A stretch of 51,602 nucleotides of DNA from Flavobacteriales bacterium (GTDB lineage: Bacteria > Bacteroidota > Bacteroidia > Flavobacteriales_D > Sanyastnellaceae): NCBI GenBank assembly GCA_027491215.1, contig JAIXWP010000025.1, positions 1 to 51,602 on the forward strand, given 5' to 3'. The notes below the pieces were generated by a model. It was not told the DNA's origin. It ran no database searches and worked only from the letters and a program-made list of their open reading frames with translations. Positions 1-51,602 of this stretch are shown in pieces. Numbering within the stretch: the first letter of the stretch is position 1; every line of letters starts with the position of its first letter. Made by a program: the position numbers and the translations under genes.

Positions 1-52
1 CGAATGTAGCGCTTTATATTAAAAAGAAAATGATACCAATATTATCTATAGG

Positions 53-71
53 CTATCGACGCTGTCGATAG
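53..71. repeat. Perfect inverted repeat, 8-bp arms
   Basis: CTATCGAC and GTCGATAG are separated by three bases. It could fold as a short stem-loop ending an upstream transcript, but no T-tract follows. Bases 3-71 are open in frame 3 and could be the tail of an upstream gene, but nothing recognisable is encoded, so no CDS is called. Confidence 0.6.
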
Positions 72-72
72 A

Positions 73-107
73 GACAAATGTTCTCGGCAAAGCCGAGATC
101 ATTTGTC
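73..107. repeat. Long imperfect inverted repeat leading into the heptamer array
   Basis: GACAAATG, T, TCTCGGC pairs with GCCGAGA, T, CATTTGTC around an AAA loop. That gives 15 paired positions with a single T-T mismatch. The right arm ends inside the first heptamer (TTGTC), so the left arm GACAAATG is an inverted copy of the array unit. This suggests the hairpin and the tandem array share an origin. Confidence 0.7.
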
Positions 108-256
108 CCTTGTCCCTTGTCCCTTGTCCCTTGTCCCTTGTCTCTTGTCTCTTGTCTCTTGTCTCTTGTCATTTGTCCCTTGTCATTTGTCATTTGTCCC
201 TTGTCATTTGTCCCTTGTCATTTGTCCCTTGCCATTTGTAATTTTTCATTTCCCAT
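103..256. repeat. Heptamer minisatellite, 22 units of TTGTCNN
   Basis: The array is 22 consecutive 7-bp units in perfect register. Bases 103-235 hold 19 good units: five TTGTCCC, four TTGTCTC, then an alternation of TTGTCAT and TTGTCCC that ends with TTGCCAT. Three decayed units (TTGTAAT, TTTTCAT, TTCCCAT) run to 256. Grouping of identical units implies local duplication by slippage. It ends about 50 bp before the GTG of an ECF sigma gene, so copy number could alter spacing of upstream promoter elements. Open frames across it encode only low-complexity Cys/Leu/Ser/Pro strings and are not genes. Confidence 0.92.
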
Positions 257-308
257 GCAGCGTTTTTGCATATTGCGTGTCATATAATCGAAACACCTGA
301 TTACGATA

Positions 309-836
309 GTGACCGACTGGACCATTTTGATAGAGAAGTGTAGGAGGCAAGATGCTTCGGCAATGACTGCGTTATACAAGCAGTCGTGGTCAATGATCTA
401 TCCGTCTGTGTACTTTATCTTGAGGAGTAAAGCTGATGCAGAGGATGCGATGCAAGAGGGATATATCAAGGGTTTCGGGAAATTAGAGGAGCTGCGACAA
501 CCAGAGCGTTATCTGTCTTGGCAAAAATCGATTTGTATTCGAGAAGCATTAAATCGATACAAGAAAGATAAAAAGCATTTGGAGTGGGAGAAAGAAGAAA
601 AGGTAGTGAATAGTCTGAACGATGCCTCAGTATTGGATGATTGGCCAATTGATCAAATGTTGGGTGAATTGAAAAAACTACCACACGGTTATCAAGTGGT
701 GATTCAATTGCACGCCATGGAAGGAATTTCACATGAAGAAATAGGCAATCAGTTAGGAATCGCAGCCTCCACGTCACGATCACAGTATAGCAGGGCAATA
801 ATGAAGTTGAAGCAAGAAATGAATATTAAGAGATGA
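309..836 (+). CDS. ECF-type RNA polymerase sigma factor
   Basis: This 175-residue protein has the layout of an extracytoplasmic-function sigma factor. Region 2 is near residues 12-75, with helices around ALYKQSWSMIYPSVYFI and the acidic DAEDAMQEGYIKGF segment. After a linker, region 4 (about 110-170) has LKKLPHGYQVVIQLHAMEG, then the helix-turn-helix ISHEEIGNQLGIAASTSRSQ. It should direct RNA polymerase to a small regulon that probably includes its own operon. The start is GTG; an in-frame stop lies at 285-287 and no ATG fits. The stop overlaps the next gene by 4 bp (ATGA), the usual arrangement for a sigma/anti-sigma pair. The heptamer array lies just upstream. Confidence 0.9.
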   Translation: MTDWTILIEKCRRQDASAMTALYKQSWSMIYPSVYFILRSKADAEDAMQEGYIKGFGKLEELRQPERYLSWQKSICIREALNRYKKDKKHLEWEKEEKVVNSLNDASVLDDWPIDQMLGELKKLPHGYQVVIQLHAMEGISHEEIGNQLGIAASTSRSQYSRAIMKLKQEMNIKR

Positions 837-1366
837 AGGAAGAGTTGAAAAATAGTATGAATGATTGGATGAATGAATTAGCAAATGATTCACCCATTCA
901 TGAAGGACATGAATCACGTTTCGAGCAACGATTGCAAGGTTCGCTTGAAAGAAGAAATACATGGAGAAAGGATATTCGATGGTGGGCAGCACTTGTGGTG
1001 ATAGCACTAGCGGTGACCGCCTTCTTCGGAGTGCAGAAAATAAAACAAGAAGTCGCCATTACCGATGATGAAGAAGCGCTACCAATGGAGGTACAGCGTG
1101 TGGCAGATTTTTATTCTAACAATGCTTCAAAGCTGACAAGCTATGGAGTGGAAGATGAGAATGTAAAGGAGCTAAAAGGACAACTCGCTTATCTCAATCA
1201 AGAGTTTGAGCGCTTGTCTAAATTATATCAAGAACAACAGAATAATGAGAATATCATCCGCGGAATGATAGACAACTTCGAAGTGCGACTTCGAATTATT
1301 CAACAGTTAAATAAGTATTTGGAAATTCAAAAAAACAAAGAAAGCCATGATCAAAAGAATGCATAA
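833..1366 (+). CDS. Probable membrane anti-sigma factor
   Basis: This 177-residue protein has a soluble N-terminal part (1-48) rich in charged helix, one transmembrane segment at about 49-66 (WWAALVVIALAVTAFFGV), and a C-terminal region with a strong helical or coiled-coil pattern (about 100-165). The topology, position and 4-bp overlap with the sigma gene support an anti-sigma role: the N-terminal part would hold the sigma factor at the membrane and the outer part would sense an envelope signal. No zinc-finger (HxxxCxxC) anti-sigma motif is present and sequence similarity is not obvious, so the function rests on context. Its 3' end overlaps the next gene by 20 bp. Confidence 0.65.
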   Translation: MKEELKNSMNDWMNELANDSPIHEGHESRFEQRLQGSLERRNTWRKDIRWWAALVVIALAVTAFFGVQKIKQEVAITDDEEALPMEVQRVADFYSNNASKLTSYGVEDENVKELKGQLAYLNQEFERLSKLYQEQQNNENIIRGMIDNFEVRLRIIQQLNKYLEIQKNKESHDQKNA

Positions 1367-2219
1367 AGTAGCAATAACACTTTTTCTCCTAGTAGTGCTA
1401 CAAGCACAGTCATCTGCGGAGGTGTTTTATAAGGAGTTTAGAAAAAGTTTAACAGTTTATCCGAATGTAGAATTGGGCTGCGACATGAGCTTCGCTCAAA
1501 TGACAGTGACTACATGGGATCAAAACCAAATGGAGATTATTATTAAAGTGAACGCAGATGTAAAATCAGAGAAACGAGCGCAAGAGCTTTTCGATTGCGT
1601 GCTCATCCAAGAGGGCTCCGCAAAAGTAGGAATTCAGATTCAGCCTAAGGGAGGCTGGAAAGGAAGAGAAAATGTAAATATCACGGTGGAAGTGAAAATG
1701 CCTGCTACAGGCGCTCTGCTGGGTAATGTGGCGTTTGGAAATGTCAATGTTTCCAGCTTGAAAGGGCGAATGGAAATGCAAGTTTCCTATGGCAATCTCA
1801 ATGTTTCAGAACTTTTATCTGCAGACAACGATGTTGAAGTTTCCTTTGGCAATAGTACTATCGATGTTTTTGGAGGGGGTAAATTTTTATGTCAATATGG
1901 AAATTTAAAATTGAGAAGAGTAACTGGTAGTTCTCGCGTGAACGAGCAATTCGGAAACATAGATATTAATAAAGTGAGCGGCGAATGTAAGAGCCTAGAG
2001 TTGGATTGTGAATATGGAAATGCATATATCAATGCAGAAGGTATAGGAGTGACATTTGATACCGAATGTTCATTCGGTAAGCTCGAAGTAAAAGGAGAGC
2101 ATAAAACGACCTACAACGCAAAGGATGACTTCAATACCTCAACGAAGGGAACTTCGGGAAATGGCGGTATGACTATGGATTTGGATTGCAGTTTTGGAAA
2201 TATAGATCTGCGATTATAA
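1347..2219 (+). CDS. Exported repetitive beta-strand protein, DUF4097-like
   Basis: This 290-residue protein has a signal peptide (about 1-24, ending QSSA). The mature part carries at least eight short repeats of the pattern aromatic-G-N followed by a beta strand: AFGNVNVSSL, SYGNLNVSEL, SFGNSTIDVF, QYGNLKLRRV, QFGNIDINKV, EYGNAYINAE, SFGKLEVKGE, SFGNIDLRL. Such spacing (about 20 residues) suggests a parallel beta-helix, as in DUF4097-type putative adhesins often found beside ECF sigma pairs. It is coupled by a 20-bp overlap to the anti-sigma gene, so it may be the regulated output or part of the sensing unit. A copy of the window's palindromic motif lies inside it at 2062-2077. The DUF assignment is by pattern, not alignment. 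Confidence 0.72.
   Translation: MIKRMHKVAITLFLLVVLQAQSSAEVFYKEFRKSLTVYPNVELGCDMSFAQMTVTTWDQNQMEIIIKVNADVKSEKRAQELFDCVLIQEGSAKVGIQIQPKGGWKGRENVNITVEVKMPATGALLGNVAFGNVNVSSLKGRMEMQVSYGNLNVSELLSADNDVEVSFGNSTIDVFGGGKFLCQYGNLKLRRVTGSSRVNEQFGNIDINKVSGECKSLELDCEYGNAYINAEGIGVTFDTECSFGKLEVKGEHKTTYNAKDDFNTSTKGTSGNGGMTMDLDCSFGNIDLRL
2062..2077 (-). repeat. Palindromic repeat CCGAAYGAACRTTCGG, copy 1
   Basis: The minus strand reads CCGAATGAACATTCGG, identical over 16 bases (and over 18 with the flanking A and T) to the copy at 22598-22613. It lies inside the DUF4097-like gene, where it encodes T-E-C-S-F-G. Confidence 0.8.
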
Positions 2220-2251
2220 CGTAAACAGGTTACAAGCAAGTAAATAAAATC

Positions 2252-2284
2252 GGTCAGCTCTCAACGGAAAGCTGGCCTTTTTTA
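2252..2284 (+). terminator. Intrinsic terminator of the sigma-factor operon
   Basis: An 8-bp stem (GGTCAGCT with AGCTGGCC, one G-U pair) and a 10-base loop are followed by seven T. The T-tract overlaps the stop codon of the convergent TPR gene. The A/T-rich stretch on the other side (2241-2250) may let it act weakly in the opposite direction too. Confidence 0.85.
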
Positions 2285-4120
2285 TTCAATGCTATCCCCT
2301 CGCAATGCTCGGAATCTCTTACGCGCTTCAATAACATAGAGACTTCCAGGATATTCTGTAATCAGTTTTTCATAAAGCTGCATTGCCTTAGCTGTGTCAA
2401 GAATGATTCGCTCTTGAATTTCTGCACTCTTAAACAATGCGTCATCCGCAGTGATATCGGTAGTGTGGAATTGCAAGACTTTATCATAGTATGCAAGCGC
2501 TTCCAAGTGATTTCCTTTTTTCATGAAAATACTTGCCTTGAGCATATATACCTCATCCGTCAATGAATGATCGGGGTATTCTTTGAATAGTGAATCCAGT
2601 GAAAGAAGTGAATCATCAAATTTATTTTGGAAAAAAAGCAAGTCAGCACGAGCGTACATCTGCATCGGAGCAGTGATAGTGTCCATATTAAAGTTGTCAG
2701 TAATCAATAGAGATAAATCTATTGCGTCGTTGCTGATAAGCTTGGTAGTAGAGGCTTTCAGAGCATCGAGTTGTCCTTGAGCCCATTCAAAATCTCCAAC
2801 ATAATATGAAATTCTCGCGTTCCGATATTTCGCTTCGGCGCCGAGAGGATCTTCTTTGAAATCCAGTTCGACTTGAGAATAGAGGAGTGATGCATCCCAA
2901 ATTTCGCCCTTAAATACTAACACATCCCCAAGCTCAAGTTTGCATACTGCTTGCACTTTTCCATAAACCCCAGGCAAGTCAATAGCTTCTCTTAAAAGGG
3001 AAATTGCTTTGTACGATTCGTTGATGTAAAATGCATAGATGTGAGCGAGATCTTTGATCATCGTTGCGGTCTCTACATTTTTTCCCAATTGATCAATGGT
3101 AGTTTGGTAATCCGCTGCTAGAGCGGTGTACGCTGCTACATCTATTCCTGGTCTCTCGGCAAGTTGTTGCGAGACAACACGCAATTTTTCTGTGCGTGCT
3201 ACGAAATAATATTCATTAGCAGGTCCTTTATCAATGATGTATTGATATGCTTTCGCAGCAGCTGTATAATCTTTGCTATTGGCAGCAAGGTCACCAAGAT
3301 TGAGAATTCGAAATCCTGTTTCATTCAAACGCTTGTCAAGAGCGGAGGCTTGAATGAATGCCATTCCAAATTCTTTTTTCTGTAAATAAATCCAAGTAAG
3401 CATTTCTGCATACTCAATATTTTCAGGATACTTCTGTACACGCTTCAGGAGCTTGCCTTTGAGCAATTCCATATTGGCTTCATTCTCTTGAATTTGTAAA
3501 GTGCGGTCAAAAGTATTTTGCACTGTTTGCATGTAGTTGGGAGATTCCAACAGTAAATCCAACATGCTTTCAATCATCAGGTCGTATTGTCCTAGGCTTC
3601 CTTGCATGCTAGAAATCTCGTAGGAGTAGGAATAGCCGTCCTTTCCGTCTTTCTTTCCCTTCTCATAAACCTTTAGCGCATATTCGTATTCATTGATTTT
3701 TGTGAACTCACTCGCTAATCTGAGCACATTATTTCGAGTAGGAATGCATGCGTCAACAGCTTTATTAAATTGACTTCGGGCTTCTTCTTTTTTGTTGAAC
3801 TTGTTGTATAGATCGCCCATTTGAACGTATGCGACACCATCTTCATTCTCCGTCTTAATTTTTTTCTTCACTAATTTTTCCGCCTCTTCAAAATCATTGA
3901 GGGCGATAAGTGTGTTGAGATAGTTGGAGTAAACCTTATTGGTTTTATTGGTCTTGTAAATTTTATCGTAATAGAGCCGAGCTTCTTCAAAACGACCGTT
4001 TTCGTAGTAGTACTCAGCTAATTCTAAATCTTGTTGTGCAATTGCCGAGCCTGCAAAAAGGAATAGAAGGCTCACTGTAATGAGTCTCACGACGCTGCTA
4101 AGAGAGAACTTCTTTTTCAT
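2282..4120 (-). CDS. Exported tetratricopeptide-repeat protein
   Basis: This 612-residue protein has a Sec signal peptide (about 1-28, ending AIAQ). The rest is nearly all helical hairpins of TPR type, for example LAEYYYENGRFEEARLYYDK at the N-terminus, VYMLKASIFMKKGNHLEALAYYDKVL near 530, and a last repeat with AMQLYEKLITEYPGS. The C-terminal repeats resemble those of BamD/YbgF-like periplasmic scaffold proteins. It should act in the periplasm or at the outer membrane as a protein-binding scaffold; the partner is unknown. A lipoprotein gene ends 1 bp upstream on the same strand, so the two are probably co-expressed and may interact. No catalytic domain is visible. Confidence 0.82.
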   Translation of the reverse strand: MKKKFSLSSVVRLITVSLLFLFAGSAIAQQDLELAEYYYENGRFEEARLYYDKIYKTNKTNKVYSNYLNTLIALNDFEEAEKLVKKKIKTENEDGVAYVQMGDLYNKFNKKEEARSQFNKAVDACIPTRNNVLRLASEFTKINEYEYALKVYEKGKKDGKDGYSYSYEISSMQGSLGQYDLMIESMLDLLLESPNYMQTVQNTFDRTLQIQENEANMELLKGKLLKRVQKYPENIEYAEMLTWIYLQKKEFGMAFIQASALDKRLNETGFRILNLGDLAANSKDYTAAAKAYQYIIDKGPANEYYFVARTEKLRVVSQQLAERPGIDVAAYTALAADYQTTIDQLGKNVETATMIKDLAHIYAFYINESYKAISLLREAIDLPGVYGKVQAVCKLELGDVLVFKGEIWDASLLYSQVELDFKEDPLGAEAKYRNARISYYVGDFEWAQGQLDALKASTTKLISNDAIDLSLLITDNFNMDTITAPMQMYARADLLFFQNKFDDSLLSLDSLFKEYPDHSLTDEVYMLKASIFMKKGNHLEALAYYDKVLQFHTTDITADDALFKSAEIQERIILDTAKAMQLYEKLITEYPGSLYVIEARKRFRALRGDSIE

Positions 4121-4121
4121 T

Positions 4122-4703
4122 TTAAATATTTCGAAGTGAATCTACCCATGTTTGAATAGGTAGTTTATTTTCATTGTAAGCATTCATTGATTTATGATAT
4201 GCGTCTTTATAGCTGTAAAACAATTTTTGCGCCATCTCTGTGCCCTTGCGTTCTGCGCTCATCGCTTGTTGAACGTATGCCTCATTGATTTCATTACCTA
4301 GCGAATCAGTGGTCGCTTTTGATGATAGAGCAGATTTTAAATTTTCGAGTTGCACTTTGCTTGTCATACAAACTGCAAGCATATCAAGGTATTGTTGTTC
4401 GGGTCTATTCAGCACAGTCACTACGTAGCGATAGCGCGAGATTGTTTCGGCCATATCTTTTTTCATTTCACCTTGAAAAGCTGCCTGGATGAAAGAAGTG
4501 TGAGACATCACACTGTCTTGTGCGATGAGGATCGAATCTAGAGTAAGGGTTTGAGCTGTTTTGATAATACTATCCAGCTTGACATGAAGAGAATCCACCA
4601 CTCGAATTTCATTGGTGTAATCTTTTTGCCAAGAGCAGTTTTCTAAAACAACCATCGCCATGACTAGCATGGCGATGGTATATATTTTCTTAATAGATGC
4701 CAT
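4122..4703 (-). CDS. Putative lipoprotein of unknown function
   Basis: This 193-residue protein starts with a hydrophobic signal (about 6-20) followed by Cys23 in VLENC. The residue before the Cys is Asn, which is unusual for a lipobox, so lipidation is likely but not certain. The mature part is helical and charged with no motif I recognise. It is the first gene of a pair with the TPR protein, with 1 bp between them. On the minus strand TAATTTCG (4716-4709) ends 5 nt before the ATG and resembles the -7 promoter box of this genome, predicting a very short leader. Confidence 0.7.
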   Translation of the reverse strand: MASIKKIYTIAMLVMAMVVLENCSWQKDYTNEIRVVDSLHVKLDSIIKTAQTLTLDSILIAQDSVMSHTSFIQAAFQGEMKKDMAETISRYRYVVTVLNRPEQQYLDMLAVCMTSKVQLENLKSALSSKATTDSLGNEINEAYVQQAMSAERKGTEMAQKLFYSYKDAYHKSMNAYNENKLPIQTWVDSLRNI

Positions 4704-4708
4704 CCTTG

Positions 4709-4716
4709 CGAAATTA
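4709..4716 (-). promoter_or_regulatory. Possible -7 box TAATTTCG for the lipoprotein-TPR pair
   Basis: It matches TAnnTTTG except for one C and ends 5 nt before the ATG at 4703. No good TTG was found 17-23 nt upstream (the nearest gap is 12 nt), so support is partial. Confidence 0.35.
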
Positions 4717-4749
4717 ACGCGATTCAGGCAATGTATGTTCTACGAGTGG

Positions 4750-6027
4750 TTAATTTTTCTCAATTGCAGCGTAGCCCATGTATGGAACTAGAGCAGCTGG
4801 TATTGTAATACCATTGGCAGTTTGATTGTTTTCAAGTAACGATGCCATAATGCGAGGAAGCGCGAGGGCAGAACCATTGAGTGTATGCACCAATTGTGTT
4901 TTGCCATCTTGTCCTTTGAATCTGCATTTCAAACGATTTGCTTGGAATGTCTCAAAGTTGGATGTAGAACTCACCTCCAACCATCTTTCTTGAGCAGCAG
5001 AGTACACTTCAAAGTCATATGTCATCGCCGATGTGAAGCCCATATCACCGCCGCAAAGACGAACGATGCGGAAGGGAAGTTCTAGTTTTTGAAGAAGCAT
5101 TTTTACGTGTTCCACCATTGTTTCAAGAATATCATAGCTCTTGTCAGGGTGGGCAAGTTGAACAATTTCAACTTTATCAAACTGGTGCAGACGGTTGAGG
5201 CCGCGCACATCTTTTCCATAAGATCCAGCTTCGCGACGGAAGCAAGGAGTGTAGCCAGTCATCAATACAGGAAGCTCGTCTTCTTTTAGAATCACATCGC
5301 GGTAAAGATTCGTCAACGGCACTTCAGCAGTTGGAATCAAGTATAGATCATCTTCTTTCACATAGTACATCTGACCTTCTTTATCAGGTAGCTGTCCAGT
5401 GCCGTAGCCGCTCGCTTCGTTGACCATGTGAGGAGGGGTTACTTCTTTGTAGCCTGCTTTCTGAGCTTCATCCAAAAAGAAATTGATCAAAGCTCTTTGA
5501 AGTCGAGCACCAGCGCCCATATAAACCGGGAATCCAGCACCTGTAATTTTCACACCCAATTCGAAGTCGATGAGCTTGTATTCAGCGGCCAATTCCCAGT
5601 GAGGTTTCTTAGATTCCTCAAGGCTAGGGATAGTGCCCCAGTTGAATACTTCCACGTTTTCCTCTGCTGATTTTCCTTGCACCACTGCTTCAAATGGTAC
5701 GTTTGGAATTTGATAGAGGAGTTGCTTTTGTGCTTCTTCGTGCCCTGCAAGAGTAAGCTCGAGTTGCTTGGTAGTTTCTTTGATTTCTGCAGTGCGTGCT
5801 TTGAGAGCATCTGCTTCGTCTTTTTTACCAGCTTTGAATAGATCACCAATTTCTTTAGCGAGTTTGTTCGCTTCACCAAGGAGTGAGTCTAATTCGTTTT
5901 GAGTTTTACGGCGCGTTTCGTCGATAGCGAGTACTTCGTCGATTTGAGTAGAAAAATCTTTATTACGCTTAGCGAGGCCAGCGAGTACTTTTTCTTTGTT
6001 TTCTCGGATGTAATTAACTTGAAGCAT
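4750..6027 (-). CDS. serS: Seryl-tRNA synthetase
   Basis: This 425-residue class II enzyme charges tRNA-Ser with serine in the cytoplasm. The N-terminal about 110 residues form the long charged antiparallel coiled coil that contacts the tRNA extra arm. The catalytic core has motif 2 (FRREAGSYGKDVRGLNRLHQF), the serine/ATP pocket around TAEVPLTNLY, and motif 3 (LNGSALALPRIMASLLENNQ). Its length equals that of typical bacterial SerRS. It starts at the ATG encoding MLQVNYIREN. The terminator of the rplU-rpmA operon lies just upstream, so serS should have its own promoter, which I could not identify. Confidence 0.98.
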   Translation of the reverse strand: MLQVNYIRENKEKVLAGLAKRNKDFSTQIDEVLAIDETRRKTQNELDSLLGEANKLAKEIGDLFKAGKKDEADALKARTAEIKETTKQLELTLAGHEEAQKQLLYQIPNVPFEAVVQGKSAEENVEVFNWGTIPSLEESKKPHWELAAEYKLIDFELGVKITGAGFPVYMGAGARLQRALINFFLDEAQKAGYKEVTPPHMVNEASGYGTGQLPDKEGQMYYVKEDDLYLIPTAEVPLTNLYRDVILKEDELPVLMTGYTPCFRREAGSYGKDVRGLNRLHQFDKVEIVQLAHPDKSYDILETMVEHVKMLLQKLELPFRIVRLCGGDMGFTSAMTYDFEVYSAAQERWLEVSSTSNFETFQANRLKCRFKGQDGKTQLVHTLNGSALALPRIMASLLENNQTANGITIPAALVPYMGYAAIEKN

Positions 6028-6041
6028 GATAGTATTGGGTT

Positions 6042-6085
6042 AAAAAAAAACTCCCGATCCACGAATATCGTGGTCCGGGAGTTTT
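6042..6085 (-). terminator. Strong intrinsic terminator after rpmA
   Basis: Arms AAAACTCCCG and CGGGAGTTTT enclose an inner perfect stem CCACGA/TCGTGG, with a 2-by-2 internal loop and an ATA tip. Read on the minus strand, the stem is followed by a run of U from A6042-6050. It separates rplU-rpmA from serS. Confidence 0.92.
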
Positions 6086-6112
6086 AAGTATCCTTTTAGC
6101 CGGTACCCCCGG

Positions 6113-6373
6113 TTATGCCTGAGCAGGAATAACCGTTACGAACGACTTGTTGTCTTTCTTTTTACGGAATTCAACTGTTCCGTCAACAAGAGCGTATAGC
6201 GTATGATCTTTTCCGATACCTACGTTAACACCTGCATTGTGACGTGTTCCACGTTGACGAACGATAATGTTACCTGCGATGCAAACTTGACCGCCGTAAA
6301 TTTTCACGCCTAGTCTTTTGCTTTCCGACTCGCGGCCGTTCTTTACTTTACCTTCACCTTTCTTGTGTGCCAT
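6113..6373 (-). CDS. rpmA: 50S ribosomal protein L27
   Basis: This 86-residue basic protein matches bacterial L27 over its length: N-terminal [16 protein letters not shown], then the conserved [11 protein letters not shown] and [14 protein letters not shown] blocks, then [13 protein letters not shown]27 sits at the peptidyl-transferase centre of the large subunit. The N-terminus starts directly as MAHKKG, without the cleavable extension seen in Firmicutes. It lies 24 bp after rplU in the usual rplU-rpmA order and is followed by a strong terminator. Confidence 0.98.
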
Positions 6374-6397
6374 TTCTTATTTGGATTTAGAGGTGGT

Positions 6398-6706
6398 TTA
6401 ACCGATTTTTTCGATTTTGATTTCAGTCAAGTAAGCACGGAAACCGTTCTTCTTGATGTAACCTTTTCTGCGTTTCTTTTTGAAGACAATTACTTTGTCT
6501 CCTTTTAGGTGTTTCACTACGCTGGCGGTCACCTTTTTACCTTCTATAGCTGGGGCGCCTACAGTAACTTTTCCACCGTCGTCGATCAAGAGAACACGGT
6601 CGAAATCAACCTTGCTTCCTTCTTCGTTTTGCAGACGGTTTACAAAGATCTGCTGGTCTTTCTGTACTTTGTACTGATGCCCTGCTATCTCTACAATTGC
6701 GTACAT
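6398..6706 (-). CDS. rplU: 50S ribosomal protein L21
   Basis: This 102-residue protein starts MYAIVEIAGHQYKVQKDQ, the standard L21 N-terminus, and carries the conserved KVIVFKKKRRKGYIKKNGFR segment that binds 23S rRNA near the C-terminus. It is the first gene of the rplU-rpmA operon. A near-consensus Bacteroidota promoter lies 42 nt upstream of the ATG, leaving a leader of roughly 35 nt. Confidence 0.98.
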   Translation of the reverse strand: MYAIVEIAGHQYKVQKDQQIFVNRLQNEEGSKVDFDRVLLIDDGGKVTVGAPAIEGKKVTASVVKHLKGDKVIVFKKKRRKGYIKKNGFRAYLTEIKIEKIG

Positions 6707-6748
6707 CTGTTATGAGATTTATGGGTTAAAAAAACTTTTTAAGGGGTG

Positions 6749-6780
6749 CAAATGTACATCTTTCTTTCGTATATCCCAAA
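6749..6780 (-). promoter_or_regulatory. rplU-rpmA promoter
   Basis: On the minus strand TTTG (6780-6777), a 20-nt spacer, then TACATTTG (6756-6749) fit the Bacteroidota housekeeping consensus (TTTG/TTG, 17-23 nt, TAnnTTTG). It is among the clearest promoters in the window. Confidence 0.8.
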
Positions 6781-6787
6781 TTTTCTG

Positions 6788-7069
6788 CTATTCTTCAATA
6801 GTTAACCAGTATGAACCACCATGTTTTTCAACGTTTTGCATCGAGGGGAGATTCCAGAAAGGATTCAAAACACTCTGTAAATCAGTGGTTTGATGTATAT
6901 AGAAGTTGGGTAACAAGGTTTTGTAGCGATTTGAAATTTGGGAGAAAGCCACTTGGCAAAAGAGACTAGTCTCTTTTTCATAAACAGGTATTTTAAGGTG
7001 TAGTATTTTGTAATACAAGACCTTTGGGAGTTTCCCTACATTTATTTCTTCCTGTTCGAAACGAGCCAA
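6788..7069 (-). CDS. Doubtful small open frame, 93 residues
   Basis: A 93-codon frame opens at a TTG inside the 3' end of the DMT transporter gene (28-bp overlap) and fills most of the otherwise empty 6780-7041 gap. The translation has a varied composition (for example SVLNPFWNLPSMQNVEKHGG near the C-terminus) but no signal peptide, membrane segment or known motif. No Shine-Dalgarno or promoter box is evident and the start is uncertain. It may be a real orphan gene or chance open frame. Confidence 0.3.
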   Translation of the reverse strand: MARFEQEEINVGKLPKVLYYKILHLKIPVYEKETSLFCQVAFSQISNRYKTLLPNFYIHQTTDLQSVLNPFWNLPSMQNVEKHGGSYWLTIEE

Positions 7070-7935
7070 ACCCCTGATAGAATAATCAATGCACAGATGA
7101 GGTGAAGAACGTTTAGCACTTCATGATCCATTACTCCCCACATCACCGCCACCAAAGGCATCAGATACGTAACAGAGGATGCGATCAAGGCAGATGTTTG
7201 CTGCGTCAACCAGAAATAGAGCATGTTGGCCATGGCAGTGCCGGCTAGTGCAAGTGTTGCTACTGCCGCAAAGGAAATCCAACCTTTCGGATGGTTCACT
7301 ATAACATCTGGAACACCAGTGCTCAAGGCATAGATTGCGCAGGGTATTCCGGCGAAGAGCAGAGATACAGCTGTAATATGCAGGGAACTTACATGTGCAA
7401 GTTTGTTTTGAACCACATTCACACTTACTCCATAGCTCAGTGTGGCGATTAAGATTAGAAAGGCATACTCCCAATGACTACTCGCCCCAAAACCTCGGAG
7501 CGAAACCAAAGCGATTGCGCCTCCAAGTCCGATAAGGACGCCTACTGTTTGGCGAGGCTCAATCATTTTTTTAAATACTAACCGAGCTACAATCAATGTG
7601 AAAAGGGGCGTCAGAGAATTTAGAATACCAACTAAACTGCTATCTAGAAATTTTTGAGAGTTGGTAAATAAGAAAGCTGGAATGCCGCTGCCAACAAGGC
7701 CTACGAGCATGATCCATTTTAAATCATCTCTTTTCAGTTTTCTCAGCGCGAAGATACTCACTGGAAGAAGCGCTAGACCGGCAAGGGAAAGGCGCATGCT
7801 TGCCACTTGGTTGGGAGTAAACACGAGTTTTCCATTCTCCGCGTGCATGCCATATTTCATTAAAATAAATGAACTTCCCCAAGTAAGGGCGAGTAAGGCT
7901 AATACGAAGACGTGGAGAGGTTGTAAAGACTTCAA
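7042..7935 (-). CDS. EamA/DMT-family transporter
   Basis: This 297-residue protein is almost entirely hydrophobic, with about ten transmembrane helices in two EamA repeats. It opens with a helix containing TWGSSFILMKYG, typical of the drug/metabolite transporter superfamily. Substrate is unknown; members export amino acids or other metabolites across the inner membrane. The start is TTG at 7935, because no ATG fits before the first helix. A TAATTTTG box (7954-7947) lies 11 nt upstream. It is transcribed divergently from the heavy-metal-domain lipoprotein. Confidence 0.88.
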   Translation of the reverse strand: MKSLQPLHVFVLALLALTWGSSFILMKYGMHAENGKLVFTPNQVASMRLSLAGLALLPVSIFALRKLKRDDLKWIMLVGLVGSGIPAFLFTNSQKFLDSSLVGILNSLTPLFTLIVARLVFKKMIEPRQTVGVLIGLGGAIALVSLRGFGASSHWEYAFLILIATLSYGVSVNVVQNKLAHVSSLHITAVSLLFAGIPCAIYALSTGVPDVIVNHPKGWISFAAVATLALAGTAMANMLYFWLTQQTSALIASSVTYLMPLVAVMWGVMDHEVLNVLHLICALIILSGVWLVSNRKK

Positions 7936-7946
7936 ACTTTTTTTTA

Positions 7947-7954
7947 CAAAATTA
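7947..7954 (-). promoter_or_regulatory. -7 box TAATTTTG of the DMT transporter gene
   Basis: It matches TAnnTTTG on the minus strand, 11 nt before the TTG start. No TTG was found at the expected distance upstream, so support is partial. Confidence 0.4.
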
Positions 7955-8018
7955 ACGATTCATGATTCGGCTAAATCAGAATTGTTATTCTATTTTTACA
8001 ACATAAATCCATTGAATC

Positions 8019-8522
8019 ATGATTAAGAATATCGCAGCACTTATGTTAGGCCTAGTTGTATTAGCTAGTTCTTGCGCAGGACCTTCTTCTGAGGCCAATA
8101 ATGCTACATCTGCGGATGTTCAGATTGAACATAAGACAATGGATGGTGCAGAATCGAAAACAGTAGCAAAACTAGATATCACCGGAATGACTTGCGCTGC
8201 AGGTTGCGGTGGCAAAATTCAGCAAGAACTTCAAGCGCTTGAAGGCGTGGTTTTAACCGATCTTGATTTCCAAGAGAAACGCGCCTCAAATATTGTTTCT
8301 GTTCAATTCGATCCAGCAAAGATTTCTGAAAAAGAAATGATTCAATGCGTTGGTAAAATTGCAGATGGAATGTATGCTGTAAAAGCTGTTGAAGTAGTTG
8401 ATTACAAAAAGTCTGAAGCTGCTGGTGCAGCGGCATCAGGCGCTGGTGTTCAATCTGCTGACTACGGAAAAGTTTTCCAACTTCTCAATCTTCTTCAAAG
8501 CATCTCTGGTCTTATTCGCTAG
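8019..8522 (+). CDS. Heavy-metal-associated (HMA) domain lipoprotein
   Basis: This 167-residue protein has a signal sequence with Cys19 in VLASSC, a loose lipobox. A disordered linker precedes an HMA fold at about 49-125. The metal loop reads ITGMTCAAGCGG, so the cysteines (C59, C63) are spaced CxxxC rather than the classic CxxC. I recall this spacing from other Bacteroidota HMA proteins. It probably binds copper or another soft metal outside the cytoplasm. The Ala/Gly-rich C-terminal tail ends in a short helix. Heme A synthase, needed for copper-containing cytochrome oxidase, is directly downstream, which fits a copper role but does not prove it. Confidence 0.8.
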   Translation: MIKNIAALMLGLVVLASSCAGPSSEANNATSADVQIEHKTMDGAESKTVAKLDITGMTCAAGCGGKIQQELQALEGVVLTDLDFQEKRASNIVSVQFDPAKISEKEMIQCVGKIADGMYAVKAVEVVDYKKSEAAGAAASGAGVQSADYGKVFQLLNLLQSISGLIR

Positions 8523-8526
8523 TGAT

Positions 8527-8547
8527 TTTCGTCATCTTGTGACGAAA
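8527..8547. other. Perfect hairpin after the HMA lipoprotein gene
   Basis: TTTCGTCA and TGACGAAA are separated by TCTTG. No T-tract follows, so it is a poor intrinsic terminator; it may protect a transcript end or be a protein site. Confidence 0.45.
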
Positions 8548-8575
8548 GAATGAACTTCGCAAAAGGTTCAGCGGT

Positions 8576-8583
8576 TACTTTTG
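8576..8583 (+). promoter_or_regulatory. -7 box TACTTTTG of ctaA
   Basis: It is a full match to TAnnTTTG and ends 6 nt before the ATG at 8590, predicting transcription start at or next to the start codon. No TTG lies 17-23 nt upstream. Confidence 0.5.
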
Positions 8584-8589
8584 CAGCTT

Positions 8590-9624
8590 ATGAAAAAGTC
8601 CCCAACGATTCTTCTTTTCGCCAAGATTTCTCTGGTCTTAATATTCATGGTCATCCTTGCTGGTAGCATAGTGCGTATGTCTGGCAGCGGCATGGGTTGT
8701 CCTGATTGGCCGAAATGCTATGGCTATTATATTCCGCCAAGCGATATCGAACCTTTGACTTATCGTGATGGCAAAATATTCAATGAAGGACAAATGGTCC
8801 TATTCAATGATACTCTTTGGGTGGCGCAAGATTCTGTATTCGCGTCTAATGATTTTAATCGTGCCGAATGGATGAAATACCCACGTCACGATTATGCTTA
8901 CTACAATCCTGTACATACTTGGATAGAATACTTGAATCGCTTGATTGGAGCGCTTTCTGGAATTCCAGTTTTGATTCTTTTTGTTCTGAGCTTTATTCAT
9001 TTGATTAAGAAAAAAGACAGAGGAACATTTGTGCTAGCAGCGCTAACATTTTTCATGTTAGGATTCGAGGCTTGGCTTGGCAAGACAGTAGTAGATGCCG
9101 AATTGCTCCCTGTCAAGATTACTCTTCACATGTTGGGCTCTATTGTCATCGTTGCGCTTCTTATGATAATCATTCACCGTCATAGAATCATCGATGCGCG
9201 GGTAAAAATTAATTCGCTTTTCTGGAAGATAATTTCTGCGGTGTGGGCGGTGATTGCATTTGCCCAGATCTTGCTGGGAACGCAAGTTCGAGAAGCCTTA
9301 GATGTTGTTGCAGATCACAGCGATGATCGCTGGACATGGATTGCGCAACTTCCGTGGATATTCAAGGTGCATCGTAGCTTTTCAATTCTTGTTTTTGCTC
9401 TTTTAGTTTTCACCTACATCCGAAGTAAGGGATTGTCGTTTTTGCCACGTCCTCTGAAAGGAATATTTATCGTAGCATTATTAGAGATTGCAGTAGGTAT
9501 GACTCTCGCTTATGCTGGTGTGCCAGCGTTTGCGCAACCGATTCACTTATTCTTCGCCATCATGTGGTTCGCTTTCGCATGGTCGTTCATGCTGATTAGC
9601 TGGAGAAAAGAAGAGATTATTTAA
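8590..9624 (+). CDS. ctaA: Heme A synthase (COX15/CtaA family)
   Basis: This inner-membrane protein of about 344 residues oxidises the C8 methyl of heme O to form heme A for cytochrome oxidase. About eight transmembrane helices are present. Family marks are GSIVRMSGSGMGCPDWPKCYG in the first helix and loop, HTWIEYLNRLIG at helix 2, HMLGS, and the paired-domain histidines in VHRSFS and IHLFFA. The first periplasmic loop is long, as in Bacteroidota members. I chose ATG 8590 (MKKSPTILLF) over an in-frame TTG at 8581 that lies inside the -7 box. Its 3' end overlaps the convergent PorV/Q gene by 8 bp. Confidence 0.93.
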   Translation: MKKSPTILLFAKISLVLIFMVILAGSIVRMSGSGMGCPDWPKCYGYYIPPSDIEPLTYRDGKIFNEGQMVLFNDTLWVAQDSVFASNDFNRAEWMKYPRHDYAYYNPVHTWIEYLNRLIGALSGIPVLILFVLSFIHLIKKKDRGTFVLAALTFFMLGFEAWLGKTVVDAELLPVKITLHMLGSIVIVALLMIIIHRHRIIDARVKINSLFWKIISAVWAVIAFAQILLGTQVREALDVVADHSDDRWTWIAQLPWIFKVHRSFSILVFALLVFTYIRSKGLSFLPRPLKGIFIVALLEIAVGMTLAYAGVPAFAQPIHLFFAIMWFAFAWSFMLISWRKEEII

Positions 9625-10756
9625 ATAGGTCGTATTTCAACGAGAAGATGTTGCTGTAAAGAACATCCGAAACGTTTCCAATATCCGAAAGAGCATAATC
9701 GAGGTAAAGCGATTTAATGCGTAATCCTATTCCGATATTCGGTTGAATAGTCAAGTATTTTGAACCATCAAAATCGGTGTATCTCTGAATGTTTCCAATT
9801 CCAGAACGGAAGAAAATAATATTGTTATAGCCTACTTCGATACCCATCGATGGATCAATGCTCACGGCATTTGTAGAAACAATCGTGTTACGCTTACCGT
9901 CTGTGGTGATATTGGTATTTATTTCTGCTAAAACAGAAATTTTCTTGATTTGAAATTCTCTTGCTGCACCTAAAATGACGCGTGGTAGCGCGATCTCCAA
10001 ACCGTTTTCTGGAATATCGTTATTGGTTTGTTCGAATACTTCTTTTGTGCGTTCGCTCAGTGAATATGACCATGCACTGAAGGTGCCCGTTATATCGCGC
10101 GCACTAGCTCCAAAGTGCCATTTATCTAAATCGTATTGAAGTCCAGCATCTAATCCGAAGCCCCATGCATTGGCGAAGTCTCCTATTTGACGATAAAGGA
10201 TTTTTGCGCTAGCGCCCCATCTAAAACCTCTTACACTATTCTGATCTCTAATTTCTTTTTTATTGAATCCTTGATAAAAAGGAAGGCCTTTGCGAGCATA
10301 AGAAAATATAAAGGCATAGTCAGCTGCGCTGAATGTTGTAATGCGATCATAATCGATATTGCCACCGGCATCAATTAATTCAGTGGTATTCGGAATATCA
10401 TCTACACCAAAACGAATGAAGGAAAATGATGCGGCACTCACAGAGTCAATGGCTTTTCCCACCGCAGCATAATCATACTTGGCAATACCTGCAAAATACT
10501 CGCTGTGCATAGCAGAAGCTTGAAGGGTACTCTTAATTCCTAAAAGACCTGCTGGGTTCCAATAACCCGATGTGACGTCCTTTACAGAAGCTACCTGAGA
10601 AAGTGACATTCCCAATGCACGCGCACCAACTCCAATGGTCAAGAATTCGTTGACATATTTTGGAGTAAGGTCTGTTTCTGCTGCGTTCTCATTTTGAGAA
10701 AAGGCAAAAACACTGTAAAAACTGAATATACAAATAAGGAGGCGGCGTAATTTCAT
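9617..10756 (-). CDS. PorV/PorQ-family outer-membrane beta-barrel protein
   Basis: This 379-residue protein has a signal peptide (1-20, ending AFSQ). The first mature block holds the family signature FLTIGVGARALGMSLSQVAS and GYWNPAGLLG. The rest is alternating beta strands that would form a FadL-like 14-strand barrel. PorV and PorQ work with type IX secretion at the outer membrane, but many Bacteroidota have several paralogues with unknown cargo. It is the last gene of the thyA-folA-hemA-hemC-hemD run, 25 bp after hemD. A second family member lies at 38132-39166; the two differ strongly. Which T9SS component it corresponds to cannot be decided from sequence alone. Confidence 0.82.
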   Translation of the reverse strand: MKLRRLLICIFSFYSVFAFSQNENAAETDLTPKYVNEFLTIGVGARALGMSLSQVASVKDVTSGYWNPAGLLGIKSTLQASAMHSEYFAGIAKYDYAAVGKAIDSVSAASFSFIRFGVDDIPNTTELIDAGGNIDYDRITTFSAADYAFIFSYARKGLPFYQGFNKKEIRDQNSVRGFRWGASAKILYRQIGDFANAWGFGLDAGLQYDLDKWHFGASARDITGTFSAWSYSLSERTKEVFEQTNNDIPENGLEIALPRVILGAAREFQIKKISVLAEINTNITTDGKRNTIVSTNAVSIDPSMGIEVGYNNIIFFRSGIGNIQRYTDFDGSKYLTIQPNIGIGLRIKSLYLDYALSDIGNVSDVLYSNIFSLKYDLFK

Positions 10757-10781
10757 CGGGATAAAAATAGCATTGGCGCGG

Positions 10782-11447
10782 TCACGAACGACTAATCCAC
10801 TTCAATATTGTGGTGAGGAGTGTAGAATCTTGAGTATTTTCAAGGCTTTCACTCACTTCGATTTGGTGCTCTGCGCAATACAAAGCCGTACTCGGTCCGA
10901 AAGTGATTACCTTTTGTTGAGGGCTGATTTTATTTTTGAGTAAAAAACCTTCCACGTTGCTAGGACTGGAAAAAATGATTACATCTGTTTTCGGGCAATC
11001 CATTGCCACGGTAGTAGTATGGTAGCATTGAACCTCTATTTTTTGATGATCTGGAAAAATGCTACTGACATTTTTTAATGATCGATCTGATAAAGGAAAT
11101 AGCACGGAATTACTACCCACGACTTTCAAAAAATCCTCAGCAACAGCTCGCGTATCCGTGCTGTGACCTACAAATTCGGGCTTTACTGTTTGGGGTAAAC
11201 TTTTGGCGGTTCCTTCTCCTAGGGCTGCAATGCGATATTTCGAAAGATCAAGACCCAGCTTGATACTTATTTCAGCACCTTTTGGTGAGGAGAAAAATAC
11301 CCATTGGGCTTGCGGCCATTCGGGAATACTAGAGATAGGGGAGGTGAAGATGAACGGACGCTCAATCAATTCAATCCCTTCTTTCAAAAGTTGTTCTCGC
11401 AGAAGACTATCTTTTGAAAGGTGTTTTGTGATCAGCGTTGTTTTCAT
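10782..11447 (-). CDS. hemD: Uroporphyrinogen-III synthase
   Basis: This 221-residue protein should close and invert ring D of hydroxymethylbilane to give uroporphyrinogen III. HemD sequences are very divergent; the supporting features are the two-domain alternating pattern, VFFSSPKGAEI near residue 50, IAALGEGTAKSL, DVIIFSSPSNVEGFL near 155 and ITFGPSTALYC. The gene sits 1 bp after hemC, the classical partner that makes its substrate. Length is slightly short of the usual 240-260 residues but covers both domains. Confidence 0.85.
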   Translation of the reverse strand: MKTTLITKHLSKDSLLREQLLKEGIELIERPFIFTSPISSIPEWPQAQWVFFSSPKGAEISIKLGLDLSKYRIAALGEGTAKSLPQTVKPEFVGHSTDTRAVAEDFLKVVGSNSVLFPLSDRSLKNVSSIFPDHQKIEVQCYHTTTVAMDCPKTDVIIFSSPSNVEGFLLKNKISPQQKVITFGPSTALYCAEHQIEVSESLENTQDSTLLTTILKWISRS

Positions 11448-11448
11448 T

Positions 11449-12342
11449 TTATTTTTTTATCTCATCAACGATGAGTTGAGGAAGGCCTTCGGCGTTATTT
11501 GCCATGAACGAAATATTACGAACTGGCTGATTCCAAGCTGTTGCGTAGGACACATGCACGGTGTATTCACCATCTTCTTCCGTTGCATAAACTCCAAGAG
11601 GAAGGTGGCATCCGCCATGCATTTTGTTAAGCACCGTACGTTCGATTCCTGTTGTGATAGCTACTTTATCATTGTTCATTTTTTTAAGAATGGCAATGGT
11701 ATCATCATCATTAGAGCGACACTGAATAGCAAGCACTCCTTGTGCGGGAGCAGGAACGAAATATTCTGTATCGAGCGGAACTGCCTTTAAATCTGAAAGA
11801 TCGAGCTCTAATCGGTCAAGGCCTGCTTTGGCTAGAAGTATTGCATCATATTGTCCATCGCGTAATTTTTGAACTCGGGTGGGCACGTTGCCACGGATAT
11901 CCTGCAAAGTAATGTCTGGTCTAAAGTGTAGTATTTGAGATTTTCTTCGCGCACTTGATGTACCAATAACTGCATTTAGTTTGAAAGGAATCTTTTGATT
12001 CTCATCGAACGCTCTCGGGTGAATAAGCAGCATTTCTGCAGCATCTGCGCGATCGCTCACTGCTGCAATCATCAAACCGAATGGTTGTTCGGTTTCTAGA
12101 TCTTTGTGTGAATGCACTGCGATATCCACTTCATTTTTAAGCAATGCGTCTTCAATTTCTTTTGTGAAAAATCCTTTTCCTTCGAGTTTATCTAAGCTTA
12201 AATGTTGGATTTGATCTCCTTGAGTTTTGATAATGTGAATGGTCGATTCAACACCTAGTGTTTTCAATTTACTCTGCACGTAGTTCGCTTGCCATAACGC
12301 CAAATCGCTACCGCGAGTACCGATAATCAAGGATGTTTTCAT
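11449..12342 (-). CDS. hemC: Porphobilinogen deaminase (hydroxymethylbilane synthase)
   Basis: This 297-residue cytoplasmic enzyme joins four porphobilinogen units into hydroxymethylbilane. It shows the N-terminal IGTRGSDLALWQA, the substrate loop HSHKDLETEQPFGL, GTSSARRKSQIL, DIRGNVPTRVQKL, and the dipyrromethane cofactor cysteine Cys245 in HGGCHLPLG. Length is typical. It is 23 bp downstream of hemA and 1 bp upstream of hemD. A relaxed copy of the palindromic repeat falls at 12077-12092, inside the codons for T-E-Q-P-F-G. Confidence 0.97.
   Translation of the reverse strand: MKTSLIIGTRGSDLALWQANYVQSKLKTLGVESTIHIIKTQGDQIQHLSLDKLEGKGFFTKEIEDALLKNEVDIAVHSHKDLETEQPFGLMIAAVSDRADAAEMLLIHPRAFDENQKIPFKLNAVIGTSSARRKSQILHFRPDITLQDIRGNVPTRVQKLRDGQYDAILLAKAGLDRLELDLSDLKAVPLDTEYFVPAPAQGVLAIQCRSNDDDTIAILKKMNNDKVAITTGIERTVLNKMHGGCHLPLGVYATEEDGEYTVHVSYATAWNQPVRNISFMANNAEGLPQLIVDEIKK
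12077..12092 (-). repeat. Palindromic repeat, relaxed copy 2
   Basis: The minus strand reads CCGAACAACCATTCGG: perfect CCGAA/TTCGG arms with two centre bases different from CCGAAYGAACRTTCGG. It is within hemC. Confidence 0.6.
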
Positions 12343-12365
12343 AAATAGTGCTTAAAAAAGGACAA

Positions 12366-13649
12366 TCAATTTTTTTGGACTGCATCCAAAAGTACTTCTC
12401 TTGCCATCTTCATTGGCACAGAAATATACTTTTTCTCCATGTATTGGAGGATTTTTTCTAATACTTCTTTGGAATTGTCATCTAGCTGCTCAAGATCTTT
12501 CGCGAATACATTTCCCAAAGCAGTAGATTTAATTTCTTTAATCGCGTCGGGAATGCTTCGCATCGCATTTTCAATCTTTCTTTCATTGAAGGCACGCTCA
12601 CATTCTTTCATTCCTGCTTGAATGATGGGCTCGCAGTCAACAATTGCTTGCTCGCGATATTGGATATTGGTGCTAGCCATTTGTTGAATTTGCACCATAT
12701 CAACATATTCCATGTCGAAGTTGCTCACAACCTCAGGAGCGATATCTGTTGGTAGTGCTAAATCGATCACAAGCTTTTTGCTGTTGTCGTTAGCGATCAA
12801 TGAGCGGTACAATTCAGTATTCACAACAGCATCCTCAGATGCGGTGCATGACACGAGGGCATCAAAGCCTGCAGTGTAGTTTTTTAATTCAGAAAGAAGA
12901 ATTGCCTTTCCCGAAAAGTCTTGTGTTAATTGAGCTGCACGTTCAATATTGCGATTCGCAACAGTGATATTGTTGTAGCCATTTTCAAACAAGAATTTGG
13001 AAAAATTGCGAATGATTTGACCCGCACCTATAAGCAAAATGGGAGCGTCGGTTTTTATTCCAAACTCCTTAAAGCGCTGCCAAGCAAGTGAAACAACAGA
13101 TACCGGCTTTTTAGAAAGATCAGTATAGGTGAAAATCTCTTTGGCTGTTTTTACGCATTGGTGTACAGCGATGCGGAGTGAATCACCTGTTAGGCCAATG
13201 GCTTCGCAATCTTCATAAGACTTGCGAAGTTGTGTGATAATTTCTCTTTCGCCGATTACAAGTGATTCTAAGCTAGAAGCCACTCGTAACAAGTGCTGTA
13301 TAGATTCAGCCCCGTTGTATCGCTCTGCGCGAGCAGCGGCGCTTTTGATAAATGATTCGTCTAAATTCGGATGCAATCCAGAAAGTAATTGCGCTGTAAG
13401 ACCAGGACAAACGTAATGTGGAAGAGAAAAAACAAGCTCTACGCGATTGCACGTACTTAAAAACATTACTTCGCTGAGCTGAAAGGAAGATTTTAAATTT
13501 TGCAGCACCTCTTCGCGCTGTTCTGGTTGGATATGGAAACGCCCAATCTCTTCTAGGGAGAAGTGCTTATGGGTAATGGCTATAACTCTTAGATCGTTCA
13601 CTCGTGGGGCATTTTCCTTGAATACAACAACAAAGGTCGTCTTGGACAT
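12366..13649 (-). CDS. hemA: Glutamyl-tRNA reductase
   Basis: This 427-residue enzyme reduces Glu-tRNA to glutamate-1-semialdehyde, the first committed step of C5 tetrapyrrole synthesis. The catalytic cysteine is Cys67 in FLSTCNRVEL. The NADPH-binding domain has ILLIGAGQIIRNF, and a C-terminal helical dimerisation domain follows. The start MSKTTFVVVF gives about 19 residues before the conserved RVIAITHKH strand; an internal start near there is possible. It heads the hemA-hemC-hemD block and lies 52 bp after folA, so it may also be read from the thyA promoter. hemB is separate, at 33428-34411. Confidence 0.97.
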   Translation of the reverse strand: MSKTTFVVVFKENAPRVNDLRVIAITHKHFSLEEIGRFHIQPEQREEVLQNLKSSFQLSEVMFLSTCNRVELVFSLPHYVCPGLTAQLLSGLHPNLDESFIKSAAARAERYNGAESIQHLLRVASSLESLVIGEREIITQLRKSYEDCEAIGLTGDSLRIAVHQCVKTAKEIFTYTDLSKKPVSVVSLAWQRFKEFGIKTDAPILLIGAGQIIRNFSKFLFENGYNNITVANRNIERAAQLTQDFSGKAILLSELKNYTAGFDALVSCTASEDAVVNTELYRSLIANDNSKKLVIDLALPTDIAPEVVSNFDMEYVDMVQIQQMASTNIQYREQAIVDCEPIIQAGMKECERAFNERKIENAMRSIPDAIKEIKSTALGNVFAKDLEQLDDNSKEVLEKILQYMEKKYISVPMKMAREVLLDAVQKN

Positions 13650-13701
13650 TCCTTGAATGTCATATATGTGTCAATACTGCCTTATCTGGAATTTGTCCAA
13701 A

Positions 13702-14214
13702 TTATGATTTGCGATCGTAGCGATAGATAGTGAAGGCAATAGGGTTGAGTTCTGAAACCTCTTGCTTCCCAATGATTTCCTTGGTCCAATTTTGATCATT
13801 GAACGATGGGAAAAAAGCGTGCGCATCAGGATAGGATGCTTCAACTTCGGTGATATAAAGAGTGTCGAGCTCGAGTTGTTGCAAGGCAATGTCATAGATC
13901 TGAGCACCGCCAATGATGAATGCTTCTTCTTCGCCTAGATCTACAGCTGTTTGAATAGCCTCTTGAATATCAGTCACAACATAGCATTCTGGGGCTTGAT
14001 AATCGGCATTTCTGGATATCACGATGTTATTGCGGCCAGGCAATGGGCGGAACTTTGGAGGAATACTCTCATAGTTTTTGCGTCCCATAATTACCGCTTT
14101 TCCTTTAGTGGTATCTTTAAAGAACTTCATATCTGCGGGCAAATGCCAAAGCAAATCATTGTCTTTTCCGATTTCACGGTTTTGGCCCATGGCCACAATC
14201 AAGCTGAGCTTCAT
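13702..14214 (-). CDS. folA: Dihydrofolate reductase
   Basis: This 170-residue enzyme reduces dihydrofolate to tetrahydrofolate with NADPH. Family features are the N-terminal LSLIVAMGQNREIGKDNDLLWHLPADMKFF, split by the usual Met20-type loop, then GRKNYESIPPKFRPLPGRNN, and EEAFIIGGAQIYDIAL. The acidic active-site residue is the Asp in LPADMKFF. Length is typical for a chromosomal enzyme. It follows thyA after 9 bp. ThyA generates dihydrofolate and FolA recycles it, so the pairing is functional. Confidence 0.97.
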   Translation of the reverse strand: MKLSLIVAMGQNREIGKDNDLLWHLPADMKFFKDTTKGKAVIMGRKNYESIPPKFRPLPGRNNIVISRNADYQAPECYVVTDIQEAIQTAVDLGEEEAFIIGGAQIYDIALQQLELDTLYITEVEASYPDAHAFFPSFNDQNWTKEIIGKQEVSELNPIAFTIYRYDRKS

Positions 14215-14223
14215 ATTAAAATA

Positions 14224-15018
14224 TTAAACTGCAACAGCAGCTTTGATATGAGGATGCGGATCATAATTCTCAAGCGTAAAGTCTTCGAACTTGAATTCGA
14301 AAAGATCTTTTACCTCGGGATTAATCTTCATTGTTGGAAGAGGTCTGAAGTCTCTTGTCAATTGAAGTTTTGCCTGATCAAGGTGGTTGCTGTAAAGATG
14401 CACATCGCCTCCCGTCCAAACAAATTCACCTGGCTGTAGGTCGCAGACCTGGGCAATCATAAGTGTTAGAAGAGCGTAGCTCGCAATATTGAAAGGAACG
14501 CCTAAGAAAGTGTCACAGCTTCTTTGATAAAGTTGACAGCTGAGTTTGCCGTCAGCAACATAAAATTGGAACAAGCAGTGGCAAGGAGGAAGCGCCATTT
14601 TTTCGATGAAGGAAGGGTTCCAAGCAGACACAATATGTCTTCTTGAATTTGGATTTTTCTTCAATCCTTCTACCAAATTTTTAATTTGGTCAGTAGATGT
14701 GCCATCTGGATTTGGCCATGAGCGCCACTGGTAGCCATATACTGGACCTAAGTTGCCATTTTCATCCGCCCATTCGTTCCAAATACTCACGCCATTTGCT
14801 GTGAGGTAAGCAATATTTGTATCTCCTTGCAGAAACCATAAAAGCTCATGAATGATACTCTTTGTGTGTAGCTTTTTTGTGGTCAAAAGCGGAAAGCCTT
14901 CACTGAGATCAAAACGCATCTGATGACCGAAAACACTGTATGTTCCAGTTCCAGTGCGGTCGCTTTTATAGACTCCTTTATCAAGGAGGTGTTGGAGTAA
15001 ATCGTGATATTGCTTCAT
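14224..15018 (-). CDS. thyA: Thymidylate synthase
   Basis: At 264 residues it has the same length as the E. coli enzyme. It methylates dUMP to dTMP using methylenetetrahydrofolate. Clear motifs are [13 protein letters not shown], the nucleophile loop [12 protein letters not shown], the phosphate-binding [20 protein letters not shown], and the C-terminal [10 protein letters not shown]. It leads the thyA-folA unit. On the minus strand TTTG (15059-15056), 21 nt and TAGTTTCG (15034-15027) form a good promoter ending 8 nt before the ATG. That promoter overlaps the start region of the divergent DUF1905-type gene. Confidence 0.98.
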
Positions 15019-15026
15019 AACGGTTA

Positions 15027-15059
15027 CGAAACTACAATTATCTTTGAACTCATGGCAAA
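15027..15059 (-). promoter_or_regulatory. thyA promoter
   Basis: Minus strand: TTTG (15059-15056), 21-nt spacer, TAGTTTCG (15034-15027), then 8 nt to the ATG. The -7 box has C in place of the second-last T. It overlaps the divergent promoter at 15039-15046. Confidence 0.6.
15039..15046 (+). promoter_or_regulatory. -7 box TATCTTTG of the DUF1905-type gene
   Basis: It is a full match to TAnnTTTG ending 5 nt before the ATG at 15052. The nearest upstream TTG is 26 nt away, a little too far for the usual spacing. Confidence 0.5.
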
Positions 15060-15549
15060 AAAGAAATCCACTTTTATTGAAGTCACGACCCGAATTATTC
15101 CTACCAATGAGGACTTTATGTTTTGGTTATTGCCTATTCCTGCTTGGAGTGTAGAGGAACTTACGAATGGCAAGAGCACAAGAATTCTCTGTGAAATAAA
15201 TGGTTTTGAGTTTCCATGTGCATTGCGAAAAAGCAAGGACGGAGATTTCAGTATTTCTATGAGTAAAGAAAAGGCTAAGAAATCAAAGTGTTTAGAAGGC
15301 TCTGAGGTGACGGTAAAATTGAGGTTAGATGAAAGTGAATATGGATTTCCACTACCGGAGGAATTAGCAGAAGTTTTTAATCAAGATCCTGAAGGAAAGG
15401 CTGCTTTCGATTCTTTATTGCCAGGTCAGCGCAGAGGCTGGATTTATCATGTCGATAGCGCCAAGTCTATTGATGTAAGAATCAAGAGAGCTTTGGATAT
15501 TGTTGAAAAATCGAAAGTGATTTATTGGGAGAAAAAATCTAAGCAATAA
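15052..15549 (+). CDS. DUF1905/YdeI-like protein
   Basis: This basic protein of about 165 residues begins [11 protein letters not shown]. The first half has the short beta-barrel pattern of DUF1905 ([13 protein letters not shown], then VNG-like strands, [20 protein letters not shown]). The second half carries the YdeI/OmpD-associated signature: [39 protein letters not shown], followed by [13 protein letters not shown]. The biochemical role of the family is not established. I chose ATG 15052 because it follows a TAnnTTTG box by 5 nt and the family starts there; a longer frame from 15004 would run back across the thyA start. The 3' end overlaps purK by 11 bp. Confidence 0.82.
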
Positions 15550-16681
15550 CCTTCAGCGTTTCTAACACCTTTCGTGCGTTTTGTTTAGCTGTTTCGAGGT
15601 CTCTATGGAGAACTGTGCAATGCCCCATTTTTCTAAACGACTTTGTTTCTGTTTTTCCGTAGAGATGAATGTACGCGCCCGGAATAGAAAGCACTTCATC
15701 CAATCCTTCATAGATGGCTGGGCCAGCATAACCTTTTTCTCCAAGAATATTTACCATAACAACTGGTGCAATAAGCGAAGTGTCGCCAAGAGGCATATCG
15801 AGAATGGCGCGGAGATGTTGTTCGTATTGTGAGGTAATGTTGCCTTCAATAGTCTGGTGGCCACTGTTATGCGGACGTGGGGCAATTTCATTCACTAAAA
15901 TTTCCCCGTCTTTTGTCAAGAACATTTCAACGGCCAGGATGCCCACCATGTCAAGTTTTGTAATGATGTCCACTGCTATTGATTGAGCCTTTGCTTCTAT
16001 TTCATGGGAGATATTAGCGGGTGCAAAAAGAAATTCAACCAAGTTGGCTTCAGGATTAAATTCCATTTCAACTGCGGGAAAACTGTTGATCTGTCCAGAC
16101 TTATTTCTAGCAACGATGACCGCGATTTCCTTTTCGAAGCTTACCCATTTTTCTAGTACAGAAGGGGCGTCAAATGCGGTAGCTGCATCATCATTATTTT
16201 TGAGTGGAGTAACGCCTTTGCCATCATATCCGCCGGTGCGCAATTTTTGCATCCAAGGGCCATCAGCGATATGGGTAAGTGCCTCCTCTTTATTAGCTGC
16301 AATACGGAATTCAGATGTTGGGATATGGTTGTCTGCGTAGAATTGTTTTTGCAGTCCTTTATCCTTGATGATATCCAATACATGAGGTTGAGGATATACT
16401 TCAACTCCTTGTTTTTCGAGCTCTTTAAGCGCCTCAACATTTACGTGTTCGATTTCGATTGTCAATACATTTTTGTCTTTACCAAATGCGAGCACCGTAT
16501 CGTAGTCATTGAAATTTCCCACAGAAAAGGAATGTGCTATTTGGCTGCAAGGTGCGTCCGCTGCCGGATCAATAATATGTACTTGCACATTGTAGTTTAT
16601 TGCTTCCTGAATAAGCATTCTGCCTAGCTGACCACCACCTAGGATTCCTAGTTTGAATTCTTTTCCGTGAAAATTTTTCAT
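15539..16681 (-). CDS. purK: 5-(carboxyamino)imidazole ribonucleotide synthase
   Basis: This 380-residue ATP-grasp enzyme carboxylates AIR to N5-CAIR in purine synthesis. The N-terminal LGILGGGQLGRMLIQEAI is diagnostic. Further marks are TIEIEHVNVEALKEL, WMQKLRTGGYDGKGV for the ATP-grasp loop, and NEIAPRPHNSGHQTIEGNITSQYEQHLRAI, the metal-binding block. Length is normal. purE is not in the window. Its promoter (TTG, 20 nt, TACTTTTG) ends 4 nt before the ATG, predicting a leaderless message. Confidence 0.98.
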   Translation of the reverse strand: MKNFHGKEFKLGILGGGQLGRMLIQEAINYNVQVHIIDPAADAPCSQIAHSFSVGNFNDYDTVLAFGKDKNVLTIEIEHVNVEALKELEKQGVEVYPQPHVLDIIKDKGLQKQFYADNHIPTSEFRIAANKEEALTHIADGPWMQKLRTGGYDGKGVTPLKNNDDAATAFDAPSVLEKWVSFEKEIAVIVARNKSGQINSFPAVEMEFNPEANLVEFLFAPANISHEIEAKAQSIAVDIITKLDMVGILAVEMFLTKDGEILVNEIAPRPHNSGHQTIEGNITSQYEQHLRAILDMPLGDTSLIAPVVMVNILGEKGYAGPAIYEGLDEVLSIPGAYIHLYGKTETKSFRKMGHCTVLHRDLETAKQNARKVLETLKVIA

Positions 16682-16685
16682 GGTG

Positions 16686-16716
16686 CAAAAGTATGATAAT
16701 GATGTTTGATGTTCAA
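16686..16716 (-). promoter_or_regulatory. purK promoter, near-leaderless
   Basis: Minus strand: TTG (16716-16714), 20-nt spacer, TACTTTTG (16693-16686), then only 4 nt to the ATG at 16681. Both boxes match consensus. Confidence 0.75.
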
Positions 16717-16752
16717 TCTCTTTGCATATTTACGGTCAATATTAAACCTCCT

Positions 16753-17832
16753 ATGAAAAAAATCGCCTTCGCCTTTTTGGCATTGACAAGCATTTCCTCT
16801 TTTGGTCAGAATCTAGTTACAGTTGAATCTGTGGAATATGATCATGTGTCTGGAAGATTTTTCGCGAGCAACGCGAGCAATATTATCGAGGTGGATGGCG
16901 ACGGAAATCCGATTCAGGAATTTGGTACTGCACCAGCTGCAGACTACGGTATGGAGGTGATGAACGATATTTTGTTTGCCATTGATGGAAATCGAGTGAA
17001 AGGCTTCAATCTTGGAGACGGCACACAATTGATGAATCAAAGTATTTCAGGTGCTGTCTTTTTAAATGGAATGGCAAGTGATGGTGTGAGCAGAATTTGG
17101 GTGACCGATTTCTCTGCTAAAGAGGTACATGAGATCAATGTGTCTGACATTAATAATCCAGTAGTAACGACTATTGTTGCAAATACTGTTACCACTCCGA
17201 ACGGTATTGTATATGACGAGGATAATAACCGCTTGGTGTTTGTTAACTGGGGTTCTAACGCGCCAATCAAGGCAATTTCTCTTACAGACTATGCTGTTAC
17301 AACGCTTACCTCAACAACGTTGGGTAACTGTGATGGAATTGATAATGACTTATATGGTAATTTTTATGTGAGTTCTTGGAGTCCAACACGTATTACTCGT
17401 TTCTCAAGCAACTTTACAGTAAACGAAATTGTGACCGCTCCGGGCTTGTCTTCACCAGCGGATATTTGTTATGCTGAGGAGATTGATACATTGGCAATTG
17501 CAAATTCGGGCAATGCAACCATCACTTTTGTAGGGTTTGATATTGCAAGTAATATTACAGAACCGAACGAACGTTCGGTAGGTCTTTCTGTATTTCCAAA
17601 TCCAGTTACAGAATCTTCGTTTGTTGAGTTCACCATGTCACAACCAGAGTTTGTGAATGCTCAAATTTTTGACATGAATGGTAGACTTGTGAGTGTGTTG
17701 TTAAATGAAAATCTTCCTGCAACAAAACATAGAGTTCTTTTAGCTGGTTTGGCCTTGGAATCAGGGGCATACAGCATTGTTGTGAAGGGCGAAACTTTTA
17801 CAGAAACTGTTCAAATCGTTAAATCAAAATAA
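16753..17832 (+). CDS. Secreted NHL/SMP-30-like beta-propeller protein with T9SS sorting domain
   Basis: This protein of about 359 residues has a signal peptide (MKKIAFAFLALTSISSFGQ). The main part (about 20-265) is a run of beta strands with repeated YD/YDEDNN turns such as VEYDHVSGRFFASNASN and NGIVYDEDNNRLVFVNWGS, consistent with a beta-propeller of the NHL or SMP-30 kind. The last about 80 residues are a type A T9SS sorting domain: LSVFPNPVTESSFVEF, QIFDMNGRLV, GAYSIVVKGETFTETVQIVK. It should be exported by T9SS and anchored or released at the surface. ATG 16753 was preferred over an upstream in-frame ATG because the signal peptide starts there. The linker carries a palindromic repeat at 17563-17578. 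Confidence 0.88.
   Translation: MKKIAFAFLALTSISSFGQNLVTVESVEYDHVSGRFFASNASNIIEVDGDGNPIQEFGTAPAADYGMEVMNDILFAIDGNRVKGFNLGDGTQLMNQSISGAVFLNGMASDGVSRIWVTDFSAKEVHEINVSDINNPVVTTIVANTVTTPNGIVYDEDNNRLVFVNWGSNAPIKAISLTDYAVTTLTSTTLGNCDGIDNDLYGNFYVSSWSPTRITRFSSNFTVNEIVTAPGLSSPADICYAEEIDTLAIANSGNATITFVGFDIASNITEPNERSVGLSVFPNPVTESSFVEFTMSQPEFVNAQIFDMNGRLVSVLLNENLPATKHRVLLAGLALESGAYSIVVKGETFTETVQIVKSK
17563..17578 (+). repeat. Palindromic repeat, copy 3
   Basis: CCGAACGAACGTTCGG: 7-bp arms CCGAACG and CGTTCGG around AA, extended by A and T on the outside. It falls in the linker between propeller and sorting domain, encoding P-N-E-R-S-V. Confidence 0.85.
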
Positions 17833-17843
17833 TCATTTTGGAT

Positions 17844-18383
17844 ATGAAAATTAGTCTTGTTGCTCTCGGCTTTTTTTTATCTGTTTGTGCATTCTCTCAA
17901 GATGATGATTACGGAGTTCCTGGGGGAACATCAAGAGCGAAAAAGGAGAAATCAGAATTTGCAGATCGACTATTCTTCGGTGGAGGGCTTGGTCTTGCAT
18001 TCGGCGATTATCTTGTAGTAAATGTAAATCCACAGGTGGGTTATAGACTCAAAGATTGGCTAGGTGCAGGAGTTGGACTGGATTATAATTACATAGGAAA
18101 CTCATTATATAAATTCCAAACATTTGGTCCATCGCTTTTCACCAGAGCGAAAGCATGGGATAAAGTGTTGGGGCAATTAGAATTTACTCAAGTGTTTGTG
18201 ACCGAGCAATTCGAGGGGCAGACGTTCAAATACAATTTCCCAGCTTGTCTTGCGGGAATTGGTTATCAAGAAGGCGATGAGAACGGAGGGTTTTTTATAA
18301 TGCTTCTTTACGATGTGATACAGGATCCAAAGTCTCCTTTTGTTTATCCGGTTTTTAGAGCAGGATTCAGCATTGGATTTTAA
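17844..18383 (+). CDS. Small outer-membrane beta-barrel-like protein
   Basis: This protein of about 179 residues has a signal peptide (MKISLVALGFFLSVCAFSQ). The mature part begins with an acidic, disordered segment (DDDYGVPGG). Alternating beta strands follow with glycine-rich turns, FFGGGLGLAFGDYLVVNVNPQVGYRL and LGAGVGLDYNYIG, ending in an aromatic residue (FRAGFSIGF). This pattern fits an eight-strand outer-membrane barrel; function is unknown. It starts 11 bp after the T9SS cargo gene and may be co-transcribed. It overlaps convergent mtgA by 4 bp. Confidence 0.72.
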   Translation: MKISLVALGFFLSVCAFSQDDDYGVPGGTSRAKKEKSEFADRLFFGGGLGLAFGDYLVVNVNPQVGYRLKDWLGAGVGLDYNYIGNSLYKFQTFGPSLFTRAKAWDKVLGQLEFTQVFVTEQFEGQTFKYNFPACLAGIGYQEGDENGGFFIMLLYDVIQDPKSPFVYPVFRAGFSIGF

Positions 18384-19159
18384 TCATCCAATCCTTCTTT
18401 TTCCTTTTCTAATTCTTCTTCGGGCACGCCATCGGCATAACGTTCGAAGTATTTATCGCCAATCAAGCGCATTAAACGAGTAATTGCAGCTTGTCTTTTG
18501 AGCAAATAGCCAGAAGGTTTTTTTGGGTTGAATTTCTTTGGATTTGGGAGACTTCCAGCTATGAGGGCAGCTTGTTCTCTGGAGAGCTTGGATGCACTAG
18601 TTTTGAAATAATCTTTTGCTGCCGCGCCAACTCCGAATTTGCAAGGCCCCATTTCAATTACATTGAGATAGACTTCCATGATTCTTTCCTTGGACCAAAA
18701 GAACTCAATTAGGTAAGTGAAGTAAACCTCGAATCCTTTTCGAATCCATGTTCTGCTGGGCCAGAGGAAAACATTCTTAGCTACTTGCTGACTTATGGTA
18801 CTCGCACCACGCTTCTTTTTATGCGTAGCATTATACTTCTTAGCTTTTTCAATTGCCCCCCAATCGAGTCCGTTGTGCTTCATGAAGTTATTGTCTTCAC
18901 TAGCGACTACAGCCAGTTTCATGTACAAAGAAATATCTTCCGCATCGACCCATTCTTGATGATACTCTGATCCTTCAGGACAGTCGCATCTTTCTTGAAT
19001 TTGAAGAATGGTAATAGGAGGGTTTACCCAACGATATAAAATCACGAGAGAAATAGAGATGATGAAGAACCACATGGTCGACTTCCAGATGAAGCGCCAA
19101 ATTCTTCTACCGATACTTCTTTTTTTAGCGGGACTTGCCTTTTTTTCTTTCTCTGCCAT
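18380..19159 (-). CDS. mtgA: Monofunctional biosynthetic peptidoglycan transglycosylase
   Basis: This 259-residue protein has one N-terminal membrane anchor (about 24-44) and a GT51 glycosyltransferase domain that polymerises lipid II on the periplasmic side. Motifs are the catalytic-Glu segment AVVASEDNNFMKHNGLDW, GASTISQQVAKNVFLWPSRTW, the ERIMEVYLNVIEMGPCKFGVGAAAKDYF block, and REQAALIAGSLPNP. There is no transpeptidase domain, which separates it from class A PBPs. It lies 6 bp after the secreted C1 peptidase gene, so the two are probably an operon. The C-terminal tail is acidic. Confidence 0.95.
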   Translation of the reverse strand: MAEKEKKASPAKKRSIGRRIWRFIWKSTMWFFIISISLVILYRWVNPPITILQIQERCDCPEGSEYHQEWVDAEDISLYMKLAVVASEDNNFMKHNGLDWGAIEKAKKYNATHKKKRGASTISQQVAKNVFLWPSRTWIRKGFEVYFTYLIEFFWSKERIMEVYLNVIEMGPCKFGVGAAAKDYFKTSASKLSREQAALIAGSLPNPKKFNPKKPSGYLLKRQAAITRLMRLIGDKYFERYADGVPEEELEKEKEGLDD

Positions 19160-19165
19160 AAACGA

Positions 19166-20284
19166 TTACATGCCGATTTTTTTCTTGATGTCAGCAGGGA
19201 TACCGTCTTTGTGTAGCACAACGCTAACGGTTTTATATCGCAGATAGGAAGAGGAAACATATTGAAATCCGCCAAACGGATTTTCAGTTCCCCATGAGTT
19301 CTTGATGATATAATATACGTTGCCGTTTTGATCTTTTGCTTTGCCAGTGATGTGCATCAAGTGATCATCGGTAGTTTCAAATTCATCGAAAGCTTTTTGG
19401 CGAATCTTTTGGTCGATAGTTTTTTCAGGATGAATTTTTTTACCGAATTCATCTTTAGAAATTGGTTCGCTAGGAACGATTGCAAGTCCGCTACCGAATG
19501 AAAATCCTTTCTCGCTAACATCAGCATCCCATGCGATGGTGTAGCCGTTGTCCAAAGCATAATCAATCACTTTGTGGAATTCATCTAGCGGTAAATTCAT
19601 GAATGCTCCTTTTGCCCAATTGTCCGGTACTTCGAGAACAAAGTTGGTGTAGAATGGATGATGTGTGAAAGAAGAAAGACTCACGTAATTATCAGCATTG
19701 ATTTTCATTGCATCGCGGAAGGATGCAGGAGTGTATTTTTTTCCTTGGAAGTCAAACTCAGTTGGAAGAGGTCCGATATAGGCATCGAGCATACCGTTTA
19801 CCGCTGTCATCCAATCATCACTTGATTCATTGAGTTTAGAAGAAAGGACTGTTTTTACTGTTCCTTCAAGAAGTGCGTCGAGAGAGCTGTGATTGTGAAT
19901 CTTTTCGCTTCCTTTCAATCCAGTGTATGCAGATTCAGGAACAAGACCATGGGTGCGAAGCGTGTTGATGACATCATGGCTCAACCCGCCTGGGCCAAAT
20001 TGTTGTTTCCCTTGGAAACGAACGTAGCTCTGTGCCTTTAAGGGATAGGTGACGCGGACATTGAACATTTCAGAAAGGTCGACTGGAGGAAGACCTTGTC
20101 TTATAATTTCAGCTTCTAGAAAAGATACTGTAGCGAAGCTCCAGCAAGTTCCGGTTTGACATTGGTCTTCGACTTCAAAGCCCCCCTTCACATTTGAAGT
20201 GTTGGTGAATTGATATCCGCTCTGAGCAAACGTTACAAAAGCGCTTAGTGCAGTGAAACTTCCTAGAATAATCTTCTTAAACAT
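19166..20284 (-). CDS. Secreted C1-family (bleomycin-hydrolase-like) cysteine peptidase
   Basis: This 372-residue protein has a signal peptide (1-20, ending TFAQ). The papain-type catalytic set is visible: oxyanion Gln and nucleophile Cys in DQCQTGTCWSFATVSF near residue 48, the His in DDHLMHITGKA, and the Asn in YYIIKNSWGTENPFGGF. The long insert between them (PGGLSHDVINTLRTHGLVPE onward) and the lack of a propeptide match the C1B aminopeptidase C/bleomycin hydrolase group rather than C1A. Unlike cytoplasmic PepC, this one is exported. It leads a probable two-gene operon with mtgA. Confidence 0.9.
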   Translation of the reverse strand: MFKKIILGSFTALSAFVTFAQSGYQFTNTSNVKGGFEVEDQCQTGTCWSFATVSFLEAEIIRQGLPPVDLSEMFNVRVTYPLKAQSYVRFQGKQQFGPGGLSHDVINTLRTHGLVPESAYTGLKGSEKIHNHSSLDALLEGTVKTVLSSKLNESSDDWMTAVNGMLDAYIGPLPTEFDFQGKKYTPASFRDAMKINADNYVSLSSFTHHPFYTNFVLEVPDNWAKGAFMNLPLDEFHKVIDYALDNGYTIAWDADVSEKGFSFGSGLAIVPSEPISKDEFGKKIHPEKTIDQKIRQKAFDEFETTDDHLMHITGKAKDQNGNVYYIIKNSWGTENPFGGFQYVSSSYLRYKTVSVVLHKDGIPADIKKKIGM

Positions 20285-20418
20285 GATGCTGAATTATTAT
20301 AATGCAATGATAACAAATATTTGCCTTGGGATTAAACATGAGTTTGTTCAAAGAGAAAGGCAAATTGGTTGTGATTATTTTGTTTGTTGGCCGACTTTAG
20401 AGGCCTAAATCATACACG

Positions 20419-21387
20419 ATGAAAAAGAGAATAGCAGTGGTATGTGGCGGCTACAGCGGCGAAGCAGCTGTGTCAATGCGAAGCGCTGAGATGGTAATGA
20501 ATAATATTGATCGCGAAAAGTACACTCCTACCAAAGTGGTGATTGGAAGAAAAGAATGGTATGCTGAGGTCAATGGAGCGAAGCTGCCTATCAATAGAAA
20601 TGATTTTAGTTTTACAGATAGTCAAGAAAATCATCATTTCGATGGAGCATTTATAATTGTGCATGGCACACCTGGTGAAGATGGTAAGCTTCAGGGGTAT
20701 TTTGCCATGCTTGGAATTCCCCATACGACTGGGGATGTGCTCAACATGGCTGTGACATTTAATAAAAAAGCTACCACTCGAACACTTGGAGTGTTTGGAT
20801 ATCAAGTGGCAAAATCAATCGTTCTGAAAAAGCACGAACCATACAGTGTTTCCTTTATCACACAAAATTTAGGATTGCCATGTTTTGTGAAACCGAATTG
20901 TGGAGGTAGCAGCATAGGAACTTCGCGAGTAAATAAACCTGAGGAGCTACACCTAGCATTGGATAAGGCTTTTGTGGAAGATTCGGAGGTAATTATCGAA
21001 GAGTTTATTGCAGGCACTGAAGTTACTTGTGGCGTTATCATCTATAACGGAAAGCCTATGGCGCTGCCGATTACAGAGATTGTCAGTAAGAAAGAATTTT
21101 TTGATTTTGAAGCTAAATATCAAGGGGCCTCAGAGGAGATAACACCAGCGAGAATTTCAGATCATATCAGAGAAAAAATCCAACGCAGTTGTGAGGACAT
21201 TTACAAAAAGATGGATTGTAAAGGAATGATTCGAATCGATTTCTTGATCCGAGGAGAAGAAACTTTTGTAGTTGAAATCAATACCGTTCCAGGATTTACT
21301 GAAGCGTCCATTATTCCTCAACAGGCGGCTGTGTTGGGAATTTCAAAGACAGAATTAATTACTACAGTGATTGAAAGTTGTTTCTGA
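20419..21387 (+). CDS. ddl: D-alanine--D-alanine ligase
   Basis: This 322-residue ATP-grasp enzyme makes the D-Ala-D-Ala dipeptide for peptidoglycan. Signature segments are VVCGGYSGEAAVSMRSAEMV at the N-terminus, HGTPGEDGKLQGYFAMLGIPHTTG, PCFVKPNCGGSSIGTSRV in the ATP site, and the metal-binding end IRIDFLIRGEETFVVEINTVPGFTEASIIPQQA. Length is typical. The start ATG follows the divergent intergenic region shared with the C1 peptidase. The stop abuts the convergent ruvC gene with no gap. Confidence 0.97.
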   Translation: MKKRIAVVCGGYSGEAAVSMRSAEMVMNNIDREKYTPTKVVIGRKEWYAEVNGAKLPINRNDFSFTDSQENHHFDGAFIIVHGTPGEDGKLQGYFAMLGIPHTTGDVLNMAVTFNKKATTRTLGVFGYQVAKSIVLKKHEPYSVSFITQNLGLPCFVKPNCGGSSIGTSRVNKPEELHLALDKAFVEDSEVIIEEFIAGTEVTCGVIIYNGKPMALPITEIVSKKEFFDFEAKYQGASEEITPARISDHIREKIQRSCEDIYKKMDCKGMIRIDFLIRGEETFVVEINTVPGFTEASIIPQQAAVLGISKTELITTVIESCF

Positions 21388-21951
21388 TTACTTCAGTCTA
21401 CCTGGATTATTTTTCAAAAATGATGACCAACCTGTAAAGCTTTTTCCCGCGCCGGTGATGGTGTTGCTTTGATAAAAGTGACAAACCGCCGCTGCTAGTC
21501 CATCGGTAGCATCCAGTTTTTCAGGCATATCTGCAGCAGGGATTTTTAATGTTTGCTGAAGCATAGCAGCTACTTGTTCTTTGGATGCAGCTCCATTTCC
21601 AGTAATACTTTGTTTGATTTTACGAGGAGCATATTCTACTACAGGAAGTTGTCGACTCAATGCTGCAGCAATTGCAACTCCTTGCGCACGGCCGAGTTTG
21701 AGCATCGACTGCACGTTTTTTCCGAAGAATGGTGCTTCAATAGCGAGTTCATCAGGATGAAAACCATCGATGAGTTCAATACAACGTTCAAATATTTTTT
21801 GCAGCTTTAGGTGATGATCTTCAATCTTATCGAGACGAATAACTCCCATGACGATGAGCGACATTTTTTTGCCTTCTACTTTGATAATTCCGTAACCGAG
21901 AATAGAGGTTCCGGGATCAATTCCTAGGATGATTCTTTCTTTTGCGCTCAC
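21388..21951 (-). CDS. ruvC: Crossover junction endodeoxyribonuclease RuvC
   Basis: This 187-residue resolvase cuts Holliday junctions within the RuvABC machine. Active-site carboxylates are seen as Asp12 in GIDPGTSILGYGII, the Glu of DELAIEAPFFGKNVQS, and the Asp pair in KLDATDGLAAAVCHF. The junction-binding loop IKQSITGNGAASKEQVAAML is present. The start is GTG; the next ATG would remove the first catalytic Asp. ruvA and ruvB are not in the window. It is divergent from the glycosyltransferase gene. Confidence 0.97.
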   Translation of the reverse strand: MSAKERIILGIDPGTSILGYGIIKVEGKKMSLIVMGVIRLDKIEDHHLKLQKIFERCIELIDGFHPDELAIEAPFFGKNVQSMLKLGRAQGVAIAAALSRQLPVVEYAPRKIKQSITGNGAASKEQVAAMLQQTLKIPAADMPEKLDATDGLAAAVCHFYQSNTITGAGKSFTGWSSFLKNNPGRLK

Positions 21952-21970
21952 TGCTTTTTATTTACTTTCG
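21941..21970 (+). promoter_or_regulatory. Promoter of the glycosyltransferase operon
   Basis: TTTG (21941-21944), 18-nt spacer, TACTTTCG (21963-21970), then 9 nt to ATG 21980. The -7 box has one C deviation. It lies over the 5' end of ruvC. Confidence 0.5.
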
Positions 21971-21979
21971 TCGATGTAA

Positions 21980-23074
21980 ATGTACATGCTTCTCGATATA
22001 ATTGGATGGCTGGCTGTGATAACGGCTGTTTTGTATAGCATCTTATTATTGAGATGGGCAGCGGTTTGGCGCAGTTCTTCGCCTACAATTCCTACTGAGA
22101 GAATTGATCAAGGTAAATCAATTATTATCCCGTTTAGAAATGATGTGGGAGTTCTTAAACGATTATTAGGTCAACTTCGGTCACAACTAAATGATGTGAG
22201 TCTTGTTGAAATTATTGCTGTGAATGACCACAGCGAAGAGCCATTGGTATTAGGAGAACTGGCGGATTGGGCGAAATTGACAGTTTTGGAAAACAAAGGC
22301 GAGGGGAAGAAGAGCGCATTGCGAACAGGAATAGAGCATGCACAATTTGATTCGATCATCACATTGGATGCGGATATTTTGCTTGCAGATAATTGGTGGT
22401 CTTTTGTGGGCACATTAGAAACGCGAGAAGACCAGATGGTTATTTTTCCTATTGGGTTGAGAAATGGTTTTCGGTGGGAGCAAATCGAATGGAGTTACTT
22501 GCACGGTATCACGGGAGGGTCGGCCATGGCTGGACGAGCTCTAATGGCCAATGGCTCGCATGTCAATTTTTCAAAAAAAATATATAGCACTGATTTACCG
22601 AATGAACATTCGGTTTCATCCGGGGACGACATGTTCCTTTTGGAAAGAACCAAACAAGTTGGGTCAGTGCGATATGTCTATTTTTCCGAACCTATTTGTT
22701 TTGTCGATGGGAATGAGAACTTGTTAGATTTCATTCATCAAAGGGTACGCTGGGCGGGAAAGGCATCGCGGCTGAGAGATATAGATATGCTCGCATTTGG
22801 AGTATTTACTTTTATATCTACCGTATTGTATTTAATGCTAATTGTAGGAGTTTTTTTGGATAAAAAAACACTGGTGTTTTTATCATTTGTGATTGTGCTA
22901 AAATGGTTGAGCGAAAGAAATTTTATCGCGTCATATCGTGTATTAAAAATGCCTCAGGTTGGATTTGTTTCTTCATTAATTTTTAGTGTTTTCTATCCTC
23001 TTTACACGATATTCGTAGCCTTATTGTCATTGATTTATAGACCAAAGTGGAAGGGGCGCCCTATTAAAATATGA
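21980..23074 (+). CDS. Membrane glycosyltransferase, family 2
   Basis: This 364-residue protein has an N-terminal membrane helix (about 4-26), a GT-A catalytic domain (about 45-265) and C-terminal transmembrane helices (about 270-355). GT2 marks are SIIIPFRNDVGVLKRLL, the nucleotide/metal DAD motif in ITLDADILLADNWW, the acceptor acid in SSGDDMFLLERT, and the processive-type QRVRWAGK. It probably transfers a sugar from a nucleotide donor onto a lipid or glycan at the inner membrane; donor and acceptor are unknown. It overlaps the ABC permease gene by 4 bp (ATGA) and begins an envelope-gene run up to 27725. The palindromic repeat at 22598-22613 is inside the catalytic domain coding region. Confidence 0.88.
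   Translation: MYMLLDIIGWLAVITAVLYSILLLRWAAVWRSSSPTIPTERIDQGKSIIIPFRNDVGVLKRLLGQLRSQLNDVSLVEIIAVNDHSEEPLVLGELADWAKLTVLENKGEGKKSALRTGIEHAQFDSIITLDADILLADNWWSFVGTLETREDQMVIFPIGLRNGFRWEQIEWSYLHGITGGSAMAGRALMANGSHVNFSKKIYSTDLPNEHSVSSGDDMFLLERTKQVGSVRYVYFSEPICFVDGNENLLDFIHQRVRWAGKASRLRDIDMLAFGVFTFISTVLYLMLIVGVFLDKKTLVFLSFVIVLKWLSERNFIASYRVLKMPQVGFVSSLIFSVFYPLYTIFVALLSLIYRPKWKGRPIKI
22598..22613 (+). repeat. Palindromic repeat, copy 4
   Basis: CCGAATGAACATTCGG, with A before and T after, inside the glycosyltransferase gene, encoding P-N-E-H-S-V. It is identical over 18 bases to the minus strand at 2061-2078. Confidence 0.85.
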
Positions 23075-24150
23075 GTAGTTCTGATTCAAGGATATGGAGA
23101 AAGTTTCGTAGAAATCCACTTGCGATGGCGGGGCTTTTTTTTATTGCAGCCATGGTCGTGGTCAGTGTTGCTGGTGCTTTAATTCGCCCAGACGACACTA
23201 TCAATGCCAATGATCAATTTCTCGCTATCTCTAGAATGAAGCCCGGATTTGAAGTAGATTTTCTCGTCATTAAGGAGCCTAGTGAAGTTGGTTTTTTTTC
23301 TAAATGGTGGAGTGGAGGACGAGCATTGGACGGAGAAATGCTGCCTGTTGAATCTATCGAGTGGCGCGGAGATTCGTTATATGCCACTCCTTTTGGAGAA
23401 AGTGAACTGAAGGTTTTTCACCTTTCTGAATTTGCTGGAGTGACTTCTAAGCAAGAATTGATGGATCGAATGGTGCATCGAAAGTATGTATTAGGTACGG
23501 ATAAATATGGACGCGATTTGATGTCCCGTTTAATGGCGGGAACGATAATATCTTTAAGTGTCGGGGCCATCGCTGTTGTGATTTCTCTACTGATCGGCCT
23601 AACATTGGGATTGCTAGCGGGGTATTACCGTGGAAAGGTGGATGCACTTATCATGTGGTTTACCAATGTGATTTGGGCGGTGCCGACATTACTTTTGGTA
23701 ATGGCCATCACCTTTGCTTTTGGAACAGGATTTTGGAAAGTATTCTTAGCGGTAGGTTTGACCATGTGGGTGGAGGTAGCGCGCATCACGCGCGGACAGG
23801 TATTAAGCATTCGCGAGAAAGAGTACATAGAAGCGTCGCGTGCCTTAGGCTTTTCTGATTTACGAATCATGTTCAAACACATCTTACCTAATATTTGGTC
23901 TCCTATAATAGTTATATCAGCTGCCAACTTTGCGTCTGCGATTTTGATAGAAGCAGGATTGAGCTTTTTGGGACTCGGCGCTCAAATTCCGGCACCGAGT
24001 TGGGGTAATATGATTCGAGAGCACTATGCTTACATCACTACTGATCTGGCTTATTTGGCACTGATTCCCGGAGTGTTAATCATGCTTTTAGTGCTTAGCT
24101 TTATGATGGTCGGAAATGGCCTTCGAGATGCCTTGGATGTTAAGGTTTAA
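23071..24150 (+). CDS. ABC transporter permease, DppC/OppC type
   Basis: This 359-residue protein resembles the DppC subunit of peptide importers. TM1 is at about 18-38. An extra periplasmic insert of about 90 residues follows, containing [15 protein letters not shown] and [20 protein letters not shown]. Then comes the conserved [21 protein letters not shown]-like segment, five further helices, and the EAA loop [24 protein letters not shown] that contacts the ATPase. No ATPase, binding protein or DppB partner lies nearby, so partners must be encoded elsewhere. It is translationally coupled to the glycosyltransferase. Confidence 0.88.
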
Positions 24151-24163
24151 AATGGTACGTTTG
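24133..24163 (+). promoter_or_regulatory. fcl promoter, near-leaderless, inside the ABC permease gene
   Basis: TTG (24133-24135), 20-nt spacer, TACGTTTG (24156-24163), then 4 nt to ATG 24168. Both boxes match consensus. It would give fcl, remB-like and wecA-like genes their own transcript. Confidence 0.7.
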
Positions 24164-24167
24164 CTCT

Positions 24168-25106
24168 ATGAAATTAGATGCAAAAATCTATGTAGCTGGA
24201 CACCGTGGAATGGTGGGAAGCGCAATCGTAAGAGCGCTTCAGGCGAAGGGTTATCAGAATATCGTAACTCGGAGTTCTTCAGAATTGGATCTTGTTGATC
24301 AGGCGGCAGTTGTTCGTTTTTTTGAATCAGAGAGACCAGAATATGTTTTTCTAGCTGCTGCCAAGGTGGGCGGTATTCAAGCAAACAATGTTTATCGCGC
24401 AGATTTCATCTATCGCAATTTGATGATTGAAAGCAATATTATTCATCAGTCTTATGCGACTGGCGTGAAGAAATTGTTGTTCTTAGGATCATCTTGCATC
24501 TACCCCAAATTAGCTCCTCAGCCATTAGTTGAAGACAGTTTACTTACAGGTATTCTGGAGCCTACGAATGAGCCATATGCAATTGCGAAGATTGCTGGAA
24601 TCAAGATGTGTGAGGCATACCGAGATCAGTACGGTTGCAATTTCATCAGTGCTATGCCGACTAATTTGTATGGTCCGAATGATAATTATGATTTAAATAA
24701 CTCGCACGTGCTACCTGCGATGATTCGAAAGTTTCATGAAGCAAAAATTTCAAACGCGTCTGCAGTGCATTTGTGGGGAGATGGCAGTCCGCTTCGCGAA
24801 TTTTTGCATGTTGATGATTTGGCAGAAGCGTGTTTGCATCTCATGTTGAATTACAATGAGAAGATGTTTGTCAACGTTGGCACTGGAACAGATCTCTCCA
24901 TTAAAGAGCTTGCTGAATTGGTTCAATCTACTGTTGGATATACTGGTTCTATCGAGTGGGATAGCTCGAAGCCAAACGGAACGCCTCGTAAATTGATGAA
25001 CGTAGATAGAATTCATCAGTCGGGTTGGAAACACAAGATTGATTTGAAAGAGGGCGTGGCAAGTGTTTATGAGTTATTTAAGGCTACAAATACCATTGCC
25101 GAATGA
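24168..25106 (+). CDS. fcl: GDP-L-fucose synthase
   Basis: This 312-residue SDR enzyme epimerises and reduces GDP-4-keto-6-deoxymannose to GDP-L-fucose. It has the Rossmann start [52 protein letters not shown], and the catalytic Tyr/Lys in [17 protein letters not shown], then [22 protein letters not shown]. Length is normal. GDP-mannose dehydratase (gmd) is absent from the window. The stop overlaps the next gene by ATGA, and a double-arm palindromic repeat covers that junction. Confidence 0.97.
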
Positions 25107-25118
25107 ACGTTCGTTCGG
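25099..25118 (+). repeat. Palindromic repeat, double-arm copy 5 at a gene junction
   Basis: CCGAATGAACGTTCGTTCGG consists of two abutting half-sites CCGAAYGAAC in head-to-head orientation, with one T-G wobble. In the other copies the halves overlap by 4 bases. It spans the fcl stop and the first codons (M-N-V-R-S-V) of the downstream gene. Confidence 0.8.
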
Positions 25119-26587
25119 TTTTAATCCTTTGCTTTTTTTTAAGCTTTAGTTTTGAGCTATTCGCTCAGACGGAGCATATTCCATTACAACGATGGTATTC
25201 TAGAAATATAGAGCAAAGCGCCTTTGCGGACACAACTGCAGTTTCTCATTTTGGTTTAAAGCCATATTTACCATTTACATTTAGAAAAGAAGATTCATTC
25301 TTTTATCAGAAGGATAGTGCAAAGTACTATTCGGAGTTTGGAGTGAAGTTGATGCGGGATCACGCGCTTCAGATTAAACAAGATGACTATCGCATCTCGA
25401 TTGATCCACTTTTGGATTTTAGTTATGCTATGAATCGTTCAGAGTTTGTCAGCGAAGACATTCCTGAATTTTTTACGGTAAATAATCGTGGACTGCTACT
25501 CGCAGGAGAGATTGGACGAGACTTTTCATTTCATACGGGTTTTTATGAGGTACAGCGATTACCATCTTATTACATTCAACAGTATGTGAATTCAACGGGT
25601 GTCTTTCCGGGGTATGGTAGAGTGAAGGCTTTTAAGGAAGTTGGTTATGACTACGCACAGAGTTTCGGAACATTGACCTATAAGATTAAGAAGCGCGCTC
25701 AATTAGAGCTTGGATATGATCGACTATTTGTGGGACACGGATATCGAAGTTTGTTACTGACTGATGGTATTTCCAACTATCCCTTTATCAAAGGAAGTGT
25801 GATGTTTCTGGATGGCAAGTTGATGTATTCATCTACATATGCAACCTTGCTTTCGCAAGAGCGCTTGCCTGCTGGAGAAGTTCCAGAGTCTTTATTCAAA
25901 AGAAAAGGCGCGTCTTTTCATTATTTGAGTTTTAAACCTAATCGCTTCATTGAATTAGGAGTGTTTGAAGGAGTGATGTGGCAGCGAGTTGATAGCACTT
26001 CTGTAGTGTCACAGCCATGGAATACCTATGTGCCTGTATTAGGAGTGAGCAGCGGTGTAGAAGGATTTGATGGAAAGAACAATGTTTATACAGGATTAAA
26101 TTTACGCATACAGCCCACTCAGAATTTTTGGCTGTATGGTCAATACATGTTTGATGGAGAACTTGGCGTTTCTGATGGTTATCAAGGAGGATTCAAATGG
26201 TTGAATGCAGGAATTCGTTATTTGGATATTCAATTAGAGTACAACAAAACTAACAGAGAGGCTTATGCTTCGCGTTATGATATAATGGGCTTGGATCATG
26301 TCAATCAATTCGTAGGCTTACCATCCGGTGGTGGTGCCGAAGAGGTGGTTGGAATCCTTGAGTATCGTTATAAGAGAGCATTTACAAGATTCAAATACAA
26401 CTACATCGCTTCCGAGGTAAGTCCAAATGATGTGAGGCATTTTGAAACCGAGTGGGGATATCAGTTGAACTTGAAGACAAATGCAGAAGTTTTGTTAGGG
26501 TATCTAAATCGTGAAGACGCTATTAAATCGGAGATTTTCTATATCAGTGTGCGTACAAATTTGCACAATAGATACTTCGATTTTTAG
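25103..26587 (+). CDS. RemB/Wzi-like capsule-assembly or gliding-associated protein
   Basis: This 494-residue protein has a signal peptide (about 1-21, ending LFAQ). Most of it consists of beta strands. It shows the Wzi/RemB family pattern: an early [20 protein letters not shown] strand pair, [38 protein letters not shown], and [20 protein letters not shown], with a late [19 protein letters not shown]. RemB is a mobile surface protein in Flavobacterium gliding; Wzi helps attach capsule at the outer membrane. Its place between fcl and a WecA-like gene favours a polysaccharide role. No sortable T9SS C-terminus is visible. Confidence 0.75.
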
Positions 26588-26620
26588 TAACTTGCAGCAC
26601 CTTAACTATAGTGAATCTTC

Positions 26621-26628
26621 AAAGGAGG
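26621..26628 (+). promoter_or_regulatory. Unusually strong ribosome-binding site AAAGGAGG
   Basis: An eight-base Shine-Dalgarno sequence lies 5 nt before TTG 26634. Comparable sites are almost absent elsewhere in the window, so it fixes the start of the WecA-like gene. Confidence 0.85.
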
Positions 26629-26633
26629 CCGTT

Positions 26634-27725
26634 TTGTTAGAAATTGTTCTACCATTTTTTACAGCATTTTTATTGGTGTTGGTAGCCACTCCCGCGCTTA
26701 TCAAGGTTGCGAAATTAAAGCACTTGGTAGATGAGCCAGGAGAGGCTAGAAAGCTACACCGAAGAAGTGTTCCTACACTTGGTGGGATCATGATTTTTGC
26801 TGGAACCATTATCTCCTATTGTCTTTGGTTTCCATCTCAATCAAGTTGGAAGTTGGGTAATAACTACGATCCACTGACAGCCCTTAGCGAGTTCAAATAC
26901 GTGCTTGCGTCCATGTTCATTCTTTTCTTTCTTGGATTAAAAGATGATATTATCGGTGTAAGTCCGTCTAAGAAATTATTGATACACGTTATCGTTGGAT
27001 TTGTATTGGTCTACATGGCGGATATCCGTCTGACACAGTTTTGGGGACTCTTCACAGTTGATGTTTTACCTTATTCAGTTAGTCTTGGTCTATCGCTATT
27101 CATTTACATCGTAATTGTAAATGCGATTAATCTTATTGATGGTGTTGATGGACTTGCGGCAGGTACTGGGCTTATTGCTAGTGCTGCATTTTGTTATTGG
27201 TTTTATCGCACCGGTGATACTCCGCTTGCTTTGTTGGCTGCGGGTTTGGGAGGTTCTTTATTTGGATTTTTATTTTTTAATTGGCAACCAGCAAAGCTCT
27301 TTATGGGCGACTCAGGGTCGTTGATTATCGGCGTGGTTGTGTATGTGCTTGTGATGAAGATGATCGAGTTTCCTCCATATCGACTTTCTGCGGCCATGAG
27401 TGACGTATCAAAGCCAGTCTTGGCGATGTCTATTTTATCTTATCCATTGATTGATACGCTTCGTGTTTTCATTATTAGAATGAGACAAGGTCGTTCACCT
27501 TTTTCTGCAGATAAAAATCACATTCACCACCGCTTATTAGCAATAGGCTTGACACACAGACAAGTTTGTTATGTGCTATATGCTTATACGCTTTTCATCA
27601 TCACACTCACATTCATTACTCCGGCGCGCACGCCTAATATGTCATTCATGATTGTGGGAGGAATTGCAGTATTGTTAGCGAATGCAATATTTCTAATTCC
27701 TATAAAAGAAAAAAAGGCCTCTTAA
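26634..27725 (+). CDS. Undecaprenyl-phosphate sugar-1-phosphate transferase (WecA/MraY superfamily)
   Basis: This protein of about 363 residues has ten or eleven transmembrane helices. It transfers a sugar-1-phosphate (probably GlcNAc-1-P) to undecaprenyl phosphate to begin O-antigen or other glycan synthesis. Motifs are DEPGEARKLHRRSVPTLGG, LGLKDDIIGVSPSKKLL with the Asp pair, NAINLIDGVDGLAAG, FLFFNWQPAKLFMGDSGSL, and the C-terminal DKNHIHHRLLAIGLTHRQ, whose His-rich loop favours WecA over MraY. I chose TTG 26634 because of the strong Shine-Dalgarno; frames starting earlier would run through the preceding gene. The last codons contain a terminator for the opposite strand. Confidence 0.93.
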   Translation: MLEIVLPFFTAFLLVLVATPALIKVAKLKHLVDEPGEARKLHRRSVPTLGGIMIFAGTIISYCLWFPSQSSWKLGNNYDPLTALSEFKYVLASMFILFFLGLKDDIIGVSPSKKLLIHVIVGFVLVYMADIRLTQFWGLFTVDVLPYSVSLGLSLFIYIVIVNAINLIDGVDGLAAGTGLIASAAFCYWFYRTGDTPLALLAAGLGGSLFGFLFFNWQPAKLFMGDSGSLIIGVVVYVLVMKMIEFPPYRLSAAMSDVSKPVLAMSILSYPLIDTLRVFIIRMRQGRSPFSADKNHIHHRLLAIGLTHRQVCYVLYAYTLFIITLTFITPARTPNMSFMIVGGIAVLLANAIFLIPIKEKKAS

Positions 27726-27733
27726 GAGGCCTT
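27703..27733 (-). terminator. Terminator embedded in the 3' end of the WecA-like gene
   Basis: AAGGCCTCTTAAGAGGCCTT (27714-27733) is a perfect 20-bp palindrome whose centre contains the TAA stop of the plus-strand gene. An A-rich stretch (27703-27715) gives a U-tract on the minus strand, so it best terminates the response-regulator gene. The AT-rich right flank may allow weak plus-strand termination. Confidence 0.85.
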
Positions 27734-27738
27734 ATTAA

Positions 27739-28911
27739 TTAGTGAAAGTGCGGAGTTGCGTAGGCTTTGACTGCTTTGTCATCGATGTTCTTCGGACAAA
27801 GAATAATAAGTCGTTCCATCACATTTCTGAATTCACGAATGTTACCTGTCCAGTCGAGTTCTTGTAGTGCTTTTATAGCGCCCGCAGTAATATCTTTCTT
27901 CGGCTGGCCGTAATCTTCAGCAATTTGTTGCAGGAAGTATTCTGCAAGAATTGGAATGTCTTCTTTCCTTTCGTTGAGTGACGGATTGCGAATGACGATT
28001 ACCGAAAGTCGGTGATATAAATCTTCACGGAAATTACCTGCGGCGATTTCTTTGCGAAGGTCTTTGTTTGTAGCGGCAAATACTCGGACATTCACTTTGA
28101 AGTCTTTGTCTCCACCGACACGAGTGATTTTAGATTCTTGAAGTGCTCGCAACACTTTAGCTTGCGCGCTCAAAGACATATCCCCAATTTCATCAAGGAA
28201 GAGAGTTCCTCCATCTGCAAGTTCAAATTTTCCTAAACGAGTTTTAATAGCGCTTGTGAATGCGCCTTTTTCGTGACCGAAGAGTTCACTTTCGATAAGT
28301 TCTGTGGGAATAGCCGCGCAGTTTACCTCGATGAATGGAGCTGTGGCGCGTTCACTTTTTTCATGAAGTTGGCGAGCCACTAGTTCTTTACCACTACCGT
28401 TGCCACCAGTAATGAGCACGCGCGCTTCGGTAGGAGCGACCGTTTCGATCATTTTTTTGATTTCAGTGATCGCAGCACTTTCGCCGATAATATTAGCGCC
28501 GAGTGTTTTATTTACTTTTTTGCGAAGTGTTTTTGTTTCGTTCACTAGGGCAGTTTGGTTGCTAGCGTTACGAACGGTCACTAAAACGCGATTGAGGTCA
28601 AGTGGTTTTTGAATGAAGTCGTAGGCTCCTTTTTTGAGAGCATCGACAGCAGTATCCACGGTGCCGTGACCGGTAATAATGACGACAGGTGATTCGATGC
28701 CTTTTTCCTTCAATTTTTCAAGGACTTCAAGACCGTCCATTTTGGGCATTTTGATGTCGCAAAAAATTAGGTCATAATTTTCTTTTTCAGCAGCTTTGAG
28801 ACCAGCCAATCCATCTTCAGCTTCAGCTACTTCGAATGATTCATATTCTAAGATCTCTTTAAGAGCTCCGCGGATTGCGGCTTCATCATCAATAATTAAA
28901 ATCTTTGGCAT
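27739..28911 (-). CDS. NtrC/AtoC-type response regulator lacking a DNA-binding domain
   Basis: This 390-residue protein has an N-terminal receiver (1-118; phosphoacceptor Asp52, Lys102 in FIQKPLDL). The sigma-54 AAA+ domain follows, with Walker A GGNGSGKE at 169-176, Walker B region [13 protein letters not shown], and arginine-finger segment [13 protein letters not shown]. The sigma-54-contacting loop reads GAFTSA (216-221) where most members have GAFTGA. The protein ends about 30 residues after the AAA+ domain ([15 protein letters not shown]), so the usual C-terminal Fis-type helix-turn-helix is missing. It may act on sigma-54 polymerase from solution or through a partner. No kinase is adjacent. 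Confidence 0.92.
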
Positions 28912-28979
28912 GTCGTCAAAATTTGAGAAGCGAAGGTAGGCATTTCATGGGATACAATTTTTTCTAACAATCAATGAAA

Positions 28980-29014
28980 TTGGACTTTTTTAAGGGGTTA
29001 AAGACCTAATTTCG
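28980..29014 (+). promoter_or_regulatory. Possible uvrD promoter
   Basis: TTG (28980-28982), 24-nt spacer, TAATTTCG (29007-29014), then 5 nt to GTG 29020. Spacing is one base beyond the usual range and the -7 box has one C, so support is moderate. Confidence 0.4.
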
Positions 29015-29019
29015 CGGCT

Positions 29020-31356
29020 GTGAATCAACAGTTATTATCCCAATTAAATGAAGCTCAACGTGCTGCCGCTGCGCACATGAATGGAGCGATGATGGTTATT
29101 GCTGGAGCAGGCTCCGGCAAAACACGCGTGCTTGCTTATCGTATTGCAAACTTGGTCCAGAGCGGCATTGATCCATTCAATATTTTGGCATTGACCTTTA
29201 CGAACAAAGCGGCAAAGGAGATGAAGGAAAGGATTGGGAAATTGGTTGGTGATCAAGAGGCACGCAATATTTGGATGGGTACTTTTCACTCCATCTTCGC
29301 GCGTATCCTCCGCATTGAATGTGATCGCATCAATTATCCAAGAGATTTTACCATTTACGATACGACAGATGCTAAAAGTTTAGTGAAAGATATCATCAAG
29401 GAGATGGGGTTGGATGATAAAATTTACAAGCCAGGCACCGTTTATAATCGTATAAGTAGTTGTAAGAACAATTTGATTTCTCCCCAAGACTATTTGAAAG
29501 ATGTCGATTTGATTGCAGACGACAGACAAACGGGAAAGCCAAAGATGGCAGAGATTTACGCGAAGTATGATATGCGTTTGTTCAAGTCTGGAGCAATGGA
29601 CTTTGATGATTTATTGTTCAAGACAAACGTGTTATTGCGAGATTTTCCAGAAGTACTTCATCGCTATCAGCACAAGTTTCAGTTCATATTGGTAGATGAG
29701 TATCAGGATACGAATTTTGCGCAATACCTCATCGTAAAACAATTGGGTGCTGTGCATGAGAACGTATGTGTGGTGGGGGATGATGCGCAAAGTATTTATG
29801 CTTTCCGCGGTGCAAATATTCAGAACATTCTAAACTTCAGAAGAGATTATCCTGAATTTGCAATGTATAAGTTGGAGCAAAATTATCGCAGTACAAAGGT
29901 GATTGTAGAAGCGGCCAACAGCATTATTTCAAAGAATAAAGATCAGATCAAAAAGCAGGTTTGGACCGATAATGAGCAAGGCCAGCCTATTCGTGTGCAC
30001 AAGGCGGCGACGGATAATGATGAAGGAAATTTTGTTTCGAATCAAATTTTCATCACAAAGCAAGAGAAGGGTGCAGCGTTTAAAGACTTTGCTATTTTGT
30101 ATCGCACCAATGCACAAAGCCGTGCTTTTGAAGAAGCGTTGAGAAAGCTGAATATTCCTTATCGTATTTATGGAGGCTTGAGTTTCTATCAGCGAAAGGA
30201 GATTAAAGATTTGCTTGCGTATTTTAGATTGACATGTAATCCCAATGACGAAGAGGCATTGAAGCGTGTGATTAATTATCCCACAAGAGGAATTGGGAAA
30301 ACTACGCTTGATAAACTTGTAGTAGGCGCTGCAGAAAGAGAGATAAGTATATGGGACATGATTGCACGATCACAAGAAGTGGGTGTGAGTGGAGCGGCAT
30401 TGAATAAGATCATGGAATTTGTGACTATGATTAAGAGTTTTCAAGTTGATTTGAATTTGAAGAACGCTTATGATCTTGGGCATCACATTGCGAGTCACAG
30501 CGGTTTGTTAAAAGACCTTTATGCAGATAGAACTCCTGAGGGAGTTGCGAGATATGATAACATTCAAGAATTGTTGAATGGTATGAAAGAGTTCAGTGAC
30601 CGCAAGGAACTGGAGAACAGCGAGAGCATTGCATCATTGAGTGATTTCTTGATTGATGTGGCATTGTTGACCGATGCGGATAATGTTGATGATGGGGATA
30701 ATGATAAAGTGAGCATGATGACCATTCACGGTGCAAAGGGATTGGAGTTTCCTTATGTGAACATTGTAGGAATGGAGGAAAATTTGTTTCCATCACAATT
30801 GTCGCTAAATAGTCGTGAGGAGATGGAAGAGGAACGCAGGTTATTTTATGTGGCAATAACGCGTGCGGAAAAGCGCGCGACGTTGAGTTATGCTTTGAGT
30901 CGTTATCGTTGGGGGCAGTTGAGCTATTGCGAACCTTCTCGATTCATTGAGGAAATAGACGAGCAGTATTTGGAGATGCCATCAGCGCCTGCAGCGCGAA
31001 CAGCGCCAAGAGGAATAGATTTTTCCAAAGAGCGATCAGGGTTTTCGACAGGATATAGTGCTCCCAAGCCTAGAGCTCATGCGCCGCAGGAAACGCCGGC
31101 TCCAGTAAGTCCACCTCCGAATTTCAAGAAAGTAAGCGCTGCCGCGCCGACTAGTGGTCCTGGATTGTTTGATAATAGTCCTCCCGCGACTGCTGATCAG
31201 ATTCAGCCTGGAGTGGAGGTGATGCACGATAAGTTTGGAAAAGGAAAGGTATTGAGTTTAGAAGGTGAAGCTCCTGACATTAAGGCAACAATTTTCTTCC
31301 CATCGGCAGGGCAGAAGCAGTTATTGCTCAAGTTTGCCAAGTTGAAAGTGCTATAA
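29020..31356 (+). CDS. UvrD/PcrA-type DNA helicase
   Basis: This 778-residue superfamily 1A 3'-5' helicase acts in excision repair and replication-conflict resolution. Motif Q and I: LNEAQRAAAAHMNGAMMVIAGAGSGKTRVL, split here as Q plus Walker A GAGSGKT; motif II VDEYQDTN; motif III GDDAQSIYAFRGA; motif IV LEQNYRST; motif V HGAKGLEFPYV; motif VI VAITRAEKRATLSYA. After residue 660 a Pro/Ala-rich linker leads to a C-terminal domain (VEVMHDKFGKGKVLSLEG) like the RNA-polymerase-binding Tudor-type end of PcrA. It starts with GTG (MNQQLLSQLN). uvrD or pcrA would both be acceptable symbols. Confidence 0.96.
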   Translation: MNQQLLSQLNEAQRAAAAHMNGAMMVIAGAGSGKTRVLAYRIANLVQSGIDPFNILALTFTNKAAKEMKERIGKLVGDQEARNIWMGTFHSIFARILRIECDRINYPRDFTIYDTTDAKSLVKDIIKEMGLDDKIYKPGTVYNRISSCKNNLISPQDYLKDVDLIADDRQTGKPKMAEIYAKYDMRLFKSGAMDFDDLLFKTNVLLRDFPEVLHRYQHKFQFILVDEYQDTNFAQYLIVKQLGAVHENVCVVGDDAQSIYAFRGANIQNILNFRRDYPEFAMYKLEQNYRSTKVIVEAANSIISKNKDQIKKQVWTDNEQGQPIRVHKAATDNDEGNFVSNQIFITKQEKGAAFKDFAILYRTNAQSRAFEEALRKLNIPYRIYGGLSFYQRKEIKDLLAYFRLTCNPNDEEALKRVINYPTRGIGKTTLDKLVVGAAEREISIWDMIARSQEVGVSGAALNKIMEFVTMIKSFQVDLNLKNAYDLGHHIASHSGLLKDLYADRTPEGVARYDNIQELLNGMKEFSDRKELENSESIASLSDFLIDVALLTDADNVDDGDNDKVSMMTIHGAKGLEFPYVNIVGMEENLFPSQLSLNSREEMEEERRLFYVAITRAEKRATLSYALSRYRWGQLSYCEPSRFIEEIDEQYLEMPSAPAARTAPRGIDFSKERSGFSTGYSAPKPRAHAPQETPAPVSPPPNFKKVSAAAPTSGPGLFDNSPPATADQIQPGVEVMHDKFGKGKVLSLEGEAPDIKATIFFPSAGQKQLLLKFAKLKVL

Positions 31357-31377
31357 GCATAATTACGCGCATTTGCT

Positions 31378-31385
31378 TACATTTG
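31378..31385 (+). promoter_or_regulatory. Possible -7 box TACATTTG upstream of the DUF4290 gene
   Basis: It is a full match to TAnnTTTG, 64 nt before the ATG at 31450. No TTG at the right spacing was seen. Confidence 0.35.
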
Positions 31386-31449
31386 TAGCAAAGACCTGCA
31401 TCTGATATGTCTCGGGCAGGGTATCCAATATCATTTAAGAAAGACTCCT

Positions 31450-32127
31450 ATGTCGGAGAAAATTAATTCGAGTTTAGACTTCCAACCATACAATAGTCAA
31501 CGTCCTGACTTGATTATTCCAGAGTATGGCCGTAATATTCAAAAGATGGTGGAATATGCCATGACCATTGAAGATCGTGAAGAGCGAAATAAGTGCTGTC
31601 GTGCTATCCTAAGTGTGATGGGTCAATTGTTTCCTTATTTGCGAGACATTGAAGATTTTAATCACAAGCTTTGGGATCACCTTTATATCATGTCCAATTT
31701 CAAATTAGATGTTGATAGCCCTTATCCTGTGCCGAATCCAGAAGAGCTTGATGCACCCCCTGGTAGAATGAACTATCCGAAAGGTGATGTTCGTTTTGGA
31801 CATTACGGCCGCTATGTAGAGCGTATGATTGATAAGTGTTGCGCAATGGAAGATGGCGAAGAGCGCCAAGCGTTTACGATTTCAATTGCTAATTTAATGA
31901 AGCAAAATGCTCTTAACTGGAATAGATCAAGTGTTACGGATGACGTGATTCTCAAGGATCTCACAACATTGAGCAATGGGAAGATTAGATTAGAAGGATC
32001 AATAGAATTAAGTGCTGTAAAAACGATTCAAGGAAATAAATTCCAAGATTATGAGTCGGATAATTTCAGAAAGAAAAAGCACATGAATTTCAAGAAGAAA
32101 AATAACAAGTTCAAGAAGCATAAATAA
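31450..32127 (+). CDS. DUF4290 family protein
   Basis: This 225-residue cytoplasmic protein has the features of DUF4290, known mainly from Bacteroidota: LIIPEYGRNIQKMVEYAMTIEDREERNKC near the N-terminus, and GHYGRYVERMIDKCCAMEDGEER in the middle, which looks like an internal duplication of the first block. The last 30 residues are almost all Lys, Asn, Phe and His (KKKHMNFKKKNNKFKKHK), suggesting nucleic acid or membrane contact. No function is established. It is followed 8 bp later by the HupE-like gene. Confidence 0.88.
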   Translation: MSEKINSSLDFQPYNSQRPDLIIPEYGRNIQKMVEYAMTIEDREERNKCCRAILSVMGQLFPYLRDIEDFNHKLWDHLYIMSNFKLDVDSPYPVPNPEELDAPPGRMNYPKGDVRFGHYGRYVERMIDKCCAMEDGEERQAFTISIANLMKQNALNWNRSSVTDDVILKDLTTLSNGKIRLEGSIELSAVKTIQGNKFQDYESDNFRKKKHMNFKKKNNKFKKHK

Positions 32128-32135
32128 GTCTTCAC

Positions 32136-32690
32136 ATGAATGAGATTGCAGAAGGCGTATTGCATATCACCGACCTCGAGGGATATGATCACATGCTTTA
32201 TTTATTCGCAATGTCCGCACCTTTTCTTTGGAAGGATTACAAGAAAATAATTTTATTGGCTACAGCATTCACTGTAGGTCATTCTCTTACGCTATTGGCT
32301 AGTGCTGCGGGTTGGTTTGCATTTTCGAGTACTGTTATTGAAATGCTTATTTCAGTTTCTATCGCACTAACAGCGCTTCTCAACTTTATCTGGAATAAAC
32401 CACAAGTTTCTTGGTGGAACTATACGATTACAGTTGGATTTGGATTAATACACGGTATGGGCTTTTCTAGCTATTTTAAAATGATGTTTGATCAGTCAGA
32501 GTCGTGGATTTTAAAATTACTTTTTTTCAATATTGGAATAGAAGTGGGGCAATTATTAATTATAGGAGTGATTGTGCTTTTAGGATTTCTAGCAACATCA
32601 GTAGTCAAAGTCCCTTCCTCCACATGGTCGAGGATTGTCGCGGGATTAGCCTTTGTTGTGTCATGCTATTTAATAATTGACAAAATTTAG
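32136..32690 (+). CDS. HupE/UreJ-family membrane protein
   Basis: This 184-residue protein has about six transmembrane helices. Family marks are the histidine-bearing GYDHMLYLFAMSAPF, TAFTVGHSLTLLASAAGW, GFGLIHGMGFSSYF and FNIGIEVGQLLIIGVIV. HupE/UreJ proteins have been linked to nickel uptake, but this short Bacteroidota type has no hydrogenase or urease genes beside it, so the substrate is unknown. It lies 8 bp after the DUF4290 gene and is likely co-transcribed. Confidence 0.88.
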   Translation: MNEIAEGVLHITDLEGYDHMLYLFAMSAPFLWKDYKKIILLATAFTVGHSLTLLASAAGWFAFSSTVIEMLISVSIALTALLNFIWNKPQVSWWNYTITVGFGLIHGMGFSSYFKMMFDQSESWILKLLFFNIGIEVGQLLIIGVIVLLGFLATSVVKVPSSTWSRIVAGLAFVVSCYLIIDKI

Positions 32691-32694
32691 ATAA

Positions 32695-32720
32695 TTGCTT
32701 TTGGCGAATGTCTAAATTTG
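32695..32720 (+). promoter_or_regulatory. yidD operon promoter, near-leaderless
   Basis: TAAATTTG (32713-32720) is a full match to TAnnTTTG and ends 4 nt before GTG 32725. The nearest TTG (32695-32697) leaves a short 15-nt spacer. Confidence 0.5.
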
Positions 32721-32724
32721 CGGC

Positions 32725-32973
32725 GTGTCAAAACTTTTCAAGAAGCTTTTTGTTTTTCCTGTGCGGTTGTATCAACGGGTGATATCTCCTTTTTTAGGCA
32801 GCAATTGCCGGCACAGTCCAACTTGCAGTCAATATACCATTGAAGCGATCGAAGAATGGGGCCCAATGAAAGGAATATGGCTTGGCATGAAGCGAATTTC
32901 TAAATGCCATCCATGGGGCACCAGTGGGTATGATCCAATACAAAAAAAAATAAATAACTCAAAAGTCAAATGA
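32725..32973 (+). CDS. yidD: Membrane protein insertion efficiency factor YidD
   Basis: This 82-residue protein has the conserved YidD core: [53 protein letters not shown] and GYDPI. It is thought to be a membrane-associated helper of YidC-dependent insertion. The start is GTG. The usual neighbours rpmH, rnpA and yidC are not here; instead it leads an operon with a lipoprotein (4-bp overlap) and hemB. Confidence 0.95.
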
Positions 32974-33428
32974 AAACAACACTTAAAATCTTTACTTTTT
33001 TTCTAGCTGTAGCAACACTTATTGCATGTGCTGGTGAAGAAAGCGAGCAACTTCGTCAAGCAAGAACAATTCAAGAGGCGATGTCTAAGTCTAGCCAAAT
33101 TCTAGATTCAAGTATTACAGTTAAGCTCAACGAATTGAGCACAGAGTTGACCACGATGTCTGCTGATTCATTGCTTTCTGCCGATTCATTGAAAATGGCG
33201 CAGTATAAAGAAGTGAAGACTTGGTATTCTTCTATCGAAATGTTGAAGTCAGAGTTGTCAGATTGGACAAACACGATGAAAAAATTACCATCTACTGAAG
33301 AAATAGCAAACGGTGCTGAGAATCCATTCGGTGCTGATATGAAAGATGAAGATATCTTGAAAGCTGTTCAGGCAGATCAAACGAAATTTGAAGATTTAAA
33401 GTCACGTATTGAAACAGAAATTCAATAA
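32970..33428 (+). CDS. Putative lipoprotein, helical
   Basis: This 152-residue protein has a clear lipoprotein signal ending in TLIAC (Cys20). The mature part is charged and helical with [15 protein letters not shown]-type segments, likely coiled coil. I see no known domain. It overlaps yidD by ATGA and shares one base with hemB (TAATG), so it is co-translated with both. A mild resemblance in composition to the lipoprotein at 4122-4703 (Asp-Ser-Leu repeats, helical body) may be only compositional. Confidence 0.8.
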
Positions 33429-34411
33429 TGAATATTCGTCCAAGAAGAAATAGAAAATCATCTACAATAAGAAGTATGGTAAGGGAAACGCAAGTTTCCC
33501 TTTCGTGCTTCATATATCCATTGTTTTTAGTAGATGGAGTAAATCAAAAGATACCAATCACATCGATGCCTGGTATCTACAGATGGTCGCTTGATTTGAT
33601 GCTCAAGGAAATCGAAGAGTGCGTTGCATTGGGCATTCATTCTTTTGTTTTATTTCCTGCGGTAGAAGATTCTTTGAAAGATCAACTGGGCACTTACAGT
33701 TACAGCTCGAAAAATTTTTACTTGAGCGCAATTCGTGAGGTAAAGAAGAGATTTCCTGAGGTTACATTGATGAGTGATGTAGCCTTGGATCCATATAGCA
33801 GTGATGGACATGATGGAGTAGTGAGGGCTGGAGAGATTGTAAATGATGAAACACTACCAATATTAGCTAAAATGGCTCTTGCTCAAGCGGAAGCTGGTAT
33901 TGATATCGTTGGTCCTTCAGATATGATGGATGGAAGGGTAGGAGTTATACGTGAGGCTTTGGATGATAATGGCTTCACGGGGACAAGTATTATGTCCTAT
34001 ACAGCAAAGTATGCTAGCGCCTTTTATGGACCATTTAGAGAAGCTTTAGACTCTGCACCTAAGTCAGGAGATAAAAAGACCTATCAAATGGATCCGGCGA
34101 ATAAAATTGAGGCGTTAAGAGAGGCGACTTTGGATATTGAAGAAGGAGCGGATATCATTATGGTAAAGCCGGCATTGGCTTATCTTGATGTAATTGCATT
34201 GCTGAAGCAAAACTATGATGTTCCTATAAGTGCATATAACGTTTCCGGAGAATTTGCAATGTTGAAAGCAGCTGCCCAAAACGGTTGGTTGGATTACAAC
34301 AGAGCGATGCCCGAGATGATTTTAAGCATGCGAAGAGCGGGAGCGGATATTATACTGAGTTATTTTGCGAAGGAATATGCCCAACTCAAAAAAGAAAGGA
34401 TAATAGAATAA
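33428..34411 (+). CDS. hemB: Porphobilinogen synthase (delta-aminolevulinic acid dehydratase)
   Basis: This 327-residue enzyme condenses two aminolevulinate molecules to porphobilinogen. The two Schiff-base lysines are in MSYTAKYASAFYGPFR and DIIMVKPALAYLD. The metal loop reads DVALDPYSSDGHDG, lacking the three cysteines of the zinc type, so this should be a zinc-independent, magnesium-dependent class enzyme. The substrate site includes QMDPANKIEALREA. It is the last gene of yidD-lipoprotein-hemB and is followed at once by a strong terminator. Confidence 0.97.
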   Translation: MNIRPRRNRKSSTIRSMVRETQVSLSCFIYPLFLVDGVNQKIPITSMPGIYRWSLDLMLKEIEECVALGIHSFVLFPAVEDSLKDQLGTYSYSSKNFYLSAIREVKKRFPEVTLMSDVALDPYSSDGHDGVVRAGEIVNDETLPILAKMALAQAEAGIDIVGPSDMMDGRVGVIREALDDNGFTGTSIMSYTAKYASAFYGPFREALDSAPKSGDKKTYQMDPANKIEALREATLDIEEGADIIMVKPALAYLDVIALLKQNYDVPISAYNVSGEFAMLKAAAQNGWLDYNRAMPEMILSMRRAGADIILSYFAKEYAQLKKERIIE

Positions 34412-34435
34412 TCGGACGATGTCCGATTTTTTTTT
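34411..34435 (+). terminator. Strong intrinsic terminator after hemB
   Basis: ATCGGAC, GAT loop, GTCCGAT, followed by an uninterrupted T run to 34435. It begins at the last base of the hemB stop codon. Confidence 0.95.
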
Positions 34436-34491
34436 ATCTTTTCCGAGGAGTACAACACTTTTACTAATGCTTATTGCTATTCTGATCGCTC

Positions 34492-36768
34492 TTGAATACA
34501 AACCCCTACAAGGCTATTCTGCGGAATGCTAACGCTGGTTATTGGGATCTAGATTTCTCAAACTATAAGTTTGAGCTAAGCGATGTGCTTAAGAGAATTT
34601 TTGAATGGCCTGATTTACAAATAAACTCCTTTGAAGATTGGTTGACAATAGTTCATCTCGATGATCGCAATCGCATAGCCGCATTGCTGAAAGATGTTGT
34701 CAGTTCAAAAGGTCAAATTACTTTCGAAGGTGAGTGTAAGTTTCAGCGTGAAAATGGTCATTTATTTTGGGGGGAATTCTGCGGTGAAATCATAGAATGG
34801 ACAGATGATAATCTTCCAGCAAGATTTGTCGGGTGCATTTTTGATATCACTCTTCGAAGACAAAGTGAAGCTGCTTTAGTCTTAAGCGAAGAGCGATTTA
34901 AAGGAGCATTTGAGAATTCGTCTGTTGCTATGGCCATAATTGATTTGGATGGAAAGTGGCTGAGAAACAACAAACGAATGGCAGAACTCTTCGGCTACAC
35001 CTCAGAAGAATTATCTCAACTACGTTATCAAGATCTAACTTATCCAGATGATTTGGAAGCCGACCTTTTGTTGGTTAATGCTACGCTTGAAGGGATGATC
35101 GATTCCTATCAAGTGGAGAAAAGATATTTTCATAAAAGTGAAAACATTGTTCATGGTTTATTAAGTGTTTCTTTAGTACGAGATCAATTAGGAAAACCAG
35201 TTCACTTCATCACTCAGATACAGGATGTAACTGCTTTTAAAAAATCTCAAGAAGAACTATATCAGACAAGTAAGCGACTCGAAGCAATACTTTTTGCAGG
35301 TAAGGACGTATCCATAATTGCTACGGACTTGAATGGTATCATAACTATTTTTAGTCCAGGAGCGGAAGAACTTACAGGCTATCGAGCCAATGAGGTCGTC
35401 GGGATCCATTCTCCACTCATTCTACATAAAAAAGAAGAGCTAAATATCTTGTCGCAAAAGTTAACAGCGCGCGCAGCTCAGTCTTATAGTGGATTTGAAA
35501 TTTTTAAAGGCATATTAAAGTATTTTTCTAACACAACGATGCAGTGGACATATGTGAAGAAGAATGGAGAAGCGATTCCTGTTCAACTCACGGTGTCAGA
35601 GGTAAAGAACAATGATGGATTGGTGTATGGTTACATTGGTGTAGCAGTTGACATTAGTGTAATACAAAGAGCGAAGGATGATTTGAGACGAAGTGAGCAG
35701 CGCTGGCAATTTGCATTGGAAGGTTCTGAGAATGGTGTGTGGGATTGGGATGTGGTGAATAATACTATTTTCTTCAGTAGGAAATGGAAAGAAATTATTG
35801 GTTACAATGATGATGAAATTGGAAGTTCAACTTTTGAATGGGAGGGAAGAATTCATCCAGAGGACTTAGACGGCTTTTATAACGCCCTCAAGCTGCATGT
35901 TTCTGGTGAGAGAGCATTCTTCGAAACTGAGCATAGACTGAAGGATAAATTAGGAAATTACAAATGGGTTGTTTCGAAAGGAAAGGTCATTGAATTTATT
36001 TCTGAAAATAAGCCCAAGAGAATTATTGGAACTACAGTAAACATAACGTTGCAGAAAGAGACCATGAACCAATTGATTCGTACTCTTGATTTAGCAGCAG
36101 AGCAGAACAAGCGCTTGTTGAGTTTTGCGCACATTATTTCGCATAATTTAAGGTCGCACAGTGGTAATTTCGAATTACTGTTTAGTCTCCTAGATATTTC
36201 AAGTACTGAAAAGGACAGAGGCGATATTTTAGCCCAGATTCGAATGGTGACTGGCAAGCTTGCAGATACAATTGCAAACTTGAATGAGGTAGTAAGTATT
36301 CAATCAAATTCGAGTATTAATAAAAAAACTATAAAACTTAAAGAGGTTTTGGAGAGTATAACTCTTTTACTGAAAGGTCAAATCAATAGTTCCAAAGCAA
36401 TCATAGAGTTTAATTTTGAAGATGATTTTGTAGTTGATTTTAATCCTGCTTATTTAGAAAGTACTTTTCTAAATCTCTTGAGTAATTGTATAAAATATCG
36501 ATCACACGATCGCTTTTTGCATATCATTGTCACTGCAATCAAAGTGAAAGAAGGAATTGAAATTTTAGTACAGGATAATGGAGTGGGGCTAGACCTTGAT
36601 AAACATGGAGATCGTGTTTTTGGTTTATACAAGACATTCCATGGCAACGCTGACGCGAGAGGTCTTGGTCTATTCATGACAAAAAATCAAGTTGAAGCAA
36701 TGGGAGGGAAAATCAGCATTGAAAGTGAAGTATCTATAGGAACAACCATAAAAATTGTAGTACCATGA
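34492..36768 (+). CDS. Multi-PAS sensor histidine kinase
   Basis: This 758-residue kinase has no transmembrane segment, so it is probably cytoplasmic. Four PAS domains are discernible: about 5-125 (NAGYWDLDFSNYKFELSD), 130-255 (ENSSVAMAIIDLDGKWLRNN), 262-390 (GKDVSIIATDLNGIITIFSPGAEELTGY) and 395-515 (GSENGVWDWDVVNNTIFFSRKW), several with PAC ends. The dimerisation/phosphoacceptor helix has ISHNLRSHSGNFELL. The HATPase part has the N box NLLSNCIKYRS, G1 QDNGVGLDL, and ARGLGLFMTKNQVEAMGG. It starts at TTG; an in-frame stop 9 bases upstream excludes longer forms. It overlaps its response regulator by ATGA. Confidence 0.92.
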   Translation: MNTNPYKAILRNANAGYWDLDFSNYKFELSDVLKRIFEWPDLQINSFEDWLTIVHLDDRNRIAALLKDVVSSKGQITFEGECKFQRENGHLFWGEFCGEIIEWTDDNLPARFVGCIFDITLRRQSEAALVLSEERFKGAFENSSVAMAIIDLDGKWLRNNKRMAELFGYTSEELSQLRYQDLTYPDDLEADLLLVNATLEGMIDSYQVEKRYFHKSENIVHGLLSVSLVRDQLGKPVHFITQIQDVTAFKKSQEELYQTSKRLEAILFAGKDVSIIATDLNGIITIFSPGAEELTGYRANEVVGIHSPLILHKKEELNILSQKLTARAAQSYSGFEIFKGILKYFSNTTMQWTYVKKNGEAIPVQLTVSEVKNNDGLVYGYIGVAVDISVIQRAKDDLRRSEQRWQFALEGSENGVWDWDVVNNTIFFSRKWKEIIGYNDDEIGSSTFEWEGRIHPEDLDGFYNALKLHVSGERAFFETEHRLKDKLGNYKWVVSKGKVIEFISENKPKRIIGTTVNITLQKETMNQLIRTLDLAAEQNKRLLSFAHIISHNLRSHSGNFELLFSLLDISSTEKDRGDILAQIRMVTGKLADTIANLNEVVSIQSNSSINKKTIKLKEVLESITLLLKGQINSSKAIIEFNFEDDFVVDFNPAYLESTFLNLLSNCIKYRSHDRFLHIIVTAIKVKEGIEILVQDNGVGLDLDKHGDRVFGLYKTFHGNADARGLGLFMTKNQVEAMGGKISIESEVSIGTTIKIVVP

Positions 36769-37181
36769 AACCTATCCCTATTGCAAGCATCGTTGATGAT
36801 GATCGAATTTTTGTTTTTGGGCTCTCAAAATTGATGGAAATGATTTCCTTTACGGACGAACTCCTTGTATTCCTAAATGGACAGGAAGCTTTAGATTATA
36901 TTCTCCCCTTGGCAGATACACCAGAAAAACTTCCAGATGTAATTTTATTAGATATCAATATGCCGGTTCTAGATGGATGGCAATTTATGGACGAGTTTGT
37001 GCGTCTCAAGCCAAACATAAATAAGCAGATTACTATTTATATGGTAAGTTCTAGTGTCAGCGAGTTGGATATTAAAAAGGCAAAGGCTTATTCAGAAATT
37101 AGCGACTACGTAGTGAAGCCGATGCGATCAGAAGATCTTGTGAAAATGCAAGAAAAATTCAATGGGGAAAAGATAAACTAG
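36765..37181 (+). CDS. Single-domain response regulator
   Basis: This 138-residue CheY-like receiver has the acidic pair in IVDDDRIF, phosphoacceptor Asp63 in VILLDINMPVLDGW, the Ser switch in YMVSSSVSE, and the Lys in DYVVKPM. No output domain is present. It is coupled to the PAS kinase by a 4-bp overlap and is surely its partner; it would pass the phosphate on or act through protein contacts. Its stop is one base from the convergent HIT gene. Confidence 0.94.
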   Translation: MKPIPIASIVDDDRIFVFGLSKLMEMISFTDELLVFLNGQEALDYILPLADTPEKLPDVILLDINMPVLDGWQFMDEFVRLKPNINKQITIYMVSSSVSELDIKKAKAYSEISDYVVKPMRSEDLVKMQEKFNGEKIN

Positions 37182-37182
37182 C

Positions 37183-37572
37183 TCAGGCTTTTGCGATTTC
37201 GCTAGCAAGTGCTTCGAACTGTTCCGGTGTCATTTTTACTCTCTCTTTAGTAAAATTAAGATCGCCTACTGAGTTCATCGGTACTAGATGAATGTGCGCA
37301 TGAGGAACTTCAAGTCCAATAACAGCAACGCCCACTTTGATACATGGCACTACTTTTTTAATCTTAATAGCAACCTCCTTTGCGAACAAATTGATGTCAG
37401 TCATCATTTGAGCATCGAGGTCGAAGTAGTAGTCAACTTCTTTCTTTGGGATAACTAAACAATGGCCTTTTGCTACTGGAAGAATGTCCAAAAAAGCCAA
37501 GAATTGGTCATTCTCTGCGACTTTATAGCAGGGTATCTCTCCACTAATTATTTTGGAAAAAATAGTAGCCAT
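37183..37572 (-). CDS. HIT-family nucleotide-binding protein
   Basis: This 129-residue protein has the histidine triad HAHIHLVP near residue 98 and the N-terminal block IFSKIISGEIPCYKVAEND. HIT proteins of this HinT type hydrolyse purine nucleoside phosphoramidates or related adenylated compounds. Length matches the family. It lies 1 bp after greA on the same strand, a pairing that recurs in Bacteroidota as far as I recall. Confidence 0.95.
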   Translation of the reverse strand: MATIFSKIISGEIPCYKVAENDQFLAFLDILPVAKGHCLVIPKKEVDYYFDLDAQMMTDINLFAKEVAIKIKKVVPCIKVGVAVIGLEVPHAHIHLVPMNSVGDLNFTKERVKMTPEQFEALASEIAKA

Positions 37573-37573
37573 A

Positions 37574-38050
37574 TCATCGAGAAATTTCTAGAACTTCAAG
37601 CTTAAGAATGCCTGCTGGAACTTTCACCTCTGCTACGTCTCCCACTTTTTTGCCTAATAAACCCTTTCCAATTGGAGAGTCAACAGAAATTTTCTTATCA
37701 GCGAGGTTGGCTTCATTTTCTGCAACAAGGGTATATTCTACTACAGCATTAGTATTCGCGTTTTTAATTTTTACTTTGGAAAGAATAAAAACCTTTGAAT
37801 TGTCTAATTGTGATTCATCTACAAGGCGTGCGTTTGCAACGAGGTCTTCCATTTTAGCGATACGGGCCTCTAGTAAACCTTGCGCTTCTTTTGCAGCATC
37901 ATATTCTGCATTTTCTGAAAGGTCGCCTTTATCGCGTGCTTCTGCGATTTGTTGGGAAATTTTAGGACGTTCTACTGTCTTTAGCTGATGTAGATCGTCT
38001 TTAAGTTTTTTCAAACCTTCCGCTGTATAGTATGCGACTTGTGAAGCCAT
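37574..38050 (-). CDS. greA: Transcription elongation factor GreA
   Basis: This 158-residue factor rescues backtracked RNA polymerase by stimulating transcript cleavage. The N-terminal coiled coil (about 1-76) carries the tip acids in EARDKGDLSENAEYDAAKEAQG. The C-terminal FKBP-like domain has SPIGKGLLGKKVGDVAEVKVPAG. I chose ATG 38050 (MASQVAYYTAEGL). A frame starting at 38104 would translate the terminator of the upstream operon and is not credible. Confidence 0.97.
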   Translation of the reverse strand: MASQVAYYTAEGLKKLKDDLHQLKTVERPKISQQIAEARDKGDLSENAEYDAAKEAQGLLEARIAKMEDLVANARLVDESQLDNSKVFILSKVKIKNANTNAVVEYTLVAENEANLADKKISVDSPIGKGLLGKKVGDVAEVKVPAGILKLEVLEISR

Positions 38051-38072
38051 TGTAGTAAACTTTAAGTATTCT

Positions 38073-38102
38073 AAAAAAGAGAGAACCCCTAAAGGGGTTC
38101 TC
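38073..38102 (-). terminator. Strong terminator of the TonB receptor-PorV/Q operon
   Basis: GAGAACCCC and GGGGTTCTC form a perfect 9-bp stem with a TAAA loop; A38073-38078 supply the U-tract on the minus strand after two bases. It isolates greA from the three-gene outer-membrane operon. Confidence 0.93.
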
Positions 38103-38131
38103 ATTCAGTACAAATATATTAAAAAATAATA

Positions 38132-39166
38132 TTATAGAGCGATATGCACGCCAATGCTGTGTACGCCGCCAAATGGGTTGGTCACGCGGTAGCTGTAGTC
38201 CAAACCAATGTTAGTTTCGTTAGCACCTACCGGAATTTGCACAGTAGCTCCAGCTGTTGGGCCTGTATAAACAGTAGTTCTAGCATCGTCTTCTCCTCCG
38301 CGGTCAAACATATAGCCTGCACGTAGGAAGAAGCGCTCACGGAATCCAAACTGTGCACCTAGTCCAAATTGGTCTTTAGTGAATGAGTTAGATGTGAATG
38401 ACGCGTCAGTAGTCAACTTCATTTTATCATTGAATAGGAAATCGTATGCGAAACCTACATTAACGAGTGAAGGCATTTCGTACTTATCAGAACGTTGCTC
38501 AACAGTCAACTGAGTACCATTACTAGCCACGTTTGCTGCAGTGCTTAATCCATCACCTCTGTAGCGCATAGGAGGTCCTACGTTGCGTAAAGCGATACCA
38601 AAGCGTACATTATCTTTTTCACCAGTTACGTAACGAATACCAGCATCGAAGGTAAATCCTTGAGCTTTTGCGTTATAAATCGCCTCAGAAATCATTCGAA
38701 CGGTGAGACCACCATAAATGCTATTCGAGAATCCTTTCGCATAAGACAAAGCGATGTTTGTATATGTCGGAGAAAAAGTACCAATACCACCTTCAGGAAG
38801 TGCTTCTGTGGTAATATCTAAGTCACCAAAGTTCATGTTGGTTACTGATAAACCAAGAGCACCACTTTCACCTACTTTTTGACCAAAACCAAAAGCATTC
38901 AATTTAATACCCGTACCAACTAAGTACTGAGTATTTGTGAAGACCAATTCAGTTTTACGAGTGAAGGCGAGTCCAGCAGGGTTTAAGAATGTTGCTTCAA
39001 TACCATTGATTGAAGCCATTCCTGCACCAGCAGAACCAGAGGTACGAGCCCAAGGATTAACCAATAGGTGACCTGCTCCCGCAGAACCAGCGCGATCTGG
39101 GTTACCAGCAAACGCACTTGTCAATCCTGTAATAGTCGTAAGAAAAATTATAGCGAGCTTTTTCAT
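38132..39166 (-). CDS. PorV/PorQ-family outer-membrane protein
   Basis: This 344-residue protein has a signal peptide (1-20, ending SAFA). The first mature block matches the PorV family: AGHLLVNPWARTSGSAGAG and IEATFLNPAGLAFTRKTEL. Strand-rich sequence with GVGENET-like turns follows and ends VHSIGVHIAL, as expected for a FadL-like barrel. PorV shuttles T9SS cargo to the attachment complex. It is the third gene of an operon with a 1410-residue secreted protein and a TonB receptor, so it may serve that cargo specifically. A terminator follows directly. Confidence 0.86.
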   Translation of the reverse strand: MKKLAIIFLTTITGLTSAFAGNPDRAGSAGAGHLLVNPWARTSGSAGAGMASINGIEATFLNPAGLAFTRKTELVFTNTQYLVGTGIKLNAFGFGQKVGESGALGLSVTNMNFGDLDITTEALPEGGIGTFSPTYTNIALSYAKGFSNSIYGGLTVRMISEAIYNAKAQGFTFDAGIRYVTGEKDNVRFGIALRNVGPPMRYRGDGLSTAANVASNGTQLTVEQRSDKYEMPSLVNVGFAYDFLFNDKMKLTTDASFTSNSFTKDQFGLGAQFGFRERFFLRAGYMFDRGGEDDARTTVYTGPTAGATVQIPVGANETNIGLDYSYRVTNPFGGVHSIGVHIAL

Positions 39167-39199
39167 AAGCGTTATTTCTTTCTAATTGATAATTGTGGT

Positions 39200-42100
39200 T
39201 TAGAAGCGATCAAGGTCAATAGGTCTCATGATACCAAACCACTTGAGAATCTTTTCTCCAACACCTGGTATATCAACGTGAATAATGTAAGTGCCACTTC
39301 CGATTGGAATGTTCTTAGCATTTTTCAAGTCCCAATTCAATGAAGTGAGTGGATCACCTTTCTTGTACTGACGTACAAGGGTACCATTCATATCATAGAT
39401 AGTTACTGTACATACCTCTGGAAGGTTGGTAATCTTTACGATATTATCAAGTTTACCTGGCTCATACGTGCTGAACGCGTAGTATGGATTTGGAACAACA
39501 TTGATGTAATCAAGATTACTTTCCAATGTAGCAGTGCTATTGAAAGATGGATTCAAGCCTTTTGTGCTGAAGCGGTATAGGTTTCTCCATCCGTTTACTG
39601 CACCGTTATTCGCAGGATTAGTCAACGTTGGAGTCGCATTAGCATAGCGCTCGTAAATCTTGCTCACTCTTATGCTCACTCGCGTTTCAGTTGGGATAAG
39701 ACCATCTGCCACACTTAGAAGTGGATTTTCAGCAATAGATATAGCAGAACCAACCCAAGCTGCAGAAGCGAAAACTCTCTTCCAGTTGGTGTTATTAATC
39801 GGTTGGGTATTCAACACGTTAAACATGTGTTGTCCTTGGTCGTAACGAGGCATGAACGTTGTGTTCGTTGAATTCTCCTCGTACTGTAGGTTACGGAACA
39901 CATAGATCCAGTGTTGTCCACCGAAGATTGAAGAACCAGTTGAGCTAAACAAGTTAGTCGAAGGGTTCCAAATCATATCACGACCGTTATCTGCAACTAA
40001 CCAGCTGTCTTCACCAAAAGCCATATTCAAGCGTTCTCCAGTGTTAACATCAATAGCATATCCTGGGAACCAACCCATACCAGTTGGCTGAGCTCCGTTC
40101 AAGGTACCTTCAGCATCGTTATATCCTTCATCACCTGATTTCTTACCATTCTTATCTACAGATGGGCTTCTTCTCAATCTAGACTTAGAATATGTCTCAC
40201 CTGCGAAACCTTGAGCTAAAGCAGGATTGCTTTGCATCTCAAGAACAGGACAGCGAGTCCACTTGCTCTTGTCAGATGTGAATACCACATCCACACTTGG
40301 AAGTCTTTCTAGACGAGCGAATGGCTTCAAAGTACCTGTATTAAAGATACTGTTTACTACTGGAGTTGCATCGTTGAAGTTCGTTAAGCTAACAATACCA
40401 CCTGCTGGTGCAGCATTTACATAGTAAGTGCCGTTATCAACTTGTGAATATGAAACTAGACCGTAAGGAGCCCAAGTACCACCAACAATGTCTTCATAGA
40501 TCTGATCTGGATCAGCTGCTTCAGTAGTTACACCAGGAGCGTTACCATAGAAGTCAGCAAAAATGTTTTGCTCTGCTGGGTTATCAGTAACAACACCATC
40601 AGAACCTGAACGAATCCAGTTCAATTCGCTTTCACCCTCTTGGTCAGGAATACCAAACATCCAAACTCGGTTAGGATCAGAGAATGTAAGTGTAGAAGAT
40701 ATTACTTCAGGGATATTACCATTAGGAACATCTTCAGAAATAATTGGATAGCTGTAAGAGCCCCAGTTGATAGAAATACCATAATCAATTAATACATCTT
40801 CACTAGCAATTCGGAAACTGCGGTAGTGAGGAATCGTTTCACCTGTAGTTAGGTTAGTCAATTCCCAACGCAATGAATCTGGATCATCTTCATTCAAATT
40901 ATCAGGACCTTTTAGGCGAAGTTCGAATTCTGCGTCTTGAACTCGAAGTGGGTCAACAACTTTAACCTCAACTGGGGATCCGCCTGGTGCGTAAGTCAAT
41001 TCGTCAGCAGTTCCATTTTCAAGAATTTCTCTTTCAGATTCTGCTGAAACGATGACGTTATTCATACCATGACCTTTACCTTCAATTCTGGTGATAGCGA
41101 TTCCTTGACCATATGTACTGTTTTGAATAGTACCCCCATTTTCAGGATTAGGCTTGTGAGGAATAGCAGCAATCACTTCGATAGCACCTGTTGGCGACTT
41201 ACGAGAAGAGATGAAAGAACGAGCTTGACCACTTCTAGTTTCGGTGTTATAAGGTAAATAGTTATTATAACCATAAGCAATTGCCATGAAGTAATAAGTC
41301 TTGTGGTTAACAAGGGTCTTAGAACCAGTAGCGAATTGATCTTCAGTAATTCTGAATGAACGTTGAAGTCCTTCGTTTGCTCCGCTCACTTCCAAAGAAG
41401 GAACAGGCAATCCGATTTCAGAATCGAAGTCATAGTTAATAATGTTTGTAATGTCATTTTCTAAATCACACTGTGCAATCAAACGTGCACGAGTGACGTC
41501 ACCCAATTCGTCTGGGCTCACTTCAGAATTTAAAAGCTGGTAAACCATGTATCCTTCAAACTGGTATGAACGCTGCTCTGGAGTGAATGTTAAGCCTAGA
41601 GATACAATGCTTTCAGGAATAGAAGCGTCGAATTCTAAATAAGTTTCATTAAAGTTATTGCTAATGGTGCTTTCATTACCAAGCATCAAAATCAATTCGT
41701 TTTCCAATTCACGCACTGTTACATCTGGAGCATCTGGACCAGATACAAGTTCGAAACAGTTGTCGAACAATGCTTGTGCCTTATCATCAGCATCACGAAG
41801 TAATTGAACAGAAGCAAGTGGATCTCCGCTCAAGCTTCTAGCCCAAACCACACCCACTGTAATGTTGTTGTAGTCACCAGGTTGAAGTGTGAAAGGACCC
41901 GCAGACTGAATGAATCGACGGTCACCAGCAGGGTTTCCTGAAGATTCTTCAGACCAGTCTGGCATATCAGTACCATCAGTACCCCAGTTAAGAGGATCTG
42001 TATCACCAGGGAACATATATCCTGCGTCTACGTCAGTTACACCTGAAGTACCAGTAACACCAGTACCACCATATTTCATAACCTGACCATTTTTCCAGAT

Positions 42101-43432
42101 ACCACGCATGTAGTTATAGTAGTCAGGAGCATTGTCAGGGTCACCATTCGTAGGGTTAGTACCAATGTTATAGTAAACGAAACGACGCATACCGAAACGT
42201 TCGTTGTCGATGATGTCATCACCATATCCGATTCCTAGACCAGAATATGGAATACCATTTTCAGCTTCTGCTTGAGTGATATCAGAAGTAAGAGGGTTAT
42301 CAATCAAGTCAGCATCTTGGTAAGGACCTTCAAAGAAGTCAACACCAACAGATGGAGGATTCAAACCATAACCATTTGTTCCAGGACCTGCCTCGTCATT
42401 AGCATCACCGTTATAGCAATATCCAAGACCACGCTGAACGTCGCATCCAACATAGTCGTCCGTAGAGTTTCCTAAGTCGGCATCAACCCATGATCCGAAA
42501 TAAGTTTCTGTTAATGTTTGAGAACCTTGGTTAATCAATACATAGTTGTAGAAAGTCATGTTATTCACTTCATCATTCGTAGTGAATGCGAATGCTTGTG
42601 CACGAACTTCCATACCGATAGGCTGACCAAGTGATTCAGAGTGAACGTTACCCTTATCATTGAAAATCCAGTAATAAGTTTGGTCACCAAAAAGAGGTAC
42701 TACGCTTTCACGAGTACGTGTCTTACAATCGATTTCCTTCAAGAAATCATACCATGGGTAGTCACCATTTCCTGGATCGTAAAATCCGTCACCATCGTAA
42801 TCATAGAAAGGAGCAAGATATAAATCTTGTCCAAGGCTCGGGTTACCCTGAGCTGGATAGTCATTAAAGTAAGAAGGCATGATGTAGTTTTCACAATCAT
42901 CATTACCCGCTTCGATACAATCATAATAAGCGCGGTGTAACTGAGCATCTTGACGAGTGCTAACAAAAAACTTGTCATATGCAGTACAAACGCTTTCTGA
43001 GATTTCTGCAGTACCATCGTTGGTAAGTGGACCAGGCCAGAAGTCGTTACCATCTGCACGGAAAGTTACCGCAGCAAGTTTCAACTGTTGGTCAGGAGAC
43101 ACACCACCCATCCAAAGGGCTCCAGAGTATATAGAGGAAACACCTCCATTGATAGGCACCTCATATGCTGCACGGCTCGTTGCACGATCCTGCCACATAG
43201 AACCACCTGTTTCAATTCTAGCTCTAACGTTGTTCCACTCCAAGTCACGTAGACCTTGAGCAGGAGCGCAAGCTGCTGCACGAGTTCCGAGCGCGCTTTG
43301 GCCGTGGTCGTCGTTGGTGCTCATGCCACCACCGTTATTGGAGTTAGCCCCCATGTAACGCATAGCTTGAGCATTAGAAATCATTCCTATTGCGAGTGCC
43401 AGTAAGCTGATCTTTTTAAAGATGTTCATCAT
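39200..43432 (-). CDS. Very large secreted protein with a T9SS-like C-terminal module
   Basis: This 1410-residue protein has a signal peptide (about 1-23, ending NAQA). The N-terminal half holds Asp/Gly-rich possible calcium loops (FYDYDGDGFYDPGNGDYPWY) and blocks such as QTYYWIFNDKGNVHSES and WSEESSGNPAGDRRF. The last about 95 residues resemble a FlgD/T9SS sorting fold: NVVPNPYYAFSTYE, VTIYDMNGTLVRQY, and IPIGSGTYIIHVDIPGVGEKI. The end is KWFGIMRPIDLDRF, a tail beyond the normal sorting-domain end. It is encoded 46 bp after a TonB receptor gene and 33 bp before a PorV/Q gene. Likely a surface-exposed partner of the receptor; function unknown. Confidence 0.8.
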   Translation of the reverse strand: MMNIFKKISLLALAIGMISNAQAMRYMGANSNNGGGMSTNDDHGQSALGTRAAACAPAQGLRDLEWNNVRARIETGGSMWQDRATSRAAYEVPINGGVSSIYSGALWMGGVSPDQQLKLAAVTFRADGNDFWPGPLTNDGTAEISESVCTAYDKFFVSTRQDAQLHRAYYDCIEAGNDDCENYIMPSYFNDYPAQGNPSLGQDLYLAPFYDYDGDGFYDPGNGDYPWYDFLKEIDCKTRTRESVVPLFGDQTYYWIFNDKGNVHSESLGQPIGMEVRAQAFAFTTNDEVNNMTFYNYVLINQGSQTLTETYFGSWVDADLGNSTDDYVGCDVQRGLGYCYNGDANDEAGPGTNGYGLNPPSVGVDFFEGPYQDADLIDNPLTSDITQAEAENGIPYSGLGIGYGDDIIDNERFGMRRFVYYNIGTNPTNGDPDNAPDYYNYMRGIWKNGQVMKYGGTGVTGTSGVTDVDAGYMFPGDTDPLNWGTDGTDMPDWSEESSGNPAGDRRFIQSAGPFTLQPGDYNNITVGVVWARSLSGDPLASVQLLRDADDKAQALFDNCFELVSGPDAPDVTVRELENELILMLGNESTISNNFNETYLEFDASIPESIVSLGLTFTPEQRSYQFEGYMVYQLLNSEVSPDELGDVTRARLIAQCDLENDITNIINYDFDSEIGLPVPSLEVSGANEGLQRSFRITEDQFATGSKTLVNHKTYYFMAIAYGYNNYLPYNTETRSGQARSFISSRKSPTGAIEVIAAIPHKPNPENGGTIQNSTYGQGIAITRIEGKGHGMNNVIVSAESEREILENGTADELTYAPGGSPVEVKVVDPLRVQDAEFELRLKGPDNLNEDDPDSLRWELTNLTTGETIPHYRSFRIASEDVLIDYGISINWGSYSYPIISEDVPNGNIPEVISSTLTFSDPNRVWMFGIPDQEGESELNWIRSGSDGVVTDNPAEQNIFADFYGNAPGVTTEAADPDQIYEDIVGGTWAPYGLVSYSQVDNGTYYVNAAPAGGIVSLTNFNDATPVVNSIFNTGTLKPFARLERLPSVDVVFTSDKSKWTRCPVLEMQSNPALAQGFAGETYSKSRLRRSPSVDKNGKKSGDEGYNDAEGTLNGAQPTGMGWFPGYAIDVNTGERLNMAFGEDSWLVADNGRDMIWNPSTNLFSSTGSSIFGGQHWIYVFRNLQYEENSTNTTFMPRYDQGQHMFNVLNTQPINNTNWKRVFASAAWVGSAISIAENPLLSVADGLIPTETRVSIRVSKIYERYANATPTLTNPANNGAVNGWRNLYRFSTKGLNPSFNSTATLESNLDYINVVPNPYYAFSTYEPGKLDNIVKITNLPEVCTVTIYDMNGTLVRQYKKGDPLTSLNWDLKNAKNIPIGSGTYIIHVDIPGVGEKILKWFGIMRPIDLDRF

Positions 43433-43478
43433 TTCTTGGCTATTGAGTTTCTTAATAATTAATTCTTTTTTCTTTCAA

Positions 43479-46400
43479 TTAAAAGTCAAAACGTACACCC
43501 AAACGAATCTGGCGAGGTGCCGAGAAGTTGTAAGGATTATTCACGTTCATGCTGTAGTAATTTCTGAAAGAATCTGGTGAGTTCTGTGCGTTGATCAATG
43601 CTTGGTATTGAGCTGATGCTAAATATCCATCATCGTCTGGAGTACCTGTAAATCTGTAAACACCATTGATATTCTGAGTGTTCAAGAGGTTAGTAATCCA
43701 TAGGTAAACATTCAAGTTAGCCGAGCGCTGCTTTTCTCCTTCTTTACCAAAGGTCAAAGTGAAGTTGCGATCCAATTGCATATCAACAGAGAACTGCCAT
43801 GGTAGACGTGATCCATTCAAACCACCTTTCGTAGCAGGAGCAATTTCACCTGTAACTGGAGTTGCAAACTGCTGCGAGGTATATGGTGTACCAGATCCAA
43901 GGTTTGCAATTACGTTAGCACCTGTGTTTTCGAAAATTCTCTTTCCGAACCAAACTGGACCATTGTATTCTGCACCTTCACCATAACGGTAGTCAATGGT
44001 AGTAACAATACGGTGACGTTGGTCATAGTTGAAAGGAGCAACTGTTCTCAAGTTTGGAAGACCGTTGTTGATCAAAGCCAACTGCGTTTGAGTTGTAGAA
44101 CCTGTACCATCAGCGAACTGAAGGGTGTAAGATGTCTTCATCCAAATGTTACCCGTACGACGAAGGTCATAAGTTAAAGTCAAACCTTTAACAGTACCAA
44201 AGTCAAGGTTACCGAATGTTCTGTAAGTACTTGGATAAGCACCAACATAACTTCTAACCTGAATCATATCTCTCAATTCACGGTAGAAAGCTTCTAACTT
44301 GATTGAAGACGTACGAGAAAGGATTTGTTGGAATCCAAGAGCATAGTCAACTGTTTTTTCAGGACGAAGGTTTGGGTTGTTGATCAAAACGTTTCTGTTC
44401 GCCATGTACAAGTAGTCAATCGGGTTGAAACGATTGCTTTCAGTTGGACGTTGAGTCAAGATGTCGTAGTGAGCAAAGAACAATGCTTCATCAGAAATTG
44501 GGAATGAGAAAGCGATACGAGGCATGATGTTTACCGCTGGATCGTAATCCTTAAAGGCTCCGCTGGTCAATACACCAGGACCACCTTGTAGAAGTGGGTT
44601 TACTTTACCCGCCGAACCAATAGAAGAAACTGGATCAGTTACTACTTGACCTTGTGCGTTGTACCAAGTATCACCGTCACGGTATCCTGTTACTGCTGTT
44701 GGATTAGCAGCATCATTCACATAAACTACGAAATTGTCACCAATGTTAGAAGGAGGAGTTATGTCGCCGAGCTGACCGAAGTTAGCTTCGCCAACTGTAG
44801 TTCCAATACCAACTACATAAGGATCTTTCAATACTGGTTGGTTTGCATCAAAACGGTCGATACGAACACCGACGTTGAAGATCAAGTCATCAAATGCAAA
44901 CTTATCCATGATATAACCAGAAGTGTAGATTGGTTCAAATGCACCAATCGAACGCTTATAGTAAGTGTTTCCGCCTAAAGTATATTGTTCTTGGAAGAAG
45001 TCATCAATGGTTGGTCTTCCGCGCATTCTCTTACCAGTGTGATCATAACCGAAGTAGTTAACGTAGTTCTGACCCTGGTTCAATAGATCTTCTGCACCGA
45101 ACAAACCTAAGTCAAGGAATTCAGGATCTAGATTGTCAATGTTTACGAAGTCAGTTCCGTTTGGATCAAGACCTAGTTTTGTTCTAAGACGATAGTCAAA
45201 CTCATATTGCCCCTCACCAACTAATTGGTTAAAGTAAACGTAGTTGTTACCATCGAATATTACAGTTGTAGAGTCATATCCAGAGCCTGCTGCGTTGTCC
45301 AACTCACGGATGTGAGAATTGGTGTACAAACGACCTGCTTGCCAAAGTGGAATTGGAGATAGAGCATAACCCGCGTCACGACGTTGTTCGAATTCGAAAC
45401 CGATTTGAACTGCGTGGTCTCCGATGTCAGCAGAACCAGCTCCAGAAACACGGAACTGATTAGTGTTTGAAATGCTATAGTTATTGTTCTGTGTGCCTAT
45501 GTAGTTCCAAAGGCCATATGTCTGATCAGGTGAGTAACCATTCAAAAGACCATTACCAGCAAGAATGTTATCGATAGAAGCATATGGATTAGATCCAATG
45601 AATAATGCTGTATTCGGGTCGTTGATGAAAATTTGACGTGGGTCACGGATAATGTTTCCGTTCTCATCGTTGATAAGCCCAGCTACAACTGGATTTAAGT
45701 CGAAGTATGAGAAGTACTGATTAGTCAGTGCCGCTGTTTCAGGATTGTACTCAGAAGGAGTGAAGTCAACATTGATAGACTGAGTACCAGTTTGGCGGAA
45801 GTATGATCCGTTATACTCATATTGATTACCTCTTACGATATCGTAATAACCGATGTGACCATATTTGAATACGTCATCTTTGTGTGTATCATCCTCACGC
45901 TTAGAGAAGTTCTGGCTATAGTCAACCATTACAGAGTAGAATACGTTTTTCAAGTTGTTCGCAGAAGATTCTTTTCCATCTGCATTCTTGAAACGCTGAC
46001 TGAACTTCGCATAAGCTCTCCAGTCAAGATCCGTAGCGCGCTGGTTGTTGTCAGAGTTCATCAACAAGTTTGCATAACTAAGCTGATGAGAGCGACTGAA
46101 AGCACCAGTACCACCGAAGGTCAAGGTGATGTTGTCAGAGGCATTAACGTCAATCTTCGCAACTAAGTTTGCTGATCTATCGCGGTTATTCAGGTTTGTT
46201 TTAACCTTTTCAAAGTCATTTGAAGTGAGGAAGTCCGCATTGTAGAGCGCACCTGTTCCTGTTTGATTTACACGGAGAGGATTTGCAAGAATAGCAGCTC
46301 TTACATCATCTTTCATTTTGTAGTTACCGCCGAAAGCTGGGTTAGGGTCTACGATATCGGTATAGTTACCTGATACGAAGAAGCCCAGAACTGGACGAAT

Positions 46401-47234
46401 CTTATTTCCTACTGAGTCCTTCTTAAATAGAATAGGACCAGAAAGAGATCCTTCTACGAGGTTGTAACCATAGTGGTCAAGTCCTACAGCTTTATCACCA
46501 CTCTTAAAGCCAGAAGTAATTACTTCGAGACCTCCAGTGTATTGTGAAGAAGCACTACGAAGAGCGATGTTAACGACACCACCTGTTGCATCCCCGATAT
46601 TCGCTGGGATACCACCTGTGATTACGGCAACTTCTTCGATAGCTGATTTTGGAAGTGCGGTACTACCGCGAACTTTGATACCATCGATATACACCCAAGT
46701 AGAACCTGTACGTGCACCGCGAATAGAGAGACCACCGCCAGTACCAGCAGAGCTAACCCCTGCAACGGTAGAAGCCAGTCCTAAAGCGGAACGGCTTGGC
46801 ATTTTGGAAATTTCTTCGCGGGTTACAGTTCCACCAGAAGCTCCACCATCTTTATCGATCAATGGAACCTTGTAGTCCACGATCTCGACAGTTTTGAGTT
46901 CTGCGCCTGGTGTTAGCTCTGCGTTAGCAAAAGCTATTTTACCTGTTGAAATAGGAATCCCACGCACAGTTTGTGGCTGGTATCCCACCATTGAGAATTG
47001 AATCTCATAGGTTCCAGGATCAATTGGTTTAATGGTGAATTCACCATCAAAATCGGTAGTGGCGCCAGTCACAAGGTTACCATTGAGGTACACTACAACG
47101 TTGGCAAACGGTAGTGGCTCTTTGGTGTCCTTATCGGTCACCTTTCCTTTCAACGTACCACTATTGCCTTGGGCAAATGCACTTGATACGCCTAATAATA
47201 AGAGTGCTACTAGCAAGTAAACTTTTCTCTGCAT
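43479..47234 (-). CDS. TonB-dependent receptor with carboxypeptidase-like regulatory domain
   Basis: This 1251-residue outer-membrane receptor has a signal peptide (1-22, ending AFAQ). A CarboxypepD_reg-like domain is at about 26-105 (GTLKGKVTDKDTKEPLPFANV). The plug at about 120-240 has SRSALGLASTVAGVSS and IEEVAVITGGIPANIGDATGG. A large beta-barrel ends in RLGVRFDF with the terminal Phe used for barrel insertion. It lacks an obvious TonB box in the sequence I can read. Substrate is unknown; with no SusD partner it is not a classical glycan receptor. It is the first gene of the receptor-1410 protein-PorV/Q operon. Confidence 0.93.
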   Translation of the reverse strand: MQRKVYLLVALLLLGVSSAFAQGNSGTLKGKVTDKDTKEPLPFANVVVYLNGNLVTGATTDFDGEFTIKPIDPGTYEIQFSMVGYQPQTVRGIPISTGKIAFANAELTPGAELKTVEIVDYKVPLIDKDGGASGGTVTREEISKMPSRSALGLASTVAGVSSAGTGGGLSIRGARTGSTWVYIDGIKVRGSTALPKSAIEEVAVITGGIPANIGDATGGVVNIALRSASSQYTGGLEVITSGFKSGDKAVGLDHYGYNLVEGSLSGPILFKKDSVGNKIRPVLGFFVSGNYTDIVDPNPAFGGNYKMKDDVRAAILANPLRVNQTGTGALYNADFLTSNDFEKVKTNLNNRDRSANLVAKIDVNASDNITLTFGGTGAFSRSHQLSYANLLMNSDNNQRATDLDWRAYAKFSQRFKNADGKESSANNLKNVFYSVMVDYSQNFSKREDDTHKDDVFKYGHIGYYDIVRGNQYEYNGSYFRQTGTQSINVDFTPSEYNPETAALTNQYFSYFDLNPVVAGLINDENGNIIRDPRQIFINDPNTALFIGSNPYASIDNILAGNGLLNGYSPDQTYGLWNYIGTQNNNYSISNTNQFRVSGAGSADIGDHAVQIGFEFEQRRDAGYALSPIPLWQAGRLYTNSHIRELDNAAGSGYDSTTVIFDGNNYVYFNQLVGEGQYEFDYRLRTKLGLDPNGTDFVNIDNLDPEFLDLGLFGAEDLLNQGQNYVNYFGYDHTGKRMRGRPTIDDFFQEQYTLGGNTYYKRSIGAFEPIYTSGYIMDKFAFDDLIFNVGVRIDRFDANQPVLKDPYVVGIGTTVGEANFGQLGDITPPSNIGDNFVVYVNDAANPTAVTGYRDGDTWYNAQGQVVTDPVSSIGSAGKVNPLLQGGPGVLTSGAFKDYDPAVNIMPRIAFSFPISDEALFFAHYDILTQRPTESNRFNPIDYLYMANRNVLINNPNLRPEKTVDYALGFQQILSRTSSIKLEAFYRELRDMIQVRSYVGAYPSTYRTFGNLDFGTVKGLTLTYDLRRTGNIWMKTSYTLQFADGTGSTTQTQLALINNGLPNLRTVAPFNYDQRHRIVTTIDYRYGEGAEYNGPVWFGKRIFENTGANVIANLGSGTPYTSQQFATPVTGEIAPATKGGLNGSRLPWQFSVDMQLDRNFTLTFGKEGEKQRSANLNVYLWITNLLNTQNINGVYRFTGTPDDDGYLASAQYQALINAQNSPDSFRNYYSMNVNNPYNFSAPRQIRLGVRFDF

Positions 47235-47378
47235 AACAGACAGGTTAAGGTATTTCTAATTGCTGCGGTTAAAACGAAACGGGCGCTAAAATAGGAAATC
47301 TTCGGCTTTTTAACGGCTATTAACCAAAAGGATGTTAAAATCGCTGATTTCGTGAATCTTACGGCTGCAAAAAAATCG

Positions 47379-47390
47379 TTTTCGCGAAAA
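47379..47390. promoter_or_regulatory. Palindrome TTTTCGCGAAAA, possible operator
   Basis: A perfect 12-bp palindrome about 145 bp upstream of the TonB receptor start. Position suggests a regulator site, but no evidence beyond symmetry. Confidence 0.3.
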
Positions 47391-47517
47391 ATACCGAGGT
47401 AAAATGGTTACAATTCTTTAATTATTTCCTCAAAAATACGTCACGTTGCCGAGAACGATAACATTTCATTTCGTTACATTCTAGGAAATCTATACAGGTC
47501 TGTGGCCGTTTAAACAC

Positions 47518-47543
47518 AAAAAAGCCCGTTCATACGGGCTTTT
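47518..47543 (-). terminator. Intrinsic terminator after the basic exported protein gene
   Basis: AAAGCCCGT and ACGGGCTTT form a perfect 9-bp stem with a TCAT loop. A47518-47523 give a U-tract on the minus strand, about 20 nt after the stop of the 47563-47865 gene. Confidence 0.9.
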
Positions 47544-47562
47544 ATCAATATACAATATTTTA

Positions 47563-47865
47563 TTAAACCTTTCGCTTTCGAAACACTCTTTTATGCCAAG
47601 GGACCAATTTACCCTGAGAGTGCTTCTGGGCCTTCTTCAGGGTTTTTTTCATGCGCTTTTGTGTTTCTTTTGACTGAATCTCCGTGAGGTGATCTTTGTG
47701 TGCGCCATACTGCGCTTGACGTTCCGCCATTTTTGCCGCTTCGCGATCTTGTGCGTTTTCTACTGTTTGCTGGTCTTTCTGCTTCGGTGGGCGCTTTTGT
47801 GCCCAAGAAGGATTAGCTAAAAGAATTGAGAATAAAGAAATAAGAACTGCGGTTAACTTATTCAT
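47563..47865 (-). CDS. Small basic exported protein of unknown function
   Basis: This 100-residue protein has a signal peptide (about 1-22, ending SWAQ). The mature part is extremely basic and hydrophilic, rich in Lys, Gln, Arg and Glu (KRPPKQKDQQTVENAQDRE, then EIQSKETQKRMKKTLKKAQK), probably one long helix. Similar short basic exported proteins are common in Bacteroidota but uncharacterised. It lies 14 bp after the 47880-48788 gene, with a good terminator downstream, so the two form an operon. Confidence 0.75.
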   Translation of the reverse strand: MNKLTAVLISLFSILLANPSWAQKRPPKQKDQQTVENAQDREAAKMAERQAQYGAHKDHLTEIQSKETQKRMKKTLKKAQKHSQGKLVPWHKRVFRKRKV

Positions 47866-47879
47866 GCGGCGACAACGGG

Positions 47880-48788
47880 TTATTGATGAAATTCGTATGC
47901 AAACTTGATAATTTGAATATCATGACTTCTTACGTCATGATCCAATAGTGCTTCAATAAGCATGGTTTCAGTGTACAAGACTTCAATTTCCTGGATCATT
48001 TCTTTCCCCTTGTACTTCTCTAACTTGAGCAGGTTTCCAAGCGAGTCATAATAGAATTGATGTTTCTTAATCTGGCTTGGGTCTGTATTGTCCCAAGTGA
48101 TAGATTGCACCCAGCCTTTCTCATTGTACTCATATGATTTAGTGGTAAAACGATTGGACATCACCACTTCCTCTTTTTCTGAAACGAGATAGCCTAAATC
48201 ATTTTTAGTAGTGGTTATATGGGAGTAAAGCAATCCGTAGTTATTGTAGCAAGACTTCATTACGCTAGATGCATTGATGTCTTTGTATTGAAAACTTTCT
48301 GAATTGATAGTTATACTCTGGCCAGGCACAAGTTTTCCTTTCTCTGTAGAGATGTTTTCACTTTTACCAAAATCTAAACGCTCTACTTTTCCTTCTTTGT
48401 TGTAGATAAACTTTTTGGTGTAAAAGCCTTTGTTGCCTTTTTCTGTGCGAAGTTCAACCTCACCGAGATCATTTCTTTTAAACTCAATACTAAGCGTATC
48501 AACAAGGTGAAGAACACTTGTTATTTTATCAAGTTGTTCGAGAAGACCTACTGTGCTGAAGTGATAGACAAAAATATCTGGACGTTGCTCAATAGGTCTA
48601 TTGGGACGCTTTATAGACCAAGTGCCAGTAATTTTCTTGATTTTATTTTGCCAAAGAAATTCTTGATTGAAGTACATCTCGTCCTCGAACGCATTGCCGA
48701 GACGATTGTCAATTATTTGTCCATTCGCTATGCTCACAGTGCAAAGAAGCACCGCTAGAATGATGACAGCGGATTTGATTTGTTGCAT
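47880..48788 (-). CDS. Exported protein with YD-like repeats, function unknown
   Basis: This 302-residue protein has a signal peptide (about 1-23, ending ANGQ). The mature part has repeated strand-turn units like FIYNKEGKVERLDFGK, SYEYNEKGWVQSITWDN and FYYDSLGNLLKLEKYKG, close to the YD/RHS-type pattern. A helical start (DEMYFNQEFLWQNKIKKITG) precedes them. No enzyme motif is visible. TAAGTTTG (48812-48805, minus) lies 16 nt before the ATG and fits a -7 box, though no matching -33 was found. It leads a probable two-gene operon. Confidence 0.75.
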   Translation of the reverse strand: MQQIKSAVIILAVLLCTVSIANGQIIDNRLGNAFEDEMYFNQEFLWQNKIKKITGTWSIKRPNRPIEQRPDIFVYHFSTVGLLEQLDKITSVLHLVDTLSIEFKRNDLGEVELRTEKGNKGFYTKKFIYNKEGKVERLDFGKSENISTEKGKLVPGQSITINSESFQYKDINASSVMKSCYNNYGLLYSHITTTKNDLGYLVSEKEEVVMSNRFTTKSYEYNEKGWVQSITWDNTDPSQIKKHQFYYDSLGNLLKLEKYKGKEMIQEIEVLYTETMLIEALLDHDVRSHDIQIIKFAYEFHQ

Positions 48789-48804
48789 AAAAATATTTCT
48801 AAGG

Positions 48805-48812
48805 CAAACTTA
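48805..48812 (-). promoter_or_regulatory. -7 box TAAGTTTG of the YD-like gene
   Basis: Full match to TAnnTTTG on the minus strand, 16 nt before ATG 48788. No TTG at a suitable distance. Confidence 0.4.
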
Positions 48813-48900
48813 TAAGAGACTTTTGTTTGTTTTTACTCCATGTCTCAAGTCAATGAACGTACCATTGTTAAATAGATGAAGTATTTTTTTGACTGACTCT

Positions 48901-48929
48901 TTTGATTAAGGAAGCAAGGAGTACCTTTG
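48901..48929 (+). promoter_or_regulatory. glyA promoter
   Basis: TTTG (48901-48904), 17-nt spacer, TACCTTTG (48922-48929). Both boxes match the Bacteroidota consensus. The start codon is 19 nt further, giving a leader of roughly 13 nt. Confidence 0.8.
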
Positions 48930-48948
48930 GCGCTCAATAATAAATGAC

Positions 48949-50220
48949 ATGCGCGACCAAATAATTTTTGATTTAATTCAACAAGAACATCAACGCCAGT
49001 TGCACGGTGTAGAACTTATCGCTTCTGAAAATTTCGTTAGTGACCAAGTGATGCAGGCCATGGGTTCTGTGCTTACTAATAAATATGCGGAGGGGCTTCC
49101 AAATAAGAGATATTATGGAGGATGTCAGATTGTTGATCAGGTGGAACAACTCGCTATTGATCGATTGAAAGAATTATTTGGCGCAGAATGGGCAAACGTT
49201 CAACCTCACAGTGGAGCAAACGCGAATAGTGCGGTGATGCTTGCTATTCTTCAGCCTGGAGATAAAATTATGGGGCTAGACCTTTCGCAAGGTGGACACT
49301 TGACACATGGAAGCCCTGTCAATTATAGCGGTAAATTATACAAGCCTGTCTTTTACGGAGTGGAGAAGGAGACGGGCCTTATCAATATGGATACGGTAGA
49401 ACGTATCGCAAAAGAAGAACGCCCGAAGTTGTTGATTTGCGGTGCTAGTGCATACAGCCGAGATTGGGATTACGCACGATTCAGAGCAATTGCAGATGAA
49501 ATAGGCGCATTGTTATTGGCAGATATTTCTCACCCAGCAGGCTTGATCGCAAAAGGACTCTTGAATGATCCAATGCAGCATTGCCATATTGTTACTACGA
49601 CTACACACAAAACACTTCGCGGACCTCGTGGAGGAGTTATTATGCTTGGTAAGGATTTCGAAAATCCATTTGGTTTGAAAACACCAAAAGGTGAAATACG
49701 CATGATGTCTTCTCTATTGGATTCTGGTGTATTCCCGGGAATGCAAGGTGGTCCTTTAGAGCATGTCATTGCAGCGAAAGCAGTTGCATTTGGAGAAGCA
49801 CTTCGTCCTGAATTCAAAGCTTACGGCGAGCAAGTCATCAAGAATGCTGCAGCATTATCAAAAGCACTCGTTGAAAAAGGATATGGTATCGTGAGCGGTG
49901 GAACAGATAATCACTGTTTCTTGGTAGATCTTCGTAGCAAAGGAATCACCGGCAAGGATGCCGAAAATGCGCTTGTAATAGCGGATATTACTGTCAATAA
50001 AAACATGGTGCCATTCGATGATAAATCACCATTTGTGACCAGCGGAATTCGCATGGGAACGCCTGCAATTACTACCAGAGGATTGAAAGAAGATCACATG
50101 TTGTTGATTGCAGATCTTGTCGATACTGCTTTGATGAATCGTGAAAATACAGCGATACTTGGTGACGTTAGAAAGAAGGTTAATGAATTGATGAACTCAT
50201 TTCCCCTTTTCCAATTCTAA
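48949..50220 (+). CDS. glyA: Serine hydroxymethyltransferase
   Basis: This 423-residue PLP enzyme converts serine and tetrahydrofolate to glycine and methylenetetrahydrofolate, supplying the cofactor ThyA needs. Motifs are [22 protein letters not shown], the [17 protein letters not shown] segment, [15 protein letters not shown], the Schiff-base lysine in [16 protein letters not shown], and [16 protein letters not shown]. It starts at ATG 48949 behind a good promoter. Its last 24 bp overlap the convergent OstA-like gene. Confidence 0.98.
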
Positions 50221-51602
50221 TTCGATATTAGGTTTTAGAAACAAATCGGCCTTCGACTTTGGTCGGAGGTCGATTAACCACTTATATCCTTCGAGAATGA
50301 AATTGGCAGAGTCGGCCATCTTCATTGGAGAAAAAGTACTATTAGCTTCGCGTTCTAAGCGAAGCTTTTTTATTTCATTCTCTTTTATTTGAATGAAGAT
50401 ATTAGAGCAATCACCTTTATTTAGTCCAATAAGTTTAGGTGGCTTGTTGGATAAACTATCCTTTTTTTCTTCTACAGGAAAATACACCAACTGTCCATTC
50501 CCTTCAACATATACTGAGTTGATTTTGCTGTCAATGAAATCTGCTGTTAGTTTTCTTCCTTTGATCTGATTGTATTTTCCTTGGCGGGTTTCAGAAATAA
50601 TAAATGCATTTTCCCGAACGAACATTCGGTCGACTTTATTATTGGCCATTGTAATCCGAATGGAGTCTCCGGTGATTTGATTTTCATCACTCCAAAGCAC
50701 GGGCTCATTAAACATTCGCAAGGTAGAGTCGGACACGGCATAGACTAGTGAATCACATTTCCCCTGAAGGTCATCTTTGAAAATTTTTACTCCGTAAAAA
50801 GCATAAAGCACGTCTTTGCCCAGGCTGTCTGGTACAGACTTGAGTGTGTCTGCGTGCATGAAAAGAGAGTCGCCACCTTCGAAGAATTGCGTCAGAAGTG
50901 CTTTTTCTGTAACAAAACTCTTTTTTGTTTTTTCTTCATGATAGCCATATTCGCCAGATATAAAGAAGTTGGCGGTGGTGTCGCGTATGGTTACTTTCTT
51001 GAATACTTCGCCAAAACCAACCTCGCCATTATAGTAAATACTGTCGCCGCGGAGCTCTGTTTTTTCACTGCGAACAAATGCATTTTTATTGAATTGACAA
51101 ATATCTTTATCAGTGTTATACCACCCGTTTTCACAATAAATGAAAGTGTCGTCTCCTTCGATGGTAGTAGGCCCAAAGAAATAGGCTACCTCTGTTCGAT
51201 CATTGTATTTTAAAGTGTCCGAATTGACGGTGTAGTCTGGGTTTTTCAGGACAACCTTATTTCTAAAATAGAAGATTTCAGTCTTCGTGTGATATGAGCC
51301 TTCTTTGCTATTGAGCACGTTTTGATTAGCATTGGAAACAATCTTTCCTCCACCAGTGTAGGAAGCAATCTCTGAGTCGATGTTGTATATGAGTCGATTG
51401 CTGGTGAGCGTCATTTGATTATCTCTCAGCACTACGTTGTTATTGATGGTAGCAACTTTCGATTTTTGATCAACATGCATCACATCACCTGCCAGATTAA
51501 ACTCTCCCGGTTTGATGATTCGTATGTTTCCAAATGCATCAAAGTCTTTATTTGTGAAAATGTGTGCGCTATCACAATAGAAAAGCGTTCCTTCATAGAT
51601 GA
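50197..51602 (-). CDS. OstA/LptA-like protein, 5' end outside the window
   Basis: The visible 467 residues are the C-terminal part; the frame stays open to the window edge, so the true start lies beyond 51602. The edge reads [20 protein letters not shown] and continues with [40 protein letters not shown] and [20 protein letters not shown]. Repeats of this type match the beta-jellyroll OstA/LptA N-terminal fold, which moves or holds LPS in the periplasm. The GTG at 51483 could look like a start but lies inside the fold. Copy 6 of the palindromic repeat is within it, and the 3' end overlaps glyA by 24 bp. Confidence 0.85.
50614..50629 (+). repeat. Palindromic repeat, copy 6
   Basis: CCGAACGAACATTCGG, one mismatch between arms, inside the OstA-like gene. 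On the coding strand it falls in the codons for R-M-F-V-R. Confidence 0.8.

Follow-up and report, generated by a model that had tools for sequence, protein, structure and literature searches.

The window, which is the whole 51,602-nucleotide stretch of Flavobacteriales DNA analysed here, carries three neighbouring genes on its minus strand, encoding a 1251-residue TonB receptor (TBDR, 43479-47234), a 1410-residue protein that we refer to as BIG (39200-43432) and a 344-residue PorV/PorQ-family barrel (PORV, 38132-39166). The gaps between them are 46 bp (TBDR/BIG) and 33 bp (BIG/PORV). An intrinsic-terminator-like hairpin with a T run follows the PORV stop codon and precedes greA (38081..38102, minus strand), and a second terminator-like hairpin lies upstream of TBDR, behind the preceding gene (47520..47543, minus strand). 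The 10 terminator-like sites in the scanned stretch were not above the shuffles (mean 8.7); the two hairpins that flank the trio have the longest stems of the 10, and both are intergenic. Since the trio is bounded by these hairpins, at 38102-38081 and 47543-47520, we regard it as a transcription unit of its own, in agreement with the operon-like, one-strand arrangement ending in a terminator that an earlier note on this DNA had described. The greA and HIT-family genes (37183..38104, minus strand), whose place next to the triad is conserved in Flavobacteriales and in some Bacteroidales records, probably form a separate unit. An Rfam search of the window returned no match, a Bacteroidetes-type promoter pattern matched once in the window, not before TBDR and no more often than by chance, and sigma-70-like sites in the scanned stretch were at chance level.

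Domain content of the three proteins

TBDR begins with a signal peptide-like segment, as judged by eye, and contains CarboxypepD_reg and Plug domains, both over their Pfam cut-offs; a PDB sequence search matched a 93-residue TonB-receptor domain. The SusC/RagA model TIGR04056 was not among its NCBIfam matches, and a distant TBDR (locus L145) scored 60.1 bits against this model (cut-off 368.25). Neither Pfam nor NCBIfam gave a SusD-type match for any of the 8 proteins scanned, which comprise the trio and its surroundings, as the earlier note had stated for this locus.

PORV scored 148.8 bits against the PorV/PorQ family NF033709 (cut-off 90), which bears out its previous assignment as a PorV/Q-type protein, and a PDB sequence search matched PorV. 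It fell below the NCBIfam cut-offs of PorV, PorQ, PorV2, PorP/SprF and BamG. Among the T9SS equivalog models PorQ was closest (73.9 bits, equivalog cut-off 220); PorV gave 64 bits, PorP/SprF 26.1 (cut-off 90.55) and the BamG model NF053685 25.1 (cut-off 250). The same genome holds its own full-scoring PorV, PorQ (another gene, 358 bits) and PorZ (at G000:C20, 641 bits), and we therefore rejected orthology of PORV and BIG with PorQ and PorZ, both orthologs lying elsewhere. PORV lies apart from the PorV, PorQ and PorV2 of its genome, and all 48 triad PORVs fell into one subtree of 85 proteins that excluded this genome's own PorV, PorQ and PorV2 (support 0.96). The triad PORVs are not a clean clade, since 37 other PorV-family proteins share this subtree; PorV-family copy number ranged from 4 to 23 in 12 genomes. 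A role as dedicated shuttle, as previously suggested, fits these data; the score of PORV is nevertheless a little better with PorQ than with the shuttle PorV, which makes a stable anchor appear, from sequence, as likely as a shuttle.

BIG also has a signal peptide-like start (judged by eye) and, in its predicted structure, ends in a T9SS-type C-terminal domain (CTD, residues ~1302-1402), the terminal fold that had been proposed for it. PorZ (5m11) topped the list of structural matches to the predicted CTD (Z 11.5, 30% identity, 88 residues), followed by PorU (Z 9.5), and the CTDs of NucA and RemA (Z 7.7 and 7.5) were level with unrelated Ig and fibronectin domains (7.5 to 8.7). In a Foldseek search, PorZ was the sole match with E < 0.001. 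By sequence, the FlgD_ig and T9SS type A tail models fell below cut-off on the BIG tail in the protein scan, where the type A model TIGR04183 gave 21.6 bits, against 26.9 in the genome search (cut-off 23), and no BIG match to the type B model TIGR04131 was listed at E 0.1. The PorZ equivalog model matched the tail only (23.3 bits, cut-off 260), one of the two distant BIG proteins scanned matched PorZ weakly, and a PDB sequence search with BIG gave a chance-level match. Past the CTD, BIG continues for ~10 residues and ends in RPIDLDRF. The distance from the G-x-Y motif to the C-terminus is 31 residues, compared with 21-24 in 28 of 30 tails drawn from 29 of 30 own-genome loci; one of the remaining tails had 18 residues and the other 9, the latter probably reflecting a wrongly picked motif.

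At the other end of BIG, residues ~53-561 are predicted to form a beta-supersandwich like those of GH94, GH116 and GH65 (Z 18.4, rmsd 3.2, 251 residues). No catalytic (alpha/alpha)6 barrel was recognised in the BIG models, whose remaining parts were barely tested, and Pfam matched neither a glycosidase nor an adhesion or repeat domain in BIG.

The gene order is conserved across Bacteroidota and linked to the T9SS

BIG was matched in 39 of 40 genomes of the genus, family and order, the window's own included. The first BIG profile already matched other classes, so we rejected the notion of a lineage-specific oddity. Distant loci were picked from first-profile matches before their synteny was known and from weak matches. 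Of 40 such loci, 37 have PORV as the next gene after BIG and 36 have TBDR as the gene immediately preceding it, with two more cut by contig starts. The 20 genomes with weak matches were inspected in case these were tail-only; BIG was followed by PORV in 18, of which 16 had TBDR and in 2 TBDR was cut by a contig start, and family f46 (L223, L224) gave a tail-like match only. The order TBDR-BIG-PORV was recorded in 29 of 79 named loci, and with GreA-HIT behind it in 28 of the 79. Gene order stays even as BIG identity falls to 17-36% between classes. As it recurs across the phylum, the TBDR-BIG-PORV arrangement is not a product of chance; it is ancient and has been kept across much of Bacteroidota. 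Co-occurrence of the three families in other genomes, the check on which the earlier note had staked its reading, was thus found.

We searched 395 genomes of the phylum for BIG and for the T9SS translocon SprA, which was present in 304 at E 0.001, 303 of them over the family cut-off. All 191 genomes with BIG had SprA, and none of the 91 SprA-less genomes had BIG; as the SprA-negative genomes are confined to a few clades, these are not 91 independent points. This restriction to SprA genomes suggests that BIG is most likely exported through the general T9SS. Conversely, 113 of the 304 SprA genomes had no BIG match even with a deeper profile, and the T9SS therefore works without BIG. Retention differed by class, BIG being kept in 8 of 93 sampled SprA genomes of the window's class versus 183 of 211 in other classes. 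The description of the locus as self-contained is not supported, given that BIG occurs only in SprA genomes and that the genome has its own PorV, PorQ and PorZ.

Paralogous triads and duplicated BIG genes

The 37 other PorV-family proteins in the PORV subtree led us to paralogous triads. Of 20 loci taken from these 37 non-triad loci, 13 proved also to be triads, and 5 more had TBDR and PORV with a CTD protein further upstream (ORFs of L314-L333 were called with our own caller, which missed the PORV of L326). In sister classes the triad has multiplied, and its copies have stayed together as blocks. Glycoside hydrolases or sugar transporters lay within ~10 kb of 10 of the 13 paralogous triads, including GH9, GH5, GH3, GH2, GH31, GH92, GH94, GH130, alpha-amylase, glucoamylase, CBM and sugar-type ABC transporter genes; near the other three we found amidases or peptidases instead.

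Carbohydrate genes made up 22 of 40 triad neighbours versus 1 of 29 control proteins (Fisher p 4e-6), with E cut-offs of 1e-3 or 1e-5 for neighbours and 1e-10 for controls. At the control cut-off, where CBM9 and CBM20 drop out, the count was 20 of 40 (p 2e-5). The neighbours were larger ORFs near triads, picked by position, of which 3 came from the variant loci L327, L331 and L332 (22 of 37 when these are removed); the controls came from 10 arbitrary 8-kb stretches of the same genomes, where the longest ORFs were taken, one non-control protein being left uncounted. ROK, MFS, HTCS, TIG, NHL, amidase and peptidase genes were not counted among neighbours, nor a UDP-GlcNAc epimerase and an HTCS-like regulator among controls; an HTCS-like regulator occurred once near a triad and also in one control stretch. 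No SusD was present among the scanned neighbours of paralogous triads. The position of these relatives amid sugar-digesting genes suggests that the triad is an undescribed route of nutrient uptake, which lends indirect backing to the earlier idea of an uptake unit. Beside the window copy itself nothing of this kind was found: no carbohydrate gene was identified among its 5 scanned neighbours, and CAZymes or sugar transporters accounted for 0 of 10 scanned neighbours of core triads, so the core triad may have another role than carbohydrate uptake.

In related genomes the C-terminal half of BIG (~residues 800-1410; 39200..41030, minus strand, in the window) is often homogenised between paralogs. 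All 13 genomes chosen for having two BIG copies contained one TBDR ortholog (E 1e-60) and one close PORV ortholog each. A near-identical stretch in the C-terminal half was seen in 10 of 15 same-assembly BIG pairs; four pairs (L059/L052, L070, L055/L064 and JAQWQB) had no homogenisation, and the CANFLZ pair only 90-96% identity over the last 250 nt. At contig ends, identity was exact over 123-149 nt in 7 pairs and 94-100% over 200 nt in CAMCTV, lengths that may be little more than an assembler word. The full tract was visible only in L056, whose first copy is broken into several frames, and L057; L040, L045 and L091 could be chimeras assembled across the tract. The BIG trees covered 31 of 49 full-length BIG proteins, and the window genome has no second full-length copy. 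Similar C-terminal halves together with a single TBDR and a single PORV point to a putative shared dock.

A candidate uptake module and competing explanations

On balance we lean towards regarding the trio as an ancient Bacteroidota outer-membrane module that resembles SusCD, except that a protein exported by the T9SS and seated on a PorV-type anchor would take the place of the lipoprotein SusD. With its signal peptide-like start and T9SS-type CTD, BIG would take SprA as its outer-membrane route. The PORV barrel, encoded next after BIG, would then capture it and keep it at the surface without removal of the CTD, just as PorZ remains on PorQ. Its glycosidase-like supersandwich head, with no recognised catalytic barrel, could serve as a ligand-binding lid or receptor, and TBDR, encoded before BIG, would contact it and import what it captures. 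As in SusC/SusD and RagA/RagB, a TonB receptor gene adjoins that of a large, probable surface ligand-binder, and multiplied triad copies occur in loci that also contain glycoside hydrolases and sugar transporters, as SusCD pairs do. Unlike SusCD, the triad has a partner protein with a T9SS-type CTD and an additional PorV-type barrel, and its presence is tied to the T9SS. No SusD was among the genes scanned, the window TBDR did not match the SusC/RagA model and its distant relative fell far below cut-off; we therefore rejected membership in SusCD.

The trio could instead be a T9SS accessory that forms a second attachment complex comparable to PorQ-PorZ-PorU-PorV. BIG would then handle a surface glycolipid or process cargo, and TBDR, instead of importing, would have a structural or gating role. 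PorZ is described as anchored by PorQ (PMC5562754) and as retaining its CTD (PMC10202324), and the triad likewise pairs a PorV-family barrel with a CTD protein. Both sequence and structure place the BIG tail nearest to PorZ, PORV is closest to PorQ among T9SS equivalog models, and BIG is restricted to SprA genomes and matched in nearly all genomes of the genus, family and order. PorF/PG0534 of P. gingivalis is, moreover, a TonB-receptor-like T9SS protein. PG0534 is also named among T9SS components (PMC5562754). The triad differs from PorQ-PorZ in that PORV and BIG are far below the PorQ and PorZ cut-offs, BIG has a C-terminal extension as well as a supersandwich head, and the unit includes a TonB receptor. 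We consider this explanation unlikely: the true PorQ, PorZ and PorV are encoded separately in the genome, many SprA genomes do without BIG, and multiplied copies near CAZymes and sugar transporters would be unexpected for one general attachment complex.

Less probable still is a role of BIG as a giant adhesin or surface-coat protein served by a PorV-type shuttle of its own, as SprB is by SprF, with TBDR merely co-transcribed or helping placement. Type B substrates such as SprB-SprF and PG1035-PorP show this layout, the gene of a large secreted protein being followed at once by that of its cognate FadL-type barrel; they are described as having a PorP/SprF partner commonly encoded directly downstream (PMC12618676, PMC9143113). 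Unlike these, the BIG tail is type A-like, and PORV is of PorV/PorQ type and far below the PorP/SprF cut-off. Against an adhesin, adjacency of TBDR is about as conserved as that of PORV, triad paralogs lie in carbohydrate loci, and Pfam showed no adhesion or repeat domain. BamG-BamH of the Bacteroidota BAM complex, described as a FadL-family barrel holding a surface protein (PMC12611786), offers another parallel, but PORV is far below the BamG cut-off, and BamH and BamM are surface lipoproteins, whereas BIG has a T9SS-type CTD. That the three genes act independently, sharing an operon for unrelated reasons and conserved through co-regulation only, seems very improbable when their order is kept across classes despite the divergence of BIG and the block stays together in multiplied copies.

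Returning to the SusCD-like module, we tentatively propose, as a possibility we hold just short of even, that in Bacteroidota a second class of TonB uptake, dependent on the T9SS, stands in place of SusCD. It would consist of a TonB receptor, a giant lid that the T9SS exports and that bears a glycosidase-like head, and an anchor of the PorV type. This class would go back to the ancestor of much of the phylum, with widespread loss in the window's class and multiplication into polysaccharide utilization loci in sister classes; in the window's family, one receptor would serve two heads that can replace each other, gene conversion keeping their docking half alike. Family models recognise a TonB receptor, a T9SS protein and a PorV/PorQ family protein one by one, with no name for the whole, and we found no published description of the trio in open-licence PubMed Central text, a search with preprints outside its scope. 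It has been proposed that cognate PorV-like barrels shield CTDs from cleavage (PMC10202324), and the triad, if our proposal is true, would allow a direct test of this idea. It would also give a function to PorV-family expansions and make prediction of polysaccharide utilization loci workable where SusCD-based methods fail. Glycan uptake would then proceed free of SusD in a large part of Bacteroidota, and the T9SS and TonB uptake, two hallmark machines of the phylum, would be linked.

The trio and its proteins

Inspection of the open reading frames and terminators bore out what an earlier note had claimed for the three minus-strand genes at 38132–47234, which encode a TonB receptor (TBDR, 1251 aa), a 1410-aa protein (BIG) and a PorV/PorQ-family barrel (PORV, 344 aa): three ORFs on one strand, gaps of 46 and 33 bp, and a terminator behind the last gene. 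Since a terminator scan revealed another terminator-like hairpin ahead of TBDR, and greA begins behind the terminator that follows PORV, the trio stands as a separate unit. Of the 150 contigs in a 3.17 Mb assembly, the window is one, and its closest named relatives among the matches listed are Flavobacteriales MAGs.

TBDR carries CarboxypepD_reg and plug domains (Pfam) and had no match to the SusC/RagA model in the NCBIfam scan. PORV exceeded the NCBIfam cut-off for the PorV/PorQ family but scored far under those of the PorV, PorQ, PorV2, PorP/SprF and BamG models. True PorV, PorQ, PorV2 and PorZ are encoded apart from the trio in the same genome, including a full-scoring PorV2 within the window that does not adjoin it (9617–10756, minus strand; NF052325, 489 bits).

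Pfam and NCBIfam scans of the BIG protein gave no domain above cut-off, and in the genome search its tail scored 26.9 bits for the T9SS type A tail (cut-off 23). The BIG structure was modelled as two separate pieces (mean pLDDT 78 and 80). In this model, residues ~1302–1402 resemble the T9SS-type C-terminal domain (CTD) of PorZ (Z 11.5, rmsd 2.3, 88 residues, 30% identity) and also match PorU (Z 9.5); the NucA and RemA CTDs from SprA complexes scored at the same level as unrelated Ig-like domains (Z 7.7 and 7.5). The predicted head, residues ~53–561, resembles the N-terminal β-supersandwich and linker of GH94, GH116, GH65 and GH15-type enzymes (9ju0: Z 18.4, rmsd 3.2, 251 residues), an assignment based partly on their clan relationships. 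No catalytic barrel was recognised behind the supersandwich, the rest of the model having been barely probed. From the last G-x-Y motif to the BIG C-terminus there are 31 residues, versus 21–24 in 28 of the 30 CTD tails compared from this genome. This extension, ending D-L-x-x-F or similar, is retained in close and many distant relatives; other BIG groups have different endings.

The type A tail had 135 matches in this genome at E 0.001, indicating heavy use of the T9SS. Two further loci, L002 (G000:C82:2182-3441) and L003 (G000:C126:1199-1558), have open frames of 592 and 863 aa with type A tails and part of the BIG N-terminal half in common; judged from these sequences, the BIG-type head may be a T9SS surface domain of wider use.

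Synteny and association with the T9SS

In the set of 79 named loci, BIG has TBDR before it in 53 and PORV behind it in 34; all three are ordered in 29, with GreA and HIT behind the triad in 28 of these, and the remaining named loci are contig ends or paralog B. Ordered named loci extend to Bacteroidales records at ~40% identity. At distant loci picked from profile matches, TBDR precedes BIG in 20/20 and PORV follows in 19/20 (exception, L144); at 20 picked from weak matches, PORV follows in 18 and TBDR precedes in 16, being lost at the contig start in two. The BIG relatives at these distant loci span 1048–1705 aa, with identity to the window BIG as low as 17%.

GWxTD-domain proteins lie behind PORV in several distant genomes (L143, L149, L151, L154, L159). 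In one single-contig genome the triad BIG (G013:C1:2983039-2987180) is read in two frames, the second part with internal stops. L086 belongs to a record named for an actinobacterium, Candidatus Planktophila lacus, and has a triad like those of Bacteroidota; this MAG name looks wrong, as do those of several records titled Chryseobacterium gleum.

BIG was matched in 39 of 40 genus, family and order genomes, the window's own included. In a phylum sample of 395 genomes, a first BIG profile matched 184 and a deeper one 191, six of them weakly. All 191 encode the T9SS translocon SprA, and BIG occurs in none of the 91 SprA-less genomes. This restriction is strong evidence though not 91-fold, since SprA-less genomes cluster in few clades. 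Among SprA genomes, BIG is found in 8/93 of the window's class versus 183/211 of other classes.

Paralogous BIG copies and multiplied triads

Relatives in the window's family carry a second copy, BIG B, besides BIG A of the triad. BIG B adjoins the triad in L056, L057 and L070 (order TBDR-A-PORV-B-GreA-HIT); its alternative site, in several Flavobacteriales MAGs (L043, L046, L048, L050, L052), is behind a gene of ~1030–1100 aa, labelled RecB/UvrD-like (helicase) by eye from its N-terminus. In half-by-half trees of 31 sequences, the N-terminal halves of A and B from one genome separate (L057; L062/L046; L059/L052), with B forming two groups. In the C-terminal tree, L062 and L046, from one assembly, pair and both L057 copies are identical, while L059/L052 stay separate; the L070 pair clusters together in both trees. 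Identity between the two L057 copies jumps from ~70% in the first 2400 nt to 100% in the final 1800. Of the 15 pairs compared within an assembly, four lack any homogenisation and one is intermediate; the C-terminal halves of the other ten show either this jump or, where the compared sequence ends, 120–150 identical or nearly identical nt. The boundary falls at ~residue 800–870, directly past a low-confidence linker (763–775) of the BIG model. In each of the 13 genomes selected for carrying two BIG copies, a single TBDR ortholog (E 1e-60) and a single close PORV ortholog were found; a further PorV-family match in G017 is 28% identical. The simplest reading is that two heads are obliged to fit one dock, the docking half being held alike through gene conversion. 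A and B neighbourhoods are mixed in L040, L045 and L091, possibly assembly chimeras formed via identical BIG C-terminal halves.

Twelve genomes each hold 4 to 23 PorV-family genes (E 1e-12). A FastTree phylogeny of 139 sequences places every one of the 48 triad PORVs inside a subtree of 85 (support 0.96) that excludes the genome's own PorV, PorQ and PorV2 and holds 37 other members. We examined 20 of these 37 loci, from 10 genomes. Thirteen are triads in their own right, including L321, where one unmatched ORF separates TBDR and CTD protein; the middle protein resembles BIG beyond the CTD in 12, and in the CTD only in L322. Five (L315, L319, L327, L331, L332) have TBDR directly before PORV and a ~700-aa CTD protein 1–2 ORFs further upstream, a layout that may represent the same module type with another lid. 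L326 has TBDR and CTD protein with a PorV-family match just behind, not called as an ORF, and L323 has neither layout.

Within ~10 kb of the 13 triads we found glycoside hydrolases (GH9, GH5+CBM6, GH3, GH2, GH31, GH92, GH94, GH130, α-amylase, glucoamylase), CBM9 and CBM20 proteins, and sugar-type ABC transporter components (solute-binding proteins, permeases, a MalK-like ATPase); several of the carbohydrate proteins bear T9SS tails. Carbohydrate genes lie near 10 of the 13 triads, and amidases or peptidases near the other three. They account for 22/40 scanned neighbours versus 1/29 control proteins sampled from arbitrarily chosen stretches of those genomes, the sole positive being a heparinase-like fragment (Fisher p 4e-6, neighbours in one locus not being independent); at the control's E cut-off the count is 20/40 (p 2e-5). 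One HTCS-like regulator lies near a triad and another in a control stretch. Beside core triads, none of 10 neighbours scanned was a CAZyme.

A candidate surface module

Pairs already described provide the setting. PorZ is held at the surface by PorQ (PMC5562754) and retains its CTD, and a review proposes that CTDs are protected by cognate PorV-like barrels (PMC10202324); PorV is said to serve all type A CTDs, and each type B CTD to have a PorP/SprF partner, whose gene commonly lies downstream (PMC12618676, PMC9143113). BIG-PORV looks like a third pair of CTD protein and barrel, in which the CTD resembles type A, the barrel is of the PorV/PorQ type and a TonB receptor is joined to them. BIG would then be a T9SS-exported, PORV-held, SusD-like lid, its head capturing a ligand for TBDR; such capture is suggested by the supersandwich head and by the carbohydrate genes around multiplied copies. 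Searches of open-licence PubMed Central text gave no published description of a TBDR-BIG-PORV unit. The parts of the trio are of known kinds; their combination, ancient synteny, T9SS restriction and PUL-like multiplication appear to be new.
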